Origin: Malus domestica
Lineage: Eukaryota; Streptophyta; Magnoliopsida; Rosales; Rosaceae
Reading direction: 5' to 3'
DNA length: 64,000 nucleotides
Assembly: GCF_042453785.1 (NCBI RefSeq)
Contig: NC_091663.1
Location: 35,726,001 to 35,790,000 of the forward strand
Made by a program: the position numbers and the translations under genes. Under the pieces are notes generated by a model, which was not told the DNA's origin, made no database searches, and saw nothing but the letters and a program-made list of their open reading frames with translations. Shown here one piece after another: positions 1 through 64,000 of the stretch (the stretch's first letter is position 1; each line of letters starts with the position of its first letter).

Positions 1-1541
1 AGGACATATTCACTGACACCGAACTCTGCAGATTGACTGACTTCGTAAATGATCTCCACACGGCTGGACTTAATGGAGAGCTCTCAGGTAAAGGAATCCC
101 TTGTTTGTGAAACTCATCCAGGGTTCTATCTTGTTAAATGTGGTCTTGTAGATATCCATTTGTTCTTAAAAAAATTCGCTTCTGAAGTTTGAATGCGAAA
201 TCATTTCCATGTAGCTTTATCGAGGCTAACTCGATTTTTAACATAGGAAAGGCTACTCTAAGTTATCAGTATTCATTCAAGAATCTAACTCTTATCTTCT
301 TGACTGAATACAGGCGAGACCTTCATTTTGTTCAACAAGCAGGTTAAGGGAAACAGGAGAGAGCTGATTCAGTTTGGCGTTCCAATTTTCGGGCAGATCA
401 AGGAGGACACTACAAGTAATAACCGAAACTAGTAATGCATACTTGAACTATTTTATAAATGTCATTCAGTTTGTCAAATTCCGGACAGGGCCTTATACTA
501 AATACCGAAGCTAACTTTAATTTGTTTTTATAGACAATATAGGGCCGATTCCAGCTCTTCTCGAAGATGTGATTGATCATTTTGTACTATGGCAGTTAAT
601 TCCGGAGTATAAACGACCGAATGGTTGCATCATCAACTTCTTTGATGAGGTATTCTATGTTTTGCTTGCTGCATTGTCTTGTTACCGCCTCTGCTATTGT
701 TTACTAGGAACATAGCTGCAAAGAGGGCGCTTCACGGCATTGGTTTGTGTTATGAGTCTTTGTTTATGCAGTTTCATTTTAATTTAAGAGAGAAACAGTT
801 CTAATGGCAATCATTCTTTTGCAGGGAGAATATTCACAGCCATTCCTGAAACCACCCCATTTGGACCAGCCCATCGCCACTCTTCTCCTCTCTGAATCAG
901 CAATGGCTTTCGGGCGCACCCTTCTAAGCGATAATGATGGGAACTACAAGGGGCCGCTGATGCTATCGCTGAAACAAGGGTATGTACTCTTAGATCTTTC
1001 AGTTTCACGTATCTTTTCACGGTGATTGAAAAGCGAAAACGTTGAATGTTTTAACTTCTGCAGATCCCTTTTAGTCATGAGGGGAAACAGTGCTGACATG
1101 TCACGACACGTGATGTGTCCATCTCCAAACAGAAGGGTGAGCATTACATTCTTCAGAGTCCGAGTAGACTCCAACCAGTTCCAGTCGCCCCAAACTCCAA
1201 CCCACAATGGTGCCATGACTCTATGGCAACCCGGGATGGTGAGCCCATACGCGGTACCAGATGGAGCAGCTCTCAATGGTTATGAGGCAATGGATGTGAT
1301 GCCCAAATGGGGTGTCCTTCGTGCTCCAGTAGTCATGATAACCCCCGTTCGTCCCATGGTAATGAGCCCTCGAAAAGTTCCTCAAAGTGGTACCGGGGTT
1401 TTCTTGCCCTGGACCAGGGGGTCAAGAAAACCAGCAAAGCATCTTCCACCTCGCGCCCAAAAGGGACGGCTTATGGCACTCCCTTCCCCAGCAGAAACAC
1501 ATGTGGCAGATTCCACTTCTGAGCCCGGCATCAGTGTCTAA
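1..1541 (+). CDS. ALKBH10B: ALKBH10B-like 2-oxoglutarate/Fe(II) RNA demethylase, 3' part (5' end outside window)
   Basis: Family members are AlkB-type dioxygenases; Arabidopsis ALKBH10B removes N6-methyladenosine from mRNA and influences flowering. Five exons are visible: 1-87, 314-415, 534-649, 825-979 and 1064-1541, all with GT-AG borders and one continuous frame; the start lies upstream of the window. The fourth exon carries the Fe-binding H-x-D in PPHLDQPI. The fifth carries the distal His in MSRHVMC and the Arg-rich strand NRRVSITFFRV expected to hold 2-oxoglutarate. The C-terminal tail after about position 1200 is rich in Pro, Met and Arg, as is usual for the plant ALKBH9/10 group. The stop is TAA at 1539-1541, and the 3' UTR probably extends to about 1820. 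ALKBH10 versus ALKBH9 is inferred from overall resemblance, not from a tree. Confidence 0.85.
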
Positions 1542-1544
1542 CGG

Positions 1545-2828
1545 AAGAACGAAGGTCCGAAGTTAGCCAGAGGCAGCCCTGGGTCCAAAAACCATGTGAA
1601 TCAGCAGAGTTTGCGTTCACGTTCGCACTTGTGTTCTGCAGGAGTATTTTCTTGTTGTACAAACAGAGCCTAGGTGCTGTAAGATTAGGGTTGAAGGGGT
1701 GATTACAGTACTTTTTTCTTGGATGGTGTATGGCCTTCAGATTTAGTAGAGTATCAAAATTGTGGGGTGTGAATTTTAGCTCAAGTAAAAGGAGCTGAAT
1801 TTTGTATTATGTTGAAAGTTTTTTTAAACTATTTTATTCACATAGTCCTTCCTTCCGATTTATGGCCGCAAATTTTTTTATACAAGCGATATTTAGGTGA
1901 AGGGGATCCAAACACAAGACTTCCAGTGCAAGGACAAATGCGCTAAACCACGCTTCTTGCGGATTTAGGGCCATTACATTGAAACCAAGAGTGGAAAAAG
2001 AAACATAACACAACAAAAAAACTGACTGAAAACAATTATCGCAAATCCGTCCTTTTTAAATGATAAGAAAAACTAATGAAAATGGTTTGAAAACTTTTGA
2101 GTTTTAATCAAAAGGACAAAAATGTGTTGTAACTTGTAAGTGAATAATACCAAGAGTGACTTTTTAGATTAAAAATATTATTTTCGTTAAAAGTGAACCG
2201 TATCAGAAGTGTTACGTTAAAACTCCCATTATTATAATGGAGAGTTTTGAACGCTGAACCTAACCTATTTCTGTCAAAACAAAGGACTCTAAGGGGCATC
2301 AAGATCCTTCATCAGTGGGGAAAAATCTGCATGCTTTCGACATTACACTTATCAATATCAACGCACAGCTACTACTTACTGCACCAAGGAGTCAATAGAT
2401 GAAGGGGTTCGGTAGGCATACAAGCATATGCAACAACTTTCTCTTGGATGAGAAACGGCCAACTCTTTTGGCAGTATTAGAACCCATGGCTACGTTGTGG
2501 GCATCTGTTCAGTGCAAATGCCGCAGAAGGGACTGCATATAATTCACATTAAAAACGTGAAAACCGCGCTTCATAAGTAGATCTAGCACATGCTTTGGAA
2601 TGCATGTGGTTCGACACACCTCCTGATTTCCTTCGAGATGCGTTGCTTCAGTCGTGCTGTTTGATTAGGACATCTCTCGCACCAGGTGGAACAAGAGGGG
2701 GTCAGGTGGGACCGAAACACAGAAATTCTCGAGTTTTCACAAGACATGCCTATGACGTAGTTAGACGCTCCTACTAAGTCATTATCCAACAACATCTAAA
2801 TAAACTTTTGCTAAGGAAGTCTCAGATA
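1545..2828. other. Intergenic spacer with SINE-like remnant
   Basis: This stretch follows the ALKBH10B-like stop. The first 250 bases or so are probably 3' UTR. A possible tRNA-derived SINE lies at about 1873-1979 (separate entry). No coding exon or RNA gene could be recognised in the remainder; the short open frames lack codon bias and homology. Confidence 0.5.
1873..1979 (-). repeat. Possible tRNA-derived SINE remnant
   Basis: Read on the minus strand, the segment has a box-A-like GTGGTTTAGCGCATTTG, then a box-B-like TTTGGATCCCC about 40 bases later, and ends in a short A-rich tail (TATAAAAAAA). That is the layout of a tRNA-derived SINE. No target-site duplication was found, so the call is tentative. 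Confidence 0.35.
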
Positions 2829-2831
2829 TAA

Positions 2832-3100
2832 GGGTGCGTTTGGTACGCAGACGGAACGGAACGGAACGGGACGGGACGAAGGTGTAATTTTTGAAAAAAA
2901 CATGGGGTATATTTGTCTTAAAATGGTAAAACATTGCGTTCCACAAACGTGGAACAAACCCGTTCCAGGGGGGGAGGTGGAACGCAAAAACACTCAAAAT
3001 CTGTCCCGTGGAACAGCCCGTTCCACCCATTTTTGGCGCACCAAACGCGGGACGGAACGCCTCGTCCCGTTCCGTCCCGTCCCACGTACCAAACGCACCC
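2832..3100. mobile_element. Tourist-like (PIF/Harbinger) MITE, copy 1
   Basis: This 269-bp element has terminal inverted repeats GGGTGCGTTTGGTACG and CGTACCAAACGCACCC. It is flanked by a 3-bp target-site duplication TAA (2829-2831 and 3101-3103), the size and sequence expected for PIF/Harbinger-type MITEs. Inside each end are runs of the word GGAACGGGACGG or its complement. A second copy with the same architecture lies at 24457-24741. No coding capacity. Confidence 0.8.
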
Positions 3101-3260
3101 TAAGGGAACCTATTTGCATTTTAAACCAACTGATACAAAACAAAAGGGAAAATTTTAAAAGAATCCCCCCTTACATATATTACACTTAAAAAACAAATTG
3201 GGGGAGTACAAAAAATTTCGTGCCTAAATAGAACCAAGAACTTTCAAATTTACTTGCTAC

Positions 3261-4664
3261 TCAAGTTTTAGCTGGTACATCATCATCGTCATCCTCAATA
3301 TCCCAGCTTAAATCTTCTTCTTCTTCTTCAGCTGCAGTACTGAGCCGCTTTCGGAGCTCGGCTTTATCAGTAGGACTTCCACTTCCACCACCATGGCTAA
3401 CTTTTTTATCATCAATGCTGCTAAGATCCTCAATCTCATCCCACCCAAGGTCTTCTGCCTCCGGCGTTTCATTGTCTTTACCGGATTCAGCAGCCCCATT
3501 CTTCTTCCCTTCCACTGCCGCTTTCTCCTCCGATTTCAATGGTAAATCTTTCTTCCCGGAATCCCCTTCTACCTGCATTTTCTTTTTGGACTCCTTTTCG
3601 CCACTCAACTCCAAAGCACTACCCTTCTTCTGATCAACAACTTGAGATTCCCCAACAGGGCTGCTCTCTTCCATAACAATCTTTTGCTCAGAATCTTTGC
3701 TGACCAATTCGCTATTCGCGGCTAAATCGCCCTTCTTCAACACCACATTAGTCTCTTCACTAACACTGCTCCCCTCTCCCACATTATTGGAACTCTTCTC
3801 TCCAACCTCATTCCCAACCCTCAAGTCCTCAACTCTCCCATCTTTACCAGAACCTTCAGCAGCTACTTCAGTACTTTTCCCCGAATTCTCTTTCGACACC
3901 ACATTGCTCACATTGTCATCATACTCATCATCATCAACATCCCAACTTAACTCCTCATCCTCCTCAACAGAAATCGCCCGCTTAACGAGATTCACTCTCA
4001 CTTCCTCAGCCTGCCTCAGCTTATGAACCCTATAAAAGTAACTACACCAAAAGCTTTCGTGATCAACGCTATTCGAAACAACACTTTTGTAAATCCCCTC
4101 CATAGCTCCGTTTTCTTTGAAAAGCCTCCCAATTTCTTCACCTTTCTCCTCCAAATCAAACCCAGATTTCCATTTTTCGTAATCATCCAAATCCTCAGGC
4201 TCCTCGCAGTAAGTGCTAGGGTCACCCTGAATCGCACGCACCTGAGCGTCAAACCTACTGTACCGTTTCGAATTCAAGCCCTGCTGAGAGCTAAAGCTTT
4301 GATCTTTGGCATCGGAGGAATCCGCTTCGTCGTCGGCAAGGATCGCGTCCTTGCCCTGAGCGATGATCTCGGCCGTCCCTTTCAGCACTGTGTTCCCGAA
4401 CTTGTCGATGACGTGCCCCACCGTCTCCAACGACCCCTGAGCCACCTCCATCTCTTTCTTCAGACCCGACCCGAATTCCTGCAGGTCGCGGCGGTATGTC
4501 TCAATCACCGACTCGGATTTGGTCGCTAGGGTTTTGATCAGATCGCCGAAATTCCATCCGCCGGTGTTGCCGGTACGGTTGGGATTGGGTTGGGTCGTTG
4601 GGGATTCGGATTCGGGGTAGGAGGGATCTGGGTCGTCGGAGAATACGGATTTGAAGAAATTCAT
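3261..4664 (-). CDS. BSD-domain-containing protein
   Basis: This single-exon gene encodes 467 aa. The BSD domain (named for BTF2-like, synapse-associated and DOS2-like proteins) occupies roughly residues 136-216. It shows the diagnostic hydrophobic pattern ending in the FW pair at 205-206, followed by CSYFYR. An amphipathic stretch at residues 40-110 precedes it. The region after 230 is acidic and low complexity, with two similar blocks (EELSWDVDDD near 238 and EEDLSWDIEDDDDD at the C terminus). The start at 4664 was chosen because MNFFKSVFSD begins the conserved N terminus; an upstream in-frame ATG at 4781 would add a low-complexity leader across the GA-rich 5' UTR. Biochemical function is not established for this plant subfamily. 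In Arabidopsis a BSD gene adjoins RRP4, and RRP4 is also nearby here. Confidence 0.88.
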   Translation of the reverse strand: MNFFKSVFSDDPDPSYPESESPTTQPNPNRTGNTGGWNFGDLIKTLATKSESVIETYRRDLQEFGSGLKKEMEVAQGSLETVGHVIDKFGNTVLKGTAEIIAQGKDAILADDEADSSDAKDQSFSSQQGLNSKRYSRFDAQVRAIQGDPSTYCEEPEDLDDYEKWKSGFDLEEKGEEIGRLFKENGAMEGIYKSVVSNSVDHESFWCSYFYRVHKLRQAEEVRVNLVKRAISVEEDEELSWDVDDDEYDDNVSNVVSKENSGKSTEVAAEGSGKDGRVEDLRVGNEVGEKSSNNVGEGSSVSEETNVVLKKGDLAANSELVSKDSEQKIVMEESSPVGESQVVDQKKGSALELSGEKESKKKMQVEGDSGKKDLPLKSEEKAAVEGKKNGAAESGKDNETPEAEDLGWDEIEDLSSIDDKKVSHGGGSGSPTDKAELRKRLSTAAEEEEEDLSWDIEDDDDDVPAKT

Positions 4665-4710
4665 GGAGGAAAATTTGGGAAAGCAGAGGGATTGGGAATT
4701 ACCAGAAAAT

Positions 4711-4732
4711 TGGAGAGAGAGAGAGAGAGAGA
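4711..4732 (+). repeat. (GA)n microsatellite in BSD gene 5' UTR
   Basis: An uninterrupted GA dinucleotide run lies about 50 bases upstream of the BSD start codon, so it reads as (CT)n on the coding strand. Pyrimidine-rich CT tracts are common in plant 5' leaders. Confidence 0.8.
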
Positions 4733-4781
4733 GATGGGAATTTAGGAATGTTAACGTGCGCTTGAAGTGTAGAGCGCACAT

Positions 4782-5521
4782 CAGTGAGTTGGCTCAAGTG
4801 TGGGCTTTAACTACGCAGATGGGTCCAACATAAAGAATGGACTGGAGGCCCAATTATTTGAATGGACTGTGTGCCTAATTCTTTGTGATAGACCCAACAT
4901 TGAGCAAGACCCACCTATCAAGCAGGGACGACGGTAGAGCGTAGTGATATTATCGAAAGCTGTGACTTAGCCTAAGCTTCTCACCTCCTCTTGAGTATAA
5001 ATATATCTTTGTATCAAAAATATTAAAAATAAAAAATAATGTTGTTAAGTTATTGGATGAATAACATGTTAATTGTCCCAAGAACTCGAATCGACACGAA
5101 GGTCTGACACCTTCATGTCGGATCTTCCCCGTATGGGGTTGTACCGTAAGTTCCATGAGTTGGGTTGTTAGGCTATTAAAGTAGCATCGTCTAGCACAAT
5201 GAAAAGTCTATCAAGAGACCCCTCCAAGATATTTGTGGATTTGTGGATATATCTGTAATTTTCATCGCATACAGTTTATACTTGTCGAAATAAAATGGCA
5301 CATACTAAAAACGAGTCTGTATTTAACTGACTAATATATACGTATGATGTATAAATCGTAGCAAAAAATGCTAGAAAGACTACATTTTATAGACCACATT
5401 TAAATCATCGCTCTAATAGAGATGAGACACCAAATTTTATATGTAGGAGCATTACCCTAATCACAATTCCTAAGATTTGTTAAAAAGTCGTGCAGTGCAG
5501 GAGAAGCTTAATAGTAAGCAG
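4782..5521. other. Intergenic: BSD promoter side and copia target site
   Basis: No gene was recognised. The stretch lies upstream of the BSD gene and ends with AGCAG (5517-5521), the left target-site duplication of the copia element. AT-rich blocks at 5020-5050 and 5320-5460 show no clear structure. Confidence 0.5.
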
Positions 5522-5925
5522 TGATAAACCTACATTTCCTCCAGGTCAGCACACCACTCCATGTCAGCAATCCATGCAGTTCGATCTACCTGAGTCATGT
5601 GCTGCTAAGCCATGTGCTGCTGACTTGACCTGAGTCATATGCTGCTAAGCCATGTGCTGCTGACTTGAAATGATTACTCTAAATGGAAGCCATGAGACCT
5701 TGTCGAAGATGCTGATGAAGATGGACAGAAGAATATTGTATAAACTCACACAGCTAGACAAACACTTTCTGGTAGTTGTTTATTGCATGCGTGACCTTTA
5801 TTATTGCATGCGTGTATGTAAATCTTGTATAAAGAACATGCTGCTGTTGAAGAGCAGCAAGGACTGAATTCAATTGAGTTGAGTTTATGAAATCAGTCTC
5901 TATAAACCTAGTTTAAATTCTTTCA
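5522..5925 (+). repeat. 5' LTR of the copia element
   Basis: The LTR is 404 bp, TG...CA. It contains a 40-bp direct tandem duplication (5589-5628 and 5629-5668) and a TATAAA at about 5828 that could serve as core promoter. The only difference found from the 3' LTR is A versus G in the second 40-bp unit (CATATG here, CATGTG there). A 65-codon open frame inside it also occurs in the 3' LTR and is not a gene. Confidence 0.97.
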
Positions 5926-5940
5926 TGGTATCAAAAAGCT
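5926..5940 (+). other. Primer-binding site of the copia element
   Basis: TGGTATCAAAAAGCT starts directly after the LTR end. The TGGTATCA core matches the usual plant copia PBS, complementary to the 3' end of initiator Met-tRNA. Confidence 0.85.
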
Positions 5941-5973
5941 GAAAGTCTCACGACACAACCATTTTTTTTTTCC

Positions 5974-6972
5974 ATGGCTTCTCAATTTACTTCTCTTACC
6001 CTCCCAAATGCCTCCCATTTTCTCACCATCAAACTTGATCGTACCAACTACCCCCTTTGGCAAGCTCAAATGCTTCCACTTCTTCGTAGCCGAAACCTTG
6101 TTTCCTTTATCGATGGAACCAGTCCATGTCCTTCTGCATTCTTGAAAGATGCGAATGGTAACCTCACTGACGCAGTCAATCCTGCGTTTGAAATCTGGGT
6201 TCAACAAGATGCCACAGTCCTGTCGTGGATTAACTCCTCTGTTCACCCAACTATTCGTGCTGCCTTAATTGGGAAAACTAGCTCCCATTCTGCCTGGACG
6301 ACCTTACGTGACCGCTATGCTTCGCAGTCCACCGGTCGTCTCCTTCAGCTTCGTAGTGAGCTGATGAATACTCATCGAGGTGACTCTTCCATTTCTGAAT
6401 TCTTGGATAAGATTAATTGTCTTGCAGATACTCTCTCTCTCTCTGGTGCTCCCGTTTCAGATTCGGACATCGTTGCCATCATTCTTAATAATGTTGGTCC
6501 TGCTTATGAAAGCACGGTTGCCTCCGCCCAAGCCCGTCACGAGGCGATTACGTACAGTGCTTTGGAAGCACTCATTCTTGGTGCTGAACGCCGCCAGAAA
6601 ATGCATTCTGCTTTCACTGCAGATACCGGCCCTACTGCATTTGCAGCCACCCGTAATGGTGGTCGTCCATCTCCTCCCTTTAGAGGCCGTGGCTCCTCCT
6701 CCGGGCTTCGAGGTCGTGGCAATGGCGGTCGTAGCTCATTTTCCCGTCACGGATCATCCCATGGCTCTCCATCTCGCCAACCTGATGGCCTCCTTGGTCC
6801 TGCTCCCTCTCAGACCTCCTTTCCTAATGGCAGGCTTCAATGCCAAATTTGTACTCGCTATGGCCATTCCGCAATTGACTGCTACAACCGTCTTAACATG
6901 TCCTATGAAGGGTGCGTTCCAGCACCAAAGCTTCAGGCTTATGCTGCCAGTGCTCCCACAATCCAGAATTAG
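5974..6972 (+). CDS. gag: Copia Gag polyprotein (332 aa), ends at TAG before pol
   Basis: Gag is the structural protein of the retrotransposon particle. The N-terminal part has the plant copia Gag signature (LTIKLDRTNYPLWQAQ near residues 17-32). A basic Gly/Ser/Arg-rich stretch at about 230-265 precedes a CCHC zinc knuckle with C290, C293, H298 and C303. The reading frame stops at TAG 6970-6972, and the pol frame continues in exactly the same phase at 6973. Either Gag is made alone with occasional read-through, or one base change broke a single gag-pol frame. Tryptophan is common at this position in relatives, and TGG differs from TAG by one base. Confidence 0.93.
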   Translation: MASQFTSLTLPNASHFLTIKLDRTNYPLWQAQMLPLLRSRNLVSFIDGTSPCPSAFLKDANGNLTDAVNPAFEIWVQQDATVLSWINSSVHPTIRAALIGKTSSHSAWTTLRDRYASQSTGRLLQLRSELMNTHRGDSSISEFLDKINCLADTLSLSGAPVSDSDIVAIILNNVGPAYESTVASAQARHEAITYSALEALILGAERRQKMHSAFTADTGPTAFAATRNGGRPSPPFRGRGSSSGLRGRGNGGRSSFSRHGSSHGSPSRQPDGLLGPAPSQTSFPNGRLQCQICTRYGHSAIDCYNRLNMSYEGCVPAPKLQAYAASAPTIQN

Positions 6973-9900
6973 CTTTTCGATTCTGGAGCCAATGCCCACA
7001 TAACTAATGATCCTGCTCAGGTGACGAATGCTCGACCATATCACGGTACTGATCAAGTGAATGGCGTCGTTGGAGGAACAGGTTTGAAAATCTCTCATGT
7101 TGGTAACACTTGCATTCGTACACCCCAAGCCTTTTTTCATCTCCCAAACACATTACTTTGCCCTAATGCATCCACTAATATCATTTCCATTCATCGCTTC
7201 ACCACTGATAATAATTGTTCTCTAACTTTATTCCCACACGCCTATCGTGTTCAGGACCTTCACACGGGGAAGATGCTTTTCCACGGCCGGAGTAACAATG
7301 GATTCTACCCCTTCTCAACAGTTTCATCATGCACTAAAGGAGTCTCTGCATTCCTAGGTGCTAGGGTGTCCAATTCCATTTGGCACTCTAGATTAGGTCA
7401 TCCATCTTTTCATGTTTTGCAAAATTTAATTTCTAGCAATAAGTTGCCTATCAATGGCGTTGTAACAAGAGCATTTTGTCAGTCTTGCCCTCTGGGCAAA
7501 AGTCACAAGTTACCTTTTAGTTTATCTAATTCAAAATCGTCATTTCCTTTGCAATTGGTCCATTCAGATGTATGGACTTCTCCTACTGTTTCAATTAATG
7601 GTTTTAAATACTATGTAGTTTTTATCGATGATTTCTCTCGATATTCTTGGTTGTATCCATTAAAATTCAAATCTGATGTCTTTTCTACATTTGTTGCTTT
7701 CAAGAAATTAGTTGAAAATATGTTTAATACCACCATTAAATCTTTTCAAACTGACGGGGGAGGTGAGTATCTTAGTAACAATTTCAAAGCTTTCTTGACT
7801 CATCATGGTATTCATCATCGCTTATCTTGCCCACATCATCCTGAACAAAATGGAATTTCAGAGCGTAAACATCGCCATCTTGTTGAAACTGGCCTCACTC
7901 TTCTTGCCCATTCCTCATTTCCCACATCCTTTTGGGATGATGCATTTCATACCGCCAATTATTTGATAAATCGTTTACCCACTAAAGTTTTACATAATGA
8001 CTCTCCCTTTCAAAAACTCTTTCACAAATCTCCTCAATATGATTTCCTAAAGGTTTTTGGGTGTGCATGTTTTCCATATTTTCGACCATATAATAGTAAT
8101 AAACTTCAGTTTCGTTCCAAACGTTGTGTTTTTCTTGGCTACTCTTTAAATCACCAAGGTTATAGATGTCTTGACATGTCTACAGGAAAAATTTTTGTGT
8201 CTCGTCATGTTGTATTTGATGAAACTTGTTTCCCATATAAAGAATCCATTACTCCCGTGTCTCCATCACCAACCATTTCCACCGACACTATGACATTAGA
8301 CATAGGTCCATCCCTCCCATACCGCCCACAGTCACCTCCCATCCCTCCTAACCCTACTCCACCACCTCTACCCTCAACCGTCACTCCCACGCCTACTCCT
8401 CCCTTAATATTACCTATCCCTACTCCCCCTATATCCACTCCTCTAGGACCCACGAATGCAAGTCACATTCCTTCTACATCCTCTTCTTCTCAGAGGATCC
8501 TTCCACCTACTCATTCTATGACCACACGTGCCAAGGATGGGATTCACAAACCTAATCCCAAATATGCATTTACTTCTACTGTCACTAATCTTGTGCTTGA
8601 GCCTACTTGTTTTACCCAGGCTAACAAATCTCCAGAATGGCGCCAGGCCATGGCAGAAGAGTTTACTGCCCTCTTACGCACTGGAACATGGTCATTGGTT
8701 CCCTTTGTTCCCTCCATGAATGTGCTTCCCAATAAATGGGTATATCGGATCAAACGGCATTCTGATGGTTCAATACAGCGGTATAAGGCTCGATTAGTCG
8801 CCAATGGCTATCACCAACAAGATGGTATTGATTATGACGAGACGTTCAGTCCGGTAGTTACTCATGCAACCATTCGCCTCGTCCTCTCAGTTGCTCTTCA
8901 CTTCAACTGGCCTATCAGACAACTTGATGTTCAGAATGCTTTCTTACATGGTTCTTTAGCAGAGGTTGTTTATATGCGGCAGCCTGTAGGATTTGTGGAC
9001 TCTCAGTTTCCAAATCATGTCTGTCGCTTGCACAAATCACTATATGGTCTCAAACAGGCACCCCGTGCCTGGTTTCAATGTTTCTCCCACCATCTTGAAG
9101 ATCTAGGGTTTCAGGCATCCCTCGCAGATTCGTCGTTGTTCACATATTTTAATGGGTCCACTGTCATTTACTTATTGATCTACGTTGATGACATCCTTGT
9201 TACGGGTAATAACCCTTCTCATATCTCTCAGCTTATTCAACAACTTGGTCAAAAGTTCTCCATGAAGGACTTAGGTCCTTTGCATTATTTTCTGGGCATG
9301 GAAATTCAGCGGACACCCACTGCCATGTATCTTACTCAATCCAAGTACATCCTGGACCTTCTCAAAAAGACAAATATGTGTGATGCAAAACCTCTCACCA
9401 CTCCCGCTACCACTGGACGCAAGTTAAGTCTCTATGAAGGTGAACCTTTATCTGATGGCACACTTTTTCGGAGTATCGTTGGCGCTCTCCAATACCTTCT
9501 CTTCACGAGACCGGATATTCCTTTCGCCGTCAATCAGGTCTGTCAATATATGCATTCTCCCACCACTACTCACTGGGCTGCTGTAAAACGCATACTTCGA
9601 TACTTGAAAGCCACTCCTGATCACGGCATTGTTTATAAACCTAGCTCTCTCACCCTCACTGCCTTTGCTGATGCCGATTATGCCGGGGATCCTGACGATC
9701 GGTGCTCAACTGGGGGTTATTGCATTTTTCTGGGTGATAATCTCGTCTCTTGGAGCTCCAAGAAACAGCGCGGGGTGTCTCGATCCAGCACTGAGGCCGA
9801 GTACAGACAGCTGGCTTATACGGCAGCCACTTTATCTTGGTTCCGCCATATCTTTCGTGACCTGCACCTTTCTCTTTCTCCACCACGGTTGTGGTGCGAC

Positions 9901-10248
9901 AATATCAGTGCCCTTGCTGTTGCCTCTAATCCTGTATATCAGGCGCGAATGCGACACGTTGAAGTTGACTACCACTACGTTCGCGAAAAGGTCGTCCGCA
10001 AAGAACTACAAGTTGGCTATGTTGCCACTGCTGATCAAATTGCAGACTTTCTCACCAAAGGTCTGTCCTCTCCTCGTTTCCGTTATCTACTCTCCAAGCT
10101 TCTCGTGCGTCCACGCCCGCTTCGCTTGCGGGGGCGTGATAAACCTACATTTCCTCCAGGTCAGCACACCACTCCATGTCAGCAATCCATGCAGTTCGAT
10201 CTACCTGAGTCATGTGCTGCTAAGCCATGTGCTGCTGACTTGACCTGA
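6973..10248 (+). CDS. pol: Copia Pol: protease, integrase, reverse transcriptase, RNase H
   Basis: Pol has no start codon of its own; it continues gag in frame after the TAG. The aspartic protease motif DSGA is at 6979-6990. The integrase zinc-binding region (HHCC) is around 7380-7510, and the catalytic triad is D at 7567, D at 7753 and E at 7861. A Pro-rich linker at about 8270-8460 precedes the reverse transcriptase, whose YVDD active site is at 9181-9192. RNase H has the ADADY motif near 9667 and STEAEY near 9784. No internal stop or frameshift was seen over about 1090 codons. The frame ends at 10246-10248, inside the 3' LTR, so the last 37 codons lie in LTR sequence. Confidence 0.95.
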   Translation, partial: LFDSGANAHITNDPAQVTNARPYHGTDQVNGVVGGTGLKISHVGNTCIRTPQAFFHLPNTLLCPNASTNIISIHRFTTDNNCSLTLFPHAYRVQDLHTGKMLFHGRSNNGFYPFSTVSSCTKGVSAFLGARVSNSIWHSRLGHPSFHVLQNLISSNKLPINGVVTRAFCQSCPLGKSHKLPFSLSNSKSSFPLQLVHSDVWTSPTVSINGFKYYVVFIDDFSRYSWLYPLKFKSDVFSTFVAFKKLVENMFNTTIKSFQTDGGGEYLSNNFKAFLTHHGIHHRLSCPHHPEQNGISERKHRHLVETGLTLLAHSSFPTSFWDDAFHTANYLINRLPTKVLHNDSPFQKLFHKSPQYDFLKVFGCACFPYFRPYNSNKLQFRSKRCVFLGYSLNHQGYRCLDMSTGKIFVSRHVVFDETCFPYKESITPVSPSPTISTDTMTLDIGPSLPYRPQSPPIPPNPTPPPLPSTVTPTPTPPLILPIPTPPISTPLGPTNASHIPSTSSSSQRILPPTHSMTTRAKDGIHKPNPKYAFTSTVTNLVLEPTCFTQANKSPEWRQAMAEEFTALLRTGTWSLVPFVPSMNVLPNKWVYRIKRHSDGSIQRYKARLVANGYHQQDGIDYDETFSPVVTHATIRLVLSVALHFNWPIRQLDVQNAFLHGSLAEVVYMRQPVGFVDSQFPNHVCRLHKSLYGLKQAPRAWFQCFSHHLEDLGFQASLADSSLFTYFNGSTVIYLLIYVDDILVTGNNPSHISQLIQQLGQKFSMKDLGPLHYFLGMEIQRTPTAMYLTQSKYILDLLKKTNMCDAKPLTTPATTGRKLSLYEGEPLSDGTLFRSIVGALQYLLFTRPDIPFAVNQVCQYMHSPTTTHWAAVKRILRYLKATPDHGIVYKPSSLTLTAFADADYAGDPDDRCSTGGYCIFLGDNLVSWSSKKQRGVSRSSTEAEYRQLAYTAATLSWFRHIFRDLHLSLSPPRLWCDNISALAVASNPVYQARMRHVEVDYHYVREKVVRKELQVGYVATADQIADFLTKGLSSPRFRYLLSKLLVRPRPLRLRGRDKPTFPPGQHTTPCQQSMQFDLPESCAAKPCAADLT

Positions 10249-10540
10249 GTCATGTGCTGCTAAGCCATGTGCTGCTGACTTGAAATGATTACTCTAAATG
10301 GAAGCCATGAGACCTTGTCGAAGATGCTGATGAAGATGGACAGAAGAATATTGTATAAACTCACACAGCTAGACAAACACTTTCTGGTAGTTGTTTATTG
10401 CATGCGTGACCTTTATTATTGCATGCGTGTATGTAAATCTTGTATAAAGAACATGCTGCTGTTGAAGAGCAGCAAGGACTGAATTCAATTGAGTTGAGTT
10501 TATGAAATCAGTCTCTATAAACCTAGTTTAAATTCTTTCA
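10137..10540 (+). repeat. 3' LTR of the copia element
   Basis: The LTR is 404 bp with the same 40-bp tandem duplication at 10204-10243 and 10244-10283. Right-flank AGCAG at 10541-10545 completes the target-site duplication. The pol stop codon lies inside its first 112 bases. Confidence 0.97.
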
Positions 10541-10572
10541 AGCAGCCTATCGGCTTTTGCCACAGGTTCTTC

Positions 10573-10746
10573 ATGAGAAATTTTTAATTGTGATGGGAAC
10601 ACGGATGGTACACCACATGTTTTTATGTAAATGGTAGAAAATTTTAATTTTTAAGTTATCAACATTTTAACACACATATCCCACCATTTATATAGGGACA
10701 CATGGTGTACCATCTCGTGTGACGGTCACATTGAAAAATCTCTCAT
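10573..10746. mobile_element. MITE-like inverted-repeat element beside the copia 3' LTR
   Basis: About 174 bp. The left arm starts ATGAGAAATTTTTAATTGTG and the right arm, reverse-complemented, starts ATGAGAGATTTTTCAATGTG. Similarity continues for about 45 bases through GGATGGTACACCA. This is the structure of a foldback MITE. No clear target-site duplication could be fixed, so ends and superfamily are uncertain. Confidence 0.65.
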
Positions 10747-12544
10747 TCTTCACCTTCATTGTGAATAGCCTCGTTGCTAGACGCCATGTTAAGCAAGTAA
10801 CGTTAGGTCATCTGATGCCTCAAGACGAACAACCTATGGTTCCAGCTGCTAACCCTAATGGGGTTGAGACAACGTACCTTCACGAGGCTCGCCAAACGCC
10901 GGAGAAGGATTCAGGTATTCAGATTCAAGTTCACTCCAAGCAAACCGATGACGACGCAGATTGACAAGGTAGGTGAACCTGTGGAGGGCGATGTTTCCGG
11001 ACACAAAGCAACCTGAAGAAGGTTTGGAGCATTGAGGATGTACCAAAACTAGATAAAGAGAAAAATGAGAAGAAGAAAGGAAAAGGGTGCAATGAGTAGT
11101 GAAAAGTTGACACTAGTAATGGAGATAGAAGACGAAGATAAATGTGTTGAAAATGAGTTACACATTGATGGGATGAGAGACCTTGTATGTGCTTATAAGT
11201 AAGTTGGGCTACTCTCCATATTGTCAATTGGTTTTATGATAGAACCTCAACTTTCTTCAAAAGGATCAAAGATTGCTTTAAGGCGCGTAATACCACTTTT
11301 TCACATTGCTCCAAACATAAACGAAAAATCAAAAGCGTTTATTCATAGTAGAAAGGAAGCTATGAGGAGGAACAATGGCATTTAGTCGAGTAAGTCTTAG
11401 CCCTAGCTATATGTCATATATGGCGGTTGGCATGGTGGCTCGTCGGGCTGCAGTTCACACTGGGGTTGCAAGTTTCAATTACTGAGATTATTGGGTAGTC
11501 GCAGGAGCTTCCGAAAGGTGAAATAGCTATGCTCAAATGAGTCAAATCAATGTAACATGAGAATTTGCAGTCGGGTCCAAGGGGTGAACTAAAAATTGTC
11601 AAATTTGTTGTTCACTCAAATTACAACATTTGAATTTAGAACATTATGTGATTGCGTCACTGTTATACTGAAAGTTTTTAAATTTCTCGATAAGAAGGCA
11701 TTAGCTAAATTTGTTTAGTGTGACCATTTGATCCCCGAAACGAATTCATATCAACATTCAACATTGAAACCATGAGGAAAAAGAATCATATATAACAAAA
11801 TAACAAAAATAAAAATTTGAAATGGTGGAGGATATCTGAGGGAAAGTGTTATTCAAATACCTATTTTTACTTCTGACACACTTTTGTTAATTTTTTATCA
11901 TTGATCTTTTTCAATTTGTTTGATCTAATGGCCAAAAATTAAGAGGGGTGTGTGAAAAATAAAAATGATGTGTGGATAGCAATATATACCCTATCCAAGA
12001 CTGGATATTTCTAATTGAATTACCACATGACTCCCATCAAAATTTGGGAATTGGGAGCCTTGTTTGGTGGTAGAAGAAGGTACAAGAAGGTACAAGAAAA
12101 ATTGTACCAAAAATGAAATAAGGAAAACAAAAATGTACCAACATATTGTTAGGCTAAATAAACTTAATTATACACTAAACTGGATATGGAGACATAATTC
12201 CATATTTAAACAAATAACGTTGAGGGCCGCCATAAAACTCCGGTAAGAGGATCTTCCGGTGGTCGAAAGCTATGCCGATAACATTTTCATCGGAAGAAGA
12301 AAAAATAACTCAAACACTGTGAAGTCTTCTTCCTCTTCCATGTGTTTCCTCCAAGTAAATATATATGCCCTCCTTGCAATTAACCAGCCTTAGCCCAATC
12401 AATTTACTCACTAAAGTTTTACTTTTGTTTCTATACTTTTTCTTGCTTTTTTTTTCTTGGTCCCAGTGACCATTTTCTCACCTTCTTGCTCTTCTAGTTA
12501 ATCAAACTCCCTATCCCCCCTGACCCAATTTTTTTACTCCAAAA
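10747..12544. other. Intergenic spacer
   Basis: No gene with codon bias or recognisable product. One short inverted-repeat element is present at 11846-11981 (separate entry). The 3' end of the GATL transcript probably reaches into 12300-12544. The rest looks like ordinary AT-rich intergenic DNA. Confidence 0.5.
11846..11981. mobile_element. Short TIR element, family X copy 1
   Basis: The left arm begins GTGTTATTCAAATACC and contains CTTCTGACACAC; the right arm is its approximate complement (GGGGTGTGTGAAAAATAAAA to GTGTGGATAGC). The same architecture recurs at 26219-26340 and 61000-61140, sharing the GTCGGATCA-type centre and AGGGGTGTGTGAA arm. I treat these as one non-coding MITE family. Confidence 0.55.
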
Positions 12545-13639
12545 CTATTTTTCACCTTCTTGCCCTTCCCACACCGTTGATCTCATCATCTCTCGTTCTT
12601 CAAAATAATGAGTTGATGAACGGTAGAGATCATAAGGGGCCCACAGATGATCAACGGTGCAGGCCTTTCTTGAATCTAACCTCAACCAGGGCTTGCCCTT
12701 CCCACTCCAATGCAGCAAGCTTATAGGGCCAGGATGCAAACTCCTACACTTGCCTTCGAGATTATCCCCACCAAGTCCATGCTGGTTCCACCTGTGATGA
12801 ACGGCCGTGATGTCCCCAGCCAAAACCAATAAAAACGGCGGCAAAGACCCCAAATGGTAAATTCGCTTCTGCTTCTGCACTAGCATCCACTCCTCCATTT
12901 TCTTAGTGTACCCACCTTGTCTCCATTTATCCACGTCCACCACCATCACCCCTGTGTTGAAATAGCAAGGATTTCTGCCCTCAAACGTTTTGGACATTTC
13001 GTTGTCGGACCAGAACGATTCTGTGAAATATTGGGTGAAGTTTGCATGGCAATATTCTGGCGCTGCCAATACCTTGCCTTGCAAGTCAACCTTCCATAAC
13101 TTTGCCACGTCATCCACAACCACAAGGTCCGAGTCTAGGTATAGAACCCTATTCACATCAACTGGGATTATGTCGGCTAGGTAAATACGTGCATAGTTTA
13201 AGGGTTGGTCCAAGGCTTGACGTATCGACTTTGATATTTTCCCACGTACCCTCTTCGAATCGAAGCGGTAGACGTTGAATTTGAGGTAGGGGAAGGTGGA
13301 TTTGATGTTGGAGAGCACCTCGGGCTCGAACCGTGCCCAGAGAAAGTGGAACTCGACAATCTCTGGGCACGTCGAGTGTTGCAGGATTGAAAGCACAGCC
13401 GACATGGTGCCTCTTAGGTAATTGGAGTCAAGTGTCATAGCGATGTGAATTTTCTTTGCATGCTCGCAAACATCCCCGTTTCGAAAAGCTGGAGCTTCTT
13501 GAAAGATGGCAACATCTGGAGAAATTTTCCGAATGATGCCAAGGCGGATGCCTGTGGTGGCGGCACCATGGGTGAGGCAGTGGAGGAAGATGAGGAGGAG
13601 GAGAGACAGGAGGCCATGAGATGTCGATGAGGTGGCCAT
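12545..13639 (-). CDS. Galacturonosyltransferase-like protein (GATL, GT8 family)
   Basis: This is a 364-aa intronless gene, typical of GATL members (about 350 aa). GT8 enzymes transfer sugars from nucleotide donors in the Golgi/secretory system; GATLs are linked to pectin and xylan synthesis. A hydrophobic N terminus (residues 9-25) looks like a signal peptide rather than a long membrane anchor, as is usual for GATL. The donor-binding DxD is DSD at 169-171 within [13 protein letters not shown]. Asn225-type NPCYFNTGV and the C-terminal HWSGKGKPW (310-318) are conserved GT8 signatures. No catalytic residue appears lost. The start is the first Met before the signal-like segment. Which GATL subgroup it belongs to cannot be decided by eye. 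Confidence 0.92.
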
Positions 13640-14513
13640 CCTGCCCTTAATCGTAGAAGAAGGTGGTGGAGGCCCTGGAGGGGGTCAAGGAAGAAGAGGA
13701 GGACGAGGGAGAGTGGTAGCCATAGCTAGGCTGGTTGAGAGACGGTTTAGGGGAGAGGTTAGAGATTAATGATTGAAAACAAAAATTTAGGGGGAGGAGG
13801 GAGGTTGGTGGGATTGTGAGGAAGAGAATATTACTCGGAGGAAGAGAAGGGGATTTTTATGTGTAAAAAGGGAAGGTTATTAGTTATGGTACGTAAGACC
13901 CCATGTCCCAAAATCAAGCATATATTACACACAAGTGAATAATAAGAAACTTATTTATAATAAACTAAATTTTAATTTCTAAATAAAACTTAATTCTAAT
14001 GAGTTAGGTCCAAATTCTAAAATTATAGAAAAACTCAAGCAGTAAAAAATAAACTTGAAAAACTATTATTTTCCAACAACTGAGAACCTCAACATCGGAT
14101 TCATGAAAATCAAACTCAAAACAAGCATACTTCACTTACCCGTCCCTTGGGTTTTTTTTAGGGAGTTTTAACAAAATACTCCCGGTACTATTCATTTTTA
14201 ACAAAAAATCATATTTTTACCTTTAACTGACACTATTCACTATACCTTTAAAAATGGCTTTTCGTTAAAAGAAATTTTTTTTTAGACTTTTCGTTAGTTT
14301 TTTTATTTTTTTATTATATATTCCCAATTTATGTAAGTCAATATGTCAGAAACGAGGTCATCTAATGTGGGCTTATTTTCATTATTATTTAACTGGGCCT
14401 TAAAACGTGAGGCCCATTCATTGCCTCCAAATCCATGCAACGATCTGGGAACTCAGGCTAGGGTTCAGGGTTTTTCTCCTCTCTCTCTCTCTCTCTCTCC
14501 CACAGCGAGAAAG
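13640..14513. other. Divergent intergenic region between GATL and RRP4
   Basis: This holds the promoters and 5' leaders of GATL (leftward) and RRP4 (rightward). The block 13640-13830 is purine-rich on the plus strand, probably GATL 5' UTR. A CT microsatellite at about 14479-14498 sits in the RRP4 5' leader. A repeat of the TTTAACGAAAA family lies at about 14160-14285. Confidence 0.5.
14160..14285. repeat. Dispersed AT-rich repeat family Y, copy 1
   Basis: It shares a word order with 18139-18309 and 26753-26905: a GGGA-TTTTAAC start, CTCCCGGTACTATTC-like core, ATCATATTTTTAC, TACTATTCA and a closing TTTTCGTTA. Copies differ by many substitutions, so this is an old non-coding dispersed repeat, possibly a MITE. 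Confidence 0.5.
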
Positions 14514-16823
14514 ATGAAAGATTTACAGCTTTCGCTGAACCAAACCCAGAAGGTTCGGCTACAGAGAGCTCTCGAAAAGCTCGAGTCTTTGTCTTCAAAA
14601 GCCAATTCCAACGCCTCCGTCACCGTCGCGGACTCCATCCCCGTTAACTACGAAGACGGCCTTCTCAAGTACCCCTCTCTCTTTCTCTCTCTAGAATGCT
14701 CTGATTTGGTGATTTTTTACTTGGGTTTTCTACAAAATTTTATTTTATCTGCAAAATAATTTCTGGGTATCTCGGATTTCTTGTGCATTCAGGGGACATG
14801 GGACCTCTGAGGTCAATGGGGAAGTTGTTGCGACGGTTTGCGGCGTCGTCGAGAGAGTCAATAAGCTGGTTTATGTGCGTTCTTTAAGGGCCAGGTACTT
14901 TTTTTTTTTTTTTGAACAAACGATATTATTTACAATAAGGAAGGAAATGATGGGCTAAGCCTTATAATGAGTTGGCAATAATTTGATTCAAATTTACTTT
15001 TGGCGAGAATCGAACTTAAGACATCTAACTTACTAGTGAAAGTGAAGAGGAATACCACTAGACCGTAGAATTGGTAATTAAGTGTTTAATTATTTGGTTT
15101 TCTAAGAATTTGGAAGTTTTAGTTTTTTTGTTAATTTTTTTATCATTGGCGCTTAATGAAATTTTCATAATACGCAATTTGGTAGGTACAAACCAGAGGT
15201 TGGAGATATCATAGTGGGGCGTGTAATTGAGGTAAAAAAAAGGAATGCTGAACTACCTTTCGATTAATTTTATCGAAGGTTTGATTATTGATGACTGATG
15301 ATTCGCTTTATGTTGGTTTTTTGAATCTTTTTTTGTAATCTGGAGATTAATATTTGTGCAGGTTGCTCCGAAACGTTGGAGAGTGGAGATAAACTATAGC
15401 CATGATGCAGTGTTGATGCTTTCTTCAATGAACTTGCCCGACGGCATCCAGGTATAGCTGTTACCCCAAGTTGGCAGCATGCATCAGTAGTGATAAGTTT
15501 CTTTTACCAGATAACCATGAGATGGGACAATTGAATGCTAACTAGTTCGTTGTTCAGTACATTGTCCACGGTTTACTGTTATGTAACTTCGTTAGTGCCA
15601 AAGATAACCATGGGATGGGACAAAGGAATGCCATTTTTACAGTTGAACATATTTGACATGAATCATGGAATTCTGTTCTATGAATTCATACGGCTGTATT
15701 TGAATCTGTTAGATGATCTAGAATTCTCTTCGTATGAACTTTTGTTTGTCAATCTGAACGCTACAGAACCCTTTGATTTGTTATGTATTCTATTGGGTAT
15801 TAATTTAGATAATTTGAACTCCTTTTCAAAAGAAGTAGCGTATTTCTACCATTCGCTCTTGAAATGGAAACATGTTCGGATTCAATTTGGATTTTCCAGT
15901 AGTGTAAATTAGGGTTACAATCCCTCATTTAAGTTTCACTCTTTCAATTGCTAGAGGCGCCGAACTGCTCTGGATGAACTCAACATGCGCAGCATTTTTG
16001 AAGAGAATGATGTCATTTGTGTAAGTCATGTAACATGAATTACTTGCCTAATTGAATATAAAAAAAGGAGCAAATTAAGAATTGATCCATTGTTACAAAT
16101 ACTTTCCCTTTTCCAGGCCGAAGTTCGTGGTTTTCAACATGATGGTTTACATGTCCAAGCAAGAAGTCAGAAGTATGGAAAGGTTCGTCTTCTACATAAT
16201 TTCTCAACTTTCAAAAGGATTTCTGATCATTTTGTTTGGTTGTTTTCAGTATTCGCTTCATCGTTGTTGCTTTCCTTTCAATTCTAACTTGCATTGCCTT
16301 TCTTGCGTCCATGGTCTTGTGATTATGTATTATTTGTTAGGATTTCTACCAATGACTGTAACCTGCTTCGCAGCTTGGAAGGGGTCAGTTGCTCACAGTT
16401 CCTTCTTATCTAGTGAAACGACGAAAGCAGCACTTCCATCATTTAGAAAACTACGGCATTGACCTGATACTAGGCTGTAATGGTTTCATCTGGGTTGGTA
16501 AACACGTTGAAGTTACCAATGATATGGTGGTGGATCCGAAGTCAGGACAAGATGGTTTCAAAGCCGATAAAAATTCCTTTAGTCCCGAAGATCAGGAGAA
16601 AAACTACACTCTCCAACAGACAAGAGAGAACATATGCAGGACCGCAAATGCTGTCCGCGTATTGTCTGCTTTAGGCTTCAATATTACCGTAGAAGTGATC
16701 ATGGAGACGGTTGATTTGAGCAGTTGTATAAATGTTGCTATACATGAAATGCTTGGTGCAGAGTTTTGTGTTCTGGTTGCAGAGAAGGAGGCTGTACGCC
16801 GAAGCATGACTAAAAAGAAGTGA
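14514..16823 (+). CDS. RRP4: Exosome complex subunit RRP4
   Basis: RRP4 is an S1/KH cap subunit of the RNA exosome, which degrades and processes RNA 3' to 5' in nucleus and cytoplasm. Seven exons: 14514-14668, 14793-14894, 15186-15231, 15362-15451, 15955-16020, 16117-16182 and 16374-16823, totalling 975 nt (324 aa). Residues 1-85 form the N-terminal domain with GHGT and VVATVCGVVERVNKLVYV. The S1 domain runs from about 88 (VGDIIVGRVIEV) to about 165. The KH domain includes GCNGFIWVGKHVEV. The C terminus is basic (MTKKK). The ATG follows a CT-rich leader. An upstream in-frame ATG at 14343 exists but would lengthen a well-conserved N terminus. Intron 2 contains a SINE. The gene converges on ABP1. 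Confidence 0.95.
14899..15068 (-). mobile_element. tRNA-derived SINE in RRP4 intron 2
   Basis: Read on the minus strand it starts near GGTCTAGTGGTATTCCTC (box-A-like AGTGG), has AGTTCGATTCTCGCC (box B, GTTCGATTC) about 45 bases on, and ends in an uninterrupted A15 tail (T run 14899-14913 on the plus strand). This is a textbook tRNA-derived SINE layout. Exact target duplications are not obvious because the tail abuts the splice donor region. Confidence 0.7.
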
Positions 16824-17048
16824 CGATTTGTTGTCTAACGAATGTAATCTGTATCGTTTGAAATCTCAACGTGTGTATCACAATTTTCATCAGTCTTTCA
16901 TCCCAATTACTCGCAGTTTTGCAAATTGCGAAATTCCGCTTACAAAACATATACGTACATTGAAATCAAAACTCTGTTCTCAATGTCTTTTTCGAACGAT
17001 AATGAGACTAGATGATTTACAACGGTTGTTCGCGACGTTTCTAAGATA

Positions 17049-18913
<1,865 letters not shown>

Positions 18914-19792
18914 TTTCTCGCTCCTTCCACAACTACTTTCTCTGCGTCTTTTTCATGAGGTGTGCCAAGTAATTTTATTTTCTAATTGTTTGATGGGGGT
19001 GTTTTAGTCGTAGCATTCTGTTGGGTTTCCGCAGGCCCAAAAGCACTTTCAGGACCAAAAACACGTTTAGGCCCAAAAGCACTTTTATGGGATAAGGCGC
19101 ACAAGACCAGTTCTCTTGCCAAAGGTTTAGGAGGAGGAGACGAGTGTTTACCCAGCTGCTGCTCTACTGAGCTGACTACCATTGTTGAGTCGGTCTCTCT
19201 CAGCTGCTCTCTGGATAAGCAGCTTACCCAATTCTCAGCCACAGCCAGCCAACTCCACGAACAGGTCAGCTTCTTCTTCTTTTTCTTCCTTCTCTGCAAC
19301 TTTGTTCAAGTTAACGAGCATTTAGCTGACGAAAATGGAGATTAAATGAGAAATGGATAATTGGGTTTTCTCAAAAGTTTGTGTCTTGGGTGGCTTTTTA
19401 CTGTCTGCTTCTGAAAGAAGCTGAACTTTCTGCTGTCCGGCTTTTGCTACTGAAAAAAGCTAAATTCTTCGTATTATGTATTTTTGGATGTAAATGGTAG
19501 AACCCAAATTTTTTTTTTTATGCCTACGGTATGAAAATTGTATTCCTTTTTATGTGTTTTTGTAGAAATTTGTCTCACAAATGAAAATTAAGCCTCTTTT
19601 GGTTGCTGAATTTCATTAGAATTTGTGAGTCCGTTATTCGAAAGGTAAGAAAATAACAAGATTATCATGTTGTATTAGTAGATTTTCTTTGATGAACAAG
19701 ATTATCATGCTGTTCTCTACTGTGTGCTATTTTGTATTTGAGTTGTGCCTTTCGTTTTTCGCAGGCGTGTTGGTAGTTTTAAATCTGGAAGT
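18914..19792. promoter_or_regulatory. Bidirectional promoter region, ABP1 / mTERF4
   Basis: 879 bp separate the two start codons, which point away from each other. The right-hand gene has a probable untranslated first exon ending at about 19264 (CCACGAACAG then GTCAGC) and an intron with acceptor GCAG at 19761-19764. The true promoter interval is therefore probably below 300 bp. No individual cis-element is claimed. Confidence 0.6.
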
Positions 19793-21358
19793 ATGAAGGT
19801 TAGATGCTATGCTGGTATTACGAAACCCAGCTTTTTGCTTGTGCATTCAGAGTTACCGGCATTTACATCTCTTAAGCCCGAATTCGATTCTATATCCACG
19901 CTTTGCAACCGAGAGAAGTTGATTCGGTTGATAACAAGGTGTCAGTATTCTGTTTCTGGTAGAAGGTCAGAAAGCAGTTATAAGGATTCGTCGGTTTCAA
20001 ATCCAAACACCACTCGTTTAGGTAGGAGAGAAAGAGGTTCTTCATCCTTATATAGTCGTCCTAGTCTGTTAGATATGAAGAATGAAAGGATGGAAAATCG
20101 TGCCCGGGTTTATGATTTCTTGCGAGGAATTGGTATTGTCCCTGATGAGCTTGATGGATTGGAGCTTCCTGTTACAGTCGAAGTTATGAGGGAACGTGTG
20201 GATTTTCTTCACAATCTGGGGCTTACAATCGAAGACATTAACAACTATCCACTTGTTCTAGGCTGCAGTGTGAAGAAAAACATGATTCCTGTGCTCGATT
20301 ATCTTGGGAAGTTGGGTGTTAGGAAATCCACATTCACAGAGTTCTTGAGAAGATATCCACAAGTCCTGCATGCTAGTGTTGTTATTGACCTTTCACCAGT
20401 GGTCAAGTATCTTCAAGGAATGGATATCAAACCCGATGACATTCCTCGGGTTCTTGAGAAATATCCAGAAGTGCTGGGATTCAAGCTTGAGGGGACCATG
20501 AGCACTTCAGTGGCTTACTTAGTTGGAATTGGGGTTGCAAGAAGGGAGATTGGCGGAGTTTTAACTAGATACCCGGAGATTTTAGGGATGCGTGTTGGTA
20601 GGGTGATCAAGCCGTTTGTTGAGTATCTTGAAAAGTTGGGTATTCCAATACTAGGTGTGGCTAGGCTGATAGAAAAGCGGCCTCACATCCTTGGGTTTGG
20701 ATTGGAGGAGAGGGTGAAACCGAATATTCAATCCCTTTTGGAGTTTTGCGTTCGAGAAGAATCACTTGCTTCTGTAGTGGCACAATATCCTGAGATCATA
20801 GGAATTGATCTCAAGTCTAAGCTTCTCAGTCAACAAAGTTCACTCAAGTCGGTAATTGATTTGGATCCCGAGGACTTTGGCAGAGTTGTTGAGAAGATGC
20901 CTCAGGTTGTTAGCCTCAGTGATAGACCTATGATGAAGCATGTCGATTTCCTTAGGAATTGTGGATTTTCCTTGGAGCAAGTGAGGAAGATTGTCGTCGG
21001 GTGTCCCCAGTTGCTTGCCTTGAATCTCGACATCATGAAACTCAGCTTCGATTTCTTTCAAACAGAGATGCAAAGGCCTTTGGATGACTTGGTTGCTTTC
21101 CCAGCATTCTTTACTTATGGTCTGGATTCGACCATAAAACCAAGACATAAGATGGTTTCAAAGAAAGGGTTGAAATGCTCCCTCGGATGGCTTCTCAACT
21201 GCTCCGATGAAAAGTTTGCGCAACGAATGGACTACGACACTATTGACATGGAGGAGATGGAATCATTACCGTCATTTAATATGAATACGCTCACAGAACC
21301 AAGGAGCGACAATTCAGGTTCTGACTACGATGATGATAGCGATGATGATTATGTATAG
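19793..21358 (+). CDS. mTERF4: mTERF4-type organelle transcription/splicing factor (BSM/RUG2-like)
   Basis: This 521-aa protein has one coding exon. mTERF proteins are nucleic-acid-binding alpha-helical repeat proteins of plastids and mitochondria; the Arabidopsis orthologue (BSM/RUG2) is needed for plastid group II intron splicing and embryo development. The N terminus (1-80) is basic and Ser-rich, consistent with a transit peptide. From about 95 to 440 there are tandem mTERF motifs, seen as repeats of the form FL-x-x-G and YP-x-VLG (YPLVLG, YPQVLH, YPEVLG, YPEILG, RPHILG, YPEIIG, MPQVVS, CPQLLA). The C-terminal tail is very acidic (SGSDYDDDSDDDYV). Start 19793 was chosen because it lies 29 bases after the leader-intron acceptor; a frame opening upstream at 19745 would begin inside that intron. 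Confidence 0.93.
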   Translation: MKVRCYAGITKPSFLLVHSELPAFTSLKPEFDSISTLCNREKLIRLITRCQYSVSGRRSESSYKDSSVSNPNTTRLGRRERGSSSLYSRPSLLDMKNERMENRARVYDFLRGIGIVPDELDGLELPVTVEVMRERVDFLHNLGLTIEDINNYPLVLGCSVKKNMIPVLDYLGKLGVRKSTFTEFLRRYPQVLHASVVIDLSPVVKYLQGMDIKPDDIPRVLEKYPEVLGFKLEGTMSTSVAYLVGIGVARREIGGVLTRYPEILGMRVGRVIKPFVEYLEKLGIPILGVARLIEKRPHILGFGLEERVKPNIQSLLEFCVREESLASVVAQYPEIIGIDLKSKLLSQQSSLKSVIDLDPEDFGRVVEKMPQVVSLSDRPMMKHVDFLRNCGFSLEQVRKIVVGCPQLLALNLDIMKLSFDFFQTEMQRPLDDLVAFPAFFTYGLDSTIKPRHKMVSKKGLKCSLGWLLNCSDEKFAQRMDYDTIDMEEMESLPSFNMNTLTEPRSDNSGSDYDDDSDDDYV

Positions 21359-22034
21359 AAATAGAATGATCACTCAACCTTCAATTTGGCTTTTCAAATT
21401 GGGGTTTCCAGTAGAGTTTTGTGGATGTTATATTGTGAAAGTAAATTTATTTATTTGAAGTATTACACACTTTTTCTTTTTTGGCAAGTACTTGTGATGT
21501 TAGGCCTCATTTGGCAGCCTGTATAAGGGATCAGATAGGATAGTTAATATGATTCCGGGTGTTTGGTGCAATTCAGTACTAAATAGTACCCGTATTACTT
21601 ATACTGGGCCCACACATTTACATGTGCTAATGTAGCAAGAATGTAAAGGAAGAGGAAGAGGCTAGAAACCGAGTCCGAATTTGCTCACTAACCTTCTTAA
21701 AGCGCACCGCGTGTTCAGAGTATTGTGTTCACGAGTATTTTGTTAGTTCGACGATGGATTTTTCTTCATTGATGGGGTAAATTTTTGAGTTTTTCTACTC
21801 AAACACCAAATTCGTCTTGAGTTTGATCGTGAACTTAAGCAGAGCACATTTCTGGTGAGGACAAGGGAGCAAATTGATGCGGTAACTTTCTGAGATTCCA
21901 ATAGAAGTACGAATGACATTGTTATGTTGTTGCAAGAACAACAGCGAAACGATTCAGTATTTCTATGTACAAAACTACAAATTTATCATTTCATAACTTT
22001 TGTTCAACTATATTTTCTCTTGTCAATATCCATC
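21359..22034. other. Convergent intergenic region
   Basis: 3' flanks of the mTERF4-like gene (+) and RPH1-like gene (-). A TE-like stretch near 21503-21615 (GGCCTCATTTGGCAGCC, then GGTGTTTGGTGC) resembles one end of a MITE, but no matching second end was found. No gene seen. Confidence 0.45.
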
Positions 22035-24009
22035 CTATATGAATAAGATCGCCGGAACATGAACGAATGCGTCCATTATCGCGACATTTCCCCAAAGTCT
22101 GACGGTGGCTTTGGCTCCTGCAGGCTGCAAGTGAGGCAAGCACCATTTTGTTCATGTAAATGTACAAGCTCTCTTCATACTTTCGAGCCATCAGCATCGA
22201 GAAACTTCGTATAATCGTGTGCCTATCGATTCATGTGAAAAAGCAAGCTACTTGGATTCCTAGTCTTTTGTTTGCAGCCAACCAAGCTGTAGGAACAGAA
22301 TGTATGTTACTAACTATATCAGCAGAGAAATATCACAAATTATACAAAGGAATGCCTAAAGTAAACATCTGAATCTCTGATCACGTACCTTCCACGCATA
22401 CATGGCGAAAAAGGCTACGGTATCAGCAGACCAAACGACAGCAAAGGACTTAATAAAGAATGGGATTGTAACATTGAGTAACGGGACGAGGAGGAAGAGA
22501 TAGTTTAGAGCTTCCTTCTCATTTTTCGAGCAGTCTCGTGCGCGCAGTGAAGGAATTGCTGCAAAATTAGAAGGTTAAATTCTTTGTTCAATCAGTATAT
22601 CTTTACCACATAGGAAACTTTGCAGGTAAATTTATAGGGGGGATAACTTACTAAACATCCAAATGGACCACATTCCCATTAATCTCCATATGTCTGGTTC
22701 ATTTGACGGAAAGATGAGATTGAAGGACAGAACTCCGCCTAGCAGCATGGAGGCGTAGGCTTGAACCTCGAAGACAGTGTACAAAGTGCTGCCTGGCACG
22801 GCAGGGTTTTTGGAAGCTGTGGAAGCCCTTGGTGCAAAGGTTGCAGCAGTCTTCTGAACAACCTGTTTGTTACAAGAAATGGAAGTATAACGTTGTGAGA
22901 AATCGAACAGACTAGTATTCTATCTGCAAAACAAAAAGGAATGCAGATCAGTAAACTACGTTCGAAAACAATAGCCGAAATCAGACTATTCTCCAATGTA
23001 CATTACTTGTTAGCTTCTTCTACTAGCTCAGTTCTTTGTTCATGTTTCTGGTAATCAGGTCGAAGTTTCAATGCCGAGTTTTGGCTTAAATTTCATCCAA
23101 TTCATTCGTGTAACAAGAAAAATGCTTGTATTTGCAGTGCTGCAGAAAACTATGAGGTTCTTTTGAGGAGAGCTTTTTAATCTTTGCTCACAGCTCCATA
23201 GATCTAACCGTGTCGAATTTGATGATTGTTCAGAGGACTGGAACTGGTTGTTAATCACAAGTCTACTCCACAACTCAATTCGATCACCCGAATCCAACTC
23301 AACTCGATTCATAATCCCACATTAGGCTCACTAAAACACACATTAAACTAACTCTAAATCATATCTTGCAAATTGCCACTGACTCAACTCTATAAGTTGT
23401 GGCGTTTTATGCAAAAGGCTTCGATGCTTGACACGTCCCAACCCCGATATCTCCAAATACCAGGATGGGCACGTACCATCCAGGTGTCATTTGGATATCT
23501 GGATTGGGGCGTGTCAATGCTAATAGTAGCGGACACTCATTCTAATGCCATGCCACATTAGAACGTGAGCATGGAAATTTTTTCTCGATGCGGGATTCAC
23601 ACTCTCAACAGCCCGCTTAACGGAATATTTCCGTTTTCACTACCCAATTTTGCAATTCACAAGAAAATTTACAAACAAAGTCTTATGAACAAATTGCAAT
23701 TCAGGACACCCATTTGAACAAAAAGCTTTAAAATCCGACCTTTTTGAGGTCCTTGTCGAGTGGAGAAGCAGCAGCAGCAGGGAAAGTGGAGGATTTTCCG
23801 GCTTCGCGTGGCTCGGCTTTTTCCACCTCTTCCTTTGGTTCCTCCACTGCTGCCTGAGCATTCAGCTCATTGGCATTGGCATAAAGTCTGAAGAAGATTT
23901 TGGCGGGAAGTGGAGAATTGCAGGGTGAAACGTGTCTCTGGTTCGAAACGGTGGAAGGATACCTTGAAACTTGGAGGTTGCAGAGAGACGTTGAAGTTAA
24001 GGTGTTCAT
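22035..24009 (-). CDS. RPH1: Chloroplast membrane protein resembling RESISTANCE TO PHYTOPHTHORA 1
   Basis: Four exons in transcription order: 24009-23740, 22862-22652, 22558-22389 and 22124-22035, total 741 nt (246 aa) in one frame. The first 60 residues are rich in Ser, Thr, Asn and Arg, like a chloroplast transit peptide. An acidic/Ala-rich linker (EEPKEEVEKAEPREAGKSS) follows. The rest is hydrophobic with three or four likely membrane helices (around YASMLLGGVLSFNLIF, IWRLMGMWSIWMF, YLFLLVPLLNVTIPFF and ADTVAFFAMYAW). I name it by recollection of RPH1 and because RPH1 neighbours PIEZO in Arabidopsis, as it does here across a TE island. Function in that family is plastid-linked pathogen resistance. 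The exon model is solid; the name is less certain. Confidence 0.65.
23428..23517. repeat. Foldback repeat in RPH1-like intron 1
   Basis: TTGACACGTCCCAACCCCG at the left pairs imperfectly with CGGATTGGGGCGTGTCAA-like sequence at the right, with GATATC near each arm. A similar arm pair occurs at 57181-57246, and a half-copy near 24302. Small foldback elements of this sort are non-coding. Confidence 0.55.
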
Positions 24010-24456
24010 GTTTGAACACTTTCTCTCTCTGCTGATAAGATTTTTATTGAAAATTCAACAACAAAAAGGTGCGAGGAAAAACAGAGGGAGATAAGAAATT
24101 TGAGGCGGGGAAGAAAGAGATGTTGGACAGCATTTGGGCCTCACTAAATGGAGAGTTCTGGCCCATATTATTGATTGGTTTGGGCCTTACATTACGTATC
24201 ATTGAACAATTGGGTGACATATACGGCACAGATATACCGTTCGTCAGTGTGACGTTCTTTGTTAATGACACAATGTCATATAGAGTGAAACTTACATATA
24301 GGGTGACACGCCGCGATCCCAATATTCCCAGAATACCAGGATAGGCACGTACTGGCCGACACCCGAGGGTGATGAAAGCCATTTCTTGAGTGTAAATGCT
24401 GAGAATAAAGGATGGATATGACTTATAAATATAAAAGAATCAAGAATATGCATTTA

Positions 24457-24741
24457 GGTACCGTTTGGTACGTGGGACGGGACGGGACGGAACGGGACGA
24501 GCCGTTCTGTCCCATGTTTGGTGCGCCTAAAAACTGTGGAACGGGTTGTCCTATGGGACGAAATTTGGCTGATTTTTCGTTCGACCTCTTCCCCCTGGAA
24601 CGACCCGTTCCACATCTGTGGAACACAAATTTATAACATTTTATGACAAAATTTCTCCTTATCTTTTTCAATATTTACATCATCCGTTCTGTCTCATCCC
24701 GTCCTATCCTATTCCGTCCCGTCTGCGTACCAAACGGTACC
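24457..24741. mobile_element. Tourist-like (PIF/Harbinger) MITE, copy 2
   Basis: This 285-bp element has inverted ends GGTACCGTTTGGTACG and CGTACCAAACGGTACC. It is flanked by a 3-bp duplication TTA (24454-24456 and 24742-24744). Internal ends carry GGGACGGGACGGAACGGGAC and its complement, as in the copy at 2832-3100. Non-coding. Confidence 0.8.
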
Positions 24742-26218
24742 TTAAGGAACGTGTTCAGAGCATACGACTAACTAGAACACCGAAAGAAATAATATAAAAT
24801 TGAAAGAAACAAAGGATGGATCCTACACCGTGAGGACTTGAAGATATCGATGCGGAAATGCCTGGATGTCGGGATTGTATACCTCGATTCTAAGCGCAAA
24901 CAAACATGAGTGGACCAATTTGATATATAAATAGTAAAACAATTATCAACGTACTAACCCCCAGGTTTTATGAAAACACATATATATCATGATAAACATA
25001 GGTTTTTCGAAACCTGACATGTCGTGCAATGTCCCAAATCATAACTTGTATATATAATAATCACTAGTGAATTGTCCAATAACCTCCATGCCCCATGCCG
25101 ACTCCCCGTCTCTAAGCAGACAGTCAGAGGAAAATACACTTCAGGCCCTATGCCGACTCTCTGTCCCTGTGCTAAATAGACAGAGGAAACACACTTCAAG
25201 CCCTATGCCAACACCAAACCGTCACCCGAAACAGACCGGAATCTATACCTACGTCCCGTAACGGAAAGTACCACTAGGTAAGTACAAAACCATTGAACAT
25301 ATATATTGAAAAGCAACTTCATAGTATAAAGTCATACATTATCTATACTATAAAGAAGTGTTCTAATCATGTTCTAAATGTCATATCGTCATTCATCGGA
25401 TATTTTATAAGAACACGGGTTATAGGAAAAATAATAATAATTCAAACTAGCCTTAGTAAATATGTTATCTCAAAGCATTTCATAGAACATAATCATCAAA
25501 TCATGCTTTTCATGTATGCATTTATACTATTAAAACATGCATTTTAGAAGGGGTCAACTCACAGTACTTCGCAATCGAAAAGTCACGCAGCTAGCGAAGA
25601 CAGAAACGCCACTATAATTGCCCCTAAGCACATAAAGAGTCCAATAAATAAAACTATATAATAGCAATTGTATTTGGGAAAACGAACATTGGAAATGGAT
25701 TCAGAACGTCGAATTACCCTAAGAAGGGTCTTGTTTAAACTTCGTAAAAGTCGATAGAATATTCCCTAACGGAATATTTCCCATAAAAGGTTTGGACAGA
25801 TTAGGGTTAAGGGTTTAGGGTAATGGGGTTTAAAGGGTTGGCTTTGGATGCACGGGCCTAAGGCCCTAAAGGAAAATGGCCTAAAGGCCTTTAGGGTTTT
25901 TAAAATCAATTTAATAAACAAAAATATTTAAAAAGGTTGGGGTTGGGCTTAGGGCCCCCAACAGCTACAACCCAAAGGCCTTAAGCCTAAGGGTTTTTGG
26001 ATTCTAGAGAGGACGAGCCTATGGCCCTAAATAAAACGGCCCAAAGGCCTTTTTATTAAACCAATTAAAATTAAAACAAAATAAATAAATAAAAGAAAAT
26101 GGAAAGGGAACCAGGGGAACAAAACAGCACCATTTAAGACCCAAAAACCATTTTAAAAGCAAGATAATCTCAAACTTAGTGAAAATACAATTTAAATTAG
26201 GGGTGAGTGTAACATAGG

Positions 26219-26340
26219 GTGGTTATATACATACACGGCGTTTTACATTTCATACACCCCTCTCAATCTTCGACTGTCGGATCAAATGAATTGAAGATGA
26301 TCAAATAACATAAATTAATAAGGGGTGTATGAATAGCACG
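26219..26340. mobile_element. Short TIR element, family X copy 2
   Basis: It holds TTCATACACCCCTCTCAATC at the left and the complementary AAGGGGTGTATGAATAGCACG at the right, around a centre with GTCGGATCAAATGAATTGAAG. The centre closely matches 61051-61080. Left end uncertain. Confidence 0.5.
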
Positions 26341-26752
26341 GAATTGGATCCTCTTCTGAGCCCAAGGAGATGATCCTCTTGACCAAGGAACGTGGGCCGT
26401 TGGATTTTCATCAAACGACTATAATTATTATAACTTTAAAAGGACATCCATGTTTGTAACCGTTGAAAGAAAATCCAACGGCCCACTTTTATTGGTCAGG
26501 AGGATCCTCTCATTGGGCTCAGGAGAGTATCCAATTCCGAATAGCACCACCTACACATATCATTGTATTATTAACATGGGACAAAATGATGACAATGTAC
26601 ATGTGTCATCTAAGTTCTTCTCACACCTCAAAGTGCAAAAAAACTCATGTGCTCAATAGTCTATCAAGTGGATTGTCTGATTCACTTACAAAGACCAATG
26701 CATCGGGTTGTTTAACTACATAAGGTCGGGTGATACTTAAATACAAGAGAAT

Positions 26753-26905
26753 TTTAACAAAAAGTTTCCGGTAATGTTAACTTTAACGAAAAACCACATT
26801 TATACACTAAAAATCAATTATGGTACTATTCATTTTACTCTTTATTTTGTCCTTATTGTTAAAATTCAAAGTTTTCAAGCCATTTTCATTAATTTTCCTT
26901 AAAGG
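26753..26905. repeat. Dispersed AT-rich repeat family Y, copy 3
   Basis: The segment shares GGTAATGTTAACTTTAACG, AAAAACCACATTTATACAC, TACTATTCATTTTACTC, TTATTGTTAAAATTC and AAGTTTTCAAGC with 18139-18309. No inverted ends or target duplication resolved. Confidence 0.6.
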
Positions 26906-27188
26906 GGCCTATTTCTTCATGGGCAGGTCGATCAAACAATTTATTTTGTCTAACTATTGAACACAAGAATTTCTTAAAGGTACACATTATTATTAACTTG
27001 ATCGTAATGCATATCATAACCGAAAATTGTAAACTTTTAAGTCACTGCTTGAAGATTATTTATGTAAAAAAAAATTGTCAAATTAATTGTTATGTCAATT
27101 ACAAAATATTCTTCATTTTGCGGAGTAATTTTTCAGTATGCTCGAAACACGGAGCAAAACATTGCATGTCATTATAATGAATGTAGTG

Positions 27189-27609
27189 TGTTTGTACCAT
27201 ACTTAGGGCCTCCGTATTTAGATCTCGTATAAATACTCGGGGGACTCAAATGTAATTATGTAATAAAAGAGGGGGCAAATATGTAATAAGTGAGGAGCCC
27301 TTATTCTATAAAATGACTCCTCACTCTCCTCATTATGAGATGCCAATTCCTAAGCCTCATCACATCCCTTAAGCTCTAAGCTCTTTCAAAGCTCTCACTC
27401 TCATATTCAGAGCTTTCTCTCCCTCAGAAATACAATATCAGTGTGGACGTAGCCTAAACCTTGGGGTGAACCACGTACATCTTGTGTTTGCTTCCTTATC
27501 TCTATCATTTACATACTTATCCACACTAGTGACCCGAGCAATCTAGCGAAGGTCACAAACTTAACACTTTCTGTTATACCAAAGTCCTCACTGATTTTGT
27601 ACATCAACA
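27189..27609 (+). repeat. 5' LTR of element A
   Basis: TGTTTGTACCATACTTAGGG to GTACATCAACA. It contains CCCTTATTCTATAAAATGAC (TATA-like, about 27301), the segment that recurs in the internal array at 31800-32160. Confidence 0.85.
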
Positions 27610-27881
27610 TTTGGCACCGTTTGTGGGAAACGACACGAAAAATTATGTCGGTTCTCTTTAATTTTTTCACATCCACCGTAAATCTGCAAAATCTGCAAAA
27701 ACCCAGACACAGTAAAAATCCAAATTCCAACACCTGTGCTCTTCCCTCCCTATCTGTTCTTATAAAAGCAACATCCAAATTACAAAAGCAATATTCAAAA
27801 GCTCCTGGAAAAACACCTCCACTTCTCCCTTAACCTTCACACGTGTCTAAATCCCCGCCACTTCAGTCATGTGATCTTGAC

Positions 27882-29469
27882 TAGGGCTGGGTTCGGTTCT
27901 TATCGGTTCGGTTTTTTGCCAAAACCGAAATCAAACCGAAATTTCGGTTCGGTCCAAATTTTTTTCGGTTTTTTTCGGTTCGGTTTTTTCGGTTCGGTTT
28001 CGGTTTTTTTTTTTTTTCCTCCAAAAAATGCAAAACAACCACAAAAAATGCACATTATTCTCTTCGGTCTCGTTCAACAATGGCGCATTTTTCCCTTCAA
28101 TCTTGTTCATCAATGTCGTGTCCTGCACTTCAAACTTGTTTACGCTTAACGAAGCATTTTTCTCTTCAGCCTCGTTCAACAAAGTCGCATTTTTCTGTTC
28201 AATCTCTTTCATCACAGGCCATTGTTGCTCTTCAATCTTTTTTCGCTCAATTCAACATTTTCGTCTTCAGTCATCTAGAAGCCTATGCACAAATGTAGTT
28301 AATATCAGCCATCTAGATTGCTTTGGAAATGGTAAAATAAGTAACCATATTCAGGTTAAAACTTAAAACCAATTGAAGAATCTGTGCTAAACACGTCACA
28401 AAGAATCTGTGCTATTGAGTAAAATAAGTAACCATATTTCTGCTGCTCGTTCAGAAGCACATCAAACAACCATGTTTGTTATATATTAACCATGTTTCTG
28501 AGTTCTGACCCTTTAGTTTGTTTATTCACATCAATTTTCCCACTTAAATTTTCACAAGCCATTTCATTATTTTGTCCCTCCCTCACCTCCAAAATCTTCC
28601 TCTCCGCTTCCACTTTAAATTTACTACCAGATGGATTAAACTAGTTATTCACAATCTCAGACACAACAAACAACAAGTAATCTGCAGCAACTCAAAACAA
28701 ATTGCAAAACCATGAAATTTAGAAGCTACAGATCAAATTCATCAGAAGTTCAGAACCAACGAAATTGAAAAACAAAATCTGCAAAACGCATCATGGGGTG
28801 AGAGACTAACCTTGCAAAGGAGGGGATTTGTGGGTCGACACTTGAGCCTTGAACCGGCGAGAGAAAGTCGACGGCGAGTGAGAGGGATAAGAGAAAGATC
28901 GCTGAGAGACGGCGACGGCGAGTGAGAGGAAGGGTTGCTGCAGGGTCTGCACGCTCGCAGCCATGGGGATCGGTGCTGGAGCTTGAGGGAGGACTGAGAG
29001 AGAAGAGGGGACGAGAGAGAGAATAGGGAGAAATTGGAGGCATGGAGGAAGTCTGGAGGTGTGGCTGCGCAGAGAGAGATGAGGGGAGTGACAAATAGAA
29101 AAAGTGTGGCTGCTAGGGTTTTATTGATTTGATTATAAAAATTAAAAAAAATCCCAAAATCCGGGGGGCGTGAAGAGGGTTCGAACCCATGCGCTCCACC
29201 AGCTTGGAAAGTTTCACTAACCAACTTCACAACAAGTTCTGTTTTGTTATAAATTGTATGACTAAACTATTTATAAACATTGAAAAAAATAATTAAATAT
29301 ATATATCGGTTCGGTTCAGTTCGGTTCGGTTTTTGAACCTAAAAAATCGAAACCGAACTGAACAGATTTGGTTCGGTTCGGTTTGAGAGTTTCGGTTCAG
29401 TTTTTTTCGGCTTCGGTCCGGTTTGGTTTTCGGTTTTTTTCGGTTTTCGGTTTTTTGAACCCACCCCTA
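27882..29469. mobile_element. Non-autonomous hAT transposon nested in element A
   Basis: 1588 bp. The terminal inverted repeats are TAGGGCTGGGTTC and GAACCCACCCCTA. Flanks carry a perfect 8-bp duplication ATCTTGAC (27874-27881 and 29470-29477), diagnostic of hAT. About 130 bases at each end are packed with TTCGGTT/AACCGAA words, the usual layout of subterminal transposase-binding sites. No transposase is present. The interior holds an 11-residue repeat region on the minus strand (about 28063-28250) and a minus-strand open frame at 28742-29230 without recognisable product. GGGTTCGAACCC near 29179 resembles a Pol III box B. Confidence 0.9.
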
Positions 29470-29489
29470 ATCTTGACACATGCGCCCTA

Positions 29490-29631
29490 ATATTTGTTGT
29501 TTGATATTCTTAATTTTTTCCCTCAGCTCGGTGATTTTTGGAATATCCTAGTAAGCTTCAAAATGGCTACATAACTGGTTCACAGCCTCCAACTTTGCAG
29601 CTGCCTCTTTATATTGTCGTTTTGAAGCCAT
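29490..29631 (-). pseudogene. VPS53 fragment captured in element A
   Basis: The minus strand encodes SKRQYKEAAAKLEAVNQLC, SHFEAY, then a stop, then DIPKITELREKIKNIKQ. This matches the conserved N-terminal coiled-coil part of VPS53, a subunit of the GARP/EARP tethering complexes. It is antisense to the element and to the other four fragments. The in-frame stop and short length make it a dead fragment. Identification rests on recollection of the conserved family sequence. Confidence 0.75.
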
Positions 29632-29751
29632 GCTCAACAGCAGACGAGCATGGTCAGGCGATGAAGAGCATTTTCGTCTTAATTTTGTAGATTTTATACA
29701 TGAGTTCCTGCCTCCACGGCATGCGTAGCAGCGGCGAGATCTTCTTACGTC

Positions 29752-29910
29752 GTCCCTGATAACCTCACCAGGGAGTAGTACGTGCACCTGGTGAAGCTCT
29801 CCGAGTAAGCGGAGCACTATGAGGAGATGGTCCAGTTCATGGAGAAACTGGTCGTTGGTTTGACTCCAGCCGCTGAGCTGACCATCGAAGAGCGCAACCT
29901 TCTCTTTGCG
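29752..29910 (+). pseudogene. 14-3-3 fragment captured in element A
   Basis: The plus strand reads NLTRE, stop, YVHLVKLSE, stop, AEHYEEMVQFMEKLVVG, then ELTIEERNLLFAE. This is the first two-helix region of a plant 14-3-3 protein, nearest the epsilon-like group by its LVVG insertion. Two stop codons and loss of the remaining ~80% of the protein show it is not functional. Confidence 0.85.
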
Positions 29911-30008
29911 GAGCTTCGCACAGACTGTCCCCTTTTGTCAGAAGCAGAAAGAGAGCAGAAACAAAGAGAGAGAGAAGTGAAAGAAGAAAAAATGGAGAAA
30001 TCTACCTC

Positions 30009-30276
30009 TTGCTTCAAATTATCACCTGTGGTAAGGATTCAGCGGACAACGATGATGTCGAAGCTCTTGAGAGTAAGAGTTCGAGTGACAAGCGCGGATG
30101 GAGTTTTGGGAAGAGATCTGCACGGCATCGAGTGTTGAGCAACACTGTTATCAGAGAGACCCCCACTTCTAGACATAAGGAGATCCCAGAATCAGCTGCT
30201 CTTAATTTCCAACCACCACTGAAGCACTATTGTTCCAGAAAAGATATCGGTTATACATTGCACTGATGAGAAACCT
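30009..30276 (+). pseudogene. IQD (IQ67-domain, IQD31/32-like) N-terminal fragment in element A
   Basis: ITCGKDSADNDD, then SSSDKRGWSF and KRSARHRVLSNTVI correspond to the N terminus of IQD31/32-type calmodulin-binding scaffold proteins. Near 30215-30230 the frame shifts by one base and similarity resumes as VPEKISVIHCTDEKP. The IQ67 calmodulin-binding domain is not included. Confidence 0.75.
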
Positions 30277-30280
30277 TAGT

Positions 30281-30547
30281 TGGCCGCTTTGAATCACCAT
30301 GGGGAATGCAATGCAGTTTCTAAATAGCTGAATTGCCAAGCTACCTTTGACTATGTCCGAGTCAGAAGCAAAAGCATTTTTCCAGTCAGATATTGAACGG
30401 TTTATATCTGAGAATATCATACTTGCTGATAAAGTAATGGTCAAGCATGCAGTTAGCAAAATCAGGGATGGTGATGTTCTTCTAATGTATGGGTCATCCT
30501 CTGCAGTTGAAATGTTGCTTTTACAGGCCCATGAGCTTAGCAAATAG
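30281..30547 (+). pseudogene. eIF2B delta subunit fragment in element A
   Basis: After WPL, stop, ITMGNAMQFLNS, stop, IAKLPL, an open stretch follows with SDIERFISENIILADKV and KIRDGDVLLMYGSSSAVEM. This is the regulatory-domain region shared by eIF2B alpha/beta/delta, closest to delta. Three stops including the one at 30545-30547 mark it as a relic. It abuts the IQD fragment with no spacer and the GMP synthase fragment within a few bases. Confidence 0.8.
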
Positions 30548-30550
30548 TTT

Positions 30551-30643
30551 TGTGTTGAGGTCGTGGCGCGGAGCCAGCAGAGATCGGTGGCTGCAATTGA
30601 GAGCCCGACTAGGAGGTTCAATGGGTTGCAATACCATCCATAA
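30551..30643 (+). pseudogene. GMP synthase (glutamine amidotransferase) fragment in element A
   Basis: EVVARSQQR and SVAAIESPTRRFNGLQYHP, followed by a stop, match the end of the class I glutamine amidotransferase domain of GMP synthase, where QYHPE contains the catalytic His; here the codon after QYHP is TAA. About 30 residues only. Confidence 0.7.
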
Positions 30644-31229
30644 GTGCTTAATCGCGACCCATTCCCTGCATCTTCTTTACAGGGTGGTAGCAAATCATTT
30701 TCTGAGAAAGCAAAAGTGGAATAAAAGAAAAAGAGAAAAGGAAAAGTAAAAGGCAATTGGTTGGCGACAGTAGTGTAACTTTGTGGCTTTCCTATCATGC
30801 TTCCTTACTTTTTCATCCCAGCAAGCAGAAAGAATCCAACCCCTGCAGTTTTGAAAAGCAGAAAAACAGTGGGAAACAAAGCAGAAAAACAGAAACAAAA
30901 GCAAAAGCAAAGCATAAAAAACCGAGAAAAAGTAGAAAGCAAAAGATAAGCTTTCCTCTGCGAGAGCACATGGCTACACTGCAAAAGCAAGGAATAAACA
31001 CCTCACCAGAATGATGTGATTTACTTTCCTTATTTTTGAATGATGTAATTTATTTTTCATATTTTTTGAAGATATTTGTATAACCTTATCAGAGGGGTAA
31101 TCTAAAAAAAAAAAAAAACGGCAAGCCCAAAATAATGGGCTGCAATGTCATGTGGAGGTTAAAGGCCCATATGCCCAAAAGAGCCAGACCATCTATTATC
31201 ACCAACCTGGTGATCAAACGTACGCCTAG

Positions 31230-32165
31230 TACTTCAAAATTATACATGAGCACTACTCATGTCAATCATACATAAATTATACATGAGTACTACTCATGTC
31301 AATCATACATAAACATTCATGAGCATCACTCATATCAATCATAAATAAACATTCATGAGCATCACTCATGTCAATCAGCTTTGAAAGCTTCATTTACAAA
31401 ATCTCTAGTTTCAAAAGCTTCATTTACAGAGCTCTAGTTTCAAAAGCTTTATTTACAGAGCTCTAGCTTCAAAAGCTTCATTTACAAAAGCTCTAGCTTC
31501 AAAAACTTCATTTAAAAAGCTCTAGCTTCAAAAACTTCATTTACAAAAGCTCCAGCTTTGAAAGCTTCATTTACAGAGCTCTAGCTTCAAAGCTTCATTT
31601 GCAAAGCTTCACCTACAAAGCTTCAGTGCAGGGTATACAAATACCGCCTTCGAACAACCGCCACTTCGGCCCATACATGGATTCAATTTGAATTCTCCAA
31701 CCAACAGACTCTATTGACCGAAGACTTGGTGGACTACATTATGTACCATATATTGGGCCTCAACTGAGCCTCATGAAAAATACTTGGGGGACTTAGCCCA
31801 TTATTTATGTATTAAGGAGCGAACCTTTATTTTATAAAAGGGACTCCCTCACTTTCATTAGAAAGCACACATTATTTATGTATTGAGGAGCGAGCCCTTA
31901 TTCTATAAAAATGATTCACTCACCATCATTAGAGAGCATCGCCGTCAGTTGAGCAACCGCCTCGCCACGAGCATCACTCCTAGCCCATTATTCATGTACT
32001 GAGGAGCGAGCCCTTATTCTATAAAAGGGACTCCTTCACCATCATTAGAGAGCATCGCCGCTTGCTGAGCAACCGCTTTGCCGCGAGCATCAACTCTTAG
32101 CCCATCACTTATGTATTGAGGAGCGATCCCTTATTCTATAAAAGGGACTCCCTCACCATCAACGC
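31230..32165 (+). repeat. Internal repeat arrays of element A
   Basis: Three consecutive arrays. (1) 31236-31375: about five units around CATGAGCATCACTCATG, an imperfect palindrome, with CAATCATACATAAA spacers. (2) 31380-31625: about nine units of roughly 25-32 bp with AAAGCTTCATTTACA and GAGCTCTAG. (3) 31800-32165: four units of about 70-115 bp, each with GAGGAGCGAGCCCTTATTC, TATAAAAGGGACTCC and, in most, an AGAGAGCATCGCCG tail. The third unit resembles the TATA region of the element's own LTR. Confidence 0.8.
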
Positions 32166-32373
32166 CATAAGCCGAGCTAACCAAGGCAACATAAGCCACA
32201 AGCAGAGCAGCCTCGCAACATATGCTACTTTTAGTTGAGCATCATTTCACTTTAAGTAATGCCTCATATCAAGTATCAGTTCAAGACGACATCTAGCTAC
32301 TTCGGCCCACACATGGACTGAATTTCACGTCTCCAGCCAAAAGACTCTCTTGACTGAAGACTTGGGGGACTAC

Positions 32374-32793
32374 TGTTTGTACCATACTTAGGGCATCCGT
32401 ATTTAGATCTCGTATAAATACTCGGGGGACTCAAATGTAATTATGTAATAAAGGAAATGGCAAATATGTAATAAGTGATGAACCCTTATTCTATAAAAGG
32501 ACTCCTCACTCTCCTCATTAGGATATGCCAATTCCTAAGCCTCCTCACATCCCCTAAGCTCTAAGCTCTCTCAAAGCTCTCACTCTTATATTCAGAGCTC
32601 TCTCTCCCTCAAAAATACAATATCAGTGTGGACGTAACCCAACCTTAGGGTGAACCACGTACATCTTGTGTTTGCTTCCTTGTCTCTATCATTTACATAC
32701 TTATCCACACTAGTGACCGGAGCAATCTAGCGAATGTCACAAACTTAACACTTTCTGTTGTACCAAAGTCCTCACTGATTTTGTGCATCAACA
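32374..32793 (+). repeat. 3' LTR of element A
   Basis: TGTTTGTACCATACTTAGGG to GTGCATCAACA, preceded by polypurine CTTGGGGGACTAC. Followed by CAGTG and a 210-bp spacer before element B. Confidence 0.85.
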
Positions 32794-33003
32794 CAGTGTT
32801 TCGCACTTGTTTCGAACTCATTGAAAAATCTCTACGTTTTGTTATAGGTACCTCTCGTTCTTATTCATTGATTGTGGGCCCAACATAAGGTTATCTTCAA
32901 CCGAAAGAGGGCTAAAGGGTTCCCTTTAGCCCGGTAGTCCTGCAATAAATTATATTTTAATGAACAGTGCTAGTACATATTTTATGCCATCTCCAATCGA
33001 GGG

Positions 33004-33350
33004 TGTTGATGCACAAAACCGGAGGTCTTGGAACAACGTAAATCCGACCGTGAATCTGCAAGTAATGTAAATGACACAAGATGTATCGTGGTTCACCCCA
33101 AGGTTTGGGCTACGTCCACATTGAATATGTATTTCTCTGAGAGTATTTGTGAGAGAAGGAGCTCTGTAAATGAAGAGCTTTGAGAGGGGGTGAGAGGCTT
33201 AGGGTTTGTGAGGGTGAGGATGCCCTTTTATAGAATAAGGGCTCCTCCCCTAATTACATATTTGCCCATTCCTTTATTACATAATTACATTTAAGTCCCT
33301 CGAGTATTTATACGAGGTCTAAATACGAGGCCCTAAATATGGTATAAACA
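33004..33350 (-). repeat. 3' LTR of element B
   Basis: On the plus strand TGTTGATGCACAAAACC to TATGGTATAAACA, adjacent to GTAGTCCCCCAAG, the complement of the polypurine tract. Confidence 0.9.
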
Positions 33351-33539
33351 GTAGTCCCCCAAGTTTTCAGTCAAGAGAGTCTTTTGGCTGGAGACTTGAA
33401 ATTCAGTCCATGTGTGGGCTGAAGTAACTAGATGATGTTCTTGAACTGATGTTCGATATAAGGCAGTGCTCAATCTGAAATGACGCTAAACTAGAAGTAG
33501 CACACGCTGCGAGGCTGCTCGGCTCGTGGCTTATGTTGC

Positions 33540-34601
33540 CTTGGTTAGCTCGGCTTGCGGCGTTTGAAGGTGAGGCAGTCCCTTTTATAGAATAAGGGCT
33601 CACTCCTCAATACATGGATGATGGGTTAGAGTTGATGCTCTCTAATGGTAGTGAGGGGAGTCTCTTTTATAGAATAAGGGCTTGCTCCTCAATACATAAA
33701 TATGGGTTCGGAGTGATGCTCACGACGAGACGGTTGCTCAGCTGGCGGCGTTGCTCTTTAATGAATGTGAGGGAGTCCCTTTTATAAAATAAGGGCTCGT
33801 TCCTCAGTACATGAATAATGGGTGCTCTCTAATGAAAGTGAGGGAGTTCCTTTTATAGAATAAGGGCTCGCTCCTCAATGCATAAATAATGGGCTAAAGT
33901 TGATGCTGGCGGCGATGCGGTTGCTCAGCTGGCGGCGTTGCTCTCTAATAATGGTGATGGAGTCCCTTTTATAAAATAAGGGATCGCTCCTCAGTACATG
34001 AATAATGGGCTAGAGTCCCCCAAGTATTTTTCATAAGGCCCAGTTGAGGCCCAATATATGGTACATAATGTAGTCCCCCAAGTCTTCGGTCAATAGACGC
34101 TGTTGACTGGAGACTTCAAATTCAATCCATGTATGGGCTGAAATGGCGGTTGTTCGGAGGCGGTCTTTGTAGACCATGCACTGAAGCTTTGTAGGTGAAG
34201 CTTTGCAAGTGAAGCTTTGAAGCTGGAGCTCTGTAAATGAAACTTTTGAAGCTGATTGTCATGAGTGATGCTCATGAATGTTTAATTGACATGAGTGATG
34301 CTCATGGATGTTAACATGAGTGATGCTCATGAATGTTAACATGAGTGATGCTCATGAATGTTTATGTATGATTGATATGAGTGATGCTCATGAATGTCTA
34401 TGTACGAATGACATGAGTAGTGCTCATGTATAATTTTGAAGTACTGGGTGTACTTTTGATCACCTGGTTGGTGGCATAAATGGCTAGTTACCAAATTATT
34501 TTAGAGTACGGTTTGTACATTTCATCACCTGGTTGGTGGTATGAATGGCTGGTTGCCAAATGATATTGGAGTATGGGTTGTACATTTCATCACCTGGTTG
34601 G
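33540..34601 (-). repeat. Internal repeat arrays of element B
   Basis: Counterparts of the element A arrays in the opposite orientation. 33540-34020 has five units with GTCCCTTTTATAGAATAAGG and GCTCCTCAATACAT, several with GTTGCTCAGCTGGCGGCG. 34255-34440 has about six units around CATGAGTGATGCTCATG. 34435-34601 starts a further array with TTCATCACCTGGTTGGTGG, resuming after the nested insertion at 36639-36715. Confidence 0.8.
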
Positions 34602-36638
34602 TGGTGTGAAAATTAAGTTGACACACAAATTAAACCCTATTGATGACAATTGTAGTAATGATGCAAGTAGGGATCGTTCTAGACCGGGGATTAACTAGGG
34701 ATGCTAATCAACACAAATAAGACTCAAAAACACTAAACTAGACTCTATAGACTCAAAACTAACTCAAAACACTCAAAACAGCAAATAACAACAAAAAAGA
34801 CTCAATTCTAGACCTAAAAAAGTGATTTGGACGAAAATAGAACTTTAAAGACTCAAAAGACTTAAAAGAAACAAGTTTTGACTCTAAAAACAAGACTTAA
34901 AAGTAAGGGGGTTGGTTTTGACGAAATTGGACTTTAAAACATAAACTTTGAAAACAAAACTTAACAAAAACGATTTTGGATGAAAAAGAATGGTGAAAGG
35001 CTAGTTAGAAGGTTCCTTCTCCACACATGAAACATATGCATACGACTCGATTTCCAGTTACTCTTTCAACAAACCATGAATGACAATGTCCCAAATTAAC
35101 TAGATTGTACCAATTAATTCTCAGATTTCCCTAGATTCATTGAATTGAATGGAATACGCATTACAACCAAATTATTCTTATCAAGGACCCTAACTATGGA
35201 ATACGCATGATAGAGACACATATCAAAGATCATTAAGTTCAATGGAAATCATAAACATTGATGAGGCATTCATAACTATGGAATACGCATGTTACTCTTG
35301 CCAAGGATTTACTTAACACAATCGTGACTAGCGACTTTTACTACTTATGAATATAAGTTAATAACGATTAGGTGAAATTCCCTTATACTCTAGCATCAAA
35401 TTCATGCATGCGAACTAAGTATGCATCCTTAATTAACATACATAAACATGTTATCAATCAAATAGATAAGTAAACCACATTTACGATTCATGAAATCATA
35501 ACTGGAGGAAATCAAGTCATATAAAACATATGATCATGGCTTTGAATTCCCCTCTAACTATAAAGAAATTAGTTCCTCATGTTCGCAAATAAACAAAGAT
35601 AAATAAATCTAAACATTGACATAAAGATAGAAAACACCTAGAAACGCTCCAACAATCCAAGCTCCTTGAATGGCATGCACGGCTCCAAGAGTCTCATTCT
35701 TCCTCCTTTGCAAACTCACGGCACACAAGAGATGATTGGGTGAATGATGTAGTGAAAATCTGGTAGAGGGTGGTGTCTAAATGGTGCGGCAAAGGGTTGT
35801 ATTTATAGGCTGAAAATCCAGCCCCTAGGTAGCAAAGGAAAAGGATTTAAAGGCCTAAGTTGCATAGGAAAATAAAACACAATCCTTGAAGGAAAACAAA
35901 TCAGAAATCCAAAGGGAATTAGGGGATAAGGGGCGGCACCAAACCAGGAGTGGATAAGGGCTTCTAGAAACCAAAATCCCAAGGGATTTGGGTAAAAACT
36001 CACGGCACAAAAGTGGAGGGAAAGTGGCTGAATTGCAATGCAAGGCAAAGGTCTTCTAGAAAGGTTCTAGGCGCCATTTTTGTAGGAAAGGATTAGGTTT
36101 TCTAGAAATCTGATTTTAAGCATCCTAATATAGCTAGGAATCCTCCCAAGTAGCTGAAATGTAGGTGGATTAGGATTAGGATAAGATAAGATAGGATTGG
36201 ATAGGATAGAGTTTGGATAATGTTTTGGATAAGGTTTCTTCACTTGAGCTGATTCTTTGGCTTTAACTTCCCTTCTTCAAGTAGGAAACCTTGTTTGAGT
36301 AGGAAACTTCAATCTTCTAGGAATCCAACTTCACTTAGGAATCATTCCTCAACTAGGAATCCTTTTTCAACTAGGAATCCATGTTTGACTAGGATTTCAT
36401 CTTCAATTAAGCACTTTCCCACTTCAATTAGGAAACTTTGCATCTTCAAGTCTTCAACTTTGACACATATTCCTAGCTCTTCAATCCTTCAAATTCGTCC
36501 ATTCTTTGTGCTCCACATGCATGAGCTCCATTCTAGCTCAATTTTGCTCCAAAATGCTCCAAATTGCATCATTTTGCTTACTTTGTCCTTAAAACCATAA
36601 GAACTAACTAACTAAGGCGCATAAATATGCTCCTATCA
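34602..36638 (-). mobile_element. Solo-LTR-like insertion nested in element B
   Basis: 2037 bp, TG at the left and CA at the right, flanked by a perfect 5-bp duplication GTTGG (34597-34601 and 36639-36643). Removing it rejoins the surrounding GGTTGGTGGTA array unit. On the minus strand it starts TGATAGGAGCATATTTATGC, a beginning common in plant LTRs. No internal domain or second LTR was found, so solo LTR is the simplest reading. About 36290-36400 contains degenerate copies of AACTAGGAATCC. Confidence 0.75.
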
Positions 36639-37084
36639 GTTGGTGGTAATAGCGGCAGGTTGTCGAATAATTTTGGAGTACTGGGCGTACTTTTGGTCAC
36701 CTGGTTGGTGCTATTTTGGGCTTATGGGCCTTCGCCCTCCACGACATGCCAGCCCATTAATTTTGGGCTTTGCCCTTTTTTTTTTTTTACACCCTCTGAT
36801 GGGGTTTATACATATTACCCTCTGATCGGGTTTACACATATTACCCTCTGATGGGGTTTATACAGATATTTCCGAAAGATAAAATAAATTACATCATTCA
36901 AAAATAAGGAAAGTAAACCACATCACTCTGGTGGGGTGTTTATTCCTTGCTTTTGCAGTGCGGGTGTTTATTCCTTGCTTTTGTTTGTGTTTTTCTGCGG
37001 CACTCTCTCTATCTTTTCATCTGGCAGACAGAAGGAATCATAATAATAGGAAAATTTTTGCTTTTCTTCTTTTCCTTTTCATTT

Positions 37085-38060
37085 TCACTTTTGCTTTGCA
37101 CCTCTGTCTTTGCTTTTCTCCAGACATCCCTTGTTTTTCTTTAAAGAAAAAGAATATGCATGATGAAAGTGTGGGTATCTTCTGGTCGACAAAAACCATC
37201 CATGTGGGTGGTCGATTAAATCCTTCAGACTCATCATTGCTCTAGTCCACTCATCTTTGACCACCATCTCTAAAAGTACAAACCCAGAGTCCTTAGGTGT
37301 AGACCGGATCTGTGATTGCAAGCCGGTCAACCCGGGCGAATCAGGAGGCCTCGCTGCCTCTCTCTTCAGATCTTCCTCGCAGTTTTGGTGAGAACGTGGT
37401 TGCCTCTCTCTTATTCCAACTTTCTCGATTTCATGCAATTCCTGAGCTTTAGACGCCATTTCCGAGTTTAAAGTTCAAAACTTTGGCCTCCAACCCCTTC
37501 TCGCGCTCCTCAACCTCCTGCTGCCGTGTCTGGAGCGAGTTCCGCTCCGAGTAAAAACCGTCCTAGAGCTCCTCGAACCGAGTTTTGGACGAGTCAATGC
37601 GGTCCAAGAAGTGTTTCCACTGCAGGGCCAGATTCCTCTGCTTCAACTCCGGTTCATCCTAACCGGACAACATCGATTCCATCGCTGGCGTTTCTGCAAC
37701 TTCTGAGTTACGATTTTCAGTTTTGCTGCAATACGACGATGTATCGGCTATGGCAGAAGCTTCAAGCTTTCTTTTTCAGCTCGACGTTCTCAGTCCTTCA
37801 GAGCATATGCAGTGCTCAGTGGCTTAATTAATTGCAAGATGTTGGATCGGGACGGCGTCGTTTTTGATCTGGTCTTCGTCGTTCTCGGAGTCGACGACGG
37901 AGACTGGCTGGTAGAACTCGGCGGCGGGTGCATCGTCGTCGTCGTCGATGTTGGTGTCAGAATCGCTTCCGTTCTGGTAATCTGTGACTTGGATGACGTC
38001 AGGCGGAGCTGTGGCGTTCATCGTCGTCGTTCCAACTTCCAGCGGTGAAGAGAACAAAAA
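37085..38060 (-). other. Possible captured coding DNA in element B, source unknown
   Basis: On the minus strand, an ATG at about 38022 opens a high-GC acidic frame (MNATAPPDVIQVTDYQNGSD, then NIDDDDDAPAAEFYQP) resembling a first exon. Further on, an interrupted frame at 37490-37690 reads like a coiled coil (ELKQRNLALQWKHFLDRID, stop, then SLQTRQQEVEEREKGLEAK). A third open stretch spans 37085-37459. Base composition differs from the surrounding AT-rich element. I could not assign any of these to a family. Confidence 0.4.
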
Positions 38061-38399
38061 ATCTGAGAAGAGTGAAAGCGTTTTGGGGGAAATAGACCGG
38101 AAACAAAGCCTCTTTTCCTTTTCCCCATTACAGTGAGTAACAGATGCTCTTAGGCTCAGATCTGAACCAGATCCTCTCAACTAAAATGACTTGAATGGGA
38201 CTGCCCTCACTGAACCAACTTTTATATCCATACGTAGATATATAATTCGGTGGAACAAACTACAAAGCAAAGGGAAAGAGAAGAAGAGATGAATATTTGG
38301 TTTCTAAGTTTTCGTGATTTTGCAGATTCACGGCGGTAATGAAAAAATGAAAGAGAACCGACACAACTTTTCGTATCGATTCCCACAGACGGCACCAAA

Positions 38400-38746
38400 T
38401 GTTGATGCACAAAACCGGAGGTCTTGGAACAACGTAAATCCGACCGTGAATCTGCAAGTAATGTAAATGACACAAGATGTATCGTGGTTCACCCCAAGGT
38501 TTGGGCTACGTCCACATTGAATATGTATTTCTCTGAGAGTATTTGTGAGAGAATGAGCTCTGTAAATGAAGAGCTTTGAGAGGGGGTGAGAGGCTTAGGG
38601 TTTGTGAGGGTGAGGAGGCCCTTTTATAGAATAAGGGCTCCTCCCCTAATTACATATTTGCCAATTCCTTTATTACATAATTACATTTAAGTCCCTCGAG
38701 TATTTATACGAGGTCTAAATACGAGGCCCTAAATATGGTATAAACA
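38400..38746 (-). repeat. 5' LTR of element B
   Basis: Same ends as the copy at 33004-33350, preceded on the plus strand by GACGGCACCAAA, the complement of the PBS. Followed by GAGGG. Confidence 0.9.
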
Positions 38747-38751
38747 GAGGG

Positions 38752-40256
38752 GGCCAATGGGCCATAGGTCAAATATAGTCATTTGACAAAAAATCATCTC
38801 CAACGAAGGTCATAGACCAAACATAATTGATTATTTTAATTAAATTATATGATTAATTAAATTAAATTATCATATTAAAATAAGGTTTTTAGGCATATTT
38901 TGAATGTCATTTCTCCCCAAATGAATAAGCCTTCAGATTTTTTTTTTATATAATCTCAATCATTTTTTGGATATGATTTCAAGTGACACGTGTCGCTAAC
39001 TTGAGTAACTATTCATATTTCTTATCTTTATGCAATTTCAATAAATTTTTGGATAGGATTTCGAGTGACACATGTCGCTAAAGTAACCAACTCTCCAAAT
39101 TTCTTATCTTTATGTAATCTTAATAATTTTTCGGATAGAATTTCGAGTGCTACGTGTTGAGATGTAATTGGTTATGTAAATTTTAGATATGATTCTTATC
39201 CACGTGACACTTCTTATCTTCAGCTTTTAATGTTGTAGGAATGATGTAGGTATTTATAGGAAAAAAAATTAGAATTTTTTTTTAAATTCGTCCAAAAAAA
39301 AAATTCAAATTCTAATGGTAACCTGACGGCAGCATGACGTTAGCTAGTCGGCATCACGTTGACGCTAGGTAACTGTTAGCATTCAAATGGGTTGAGTTGG
39401 AGGGTTGGCAAAATGTCAAGCTTGACATTCTAGAGCTGGAGGGCTGACAAAATATCAAGCTTGATATTTTGGCGCTGAAGGGCTGGCTGGAAATGGCCAG
39501 GCCGGTAGCCTGATTTGGGGGTTTAGGCCTGATGAGGCCTACAAGTCCTTTGGCCCAGCCCTCGATTGAAGACGATTTTCGTGTTATTTTGAATTATTTT
39601 TAATCCTATGACCATTTGGCCTGATCAATTGGAAATGACCTAAGTGCGGCCAAAATACTACCCTAAAGAAAAACGAACACGCGTACGACTCCCTTACTTT
39701 GCCGCGAAGTCCACCAATCACACCAAAATAACAGAAAAATTTGTCCGACCTTGGTTAATATCGTAAAAATCCGAAAAAAAAACAATATTCTAATTTTCCA
39801 TTGGTCACAAATATCACTTAATTTACAGGCTGCAATATAATTAATGAATTTTTTTTAATTTTCTGAAAGCTTCTTGCTTGTTTGCCAATCTCAGAAATAT
39901 AACTGCGACTTTCAGCTCCGACTTGGGAGACTGGGAGCTATCGGAGCTCCAGAGATTAACAATTCTGATTAATTATTACTTTGGAGTTTCGACGATTGTT
40001 TGAGTTGCCGCTAATTTTGGAGGAGTAACGTACCGATTTTCTGTTTTGTTTCGTTACCGTGCGCCTAACAGAGAAGAAAGCTACATCCAAGCTTCTTCAT
40101 TTTCTGATCAAGTTGGGAGCTTTCTCAGGAAAATTCGGAGTTTCTCAGGAAATTTGAAGGTTTTGGGAAATGGGTTTTCGTGAATTTGATGTGAATCGAA
40201 AACCCATTGGTGGAATTTTGGAATTGAAGTGATTGGTTTGGTATTTGGGGCATGTA
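38752..40256. other. Intergenic region and PIEZO 5' flank
   Basis: 38950-39170 holds three degenerate units of about 90 bp with TTGGATAGGATTTCGAGTG and CTTATCTTTATG. 39370-39600 has GACATTCTAGAGCTGGAGGG-type repeats ending in GGCCCAGCCCTCGATTGAAG. The PIEZO promoter and 5' leader lie in about 39860-40256. No other gene seen. Confidence 0.45.
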
Positions 40257-43200
40257 ATGGGGAGATTTCTTGGCGGGTTTGTGTTGCCTCTGCTGCTGCT
40301 AGCAGGTAAAAAATTAAAATGCAAATGCCTTTGTTTTTTTTTTTTTTGCCAATGTTTTCGTAGAAATTTAATTGCAACTCAAAAAGCTACCATCTTTTTT
40401 CTTGCAGCTGCTATTATCAACTGGAGCGTCCTCTCTCTGGTCAATTTGATAGCGTTTCTTCTTATTCTATTTAATGCACCGAAACTAGGTAAGCTAACTG
40501 CTCTGTGTGAATTTTCCAGCTTGGTTTCAACGTTTCGAATGAATTTAGGTAGACATGGTACCAAGTGAAAATGTTCTTGTGAGATACTAGGAAACTATGT
40601 GCAAAATGTGCTTATGGATTACTAATTTCTTGTTAGTGAGTTGACATGTAAATGATGTAATTCCTCATATGCAACGGGTTTTCTTGATATGACTATGTTA
40701 GCTACATGAGACTAGCTAAAGTTTTGACTTTGCCCGAAAACAATGTGAATTGTGAAAGAGTGTTTCAGGTCACAATCACTTAGTTAAGTTCATACTGCAC
40801 ATTGACTGTTGCACGAGGTGCATTGACTCACCAGTCCATAAATCCAATCATGTGCCTCAGTTATTTCATGAACGTGATAGCACGATTCTGCAGTATTCTT
40901 TCTTTTGTTTTCGTTGTCACAGATGGTTATTGTGTGTTTATGTATAAGGACAGAGAAACATATTATGCGGTTATAGATTCCATAATAATATCTTGAGTCG
41001 GAAGTTTGACTACGGTTTAAAATATAATTGTCATGATTCCTTTTTCAATGCATCTATGAGGGTCAGATTTGGTTGTCCTGAGTAGCTATGTCCACCCACA
41101 TAGATGCCAAATTTATGCATAAATTCTGTGAACTTCTTTTAGACAATAAAGGAACATGAATTTTTGGGCTCAATGTCGAACCTTGGGTTGGGTTCATGCA
41201 AAATTTGGTGTTATCAATGCAATTTATGAGACAAAAGATAAATGTTTTCATATTTTTATGCTGCTTCTTATTATCCTAAATGCTGGAATTACTTATATAA
41301 TTAACTTTACTTCTTCTGACAGTGTTTTTCTTTTTGTAGGATTTCATTTTGGAAGGCGGCTTTTATTGACATGGATCATTGTTATATTTTCTTTATTTGT
41401 TATTTTTTCTCAAGTGATATATCTTGTTATATGGGCTATTGAGGGAAATAAATGGAGCGGAGTGGATGCTTGGTGGGCAAATCTTATTGGATTCATGATG
41501 TATGAATTTGCTTTTGCTTCTACTTTAATATCACATCGCTTTATTACATACACATACGTTTATACAGTGTTTTGTGTGTGCTTTTGCAGATTGCAGTCAT
41601 GGAAATCTCCTCTCGTGCTATACTTTTTACTCTTACAACTATCAGTAGTTGCTGTTGCTTTAGCTGATTTGTATGGAAACAGATTTGGTCTTGTTTCATC
41701 ATGTGATTCATGTTGGGGTCATTTCTCATCAGCCATTGAACGACTAATTTGTAAGTAATTAATTACCCGGATTTATTTTTTTTCTCTTTGGTTTTAATGT
41801 ATGATTTGTCCTTTCAACCCATATAACATTAAATACATAAAGAAATCCAATTGTAATGTGTAAAGCTTGGATATGGTTCTTGTTATGCATTTTATTTTCT
41901 TCTTGGGACGATGTTCTTGCAAATTTTAAAAGATGCTTTTAGCAGTTAATTTGTTCACCTTATTAATCTTATTTTAAAATGCCATATACATGCCCGTGTG
42001 TAATCATCAGTTATCAGTTGGTTAAGTTGATCATATCAGAATTAATCATACAAAAGTAACAAGTGATTTGGATCATTTCTTTGTTCCTTCTGGAAGGTTC
42101 TCATCTTAGAGTTGCTGCCTTGTTGCTGTTGCCTGCCATTCAGTTGGTTGTTGGAATTAGCCGTCCTTCATGGGTTTCTCTACCCTTTTTTATTGGGAGC
42201 TGCAGTGGTCTTGTGGATTGGTCTTTGTCAAGTAATTTTCTAGGACTTTTCAGGTGATTTCCTTGTAATCCATCATTCGTCACTGGATGATATTGTTGCC
42301 TCTCTCTCTCTCTCTCTCTCCCTCTCTCTCTCAATCACACACACACACACACACACACACTATCTGTCTATATATCTATCTATGTACACATCTGCTTTAG
42401 TTAGTTTCGCTTCTGTTGCTCATGGTTGCATCTATGGGTTTGAAGGTGGTGGAAGCCTTTTCACTTGTATGCAGGTTTCAACATTGTCTTGCTTTATGCG
42501 TATCAGCTCCCTGTGGAGTTTCCAGATATGTTACGATGGGTAGCTGAGTTCATTGGTCTGTTCAAAATAACTTTACATTCGGACTGGACTGAATTTTGTT
42601 CATGCTGCTCTCTTTTACTTTTCTACATCATGGTATGGATATGTTTTATGTCTTCTACAAATTCAACACAGTGTATGTAGTAGGATACTTAAAAACCATT
42701 GATTTCAGCTTATCTACAGTAGGTTCTGCAGGTTTGATAATGTAATAATTATTTCCTGGGTGATACTGTTACATTATTCAAGTTAATCTGACCATAAAAT
42801 ATTTAAAAATTTGTGTATGAAAGTGTAAACTATAGTTCAAAGTTGTGATATGGCTAAAGTGTGTGATATGTGCGCCAATCCCATATTACTTATCAAATGT
42901 GTATGTCGTCCGTGGTACTTTATTGCATAAGTGCTTCAGTGCTTACCTGTTGTGGTTTCTCTTTTACATTTTCTCCCTTCTAATGCAGCTATCCTGCGTT
43001 AAATGTGATCTAGAGGAAATGGATTTTATTTTATCCATGAAAGAAAATAACTTGACGGAGCAACTTCTTCCCTCGAAGCATTCATTTTTTATTCGTGAAT
43101 CTAGGTAATATTCTTGGATGTTGTAACATCTTGTCATCTGGTTCACAGTGTGCCGTCTCCTTTAATCATTGCCTTGAATGCGTATAAGTTAACTATTTGA

Positions 43201-46200
43201 TTTTGTTCTAAGTTCTAACATAGAGGGAGGAAGACCTTCTGTATTCCTACTCTAAGTCCATATCTTTGATCTTGCTGAAGCAGAGTTTTGAATAGAACAT
43301 GATATGTAGCAGGATAAGTACATGCAAGACCATTTGTTGGATATAAGATCAGAACATGATAGGTTGGGCTCATTTAACATATAGAAAGTTTGGAGTGAAT
43401 CTGACTAAAGCTGCAACCTATCAGAGGCCAGTAATTTTTAAAGAACATGGGAGATGAAATTAGAGTAATCCAAGTCAACAAATTCTTGGAGTTCAGTTTC
43501 TTAGAATCTTCCCCCAGTAAATAAATGAAAAAGAGCCTGTAGTTTTCTGGTAGCACATTAAACAAGGTCAAGATCAAAAGATTTTGCAGGGTCGACCCTT
43601 CATCAGCCTACAATTTTTTTTTCTTCACTTTTTTCTTGTGAAAGAACTGAGATTGACATTGTCAGAAAGATTGTGATGATAACCCATCAGTCAACATCAC
43701 ATTGTTGACATGTTGCAGATGATGTTTATCCATGTTTATGTCCCCCCCGCCAAAAGTGACTTCGTGCAGATTGGCTTGACATTGCTGTTTCCCTTAAGCA
43801 CTAGATCTCTGTTTGGATTCTGTTTTTCTTAAGCTTTAAATGATTAGCATCTAGATATATCTTTAGTTGATCCTTGAGGCCAAGTTTCACAGACACTCTA
43901 GGATATACCTGGCATAAAATACTTTGCAACTAATAAAAAAATATCTCCTTATTTGTTCTGATGATTTGTTTGCCTTCAATTATTGCATAACTAAATTTTT
44001 TTTGCTGGATCTAGTGTAACTGGTTACTTTTCTCTGTTGGAACCTTCATAATTGTCAGTGTGTTTGCTTGCAGCTTAAGTAATTGTTTATTGTTTTCAGA
44101 TCTGGTGTAAGGCATACCAATGTTTTTTTGACTGGAGCAGTTTTCCGGACCTTTAGTATCAACTTCTTCACATATGGTTTCCCAGTATGTATTCCTATAC
44201 TCTCTTCTTCTTGACTGAACAACATCATGGTGTTTATTGAGGCTGAATTGACCCATGCATGCCATCTTTTTGAAGGTGAAGATGAGGCAGTTGTGAATTT
44301 AAGTGCTTGATTTTAATGTGTGGGGCATTGGGTATCTACTTAATTCGAACCATCATCTAGGGATCTTACTTGCCATACCAAAGTGTTCATTTAGGTTTTA
44401 TGTTTTTCCAATCCAGTGAGAACAAGTTTCTCGTTACTTGCTATTTTTTGGTTTCCAAAAATAAACTCATTGTAACAATATGGATATGCTCTTTTTTTTC
44501 TACTAAAGTTTTGGACTTGGAAACTTAAGATAAAGTATTTATTTTATTAAATTAAGATTAACTGGAAATTTAAAATGTTTAGGTAGATGAAGCGGCCAGG
44601 TAGGAAATTAAGTGGCTAACACTGGACAGAAGTAGCTCAAAAATATTAAAATACATTTACTTAATAGGAGATATTTCATAACCTCATATGAGTAGGACAA
44701 TGGAAGGTATGATGATGAACTGATGATTATACAAATACATCATTGTAGTCTTTTTCATGCACCAATTGCTATTTGGTAGTTTTGCAATAATTTCATCTCT
44801 CTTTTTTCTTATTCAAATGATTGAGTTCTTTAGCTTGAGTTGGTGAGTGACTTGTTTAGGGTTTGTATAATAAGGTTTTGCAGAGGCCATGTAAGGTAGA
44901 GTTTGGGAGGAAAACTGGGTTGTGACATTTTGTTAACTTATGAGTTTCCGGTTTTTCATTTAATTGCATCTGGCTGAAATTGTTGTTCTAAGATCTATAT
45001 TCTTTTCAGTCTATATTAATTGCCTTTGATGGTGAATTTGACAGGTTTCCTTGTTTGCTCTTTCATTTTGGAGTTTTCATTTTGCAAGTATATGTGCATT
45101 TTTGCTACTTGCATATGTTGGCTACATCATATATGCCTTCCCTTCCTTATTCCGTTTGCATCGACTGAATGGGCTGCTGCTTGTCTTCATTCTCTTGTGG
45201 GCTGCTAGCACGTATATTTTCAATGTAGCATTTGCATTCTTGAATCGGAAAATCGGGAAGGTAGTACTCCCTCTCTGGTGATGTTTCATGTCTGAATTTA
45301 ACAGAAAATGACTGGAAGTTAACTATTTTGATTACATGGTCAGAACATGGACATATGGGAGATGATTGGGTTGTGGCATTATCCCATACCTGGATTCTTT
45401 CTGCTTGCACAATTTTGTCTTGGAATACTGGTTGCCTTGGGTAATCTTGTGAACAACTCGGTTTTCCTTTGCTTGTCTGATGAGGATGGACAACCTTCAA
45501 ATGACAACAGTACTGTAGAAGGTATTGAGATACAATATGAAACCAATTGATTGAATAACTAGTAGCTCTTGTTGTTTCTTCTATGTGGTAGTGGGGGGTT
45601 GCTAGATGGCTCTGCTTAGGTTAAGTTATATGTTTGTCTAGTCTTTTTGTCCACACTTGTGCAGATTTTGTTCCAGTGATTTTACTTAAGTTACGCATAT
45701 ACTTAGGTCGTTTCTAATTATATCCTGTTATATCCTTTATCATAGGCGAGGGAGAGACCAAAGTATTGATAGTGGCCACAATTGCTTGGGGACTGCGCAA
45801 AAGTTCCCGAGCTATCATGCTGGCACTGATATTTCTAATTGCCATGAAACCTGGTTTCATCCATGCTGTATATGGTATGTATCAAATCAGTATCTAATTT
45901 ACTTGGTTATTAGTTCTTGAAATTTACTGTTAGCAACTTAGCATGATGCCTTTTGTTCAGTCTTATTTCTTTATCTAGTAATGATGAAATTAATGCTTAA
46001 ATTACAACATACTACAGTTTTCTAATTAGTTTTATGTTTTGACTTGTGATTCAGTGATATTCTTTTTGATATATCTTTTGAGCCACAACATTAACAGAAA
46101 GATGCGCCAGTCTTTGATTCTCCTATGTGAGGTTCACTTTGCACTATTGTATATCATTCAGATTAATCCGATCTCTGATACTTTGGAGAAAAAAGGCACT

Positions 46201-49200
46201 TTGAGTGCAGAAATCTTATCACAATTAGGTATGTAACTGTTTTCTCATATGAGACTTTTATTATGCTTTATGTCAGAAACTGCTGCCAAAAGAAAAATTA
46301 AATGTCTAGTGATATTATCTTTTCTGGAAATGATGCAGGTCTTCTTCAACATGAAAGCTCGTGGGACTTTTTGCAAATAGCTTTGCTTGCTTGCTTCTGT
46401 GCAATTCATAACCATGGTTTTGAAATGCTATTTTCGTTCTCAGCAATTGTGCAGCATACACCTAGCCGTCCATTTGGTTTCAGCATTTTGAAAGCTGGTC
46501 TGAATAAATCAGTTTTGCTGTCAGTGTATGCCTCCTCAGCCATTCAGTACAGCCATGATAATCCTTCTTATGGTAACATTTCATCCTTGATATATTTATT
46601 TATTATTTTCATGAATGTGGCCAATCTGGTCTCTTGACAATTGCAGAGTAAATTTGAAATTTGGTCTGAACCTTCTCATTTACTCTCAAGTGATAATCTA
46701 GTGAATGCTTAGTCAGAGTGATGTAGATGGTGTTAAATGAATTACCATAAGAAAGAAAATGTGAAATGAATGATTCATTAGTTTGAGTTGGGTCTTAGAT
46801 TAGATTGCAGTTGAAGTTGGGTTTTTAGAAATCAGTCCCTGATTTCTCTTATGCGTACTTAATCCATGCGATTGTGCACACGAAGAAAAAAAACGTTTAC
46901 TCAAATTGCAGGGTCCACTAGAAATAGAGTTATTTGATAACATAGTTTGGGATGCTAGTGCTACAAATGCGTGTATGGTGAAGTATGTAATGAATATTTG
47001 ATGAAATGGAACAGATCCAATAAAACTTCTCAAAACCATACATTGTTGGTTTCCTTCTCAAAAGTCTATGTATTTGGTTTTATAAATCAACCTTGTATTT
47101 TAGGACCATCTAAAGCAGACATTTTTCTACTACTTCTAGTGTTCTCTTTAATTACTGTTGACATTGATATTTTCTGATTTGTTTTCTCTTTCCAGAGAGA
47201 AGAATTGCATTATTCCTCGGTGCAATTGGGCAGAAGTTTTTATCTGTGTACCGATCATGTGGAACCTACATTGCCTTTCTGACAATTCTCCTTACTGTAT
47301 ACTTGGTGAGACCCAACTATATATCATTTGGGTACATATTCCTTCTCCTTGTTTGGATCATTGGAAGACAACTTGTCGAGAGAACAAAAAAGCGCCTTTG
47401 GTTCCCATTGAAAGCATATGCAATTGTGGTGTTTATCTTTATCTATAGCTTGAGCAGTTTCCCGAGCATTGAGCTGTGGTTGTCCAAGTTCATAGACCTT
47501 TACTTTTATCTAGGTTATGACTCAGAAGCTTCATCTTTGCAAAATGTTTGGGAATCCCTAGCAGTCTTGATTGTGATGCAACTTTATAGCTATGAGAGAA
47601 GGCAGAGCAGGTATAACAGGTCAGATGATGCCCATGTGTTGGAATTTGGAGTGCTTGGGTTTGTAAAGCGGTTTGTCATTTGGCACAGCAACAAGATCTT
47701 GTTTATTGCATTATTCTATGCATCTTTATCTCCAATAAGTGCCTTTGGCTTCTTTTATCTCCTTGGCCTCGTCATCTGTTCATCTTTACCTAAAGCTTCA
47801 CATTTCCCATCTAAATCATTCTTGGTTTACACAGGATTTCTAGTAACAACTGAGTACCTTTTTCAGATGTGGGGTAGACAGGCTGCAATGTTTCCTGGAC
47901 AAAAGCACTCTTATATTTCCCTTTTTTTGGGTTTCCGTGTATTTAAACCGGGATTTTGGGGTCTAGAATCTGGCTTGAGAGGAAAAGTTCTGGTGATTGC
48001 TGCATGCACTCTTCAATATAATGTTTTTCGCTGGCTGGAAAAGATGCCAAGTACTATCCTAAACAAAGGAAAGTGGGAAGAGCCTTGTCCATTGTTTGTC
48101 TCAGCAGAAGATGCCGATGCCAATATTAATGGCTCCATCCCAAGTGAGGATAACAAGCAATCAACAGATTCCGAAGCGATTTCAGTGAAACGAGAAGGGG
48201 CTAGGAGCCAATCATGGCCCTTTTTTATCCCTAGTTCATCGCAGTTGCCTAACCATGTGTCCCCTAAAGCAGGAGATTCTGAGGGTAGTAGCAGTAACAA
48301 ATATTCATTTGGGTACATTTGGGGCAGCACCAAGGAGAGTCATAAGTGGAACAAGAAGCGGATTCTTGCCTTGAGAAAGGAGAGATTTGACATACAGAAG
48401 CTTATCGCAAAAATCTATTTGAAATTCTGGATGGAGAATATGTTTAACCTCTTTGGTCTTGAGATAAACATGATTGCATTGCTTCTGGCAAGCTTTGCTT
48501 TATTGAATGCCATTTCTATGGTATACATTGCGTTACTTGCTACATGTATTATTTTGAATCGGCATATTATACGTAAACTATGGCCCATATTAGTTTTCCT
48601 GTTTGCATCCATTCTCATCCTCGAGTACTTTGCCATCTGGAGGAGTCTGTGGTCTCTAAGTCAGCCTGATGAGACTAATGCACATTGCCATGATTGCTGG
48701 AAAAGCTCAGCCATGTATTTCAGTTACTGCAAGTACTGCTGGTTAGGTAATATTCTCTTAGCCATCCGAGGCATACACACACAGGCGTGCACACTACACA
48801 CAAATATACACATGCATGAGCACACAGAAACACTATTTTTATTTTCTTTTCTGAACACTATCCTTTCAAAGGGATATATGCTTTCTGAGATACTAAATTT
48901 ATTTAGTTTCTTTGCTGAATTGGAGAGTGTTGCAGAAAATTGATATGGATTATTACTCCATTGGTGTTCAAGTTTCAAGACAATTTTTTTTTTGTCTGAC
49001 CTTATATCTTGTTTCCTTTTATATTTCAGTTGTTATGTAGATCAATTCATTCCCTTTAAATTATTAACAATATACCACTTATGCTAGGACTTATTGTTGA
49101 TGATCCGCGAATGCTTATCAGCTACTTTGCTGTCTTCATGCTTGCTTGTTTTAAACTTCGTGCTGATAATTTGTCCGGATTCTCGGTGTCATCAACTTAC

Positions 49201-52200
49201 CGTCAAGTGATATCTCAACGTAATAATTTATTTGTGTGGAGAGACCTCTCTTTCGAAACCAAAAGCATGTGGACCTTCTTTGACTACCTGAGGCTTTACT
49301 GCTACTGCCATCTATTGGATCTTGTGCTAGCATTGGTGTTGATTACTGGAACTATTGAGTATGACATTCTGCACCTTGGTTATCTTGCTTTTGCGCTGGT
49401 TTTCTTTCGGGGGAGACTTGAAATACTAAAGAAGAGGAACAAGATATTTAAGTTCTTGCGCATATACAACTTTGCTCTTATCGTTCTTTCTCTTGCATAC
49501 CAATCTCCTTTCGTGGGGGAGTTCTGTGCTGGAAAGTGTGAGACCGTAGATTACGTATTTGAGATGATTGGATTTTATAAGTATGATTATGGGTTTCGGA
49601 TTACTGCAAGATCAGCTCTCGTTGAAATTATCATTTTTATGCTGGTATCACTTCAGTCCTATATGTTCTCCTCCCCAGAGTTTGATTATGTTTCTCGATA
49701 TCTTGAAGCCGAGCAAATTGGTGCAATTGTGCGTGAGCAAGAAAAGAAAGCTGCATGGAAAACTGCACAGTTAAAACATATTCGTGAATCTGAGGAGAAG
49801 AAACACCAGCGTAACCTGCAAGTGGAGAAAATGAAGTCAGAGATGCTCAACCTGCAAATCCAGCTCCACAGCATGAATTCAGTTACTAATTGCGGTGACT
49901 CTCCTGCAGTCAGTGAAGGCCTAAGAAGGAGGAGTACTTCTCTTAACTCGAACAACGATCGGGGGACCTCTGACAAAGAAGGATTACAACTGAAAAAGGA
50001 ACAGATACTTAGAGAGGATTCATTATATCCCTTTGAATTGCATGAATCTCCTGCACCAGTGAATGTGGAAACCCCAATAGTGATGGAGTCTGCGAGAGAT
50101 TCAATAGAATCTCTTAACTGTGAGATCACTGAAGTTGACGATGATGTTGCTGATGGCATATTTTTCACTTCTTCAGAAAAGAAGGACAAAGTTAAAGGGA
50201 AAGCAAAGGAAAGCCCACTAATATCTGCAGTTCATCTGCTAGGTGATGGTGTTTCCCAGGTACAGTCGATTGGAAATCAGGCAGTTAACAACCTTGTAAG
50301 CTTTTTGAACATTGATCATGAGTTTGACGTCAGCGAGCACTCTTCTGTTGAGGATGGGGTATATGATGAAATGGAGAGCCAGAAAGTTAAGGTGTCCTTT
50401 AACCGTTCATCTTCCGTTCGGTCCGACATGAGTTCTGATGCAACAAGTCTGCAGTTAGGAAGGATCCTCCGTCACATATGGTCCCAAATGCGATCTAACA
50501 ATGATATTGTGTGTTATTGTTGTTTTATCCTTGTCTTTTTATGGAACTTCAGTTTGCTTTCTATGGTGTATCTGGCAGCTTTATTCTTGTACGCACTATG
50601 TGTAAATTCTGGTCCAAGTTACATCTTCTGGGTTGTTATGCTGATTTACACTGAAGTCTATATTTTGCTTCAGTATCTGTACCAGATTATCATCCAGCAC
50701 TGGGCTTTCAGTGTTGCTTCAGACTTGCTTCGCGAGTGGGGATTTCCTGAACATAAAATCACATCTTCTTTTGTGGTCAGTTCATTACCTCTCTTTCTTG
50801 TCTACTTATTTACCCTCTTACAGAGCTCTATAACCGCAAAAGATGGTGAGTGGATGTCGTCTACAGACTTCGACTTCTATAGGAGGAGTGCTTTCCATGG
50901 GAAAGAGATTCCTGTCAGTTATAGCTGGAATCAGAAAATAAAGAAGTTGCTGCAAATAATGGAAAATGCAATAAAATCAATAATCAGAAGCTTCTTTAGG
51001 TACTGGAATTCACTGACACAGGGAGCAGATTCCCCTCCTTACTTTATTCAGGTGTCTATGGATGTGCGCTCATGGCCAGAGGACGGGATTCAGCCAGAAA
51101 AGATTGAGTCTGGAGTAAATCAATTGCTTAAAATCATTCATGATGAAAGATGCAAGGAGAAAACCCCTAATCTATGCCCTTTTGCTAGCAGGGTGCAGGT
51201 CCAAAGCATTGAAAGGAGTCAAGAACATGCAAATGTAGCCTTGGTTGTTTTTGAGGTGGTATATGCCTCCCCCGTGACAGAGTGTGGCAATTCAATAGAA
51301 TGGTACAAGTCGCTTACTCCAGCAGCTGATGTGGCGAAGGAAATTCTTAAAGCACAAGATGCTGGGTTTGTTGAAGAAATAGGATTTCCATACCCTATAC
51401 TCTCTGTTATTGGAGGAGGCAAGAGGGACATTGATCTGTATGCATATGTATTTGGTGCCGATCTGACTGTTTTCTTTTTAGTCGCCATGTTCTACCAATC
51501 CGTCATAAAAAATAAAAGTGAGTTTCTTGATGTGTATCAGCTTGAAGATCAGTTTCCGAAAGAGTTTGTATTCATCTTAATGGTTAGTTATTTTTTCATC
51601 ATCTTCTGTCATGCTTAGTGAAAAATCAAGTACTTTAAGATCTATTGCAAAAAGCATGGAGTTACAAGTTTGAAGTTAAATAACTCACCCTTTGTTCTTG
51701 GTTTATACCGAAGCTATGGTGGAGGAATTCATTGCACTGTTTCTTTTTCGGTCCACGAATTTATATAATTTATTATGGTTAATAAGACTGAAATGTATAA
51801 TGTTATCTAAATTGCTAAAAGGTTAAGTGATTTTTTGTGCAGATTATCTTTTTCTTGATTGTGCTTGACCGCATAATCTATCTCTGTTCATTTGCCACCG
51901 GAAAAGTGATTTTCTATCTTTTCAACCTCATCCTCTTCACATATTCAGTAACAGAGTATGCTTGGAACATGGAGCCTTTCCACCAACATGCTGGAGGATT
52001 AGCACTCCGTGCTATATTTCTTGCAAAAGCAGTTTCTTTAGCACTGCAGGCTATACAACTCCGACATGGAATTCCTCATAAAAGCACTTTGTACCGGCAG
52101 TTTTTGACTAGTGAGATTTCAAGAATTAATTATTTGGGATATCGACTATATCGCGCTCTGCCTTTCCTTTATGAACTGAGATGTGCACTTGACTGGTCAT

Positions 52201-54309
52201 GCACAACCACATCTTTGACCATGTATGATTGGCTGAAAGTAAGTTTCTTAATCTATCTGTAGCATTCCGTCATACTTAATCTTGCATAAAAGATAAAACT
52301 TCAACTTTCAAAACTATGCACTGAATCATCACTGGAGTGCCATCAGTTATCGTTACTGTCTTCGTTTATTGATATTGCTATCATTGTTGAAATATGAATA
52401 ATTTATACAGAAACCTAAAAGAGTGGGATCACATTGTGTGTTGAAATTAATGGGATGGTTAGATTCGAAAGAACCACCACAGCTAGTCTATCTTATTCTC
52501 CCTGCAATACCTTCGTCAGAACATCATTTGATTGCTTATAGTGTAAATATATGTATATTTTCTGAATACATGAACATTTGCTTGTTGTTTCTGTAACTGA
52601 CTGGCTTTCTATTTAGCTGGAGGACATACATGCAAGCTTGTACCTTGTCAAATGTGATGCAGTCTTGAATAGAGCAACGCACAAACAAGGAGATAAGCAA
52701 ACGAAAATGACCAAATGTTGCAACGGGATATGTCTGTTTTTCATATTGATTTGTGTTATTTGGGCTCCAATGCTGGTAAGTAATGTTCACCCACGGATAC
52801 TGATTACCAATTTGTATCATGAGTTCATAAAGTAATTGGTTTTGCTCAGTCTTAGGCGATCTGGCACACACAAACAAGTAGACATGCTGACCTGTGCTTT
52901 AATATTAAGTTTACTTTTCGAGTAGAAGAAACAGTTGGTTGCTTTTCTGAATCATGCATCAAAAACTCCTTTGCTCCTTACAGATGTACAGCAGTGGTAA
53001 CCCGACGAACATTGAAAATCCCATCAAAGATGCCAGTGTTCAGGTTGACATAAAGACAGCGAGTGGAAGATTGACCCTATATCAAACCACCCTTTGTGAA
53101 AAGTTCCAATGGGACAAACTCGACTCTGATGTTAATCTCGATCCTGAAGGTTATCTGGATACCTATAATAAGAAAGACGTCCAGTTGATATGTTGCGAAT
53201 CTGATGCTAGTACTTTGTGGCTTATCCCCGATGTAGTTCAAACCAGATTCATTCGGTCCCTTGATTGGGACCCCAACATGGCTATATCTTTTACTTGGGT
53301 ACTTTCCAGGGACAGACCCAAGGGCAAGGAAACTGTGAAATATGAAAGAAGTTTGGAGTCTCAGGATCTTCCAAAACAGTCAGATGTCCAAAAGGTTCTC
53401 AATGGCTCCCAAAACAGCTTTAGGATATACAACATTTATCCAAGATACTTCCGTGTCACTGGTTCTGGTGATGTCAGACTGTTGGAATTAGAGGTACCCT
53501 TTCTCGCGCATGTATGTTTTACTAACTCGAGTACCATATCTGCATGTCAGTTCTTTCAGTTGTGTTTCTGCAGTAATTTGTATAGCAGTTATTTGTTAAA
53601 ACTACTGAATACGATTTACAGGATAAGTTCGTTAGCGCAGACCTTGTTCTGAATCGCTCAAATTATGAGTGGTGGTCCTTCCACGACATCAATTCATCAG
53701 ATGTCAATGGATGTGGAGGTTTGACAGGACCGATGGCCATCATCGTATCTGAGGAAACACCGCCACGTAAGTTTACCAAAAGCATCACGTGTCATTTCAT
53801 ATCTTCGTTTTCTCTTGGCTAAAATTGCTTTTGTTCTTCATTTTCGGGTGATATTCAGAGGGTATTCTCGGTGACACCCTGAGCAAGTTCAGCATTTGGG
53901 GTCTATACATAACATTTGTTCTTGCTGTTGGCCGCTTTATCAGACTTCAATGCTCTGACTTACGAATGAGAATCCCCTATGAGAACCTTCCTTCCTGTGA
54001 TAGGTAAAGCCAACTTAATAAAAATTTAGAAGCGTTTTTATTAGAAGCACGTTGAAATCATTAATAACCCGGAATCACTTAGAAGTGCTTTTAGCCATTC
54101 TAGAAGCACTTCCGAACAGGCCCTTGCTCGGTTGGTCTGACATGGGTTTTGTATGATATCTTTTTATGTACAGGTTGATAGCCATCTGTGAAGATATATA
54201 TGCTGCAAGAGCAGAGGGTGAGCTTGGAGTTGAAGAGGTCTTATACTGGACGCTGGTGAAGATTTACAGGTCACCACACATGCTGCTCGAATACACGAAA
54301 CCGGATTAG
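40257..54309 (+). CDS. PIEZO1: PIEZO mechanosensitive ion channel
   Basis: Complete gene, 21 exons, 7464 nt, 2487 aa (the Arabidopsis protein is of very similar length). Exons: 40257-40305, 40408-40488, 41340-41499, 41590-41750, 42097-42253, 42446-42632, 42989-43104, 44100-44184, 45045-45260, 45344-45521, 45746-45874, 46055-46228, 46339-46572, 47196-48746, 49088-51582, 51843-52238, 52617-52775, 52984-53493, 53622-53766, 53859-54003, 54174-54309. PIEZOs are trimeric mechanically gated cation channels; plant members act at the root cap and vacuole. Exons 1-15 encode the many-helix blade, with a charged coiled-coil loop around 49690-49880. The Piezo signature PF-x2-E-x6-W is PFLYELRCALDW at residues 2098-2109. 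Exon 18 encodes the extracellular cap, and exons 20-21 the last helix and C-terminal tail ending LLEYTKPD. No stop or frameshift. Confidence 0.96.
42301..42361 (+). repeat. Compound (CT)n-(AC)n microsatellite in PIEZO intron 5
   Basis: A CT run (42301-42332, one interruption) is followed by TCAAT and an AC run to 42361. Likely length-polymorphic. Confidence 0.85.
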
Positions 54310-55824
54310 TTCTCCTCCATCTAGGTTTAAATTGCTCACATTAGGTTTCACTAACACCCGTTATAGAAGGAATGCAGAACAAATTCTTTTTCCGGCCATC
54401 GAAAACGCCGGCATTCGTGCTGTTTCTTCTTCATTTTTTAACATAGGTTTAGGATGGATATTTGAAAAGGATATTGATTTGTCATGTATGTATAGTTCAA
54501 TACAAGTTCAAGTAAAAAAACCAGTGTGTGTGTTTCAAGAACAAGATTTTACAGTAAATTTACATCTCCTCGTTTGCACGTATACATTAAAGTTCTTCAA
54601 AATGTGAAAATTTAAAATGAAATTTTTGGAATATTATATGACCGTTTGTCGGTATTTAAATGATATCTTAGAAATATCAATGAAATTTGTTAATTTTAAC
54701 CGAAATTTCTCCGCTATAGGGTAAACTTCACCTCACTTGCAAAATCTTTTTCTGATTTTCCAATATTTCCGGTATCGAATAAATTTCAAATACTAATCGA
54801 TGCAGATTGCTGAGCAACAAGTACACATGTGATACTTGTGGAAGATTACTTGGCCCTAGAAGAACAACAAGAACGATTAAGAAATTAAACGAAGAGTAAC
54901 AGTATTTTGGTCATCTTAATTAACTAATATTTTAAATTATCGAAAACAAAACATAACAAAACATCTGTTTTTTATTTATTCCATTTCAGTGCACCACTTG
55001 CCTTCCTCGTCCACCTTCGGGGCTCTCATTGCCTTTGTATTATTGCTACCTGCATCGTAGAAGGCAATATTAGTTGTGGCTAGACATCACATCGAATTTG
55101 AACGTTCCTAATTAGTTATTTTTCATGTTGCGCCTTATAGATTATTTTTGCAAAATATTAGCCAAATCAGAAATATTTAAGACATCTAATTGAGTTCAAA
55201 GAAATTGACAAACACTGTGTTCTAAAAAAAATAACATCGAACTTTCATCTTGACAATTAAGTAGGCAATTGTTTGAAATTTAAGTGAATTTTTGCTAGGG
55301 TTTCTATGAATCGAGATTTACAAAATTGATAGTTTGGATTGTTGAAGATGAAAGTTTAGTCCAACCAACAATTAGTCCCTTTTTTTTGTTGAAAAAAGAA
55401 AAGAAAAGAAAATCTCTTTCCTTAAAGGGGATGTAAGTGAAATGTTTTAGGTTTGAATCTTATGGATGACAAATTTGATACTAAATTAGGTTGCCCATTG
55501 TATGGCTTAGCCGAACTAGATTCGAATCTCGTGGATGGCGAATTCGATACTAAATTAGATTGTCCATTGTATGGCTTTGTCGAACTTCCCTTCCTCTTAG
55601 TGTAAAAATATCGATTATGTGGCTTTGCCAAACTCTCCCTTCCCTTAATGTAAAAATATCGGTATACTCATAAAAAAATTACCTGAACCGAGAATAACGA
55701 GTACGATCAAGAGGCTGATGAGTGACAATGCTTTGGCAGCCATCTTAAACTTGCATATGAAAATTTTAAGAAAAACGCACGTACAATTAGCTATTTACTT
55801 GTCATTGTCATTCTTATAACTTTG

Positions 55825-56018
55825 GGAGGCAGATTCTCTACCCTTCCACTTCTCGTGCTCTTCTGTTTTGTGTGGTTACGGTTAAGCCACGTCAATATTT
55901 TATATATATTTTTTATAGAGATAATAAGACAAAAAGGAATAGTAATATAAAATTTTGACGTGGCTTAACCGTGACCACACAAACAGGAGGGAAGTGGGAG
56001 GGCAGAGAATCTGCCTCC
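55825..56018. mobile_element. Mutator-like MITE
   Basis: 194-bp foldback with arms of about 80 bp: GGAGGCAGATTCTCTACCC at the left and its near-complement GGCAGAGAATCTGCCTCC at the right, continuing through GGTTAAGCCACGTCA / TGACGTGGCTTAACC. It is flanked by a perfect 9-bp duplication ATAACTTTG (55816-55824 and 56019-56027), the Mutator-superfamily size. No coding capacity. Confidence 0.88.
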
Positions 56019-56432
56019 ATAACTTTGTATTTATAGGATTGGAGGATGGGGTATTGTTAGAATATATTTAATTACTTCAGAGTCATTTCCGTATTGCATA
56101 TTATAAGAATATAATTTCCAATTGTAACAAGTACGTAATTTTAGATAGACAAGAATGATTGTGCACAATATTGCTTAATCCTAAGTTTTTCATAGTTCAT
56201 AAGGAAATATTAAGCAAAGATACAATATTTGCTTCAAATTAAGTTAAAAATAAACGTTGATTGGCTAATTCTTGACAAATCAAGTATAAAACATTATACA
56301 CATAATAATTTGTATAAAAAGAAAAAAATCTATATAAATGTCAAATTGTGATTTGTTTAGAAGATTCGTGAATCAAATTGTTAAGAGAAATGGGCCAAAT
56401 ATATTTTTTACATTAGGATTTATCCTTCCTTT

Positions 56433-56740
56433 TATTAGAAGCACGTTGAAATCTTCGATAGCCCAGGATCACATTTAGAAGCGCTTTTAGCCATTCAAGA
56501 AGCACTTCCGAACAGGCCCCTACATGCTCGGTTGGTCTTTCCATAAGTTTTGTATGATATTTTTGGTGTGTAGGTTGATATCCATTTGTGAAGATATATA
56601 TGCTGCAAGAGCAGAGGGTGAGCTTGGAGTTGAAGAGGTCATATACTGAACACCGGTGAAGATTTACAGGTCAACACACATGCTGCTCGAATACACGAAA
56701 CCGGCCACGGAAAACGCCGGCAGTCATGCCTGTTCTTCAT
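56433..56740 (+). pseudogene. Duplicated and decayed PIEZO last exon
   Basis: The block matches 54027-54400: TTTTATTAGAAGCACGTTG, the intron-end region, the splice acceptor, and most of exon 21 (RAEGELGVEEV is intact). The Trp in the VLYWTLVK part has become a stop (ATATACTGAACACC). The tail ACACGAAACCGG is kept, but the normal stop is replaced by GCCACGG. Only the terminal exon is present, so this is a local duplication rather than a second gene. Confidence 0.85.
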
Positions 56741-57180
56741 TTTCAGCATCGCCTAATCGCAGATGGCTTAGTGGTTACATGTACTCAATGCATTATTTCA
56801 AAAGTGATTTTGATTTGGCATGTACAAGAGTCACATCCCGACCCGGGGTCCATCACATCCCGGACTCAACTCTGTCTGTTTTGGACCCCGACCACGCCCT
56901 CACGGTTTTGTTTCTAAACGTGAACTCACACGAGAACTTTTCAATGAGTCACCCATCATAGGATTGTTCTCACACAAACTCGCTTAACTTCGGAATTCCG
57001 ATGAAACCCGAAGCCAGTGAGCTTCCAAAAGACCTCGTGCTAAGTAGAGATAAGAATATACATATAAAGCTTACAAGATTCTCACCCCTGGACGATGTGA
57101 GATCTTACAATCCAACCCCCTTAAGAGCCCGACGTCCTCGTCAGCACACTTCCGGCCAGGGATTGGCTCTGATACCAAAC

Positions 57181-57246
57181 TGACACATCCCGACCCAAAT
57201 CGAGGCGTGACAGCTAGCATGTCTCGATTTGGATCGGGGTGTGTCA
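57181..57246. repeat. Small foldback repeat
   Basis: TGACACATCCCGACCCAAAT at the left pairs with ATTTGGATCGGGGTGTGTCA at the right around CAGCTAGCATG. Related to 23428-23517. Confidence 0.6.
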
Positions 57247-57625
57247 ACAAGTTCGAGACAAAAAGCCATACAAATTTTCCAGTAGACTTTTGTTACTTCT
57301 CCTTGTAAAACAAAGACTTGAATCTCTTGAAACGAAAAACAAAACACGAAAAATTCTAAAAACCGAATAGCATTTCGACTGATTTTCCTACATAAAACAG
57401 CACCAAAGTAACAAAACGAGATGGAAACACAACCAAATACAACTCTGCGAGTATCAATTTTCGAATCCTTATCAGAAACAGACCCAAGACATCTATCCGA
57501 ACAAACTAGCGGCTAAGTACAACAAAAATCCAGCGTGCGTATGGCTGGAGTAGTACATCAGACATCATTTCTACACAAAGCAAAACCTCCCAACAAGCTT
57601 TTCGCCGGCAGTCTTTCAACATGAG

Positions 57626-59935
57626 CTACTCGAAATCTTCTTCACCAGTGATATCAGCACTCTTATCCTCATTCTTTGTCATTTTAATTTTTTTGCGGAC
57701 GCTATCAGAGCCCCTTTTACTGAAGATCTCAGGAACGGTGTCTTCCATTACCTTTGGGGGTGCGAAGTCGAAATCTGAAGCGGATAAGCCTTCATACTTA
57801 CGGTTTTGTTTTAAAAATGCTGCCATCTCATTTCTGGATCTGAGTCTTTTTCCCTTGGGTGTAATATAATACGTATCCAGTTTGGAATAATCTTTTCTAG
57901 CCACCAAATGTCTCCTGAAACCTTCCGGGGTCTTCGGAAGATCAGGCTTATCAATGACCCAGGTCCTGCTAGCACTGTACTCAATATCGGCAGCATCGTC
58001 ACAAGTCACACCAGATTTTTTGTTGCAATAAAAGGGTTCCGTGCTGATTTTGCTCCTGATTTCCTCGTACTCTTCTTCAGAATGAATCACTCTCCATTTC
58101 TTGCATTGGTCACACTGCGCAGCATATACATCAATCGAACTTTTCGCTACATTTGGTTTCTGTCAAGAGAATCCGAATGGGTGTAGCACATTCAATGATT
58201 TAGTCATCCAAATCACAAGCATTTCATCAAACTACTCACGTAAACGAAATTCAAAATCCTAAAAGAAGAATGCGTACCAGATAGCATACAATTATAAGAA
58301 GAACACTACAGAAAGAGCGCAAGTTTGTTTGTTCAATGTATCGCAACCCCAGTTCAATGCTATGCGAAGCCTAAGGATTCCCGGTATGAGCAAACATCTA
58401 TGATTCATGTCATTGTGCGATAATCGAAGTTATTCCAAACTGAACTTCTTAAAAATCTCTCTGAGCTACATAATTTCAACACCATTTATGCTGTGAAGAC
58501 AACAACGTATTGCTTACCACTTCCAGTGAAGTGAAGAAGCACATTTTAACACAAAAAATACGGGCACGCTTTTAAAATGTTACAAAATTTATTAAGATGA
58601 TAACCCCTCTTTGCTAATTATTATCAATGAAACATTAATTGGGTCAATTAGCATTCAATCCCACGTCCATAATTCTATCCTTGCTAATTTTTTTACATTT
58701 TACTGACATGAAAAATTAATGTGACTTTGGCACTGTTCTAAAAACCCCCCATCTGCCGCCGCCTAGGAATTAGGCGGCTGACCACTGTCCCGATTAATGC
58801 TTAGGCGTTTGAAAATTAAGAAATGACACCTAGACTTGCTGAGGCGCCCGCCTAGACCGCCAAGGCACCTGCCTAGCCCGTCCAGACCAGCCTAGACACC
58901 TGGCTAGGTTGATACTCACTTAGATAGAAAATAGATAACTTTCCTTTTGCATTTTATTATTTCTAAATTGGAAGAGACTTATTAAACACTGAAATAAACA
59001 AACATTATATGTTTGCCCCCCATGTTTTCATTACGTTCCAATACTTCATAATATATATGTCATTCTATTTTCTAGTTTATGATGAAATTATATATATTTT
59101 AAGTATAAACAGACGCTTATTTACACGAAATATAATAAATTTACTTAAATCAGCCTAATCCGCCAGCTGCTAGGCCCAGCCCGCCGCCCGACTAGCACCT
59201 CGTCTTTTAGAACCCTGGAATTTGGTCAATTAGCATTAAATCCTCAGTTACTTATTCCCTAAAATCTCAAAAACCCAATTTCAATGAGCAATTCCCATTG
59301 ACATGCGGAGCCTTTACATTATGTTTGGACAAGAGAAATAAACTTAAAATTTTGATAAAAGTCAGAATTTGTAAATTAGCATGCACTAATTCCCTTGTTT
59401 GGATTCATAAACATAAAAATTTAAAATTTCTGTGTGGAAAAAAAACTTGGGATTTGGGACCTCCAATTCCCAAGTTTAAATTCCATGTAAATATGTGTCA
59501 TTTCTCAATTTCTATGATTGAGAGCTTAAATATAACAAATTATGTATTCAATTTCTGTCATTTTAAAATTTCTTAATAATCTTAAATTTCTTGGAGTGTT
59601 ACTACCTCAATTTCGAAAGATTCTCTATCCGCGTTCCGACTTCCGAGAAAAATAAAATTAAAGCACAAATTAATCTGGAAATGCAATCACAGTGAGCTGG
59701 AATTCGTTCAAGTTTACGTTTTTTCAGCTCCCAAATTACTAAGAAAATTGAAATATAAGAACCCCTTAATTTTCTTTTCAGTTTCATTTTCCCGGCAACC
59801 AAACGGACCACAATTTTCAAATTTCACCGGTAACAAACGAAAATCAGATGAGATATTGACGAAAGTGAAAATATTGGATTGAAGCGACTCTATCCGTACC
59901 TTGGACGACGACGTTTTGGGGGTTTGGCCGTCCAT
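57626..59935 (-). CDS. CW zinc finger plus methyl-CpG-binding-domain protein (MBD4-like)
   Basis: Two coding exons: 59935-59900 and 58159-57626, 570 nt (189 aa). The CW-type zinc finger shows C28, C31, C57 and C65 with the conserved W34 in CDQCKKWRV. The MBD runs about 79-150 (RTWVIDKPDLPKTPEGFRR, then DYSKLDTYYITPKGKRLRSR and NEMAAFL). The tail is charged. Plant MBDs of this CW-MBD group (MBD1, 2, 4) are nuclear, and several do not bind methylated CpG strongly. An in-frame ATG at 60013 would add 26 residues (MSSSSFGCFGGIRKRK...), so the start is ambiguous. The 1.7-kb intron contains a hAT-like element (58731-59217). Confidence 0.85.
58731..59217. mobile_element. hAT-like non-autonomous element in MBD intron
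   Basis: 487 bp. The ends are CACTGTTCTAAAA and, complemented, CAGGGTTCTAAAA. Flanks GACTTTGG (58723-58730) and GAATTTGG (59218-59225) match at seven of eight bases, fitting a hAT 8-bp duplication. The sequence is rich in GCCGCC/GGCGG and CCTAG words near both ends. Wider flanks also share GGTCAATTAGCATT, a direct repeat of unclear origin. Confidence 0.65.
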
Positions 59936-60013
59936 TTCGCCCTTTTCCGGCCCCTGAAAAATTATCTTCCTTTTCCGAATCCCGCCAAAGCAGCCGAAGG
60001 AGGAGGATGACAC

Positions 60014-62310
60014 CGTATGTGCTCTATTCGGATCCGCCGTTTATTACTCTAAAAAAACAAAAATTTTAAAAAAAAATCCACCATTTATATTTGGACCAAA
60101 ATGACGTTTTTACCCTTCAAATGTCTAATATCTTGTATTAATAACTAAAAATTTTAAATTTGTCCAAAAACAAAAAAAATATATATTAATAATTCAATGA
60201 ATTATGAAAAATTCAGCATAAAAAAAATGCTGAGCTCATATTAAATCATTGATATTTACAAGGTAATTATAATTTGATTCCCTCGCAATTTTATTATTTT
60301 TTCATAATTCATTTCTTTTGTAAATACACAAGCATCAAAAAATGATTTGCCTCGTTTGCTAGAATTTATTTCTATTTTTACTACAGGTAATAATCTAGAC
60401 AGTTTGAGATAGACTTTATAGAGATTATTTTCCAAAAAGAAATGTAAGAAATTGTTTTATCCTTAGATAATCATTTTCTTAAATGGGAGTGCTCACCACC
60501 ATACTTATCATCGTTAGATTAGTTTAATTTTGAGATATAATGGATAAACACAAATTTCAAAATTTAAACTTATCGAATACTGATAAATAGGGTAATGACC
60601 ATAAATAAACGCTTTCCTAAACTGTATAGGTGTAGAGATTCCCTTTAATTATTCAGGTGTTACATTTTCTTAATTTTTTTTCCATAGGTAATTAATGCAA
60701 TTTAATCATAGAATCTGGATAGATATGGATATGAAAAATGACAATGATGTTTACTTTCCAAATTTGTCTTTGCTTATGCTTACTCTAAATTAACTTCATT
60801 TGGTCCCTCAAAACCTAACATTTTAATCATCCCTATTTAGCATTAATTTTGTTCTAGTGCATGTACCTAATTATAACATTGATGTTAAAGGTGGATATGC
60901 CCTTCTACAAAATGTTGTGATATCCACATATCCTATTTTATTTCTTATATATTTTTTAATTTTTGGTTGTCGGATGTGGATATGCATTTCTACAAAAGGG
61001 TGTGATATCCACATATTCTATTTTACTTCTCACATATCTTTTTAATTTTTGGTTGTCGGATCAGATAAATTGAAGAAGATCAACATACATAAATTATCAA
61101 GGGGTATGTGAAAAGTAAAATGAGGTGTGTGAATAACACGTCCCTTCTACAAATAGTGCAAATCCAAGCCATCCATTAAACCAAAACCAAAGACTATTAA
61201 GATGTTTGTTCATGCAATACAATTTAATTCGTAAAATCATGAATCAGAAAGTCATAAATAAGGAAGAGAAGGAATCGGTACGTGCTCAACTACTTTCTAA
61301 TTAATATATTCATGAATTTCATGCATTAAATTAAAGATTGTAATGTAAAATCTGCACATCTTTTTATTATGTATTAGTAAATGTAGAGAAAGCCAAGAAT
61401 TCACATTAATTGAATGACTGGATTTAGTGCATCTCAAGGTTGAGTTGAAAAACGAGTGTGTGAAAATCGCTATCCTAATTGATACGAGGGTCTATACATT
61501 ATATTATTCTTTCTATACAAAAAGCCAAAATTAGGCCTAAAGTGCAAAGCAAGGGACCAATTTTATTTTGTTATGTGGCTCTTCCATGCTAAACCATCCC
61601 CAAAAACCCCAGACACTGACTCGGTGCGGAAGCTCACTCTCTTACCCCCCCTCCCCTCTCCTCTCTCTCCCCTAGCCACTCCCCTCCACGCCCACAACTT
61701 TGCTCGCCCGGTACGTTTCTCTTCAATTTGGGTCTAAAAATCCAAATTTTTTTTTCATATTGCTGCATATGTTTAAGATTTTGCACCCACTGGGATCAAA
61801 TTTTTGTGGGTTTTGTGAAATGGGAGTCGAGTTTCTGATGTTTTTGGAGAAATGGGTTGGTATTTCAACAGTTGGACTTGTGTGGCTGCATGCGTTATTG
61901 GATTTTAGCTGGGTTGCGCTTAATCTGTTTGTTTTCCAACTTTCCTACGATTTAGTGCTTCTAGGAGATGTTCTTTTTGTGCATATTTGTTCTCGCTTAG
62001 TAGCTCAGAGGTATGAAATTCGGTAGTATTTCGTGTTAATTTTTAATTGAACTTGAAGACTAAGGAATGCATACATGTCTTGATATTTGTAATTATTTCC
62101 TTGATACATCGAAGAATTTAATTTTTAGTGATTGTCTGTGAAATAAATGTTTGAGAATATGGTTGTACATTTTTTCTTTTGACAATTTTTTGATGTTGTT
62201 TTTGTTAAAATTTTCAGCTTTGGTCATTTTTTTTGGTATATTTATTTGTTTTGTTGGTTGGGTTGTGTAGGGTTAATTGATGTTGGTTGGGTTGTTCTTA
62301 GTATGAAAAA
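60014..62310. other. Divergent intergenic region between MBD and RF298-like genes
   Basis: AT-rich and without a recognisable gene. It contains an 85-bp tandem duplication (60891-61060) overlapping a family X element (61000-61140). A CT/CCC-rich zone at 61635-61708 is probably the untranslated first exon of the RF298-like gene, with donor CCCG/GTACG at 61709. A leader intron probably runs to an acceptor TTAG just before 62302. Confidence 0.5.
60891..61140. repeat. 85-bp tandem duplication overlapping family X element copy 3
   Basis: 60891-60975 and 60976-61060 are two copies of an 85-bp unit, each starting GTGGATATGC and ending GGTTGTCGGA. The second copy runs into the element 61000-61140, whose arms (TTTTACTTCTCACATATC left, GTATGTGAAAAGTAAAATGA right) are inverted. 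The element's left half has thus been duplicated. Confidence 0.7.
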
Positions 62311-64000
62311 ATGGTCAACAGTGGTACCGGAAAAGGCGAAGGGACATCCTTAGGAAAAGGCAGTAAGAACAAGAGAAAAGCTGGCCCTGCCCCGCAGAAT
62401 GCAACTAACCCTGGTTCGCCCCTCACCGTAACCCCTCAGAGCGAATTACCTTCAGAGGAATGTAGAAAATTGAGTGACAAGGTTTTAGCTCAGGCGGGGG
62501 TGGTTCAGCCAGAAGAAGTGGAAGTGGGAGCTTTTGAGTGTGCAGATTGGGATGACCCAATTGCTTGCCAGCTTGAAGAACTACTACTGTCTTATTTGCA
62601 AGCAATTTTCCGGAGTGCTATTAAGCAGGTTGCTGAACATGGGTACAGTGAGGAGGTTGCTGAAAAGGCTGTTTCGAGAGGCGGCCTTTACATTGGCGGT
62701 AAAGACCCTCTAGCAAATATTGTTAGTGATACCCTGAAATTTCTTAAGAAAGAAAAAGATATTGATGCTTCAAATGATCAGTTTGTTAATTTGCAGCACC
62801 TGGTGGAATACACAATGCTAGAAATGATCAGTGTGGTTAGGGAGATAAGGCTATCCTTATCAGTTGCGGAAGCAATGTGGTGGCTGTTGATATGTGACTT
62901 AAACATTTTGCTAGCCTGCACGTCGGAAGGAGATCCATTTAGTGCTCTTGGTTCTGAAGAATCCGCTGATTCGTCTTCTCCCCAATTAAGCTCAGAGGCA
63001 AATAGCTCTGAAACCATTCTTCCAAATCCCAATGAAGCAAATTCCTCAAAGCCACTGCCTGCCTATGCTCAAAGCAATCCTCCTGAAACACTCAAATTTG
63101 GAAGTTTCCGTATACATTCCAACAGCACACATTCTCATGCACCTGAAGAGGTAACCCCTGCGAAAGATAGTTTGTCATCTATGCTAGATAGTCTGGAAAA
63201 ATGCTTAGGATTCACTGGAAAGAATTAGCAGCACTTCGTAAGAAAGAATTAGCAGCACTTCGTAAGAAGTCCTTCCATACGGATCGAAATTACAGCGCTT
63301 ATGGGAAAAAAGGAGGCTTCAAATCAGGGAAAGTCACGATTGGTGGTTTTGTTCTGGAGAAGAGGCTAAAGCCTCCATCTGAAATTCCCGGAGGACGAGA
63401 AACAGTTGCATCCTCAAAGTTGAGTGCTGAAGCTGGATCCACCATCCCTTCTTCAGATGGAAGACATAGTGCTTCAACCAAGATTTCATCTGCTTCACTA
63501 GCAACAGGTGGCACAATAACATTACCTATATCTTACTTGCGATCCGCAGATCCCAATCTTTCCCAGAAGTCTTGTTTGGAAAACAAATCTAGACCTAAGG
63601 CCAAGACCCCGGTTGGCACCTCTCCATCCCCCAAGACTCATGATTGCTGTGCTGGCTTGCCATGTGATGACAAGTCTCTAGGAAAGAATATCCCAAAAGA
63701 TGAGATCGATGAGCTGTTTTTGAAGGTAGCTCCTCGGCTAAAGGATCTTGTTCCTCTTGATTACCGTGCTGGCATCCCATATGATAAGTCTCTAGGAAAG
63801 TATGTCGCACAAGATGAGAAGGATGAGCTGATTTTAAAACTAGTACCTCGGCTGGAGGAGCTGCAGAATGAACTAGAAAGCTGGACTAATTGGGCCAACG
63901 AGAAGATTATGCAGGTTTCTCGTAGGCTTAGTAAGGAACAACCTGAACTTAAAATACTGAGACAAGAGAAGGCAGAAGCAGAGAAATTTAAAAAAGAGAA
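62311..64000 (+). CDS. RF298: RF298/MIP1-type RING E3 ubiquitin ligase, 5' part, frameshifted
   Basis: The N terminus (residues 1-60) is Lys/Ser/Pro-rich. Residues 70-150 hold the conserved segment DWDDPIACQLEELLLSYLQ to PLANIVSDTLKFL, then the SLSVAEAMWWLLICDLN block. The family ends in coiled coils and a C-terminal RING finger beyond the window. Reading from 62311, a stop TAG appears at 63226-63228. From 63243 a long open frame continues one base out of phase to the window edge with family-like sequence (DELILKLVPRLEELQNELES, LSKEQPELKILRQEKAEAEK). The break lies at an A run next to two 24-bp tandem copies (63219-63242 and 63243-63266). Either it is a real frameshift, leaving a 305-aa product, or an error of one base in the assembly. 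A 39-codon internal repeat (63642-63758, 63759-63872) is unusual. Confidence 0.75.

Follow-up and report, generated by a model that had tools for sequence, protein, structure and literature searches.

A gag/pol-less LTR element of apple that carries fragments of five host genes, in a family whose members appear to share captured modules

Multi-gene capture by LTR elements is already known from maize Bs1 and soybean GmaRetroS15. The latter is a TRIM without gag or pol that is bounded by 5-bp target-site duplications (TSDs); its captured sequence comes from three host genes and consists of exons alone. Most of the gene-capturing soybean TRIMs had two or more copies, and those with captures were 1,172–1,449 bp long (PMC4717578). 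Bs1 is described as an LTR retroelement with transduced sequence from three host genes, in a review that also treats abnormal template switching (PMC13317346). Pack-MULEs are DNA transposons that carry both exons and introns (PMC4717578).

The locus studied here, element A, is a 5.6-kb LTR element at positions 27189–32793 of a 64,000-nucleotide stretch of Malus domestica DNA (the window; C3:35726001–35790000), and own-genome searches were made over the 651-Mb, 19-contig assembly. Like GmaRetroS15, A is a gag/pol-less LTR element with a 5-bp TSD and intron-free host pieces, but it is ~4.0 kb long without its hAT-like insert, draws on five genes, and has modules that occur recombined in sibling elements. 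It resembles Pack-MULEs in carrying and rejoining host-gene fragments and differs from them in that the four introns spanned by its pieces are missing and its ends are LTRs. LARD-type elements are a further class of non-autonomous LTR elements; like them A has two LTRs, PBS-like and purine-rich sites and no coding domain detected, whereas a good part of its interior is captured mRNA sequence, which differs between copies. In its PBS and PPT A presumably resembles the Tat lineage of Ty3/Gypsy. The LARD class is named, and Rosaceae elements with TG..TT or AA..CA ends are described, in PMC5659011; these atypical ends of the TGTT/AACA Rosaceae subfamilies were not found in A, whose ends are TG..CA. 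In our literature search we met no account of an apple family of this kind, nor one of captured modules in different combinations among the elements of one family; it is this mosaic sharing that is the unusual part.

Element A and its fragment array

Table 1. Positions of the parts of element A, and of its neighbour B, counted from the first base of the window
Feature	Position	Strand	Remarks
Left TSD, TAGTG	27184..27188		4 of 5 bases same as right copy
5′ LTR, 421 bp, TGTT...AACA	27189..27609	+	pairs with 32374–32793
Putative primer-binding site, TGGCACCGTTTGTGGGAA	27612..27629	+	just inside 5′ LTR
Leader	27630..27881	+	from sibling alignments
hAT-like insertion, 1588 bp	27882..29469		later event; inverted ends TAGGG(C/G)TGGGTTC, TSD ATCTTGAC
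VPS53 fragment, antisense	~29497..29758	-	exons joined, three introns missing, 88-nt exonic deletion
14-3-3 fragment	29744..29905	+	first-exon sequence
Spacer, ~59 nt, between 14-3-3 and IQD pieces	29906..29964	+	present only in A and C11 copy
IQD32 fragment	29965..30283	+	sequence just upstream of start, exon 1, part of exon 2; intron gone
eIF2B-delta fragment	30282..30564	+	inside one exon; nearer C9 gene than C17 duplicate
GMP synthase fragment, glutamine amidotransferase domain	30552..30640	+	inside one exon
3′ internal region	30641..32355	+	common to many family members
Putative polypurine-tract region	32356..32373	+	from position and composition only
3′ LTR, 420 bp	32374..32793	+	pairs with 5′ LTR
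Right TSD, CAGTG	32794..32798		4 of 5 bases match left copy
Element B	33004..38747	opposite to A	same LTR family, perfect TSD CCCTC

The two LTRs of A are direct repeats of the TG..CA type, flanked by a 5-bp TSD (TAGTG/CAGTG) that matches at four of its five positions. They show 24 differences in 420 columns (94.1% identical, K2P 0.060), which at 1.3e-8 to 4e-9 substitutions/site/year would give an age of roughly 2–8 million years. By convention we take TGGCACCGTTTGTGGGAA to be the primer-binding site. Part of the leader (27838–27881) can be aligned only with siblings C11, C4, C5 and C17, all of which carry VPS53 sequence; the leader query gave 2553 first-look candidates of which the best 40 were scored, and this is not a copy count. 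Ten of the longer ORFs between the LTRs were scanned and none matched a Pfam family at E 0.01; among these frames no gag/pol domain and no reverse transcriptase were found, and with its paired LTRs and TSD it is the gag/pol-less LTR element that an earlier note on this DNA had taken it to be. Tandem repeats with units of 29–30 nt lie in its 3′ internal region (31377–31604), and outside A the window holds a MITE-like inverted-repeat pair (86 nt, 84%, 29 nt apart) at 26339–26539.

Positions 29497–30640 of the element hold an array of VPS53, 14-3-3, IQD32, eIF2B-delta and GMP synthase (GMPS) pieces, and all five have matching genes in the apple genome itself at 89–100% identity per aligned piece, as follows (own-genome DNA E-values in brackets): the VPS53 piece matches, in antisense, exons of a gene on C9 (3.4e-32) that has a duplicate on C17; the 14-3-3 piece matches the first exon of a C8 gene at 89.5% (7.1e-54); the IQD32 piece matches two exons and the sequence before the start codon of a C15 gene at 94 and 95% (4.2e-92 and 1.0e-36), while the duplicate gene on C8 is 88 and 77% identical; the eIF2B-delta piece is 283 nt of one exon of a C9 gene at 93% (8.7e-117), from which A differs by 6.1% over 179 nt as against 9.5% from the C17 duplicate; and the GMPS piece is ~89 nt of one exon found on C14 (92%, 7.1e-26) and C6 (90%, 2.8e-25). 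Pfam recognised Vps53_N (1.9e-13) and IF-2B (4.7e-10) in the fragments, 14-3-3 (1.6e-5) and GATase (0.011) under the curated cut-off, and no family in the IQD piece. The parent exons of VPS53, 14-3-3, eIF2B and GMPS are all recognised by Pfam (the parental VPS53 peptide, like the gene row of our distance table, was built without the 88 exonic nt missing from the element). Searches of solved structures matched 14-3-3 (3.4e-16), eIF2B delta (1.7e-14) and, weakly, GMP synthase (0.024), and returned no match for the VPS53 piece. In a protein search with 85 residues of the IQD piece, 81% of which aligned, the best relatives came from Malus domestica at 93% identity, and Pyrus proteins annotated IQ-DOMAIN 32 matched at 91%. 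A sixth captured gene at 30634–30745 was considered and rejected, the best matches being copies of the family (best 40 of 64 candidates scored).

These own-genome, Pfam, structure and protein matches bear out the earlier note as to the five sources, their order and the antisense orientation of VPS53. All five pieces are also broken, as it had said: stops lie inside the VPS53, 14-3-3, eIF2B and GMPS pieces, and indels affect VPS53 (deletions of 1, 1 and 11 nt) and IQD (deletions of 1 and 2, insertion of 1). Its statement that hardly any spacer is left holds for the two joins it named, IQD|eIF2B (a 2-bp overlap) and eIF2B|GMPS (a 13-bp overlap, imperfect, as is that of VPS53|14-3-3). Between 14-3-3 and IQD lie ~59 nt, for which a genome search found no source and matched only A and the C11 copy.

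Alignment to the parent genes shows that the VPS53 piece of A has lost three introns (about 357, 154 and 96 bp) and the IQD piece one of 565 bp, and in the parents GT...AG can be seen at the limits of these introns; the 14-3-3, eIF2B and GMPS pieces each lie inside one exon and are uninformative on introns. Because these four parental introns are absent, the alignments, which the earlier note had proposed as a check, indicate that at least the VPS53 and IQD pieces of A came from spliced mRNA. A missing 88-bp stretch of VPS53 was considered as a further intron and rejected, since alignment shows it to be exon sequence that is deleted in five element copies; a check of the reading frame of the parent exons gave no match. 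Among the siblings, C12b and C14 carry 14-3-3 sequence without a 239-bp intron, C4 and C5 carry VPS53 without a further 105-bp intron, and the C16 element has sequence from a C14 locus without two introns; in the C4 element and in element B the sole sign of intron loss is that the genomic matches are split. No retained intron was seen in the comparisons made.

A second complete array and modules in sibling elements

Two of the 39 own-genome matches to the array cover the whole query, namely A itself and C11:34363163–34364328, at 91%; shorter matches include C16:9861535, C7:29366467, C10:11989628 and C5:14824260. The C11 copy has LTRs of its own (358 bp, K2P 0.093) and a perfect TSD (AGGTT/AGGTT), and a dispersed repeat is all that its flanks have in common with the window, so the array moved as a unit, and the combination has been inserted at least twice, on C3 and on C11. 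Relative to the genes, A and C11 have two nonsense changes in common (CAA to TAA in 14-3-3 and CAG to TAG in eIF2B), and decay had thus started before they separated. We take C3 and C11 to be duplicated chromosomes in apple; the C11 array was nonetheless rejected as a whole-genome-duplicate counterpart of A, since TSDs and U5 differ and the flanks have only the dispersed repeat in common. Both whole-array matches are LTR elements, and the case that the earlier note had named as contrary to it, the same array at a locus without LTRs, was not seen among the 39; the other copies of the element that it had asked for are this C11 array and the partial siblings described next.

Twelve sibling elements were cut from 20 genome regions and compared with A; all siblings but B had been recovered via fragments in common with A. 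In C11, C4, C5 and C17 the VPS53 sequence begins with one and the same base of the parent gene (L010 position 2798), and in A it begins with the equivalent base of the duplicate gene on C17 (the raw match of A to the C9 gene continues through a weakly similar stretch), and the 88-nt exonic deletion is identical in all five copies aligned (A, C11, C4, C5 and C12c); identical start and identical deletion point to one VPS53 capture. C4 and C5 are not trimmed copies of A, because their VPS53 sequence runs past A's breakpoint. VPS53 distances are about equal for A to C11 (4.8%) and A to the gene (4.4%), which does not favour a history of shared modules. A longer, spliced 14-3-3 capture in C12b and C14 exceeds both breakpoints of A, with which it has no common boundary and from which its distances are ambiguous; the piece of A may derive from it or be a separate capture. 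A, C11, C6, C16 and C12d all have the eIF2B|GMPS join, and what lies upstream of it varies. C6, C10a and C10b have a second join in common, on the upstream side of eIF2B (L014 position 4474), and C16 and C12d a third (L014 position 4335). C12c has the VPS53|14-3-3 join with other neighbours. C10a and C10b are two members lying back to back and inverted at C10:30673501–30683500, each with the same eIF2B piece; their TSDs do not match, and they are possibly an inverted duplication.

The affinities of A also change along its length. A and C11 are 87–95% alike over 29470–31038, and C11 is still the nearest sibling over 31039–31188 (86%), but in each of the six windows compared between 31189 and 32372 there is a sibling nearer to A than C11. 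The U5 end of A, the same type in both of its LTRs, matches C4 alone among the 12 siblings and differs from that of C11, whereas the LTR middle (27329–27468) is nearest C11, so the LTRs of A and C11 are not wholly different in origin. The earlier note saw one element that had picked up five genes; the captures are real, but VPS53 and the eIF2B|GMPS pair occur in siblings with other neighbours, and element A probably did not itself collect all five pieces.

The earlier note had called five sources in one gag/pol-less LTR element uncommon; within this family multi-gene capture seems not to be so: all four further members that were probed match several host loci, three of them (C16, C6 and C4) having been chosen through fragments in common with A and the fourth, neighbour B, not for its content. 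C16 carries the eIF2B tail and GMPS plus matches to the locus pairs C14/C6, C13/C16 and C1/C15. The C6 element matches several further host loci, and in one of them we take a reading frame to be the N-terminus of AMP deaminase. C4 carries VPS53 and matches to C3/C11 and C9/C17 pairs, perhaps also C15. In B the segment 37407–38299 matches at least three host locus pairs (C4/C12, C5/C10 and C3/C11), with split matches in two. From the paired, exon-like matches the matched host loci appear to be genes; the loci inspected were those on C14 and C13. The LTRs of B are 99.1% identical, which together with its multi-locus exon matches would suggest that the capture process continued until recently. 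A high-copy repeat of ~1.96 kb is nested in B (34640–36597), and more than 30 of its best 40 candidates are near full length at 91–97%. Between 31200 and 34473 the 3′ regions of A and B form long inverted repeats that point towards each other, with arms of up to 241 nt that are 92% complementary, a possible source of hairpin RNA.

Proposed assembly of the mosaic and its alternatives

We consider it probable that A belongs to a large non-autonomous LTR family of apple type and is a mosaic of captured host mRNA whose modules were exchanged among members. In the mechanism we propose, element RNAs and spliced host mRNAs would be packaged together with reverse transcriptase supplied in trans, and during cDNA synthesis the enzyme would leave the element RNA for a host mRNA and then return, so that pieces without introns become joined with very little overlap; members would later trade their captured modules by jumps between co-packaged element RNAs, and A would combine a VPS53 module on its leader side, the 14-3-3 piece, the IQD piece and an eIF2B–GMPS module. 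From what is seen directly (loss of introns in VPS53 and IQD, the common junctions and deletion, LTR and TSD boundaries, two insertions, different U5 types) we infer template switching, co-packaging and trans-supplied enzymes. That both LTRs of A have the same U5 type would be expected of an exchange during reverse transcription. The IQD capture of A and the 14-3-3 capture of C12b and C14 extend upstream of a start codon, and these few cases would be compatible with a jump close to where the mRNA template ends. The short or imperfect overlaps at the joins count against the mechanism. The antisense VPS53 piece has an orientation that ordinary minus-strand switching onto mRNA does not give, and it would need an extra step such as a switch in plus-strand synthesis; transduced genes are usually in sense orientation according to PMC7264820.

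Could one element instead have taken up all five mRNAs serially, the siblings with fewer pieces being its deletion derivatives? The joins and the two nonsense changes common to A and C11 do mean that the complete array has one origin. However, losses from A cannot create the additional VPS53 sequence of C4 and C5 or the 14-3-3 sequence of C12b and C14, and upstream of eIF2B, where A has IQD, 14-3-3 and VPS53, the C6 and C16 elements match other loci; serial capture is largely refuted for VPS53 and we regard it as improbable overall. Exchange of modules at the DNA level, after capture by reverse transcription, is a less remote alternative, though still an unlikely one. Ectopic recombination or gene conversion would be favoured by the many copies and by inverted neighbours such as A/B and C10a/C10b, but one exchange would usually change one LTR, while both LTRs of A have a U5 unlike that of C11, and among 14 elements TSDs are perfect 5-bp repeats in seven and match at 4/5 in A and C16 (three are non-matching and two elements gave no LTR pair).

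The least probable explanation in our judgement, and a very improbable one, is that the fragments were assembled by a Pack-MULE- or Helitron-like DNA capture later overrun by an LTR element, or that processed pseudogenes had already formed a cluster into which an LTR element then inserted. Some DNA transposons typically shuffle gene fragments, and a hAT-like element does sit directly beside the array, between it and the leader. Yet its ends bound only 27882–29469 and the fragments lie outside them, it has its own 8-bp duplication (ATCTTGAC), and sequence comparison shows that the C11 copy lacks it; as a capture agent it was therefore rejected. The four introns are missing, both full arrays are found inside LTR elements with their own TSDs, and inspection of the aligned joins by eye showed neither poly(A) nor a target duplication of their own. 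Neither an LTR-free copy of the array nor a retained intron was found in this genome.

Coding potential and meaning of the captures

Neither A nor C11 has an apparent intact chimeric ORF, whereas Bs1 is reported to have formed a transcribed and translated chimeric gene. The longest ORF of A in a captured frame (103 aa) is of a length that also arises in 300 simple shuffles, whose 95% point is 109 aa. An opposite-strand ORF of 198 aa is above the shuffle range; it has no Pfam match and is reduced to 72 aa in C11. In searches with join-spanning ORFs one had no homologue and one matched a single, weak 14-3-3 protein. A regulatory effect through antisense transcripts or small RNAs is possible, and the antisense VPS53 piece provides a defined case for small-RNA effects on a parent gene.

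We think it somewhat likely, with less assurance than for A itself, that the whole non-autonomous family is an RNA-level exon-shuffling engine, in which host mRNAs would be copied routinely and arrays built stepwise by trading of modules. Multi-gene capture by LTR elements is known from few examples, and here related copies keep intermediate states (longer single-gene captures, common joins and module swaps), which make the order and mechanism of capture testable by sequence. The family would allow the jumps of reverse transcriptase between host and element RNAs to be counted.
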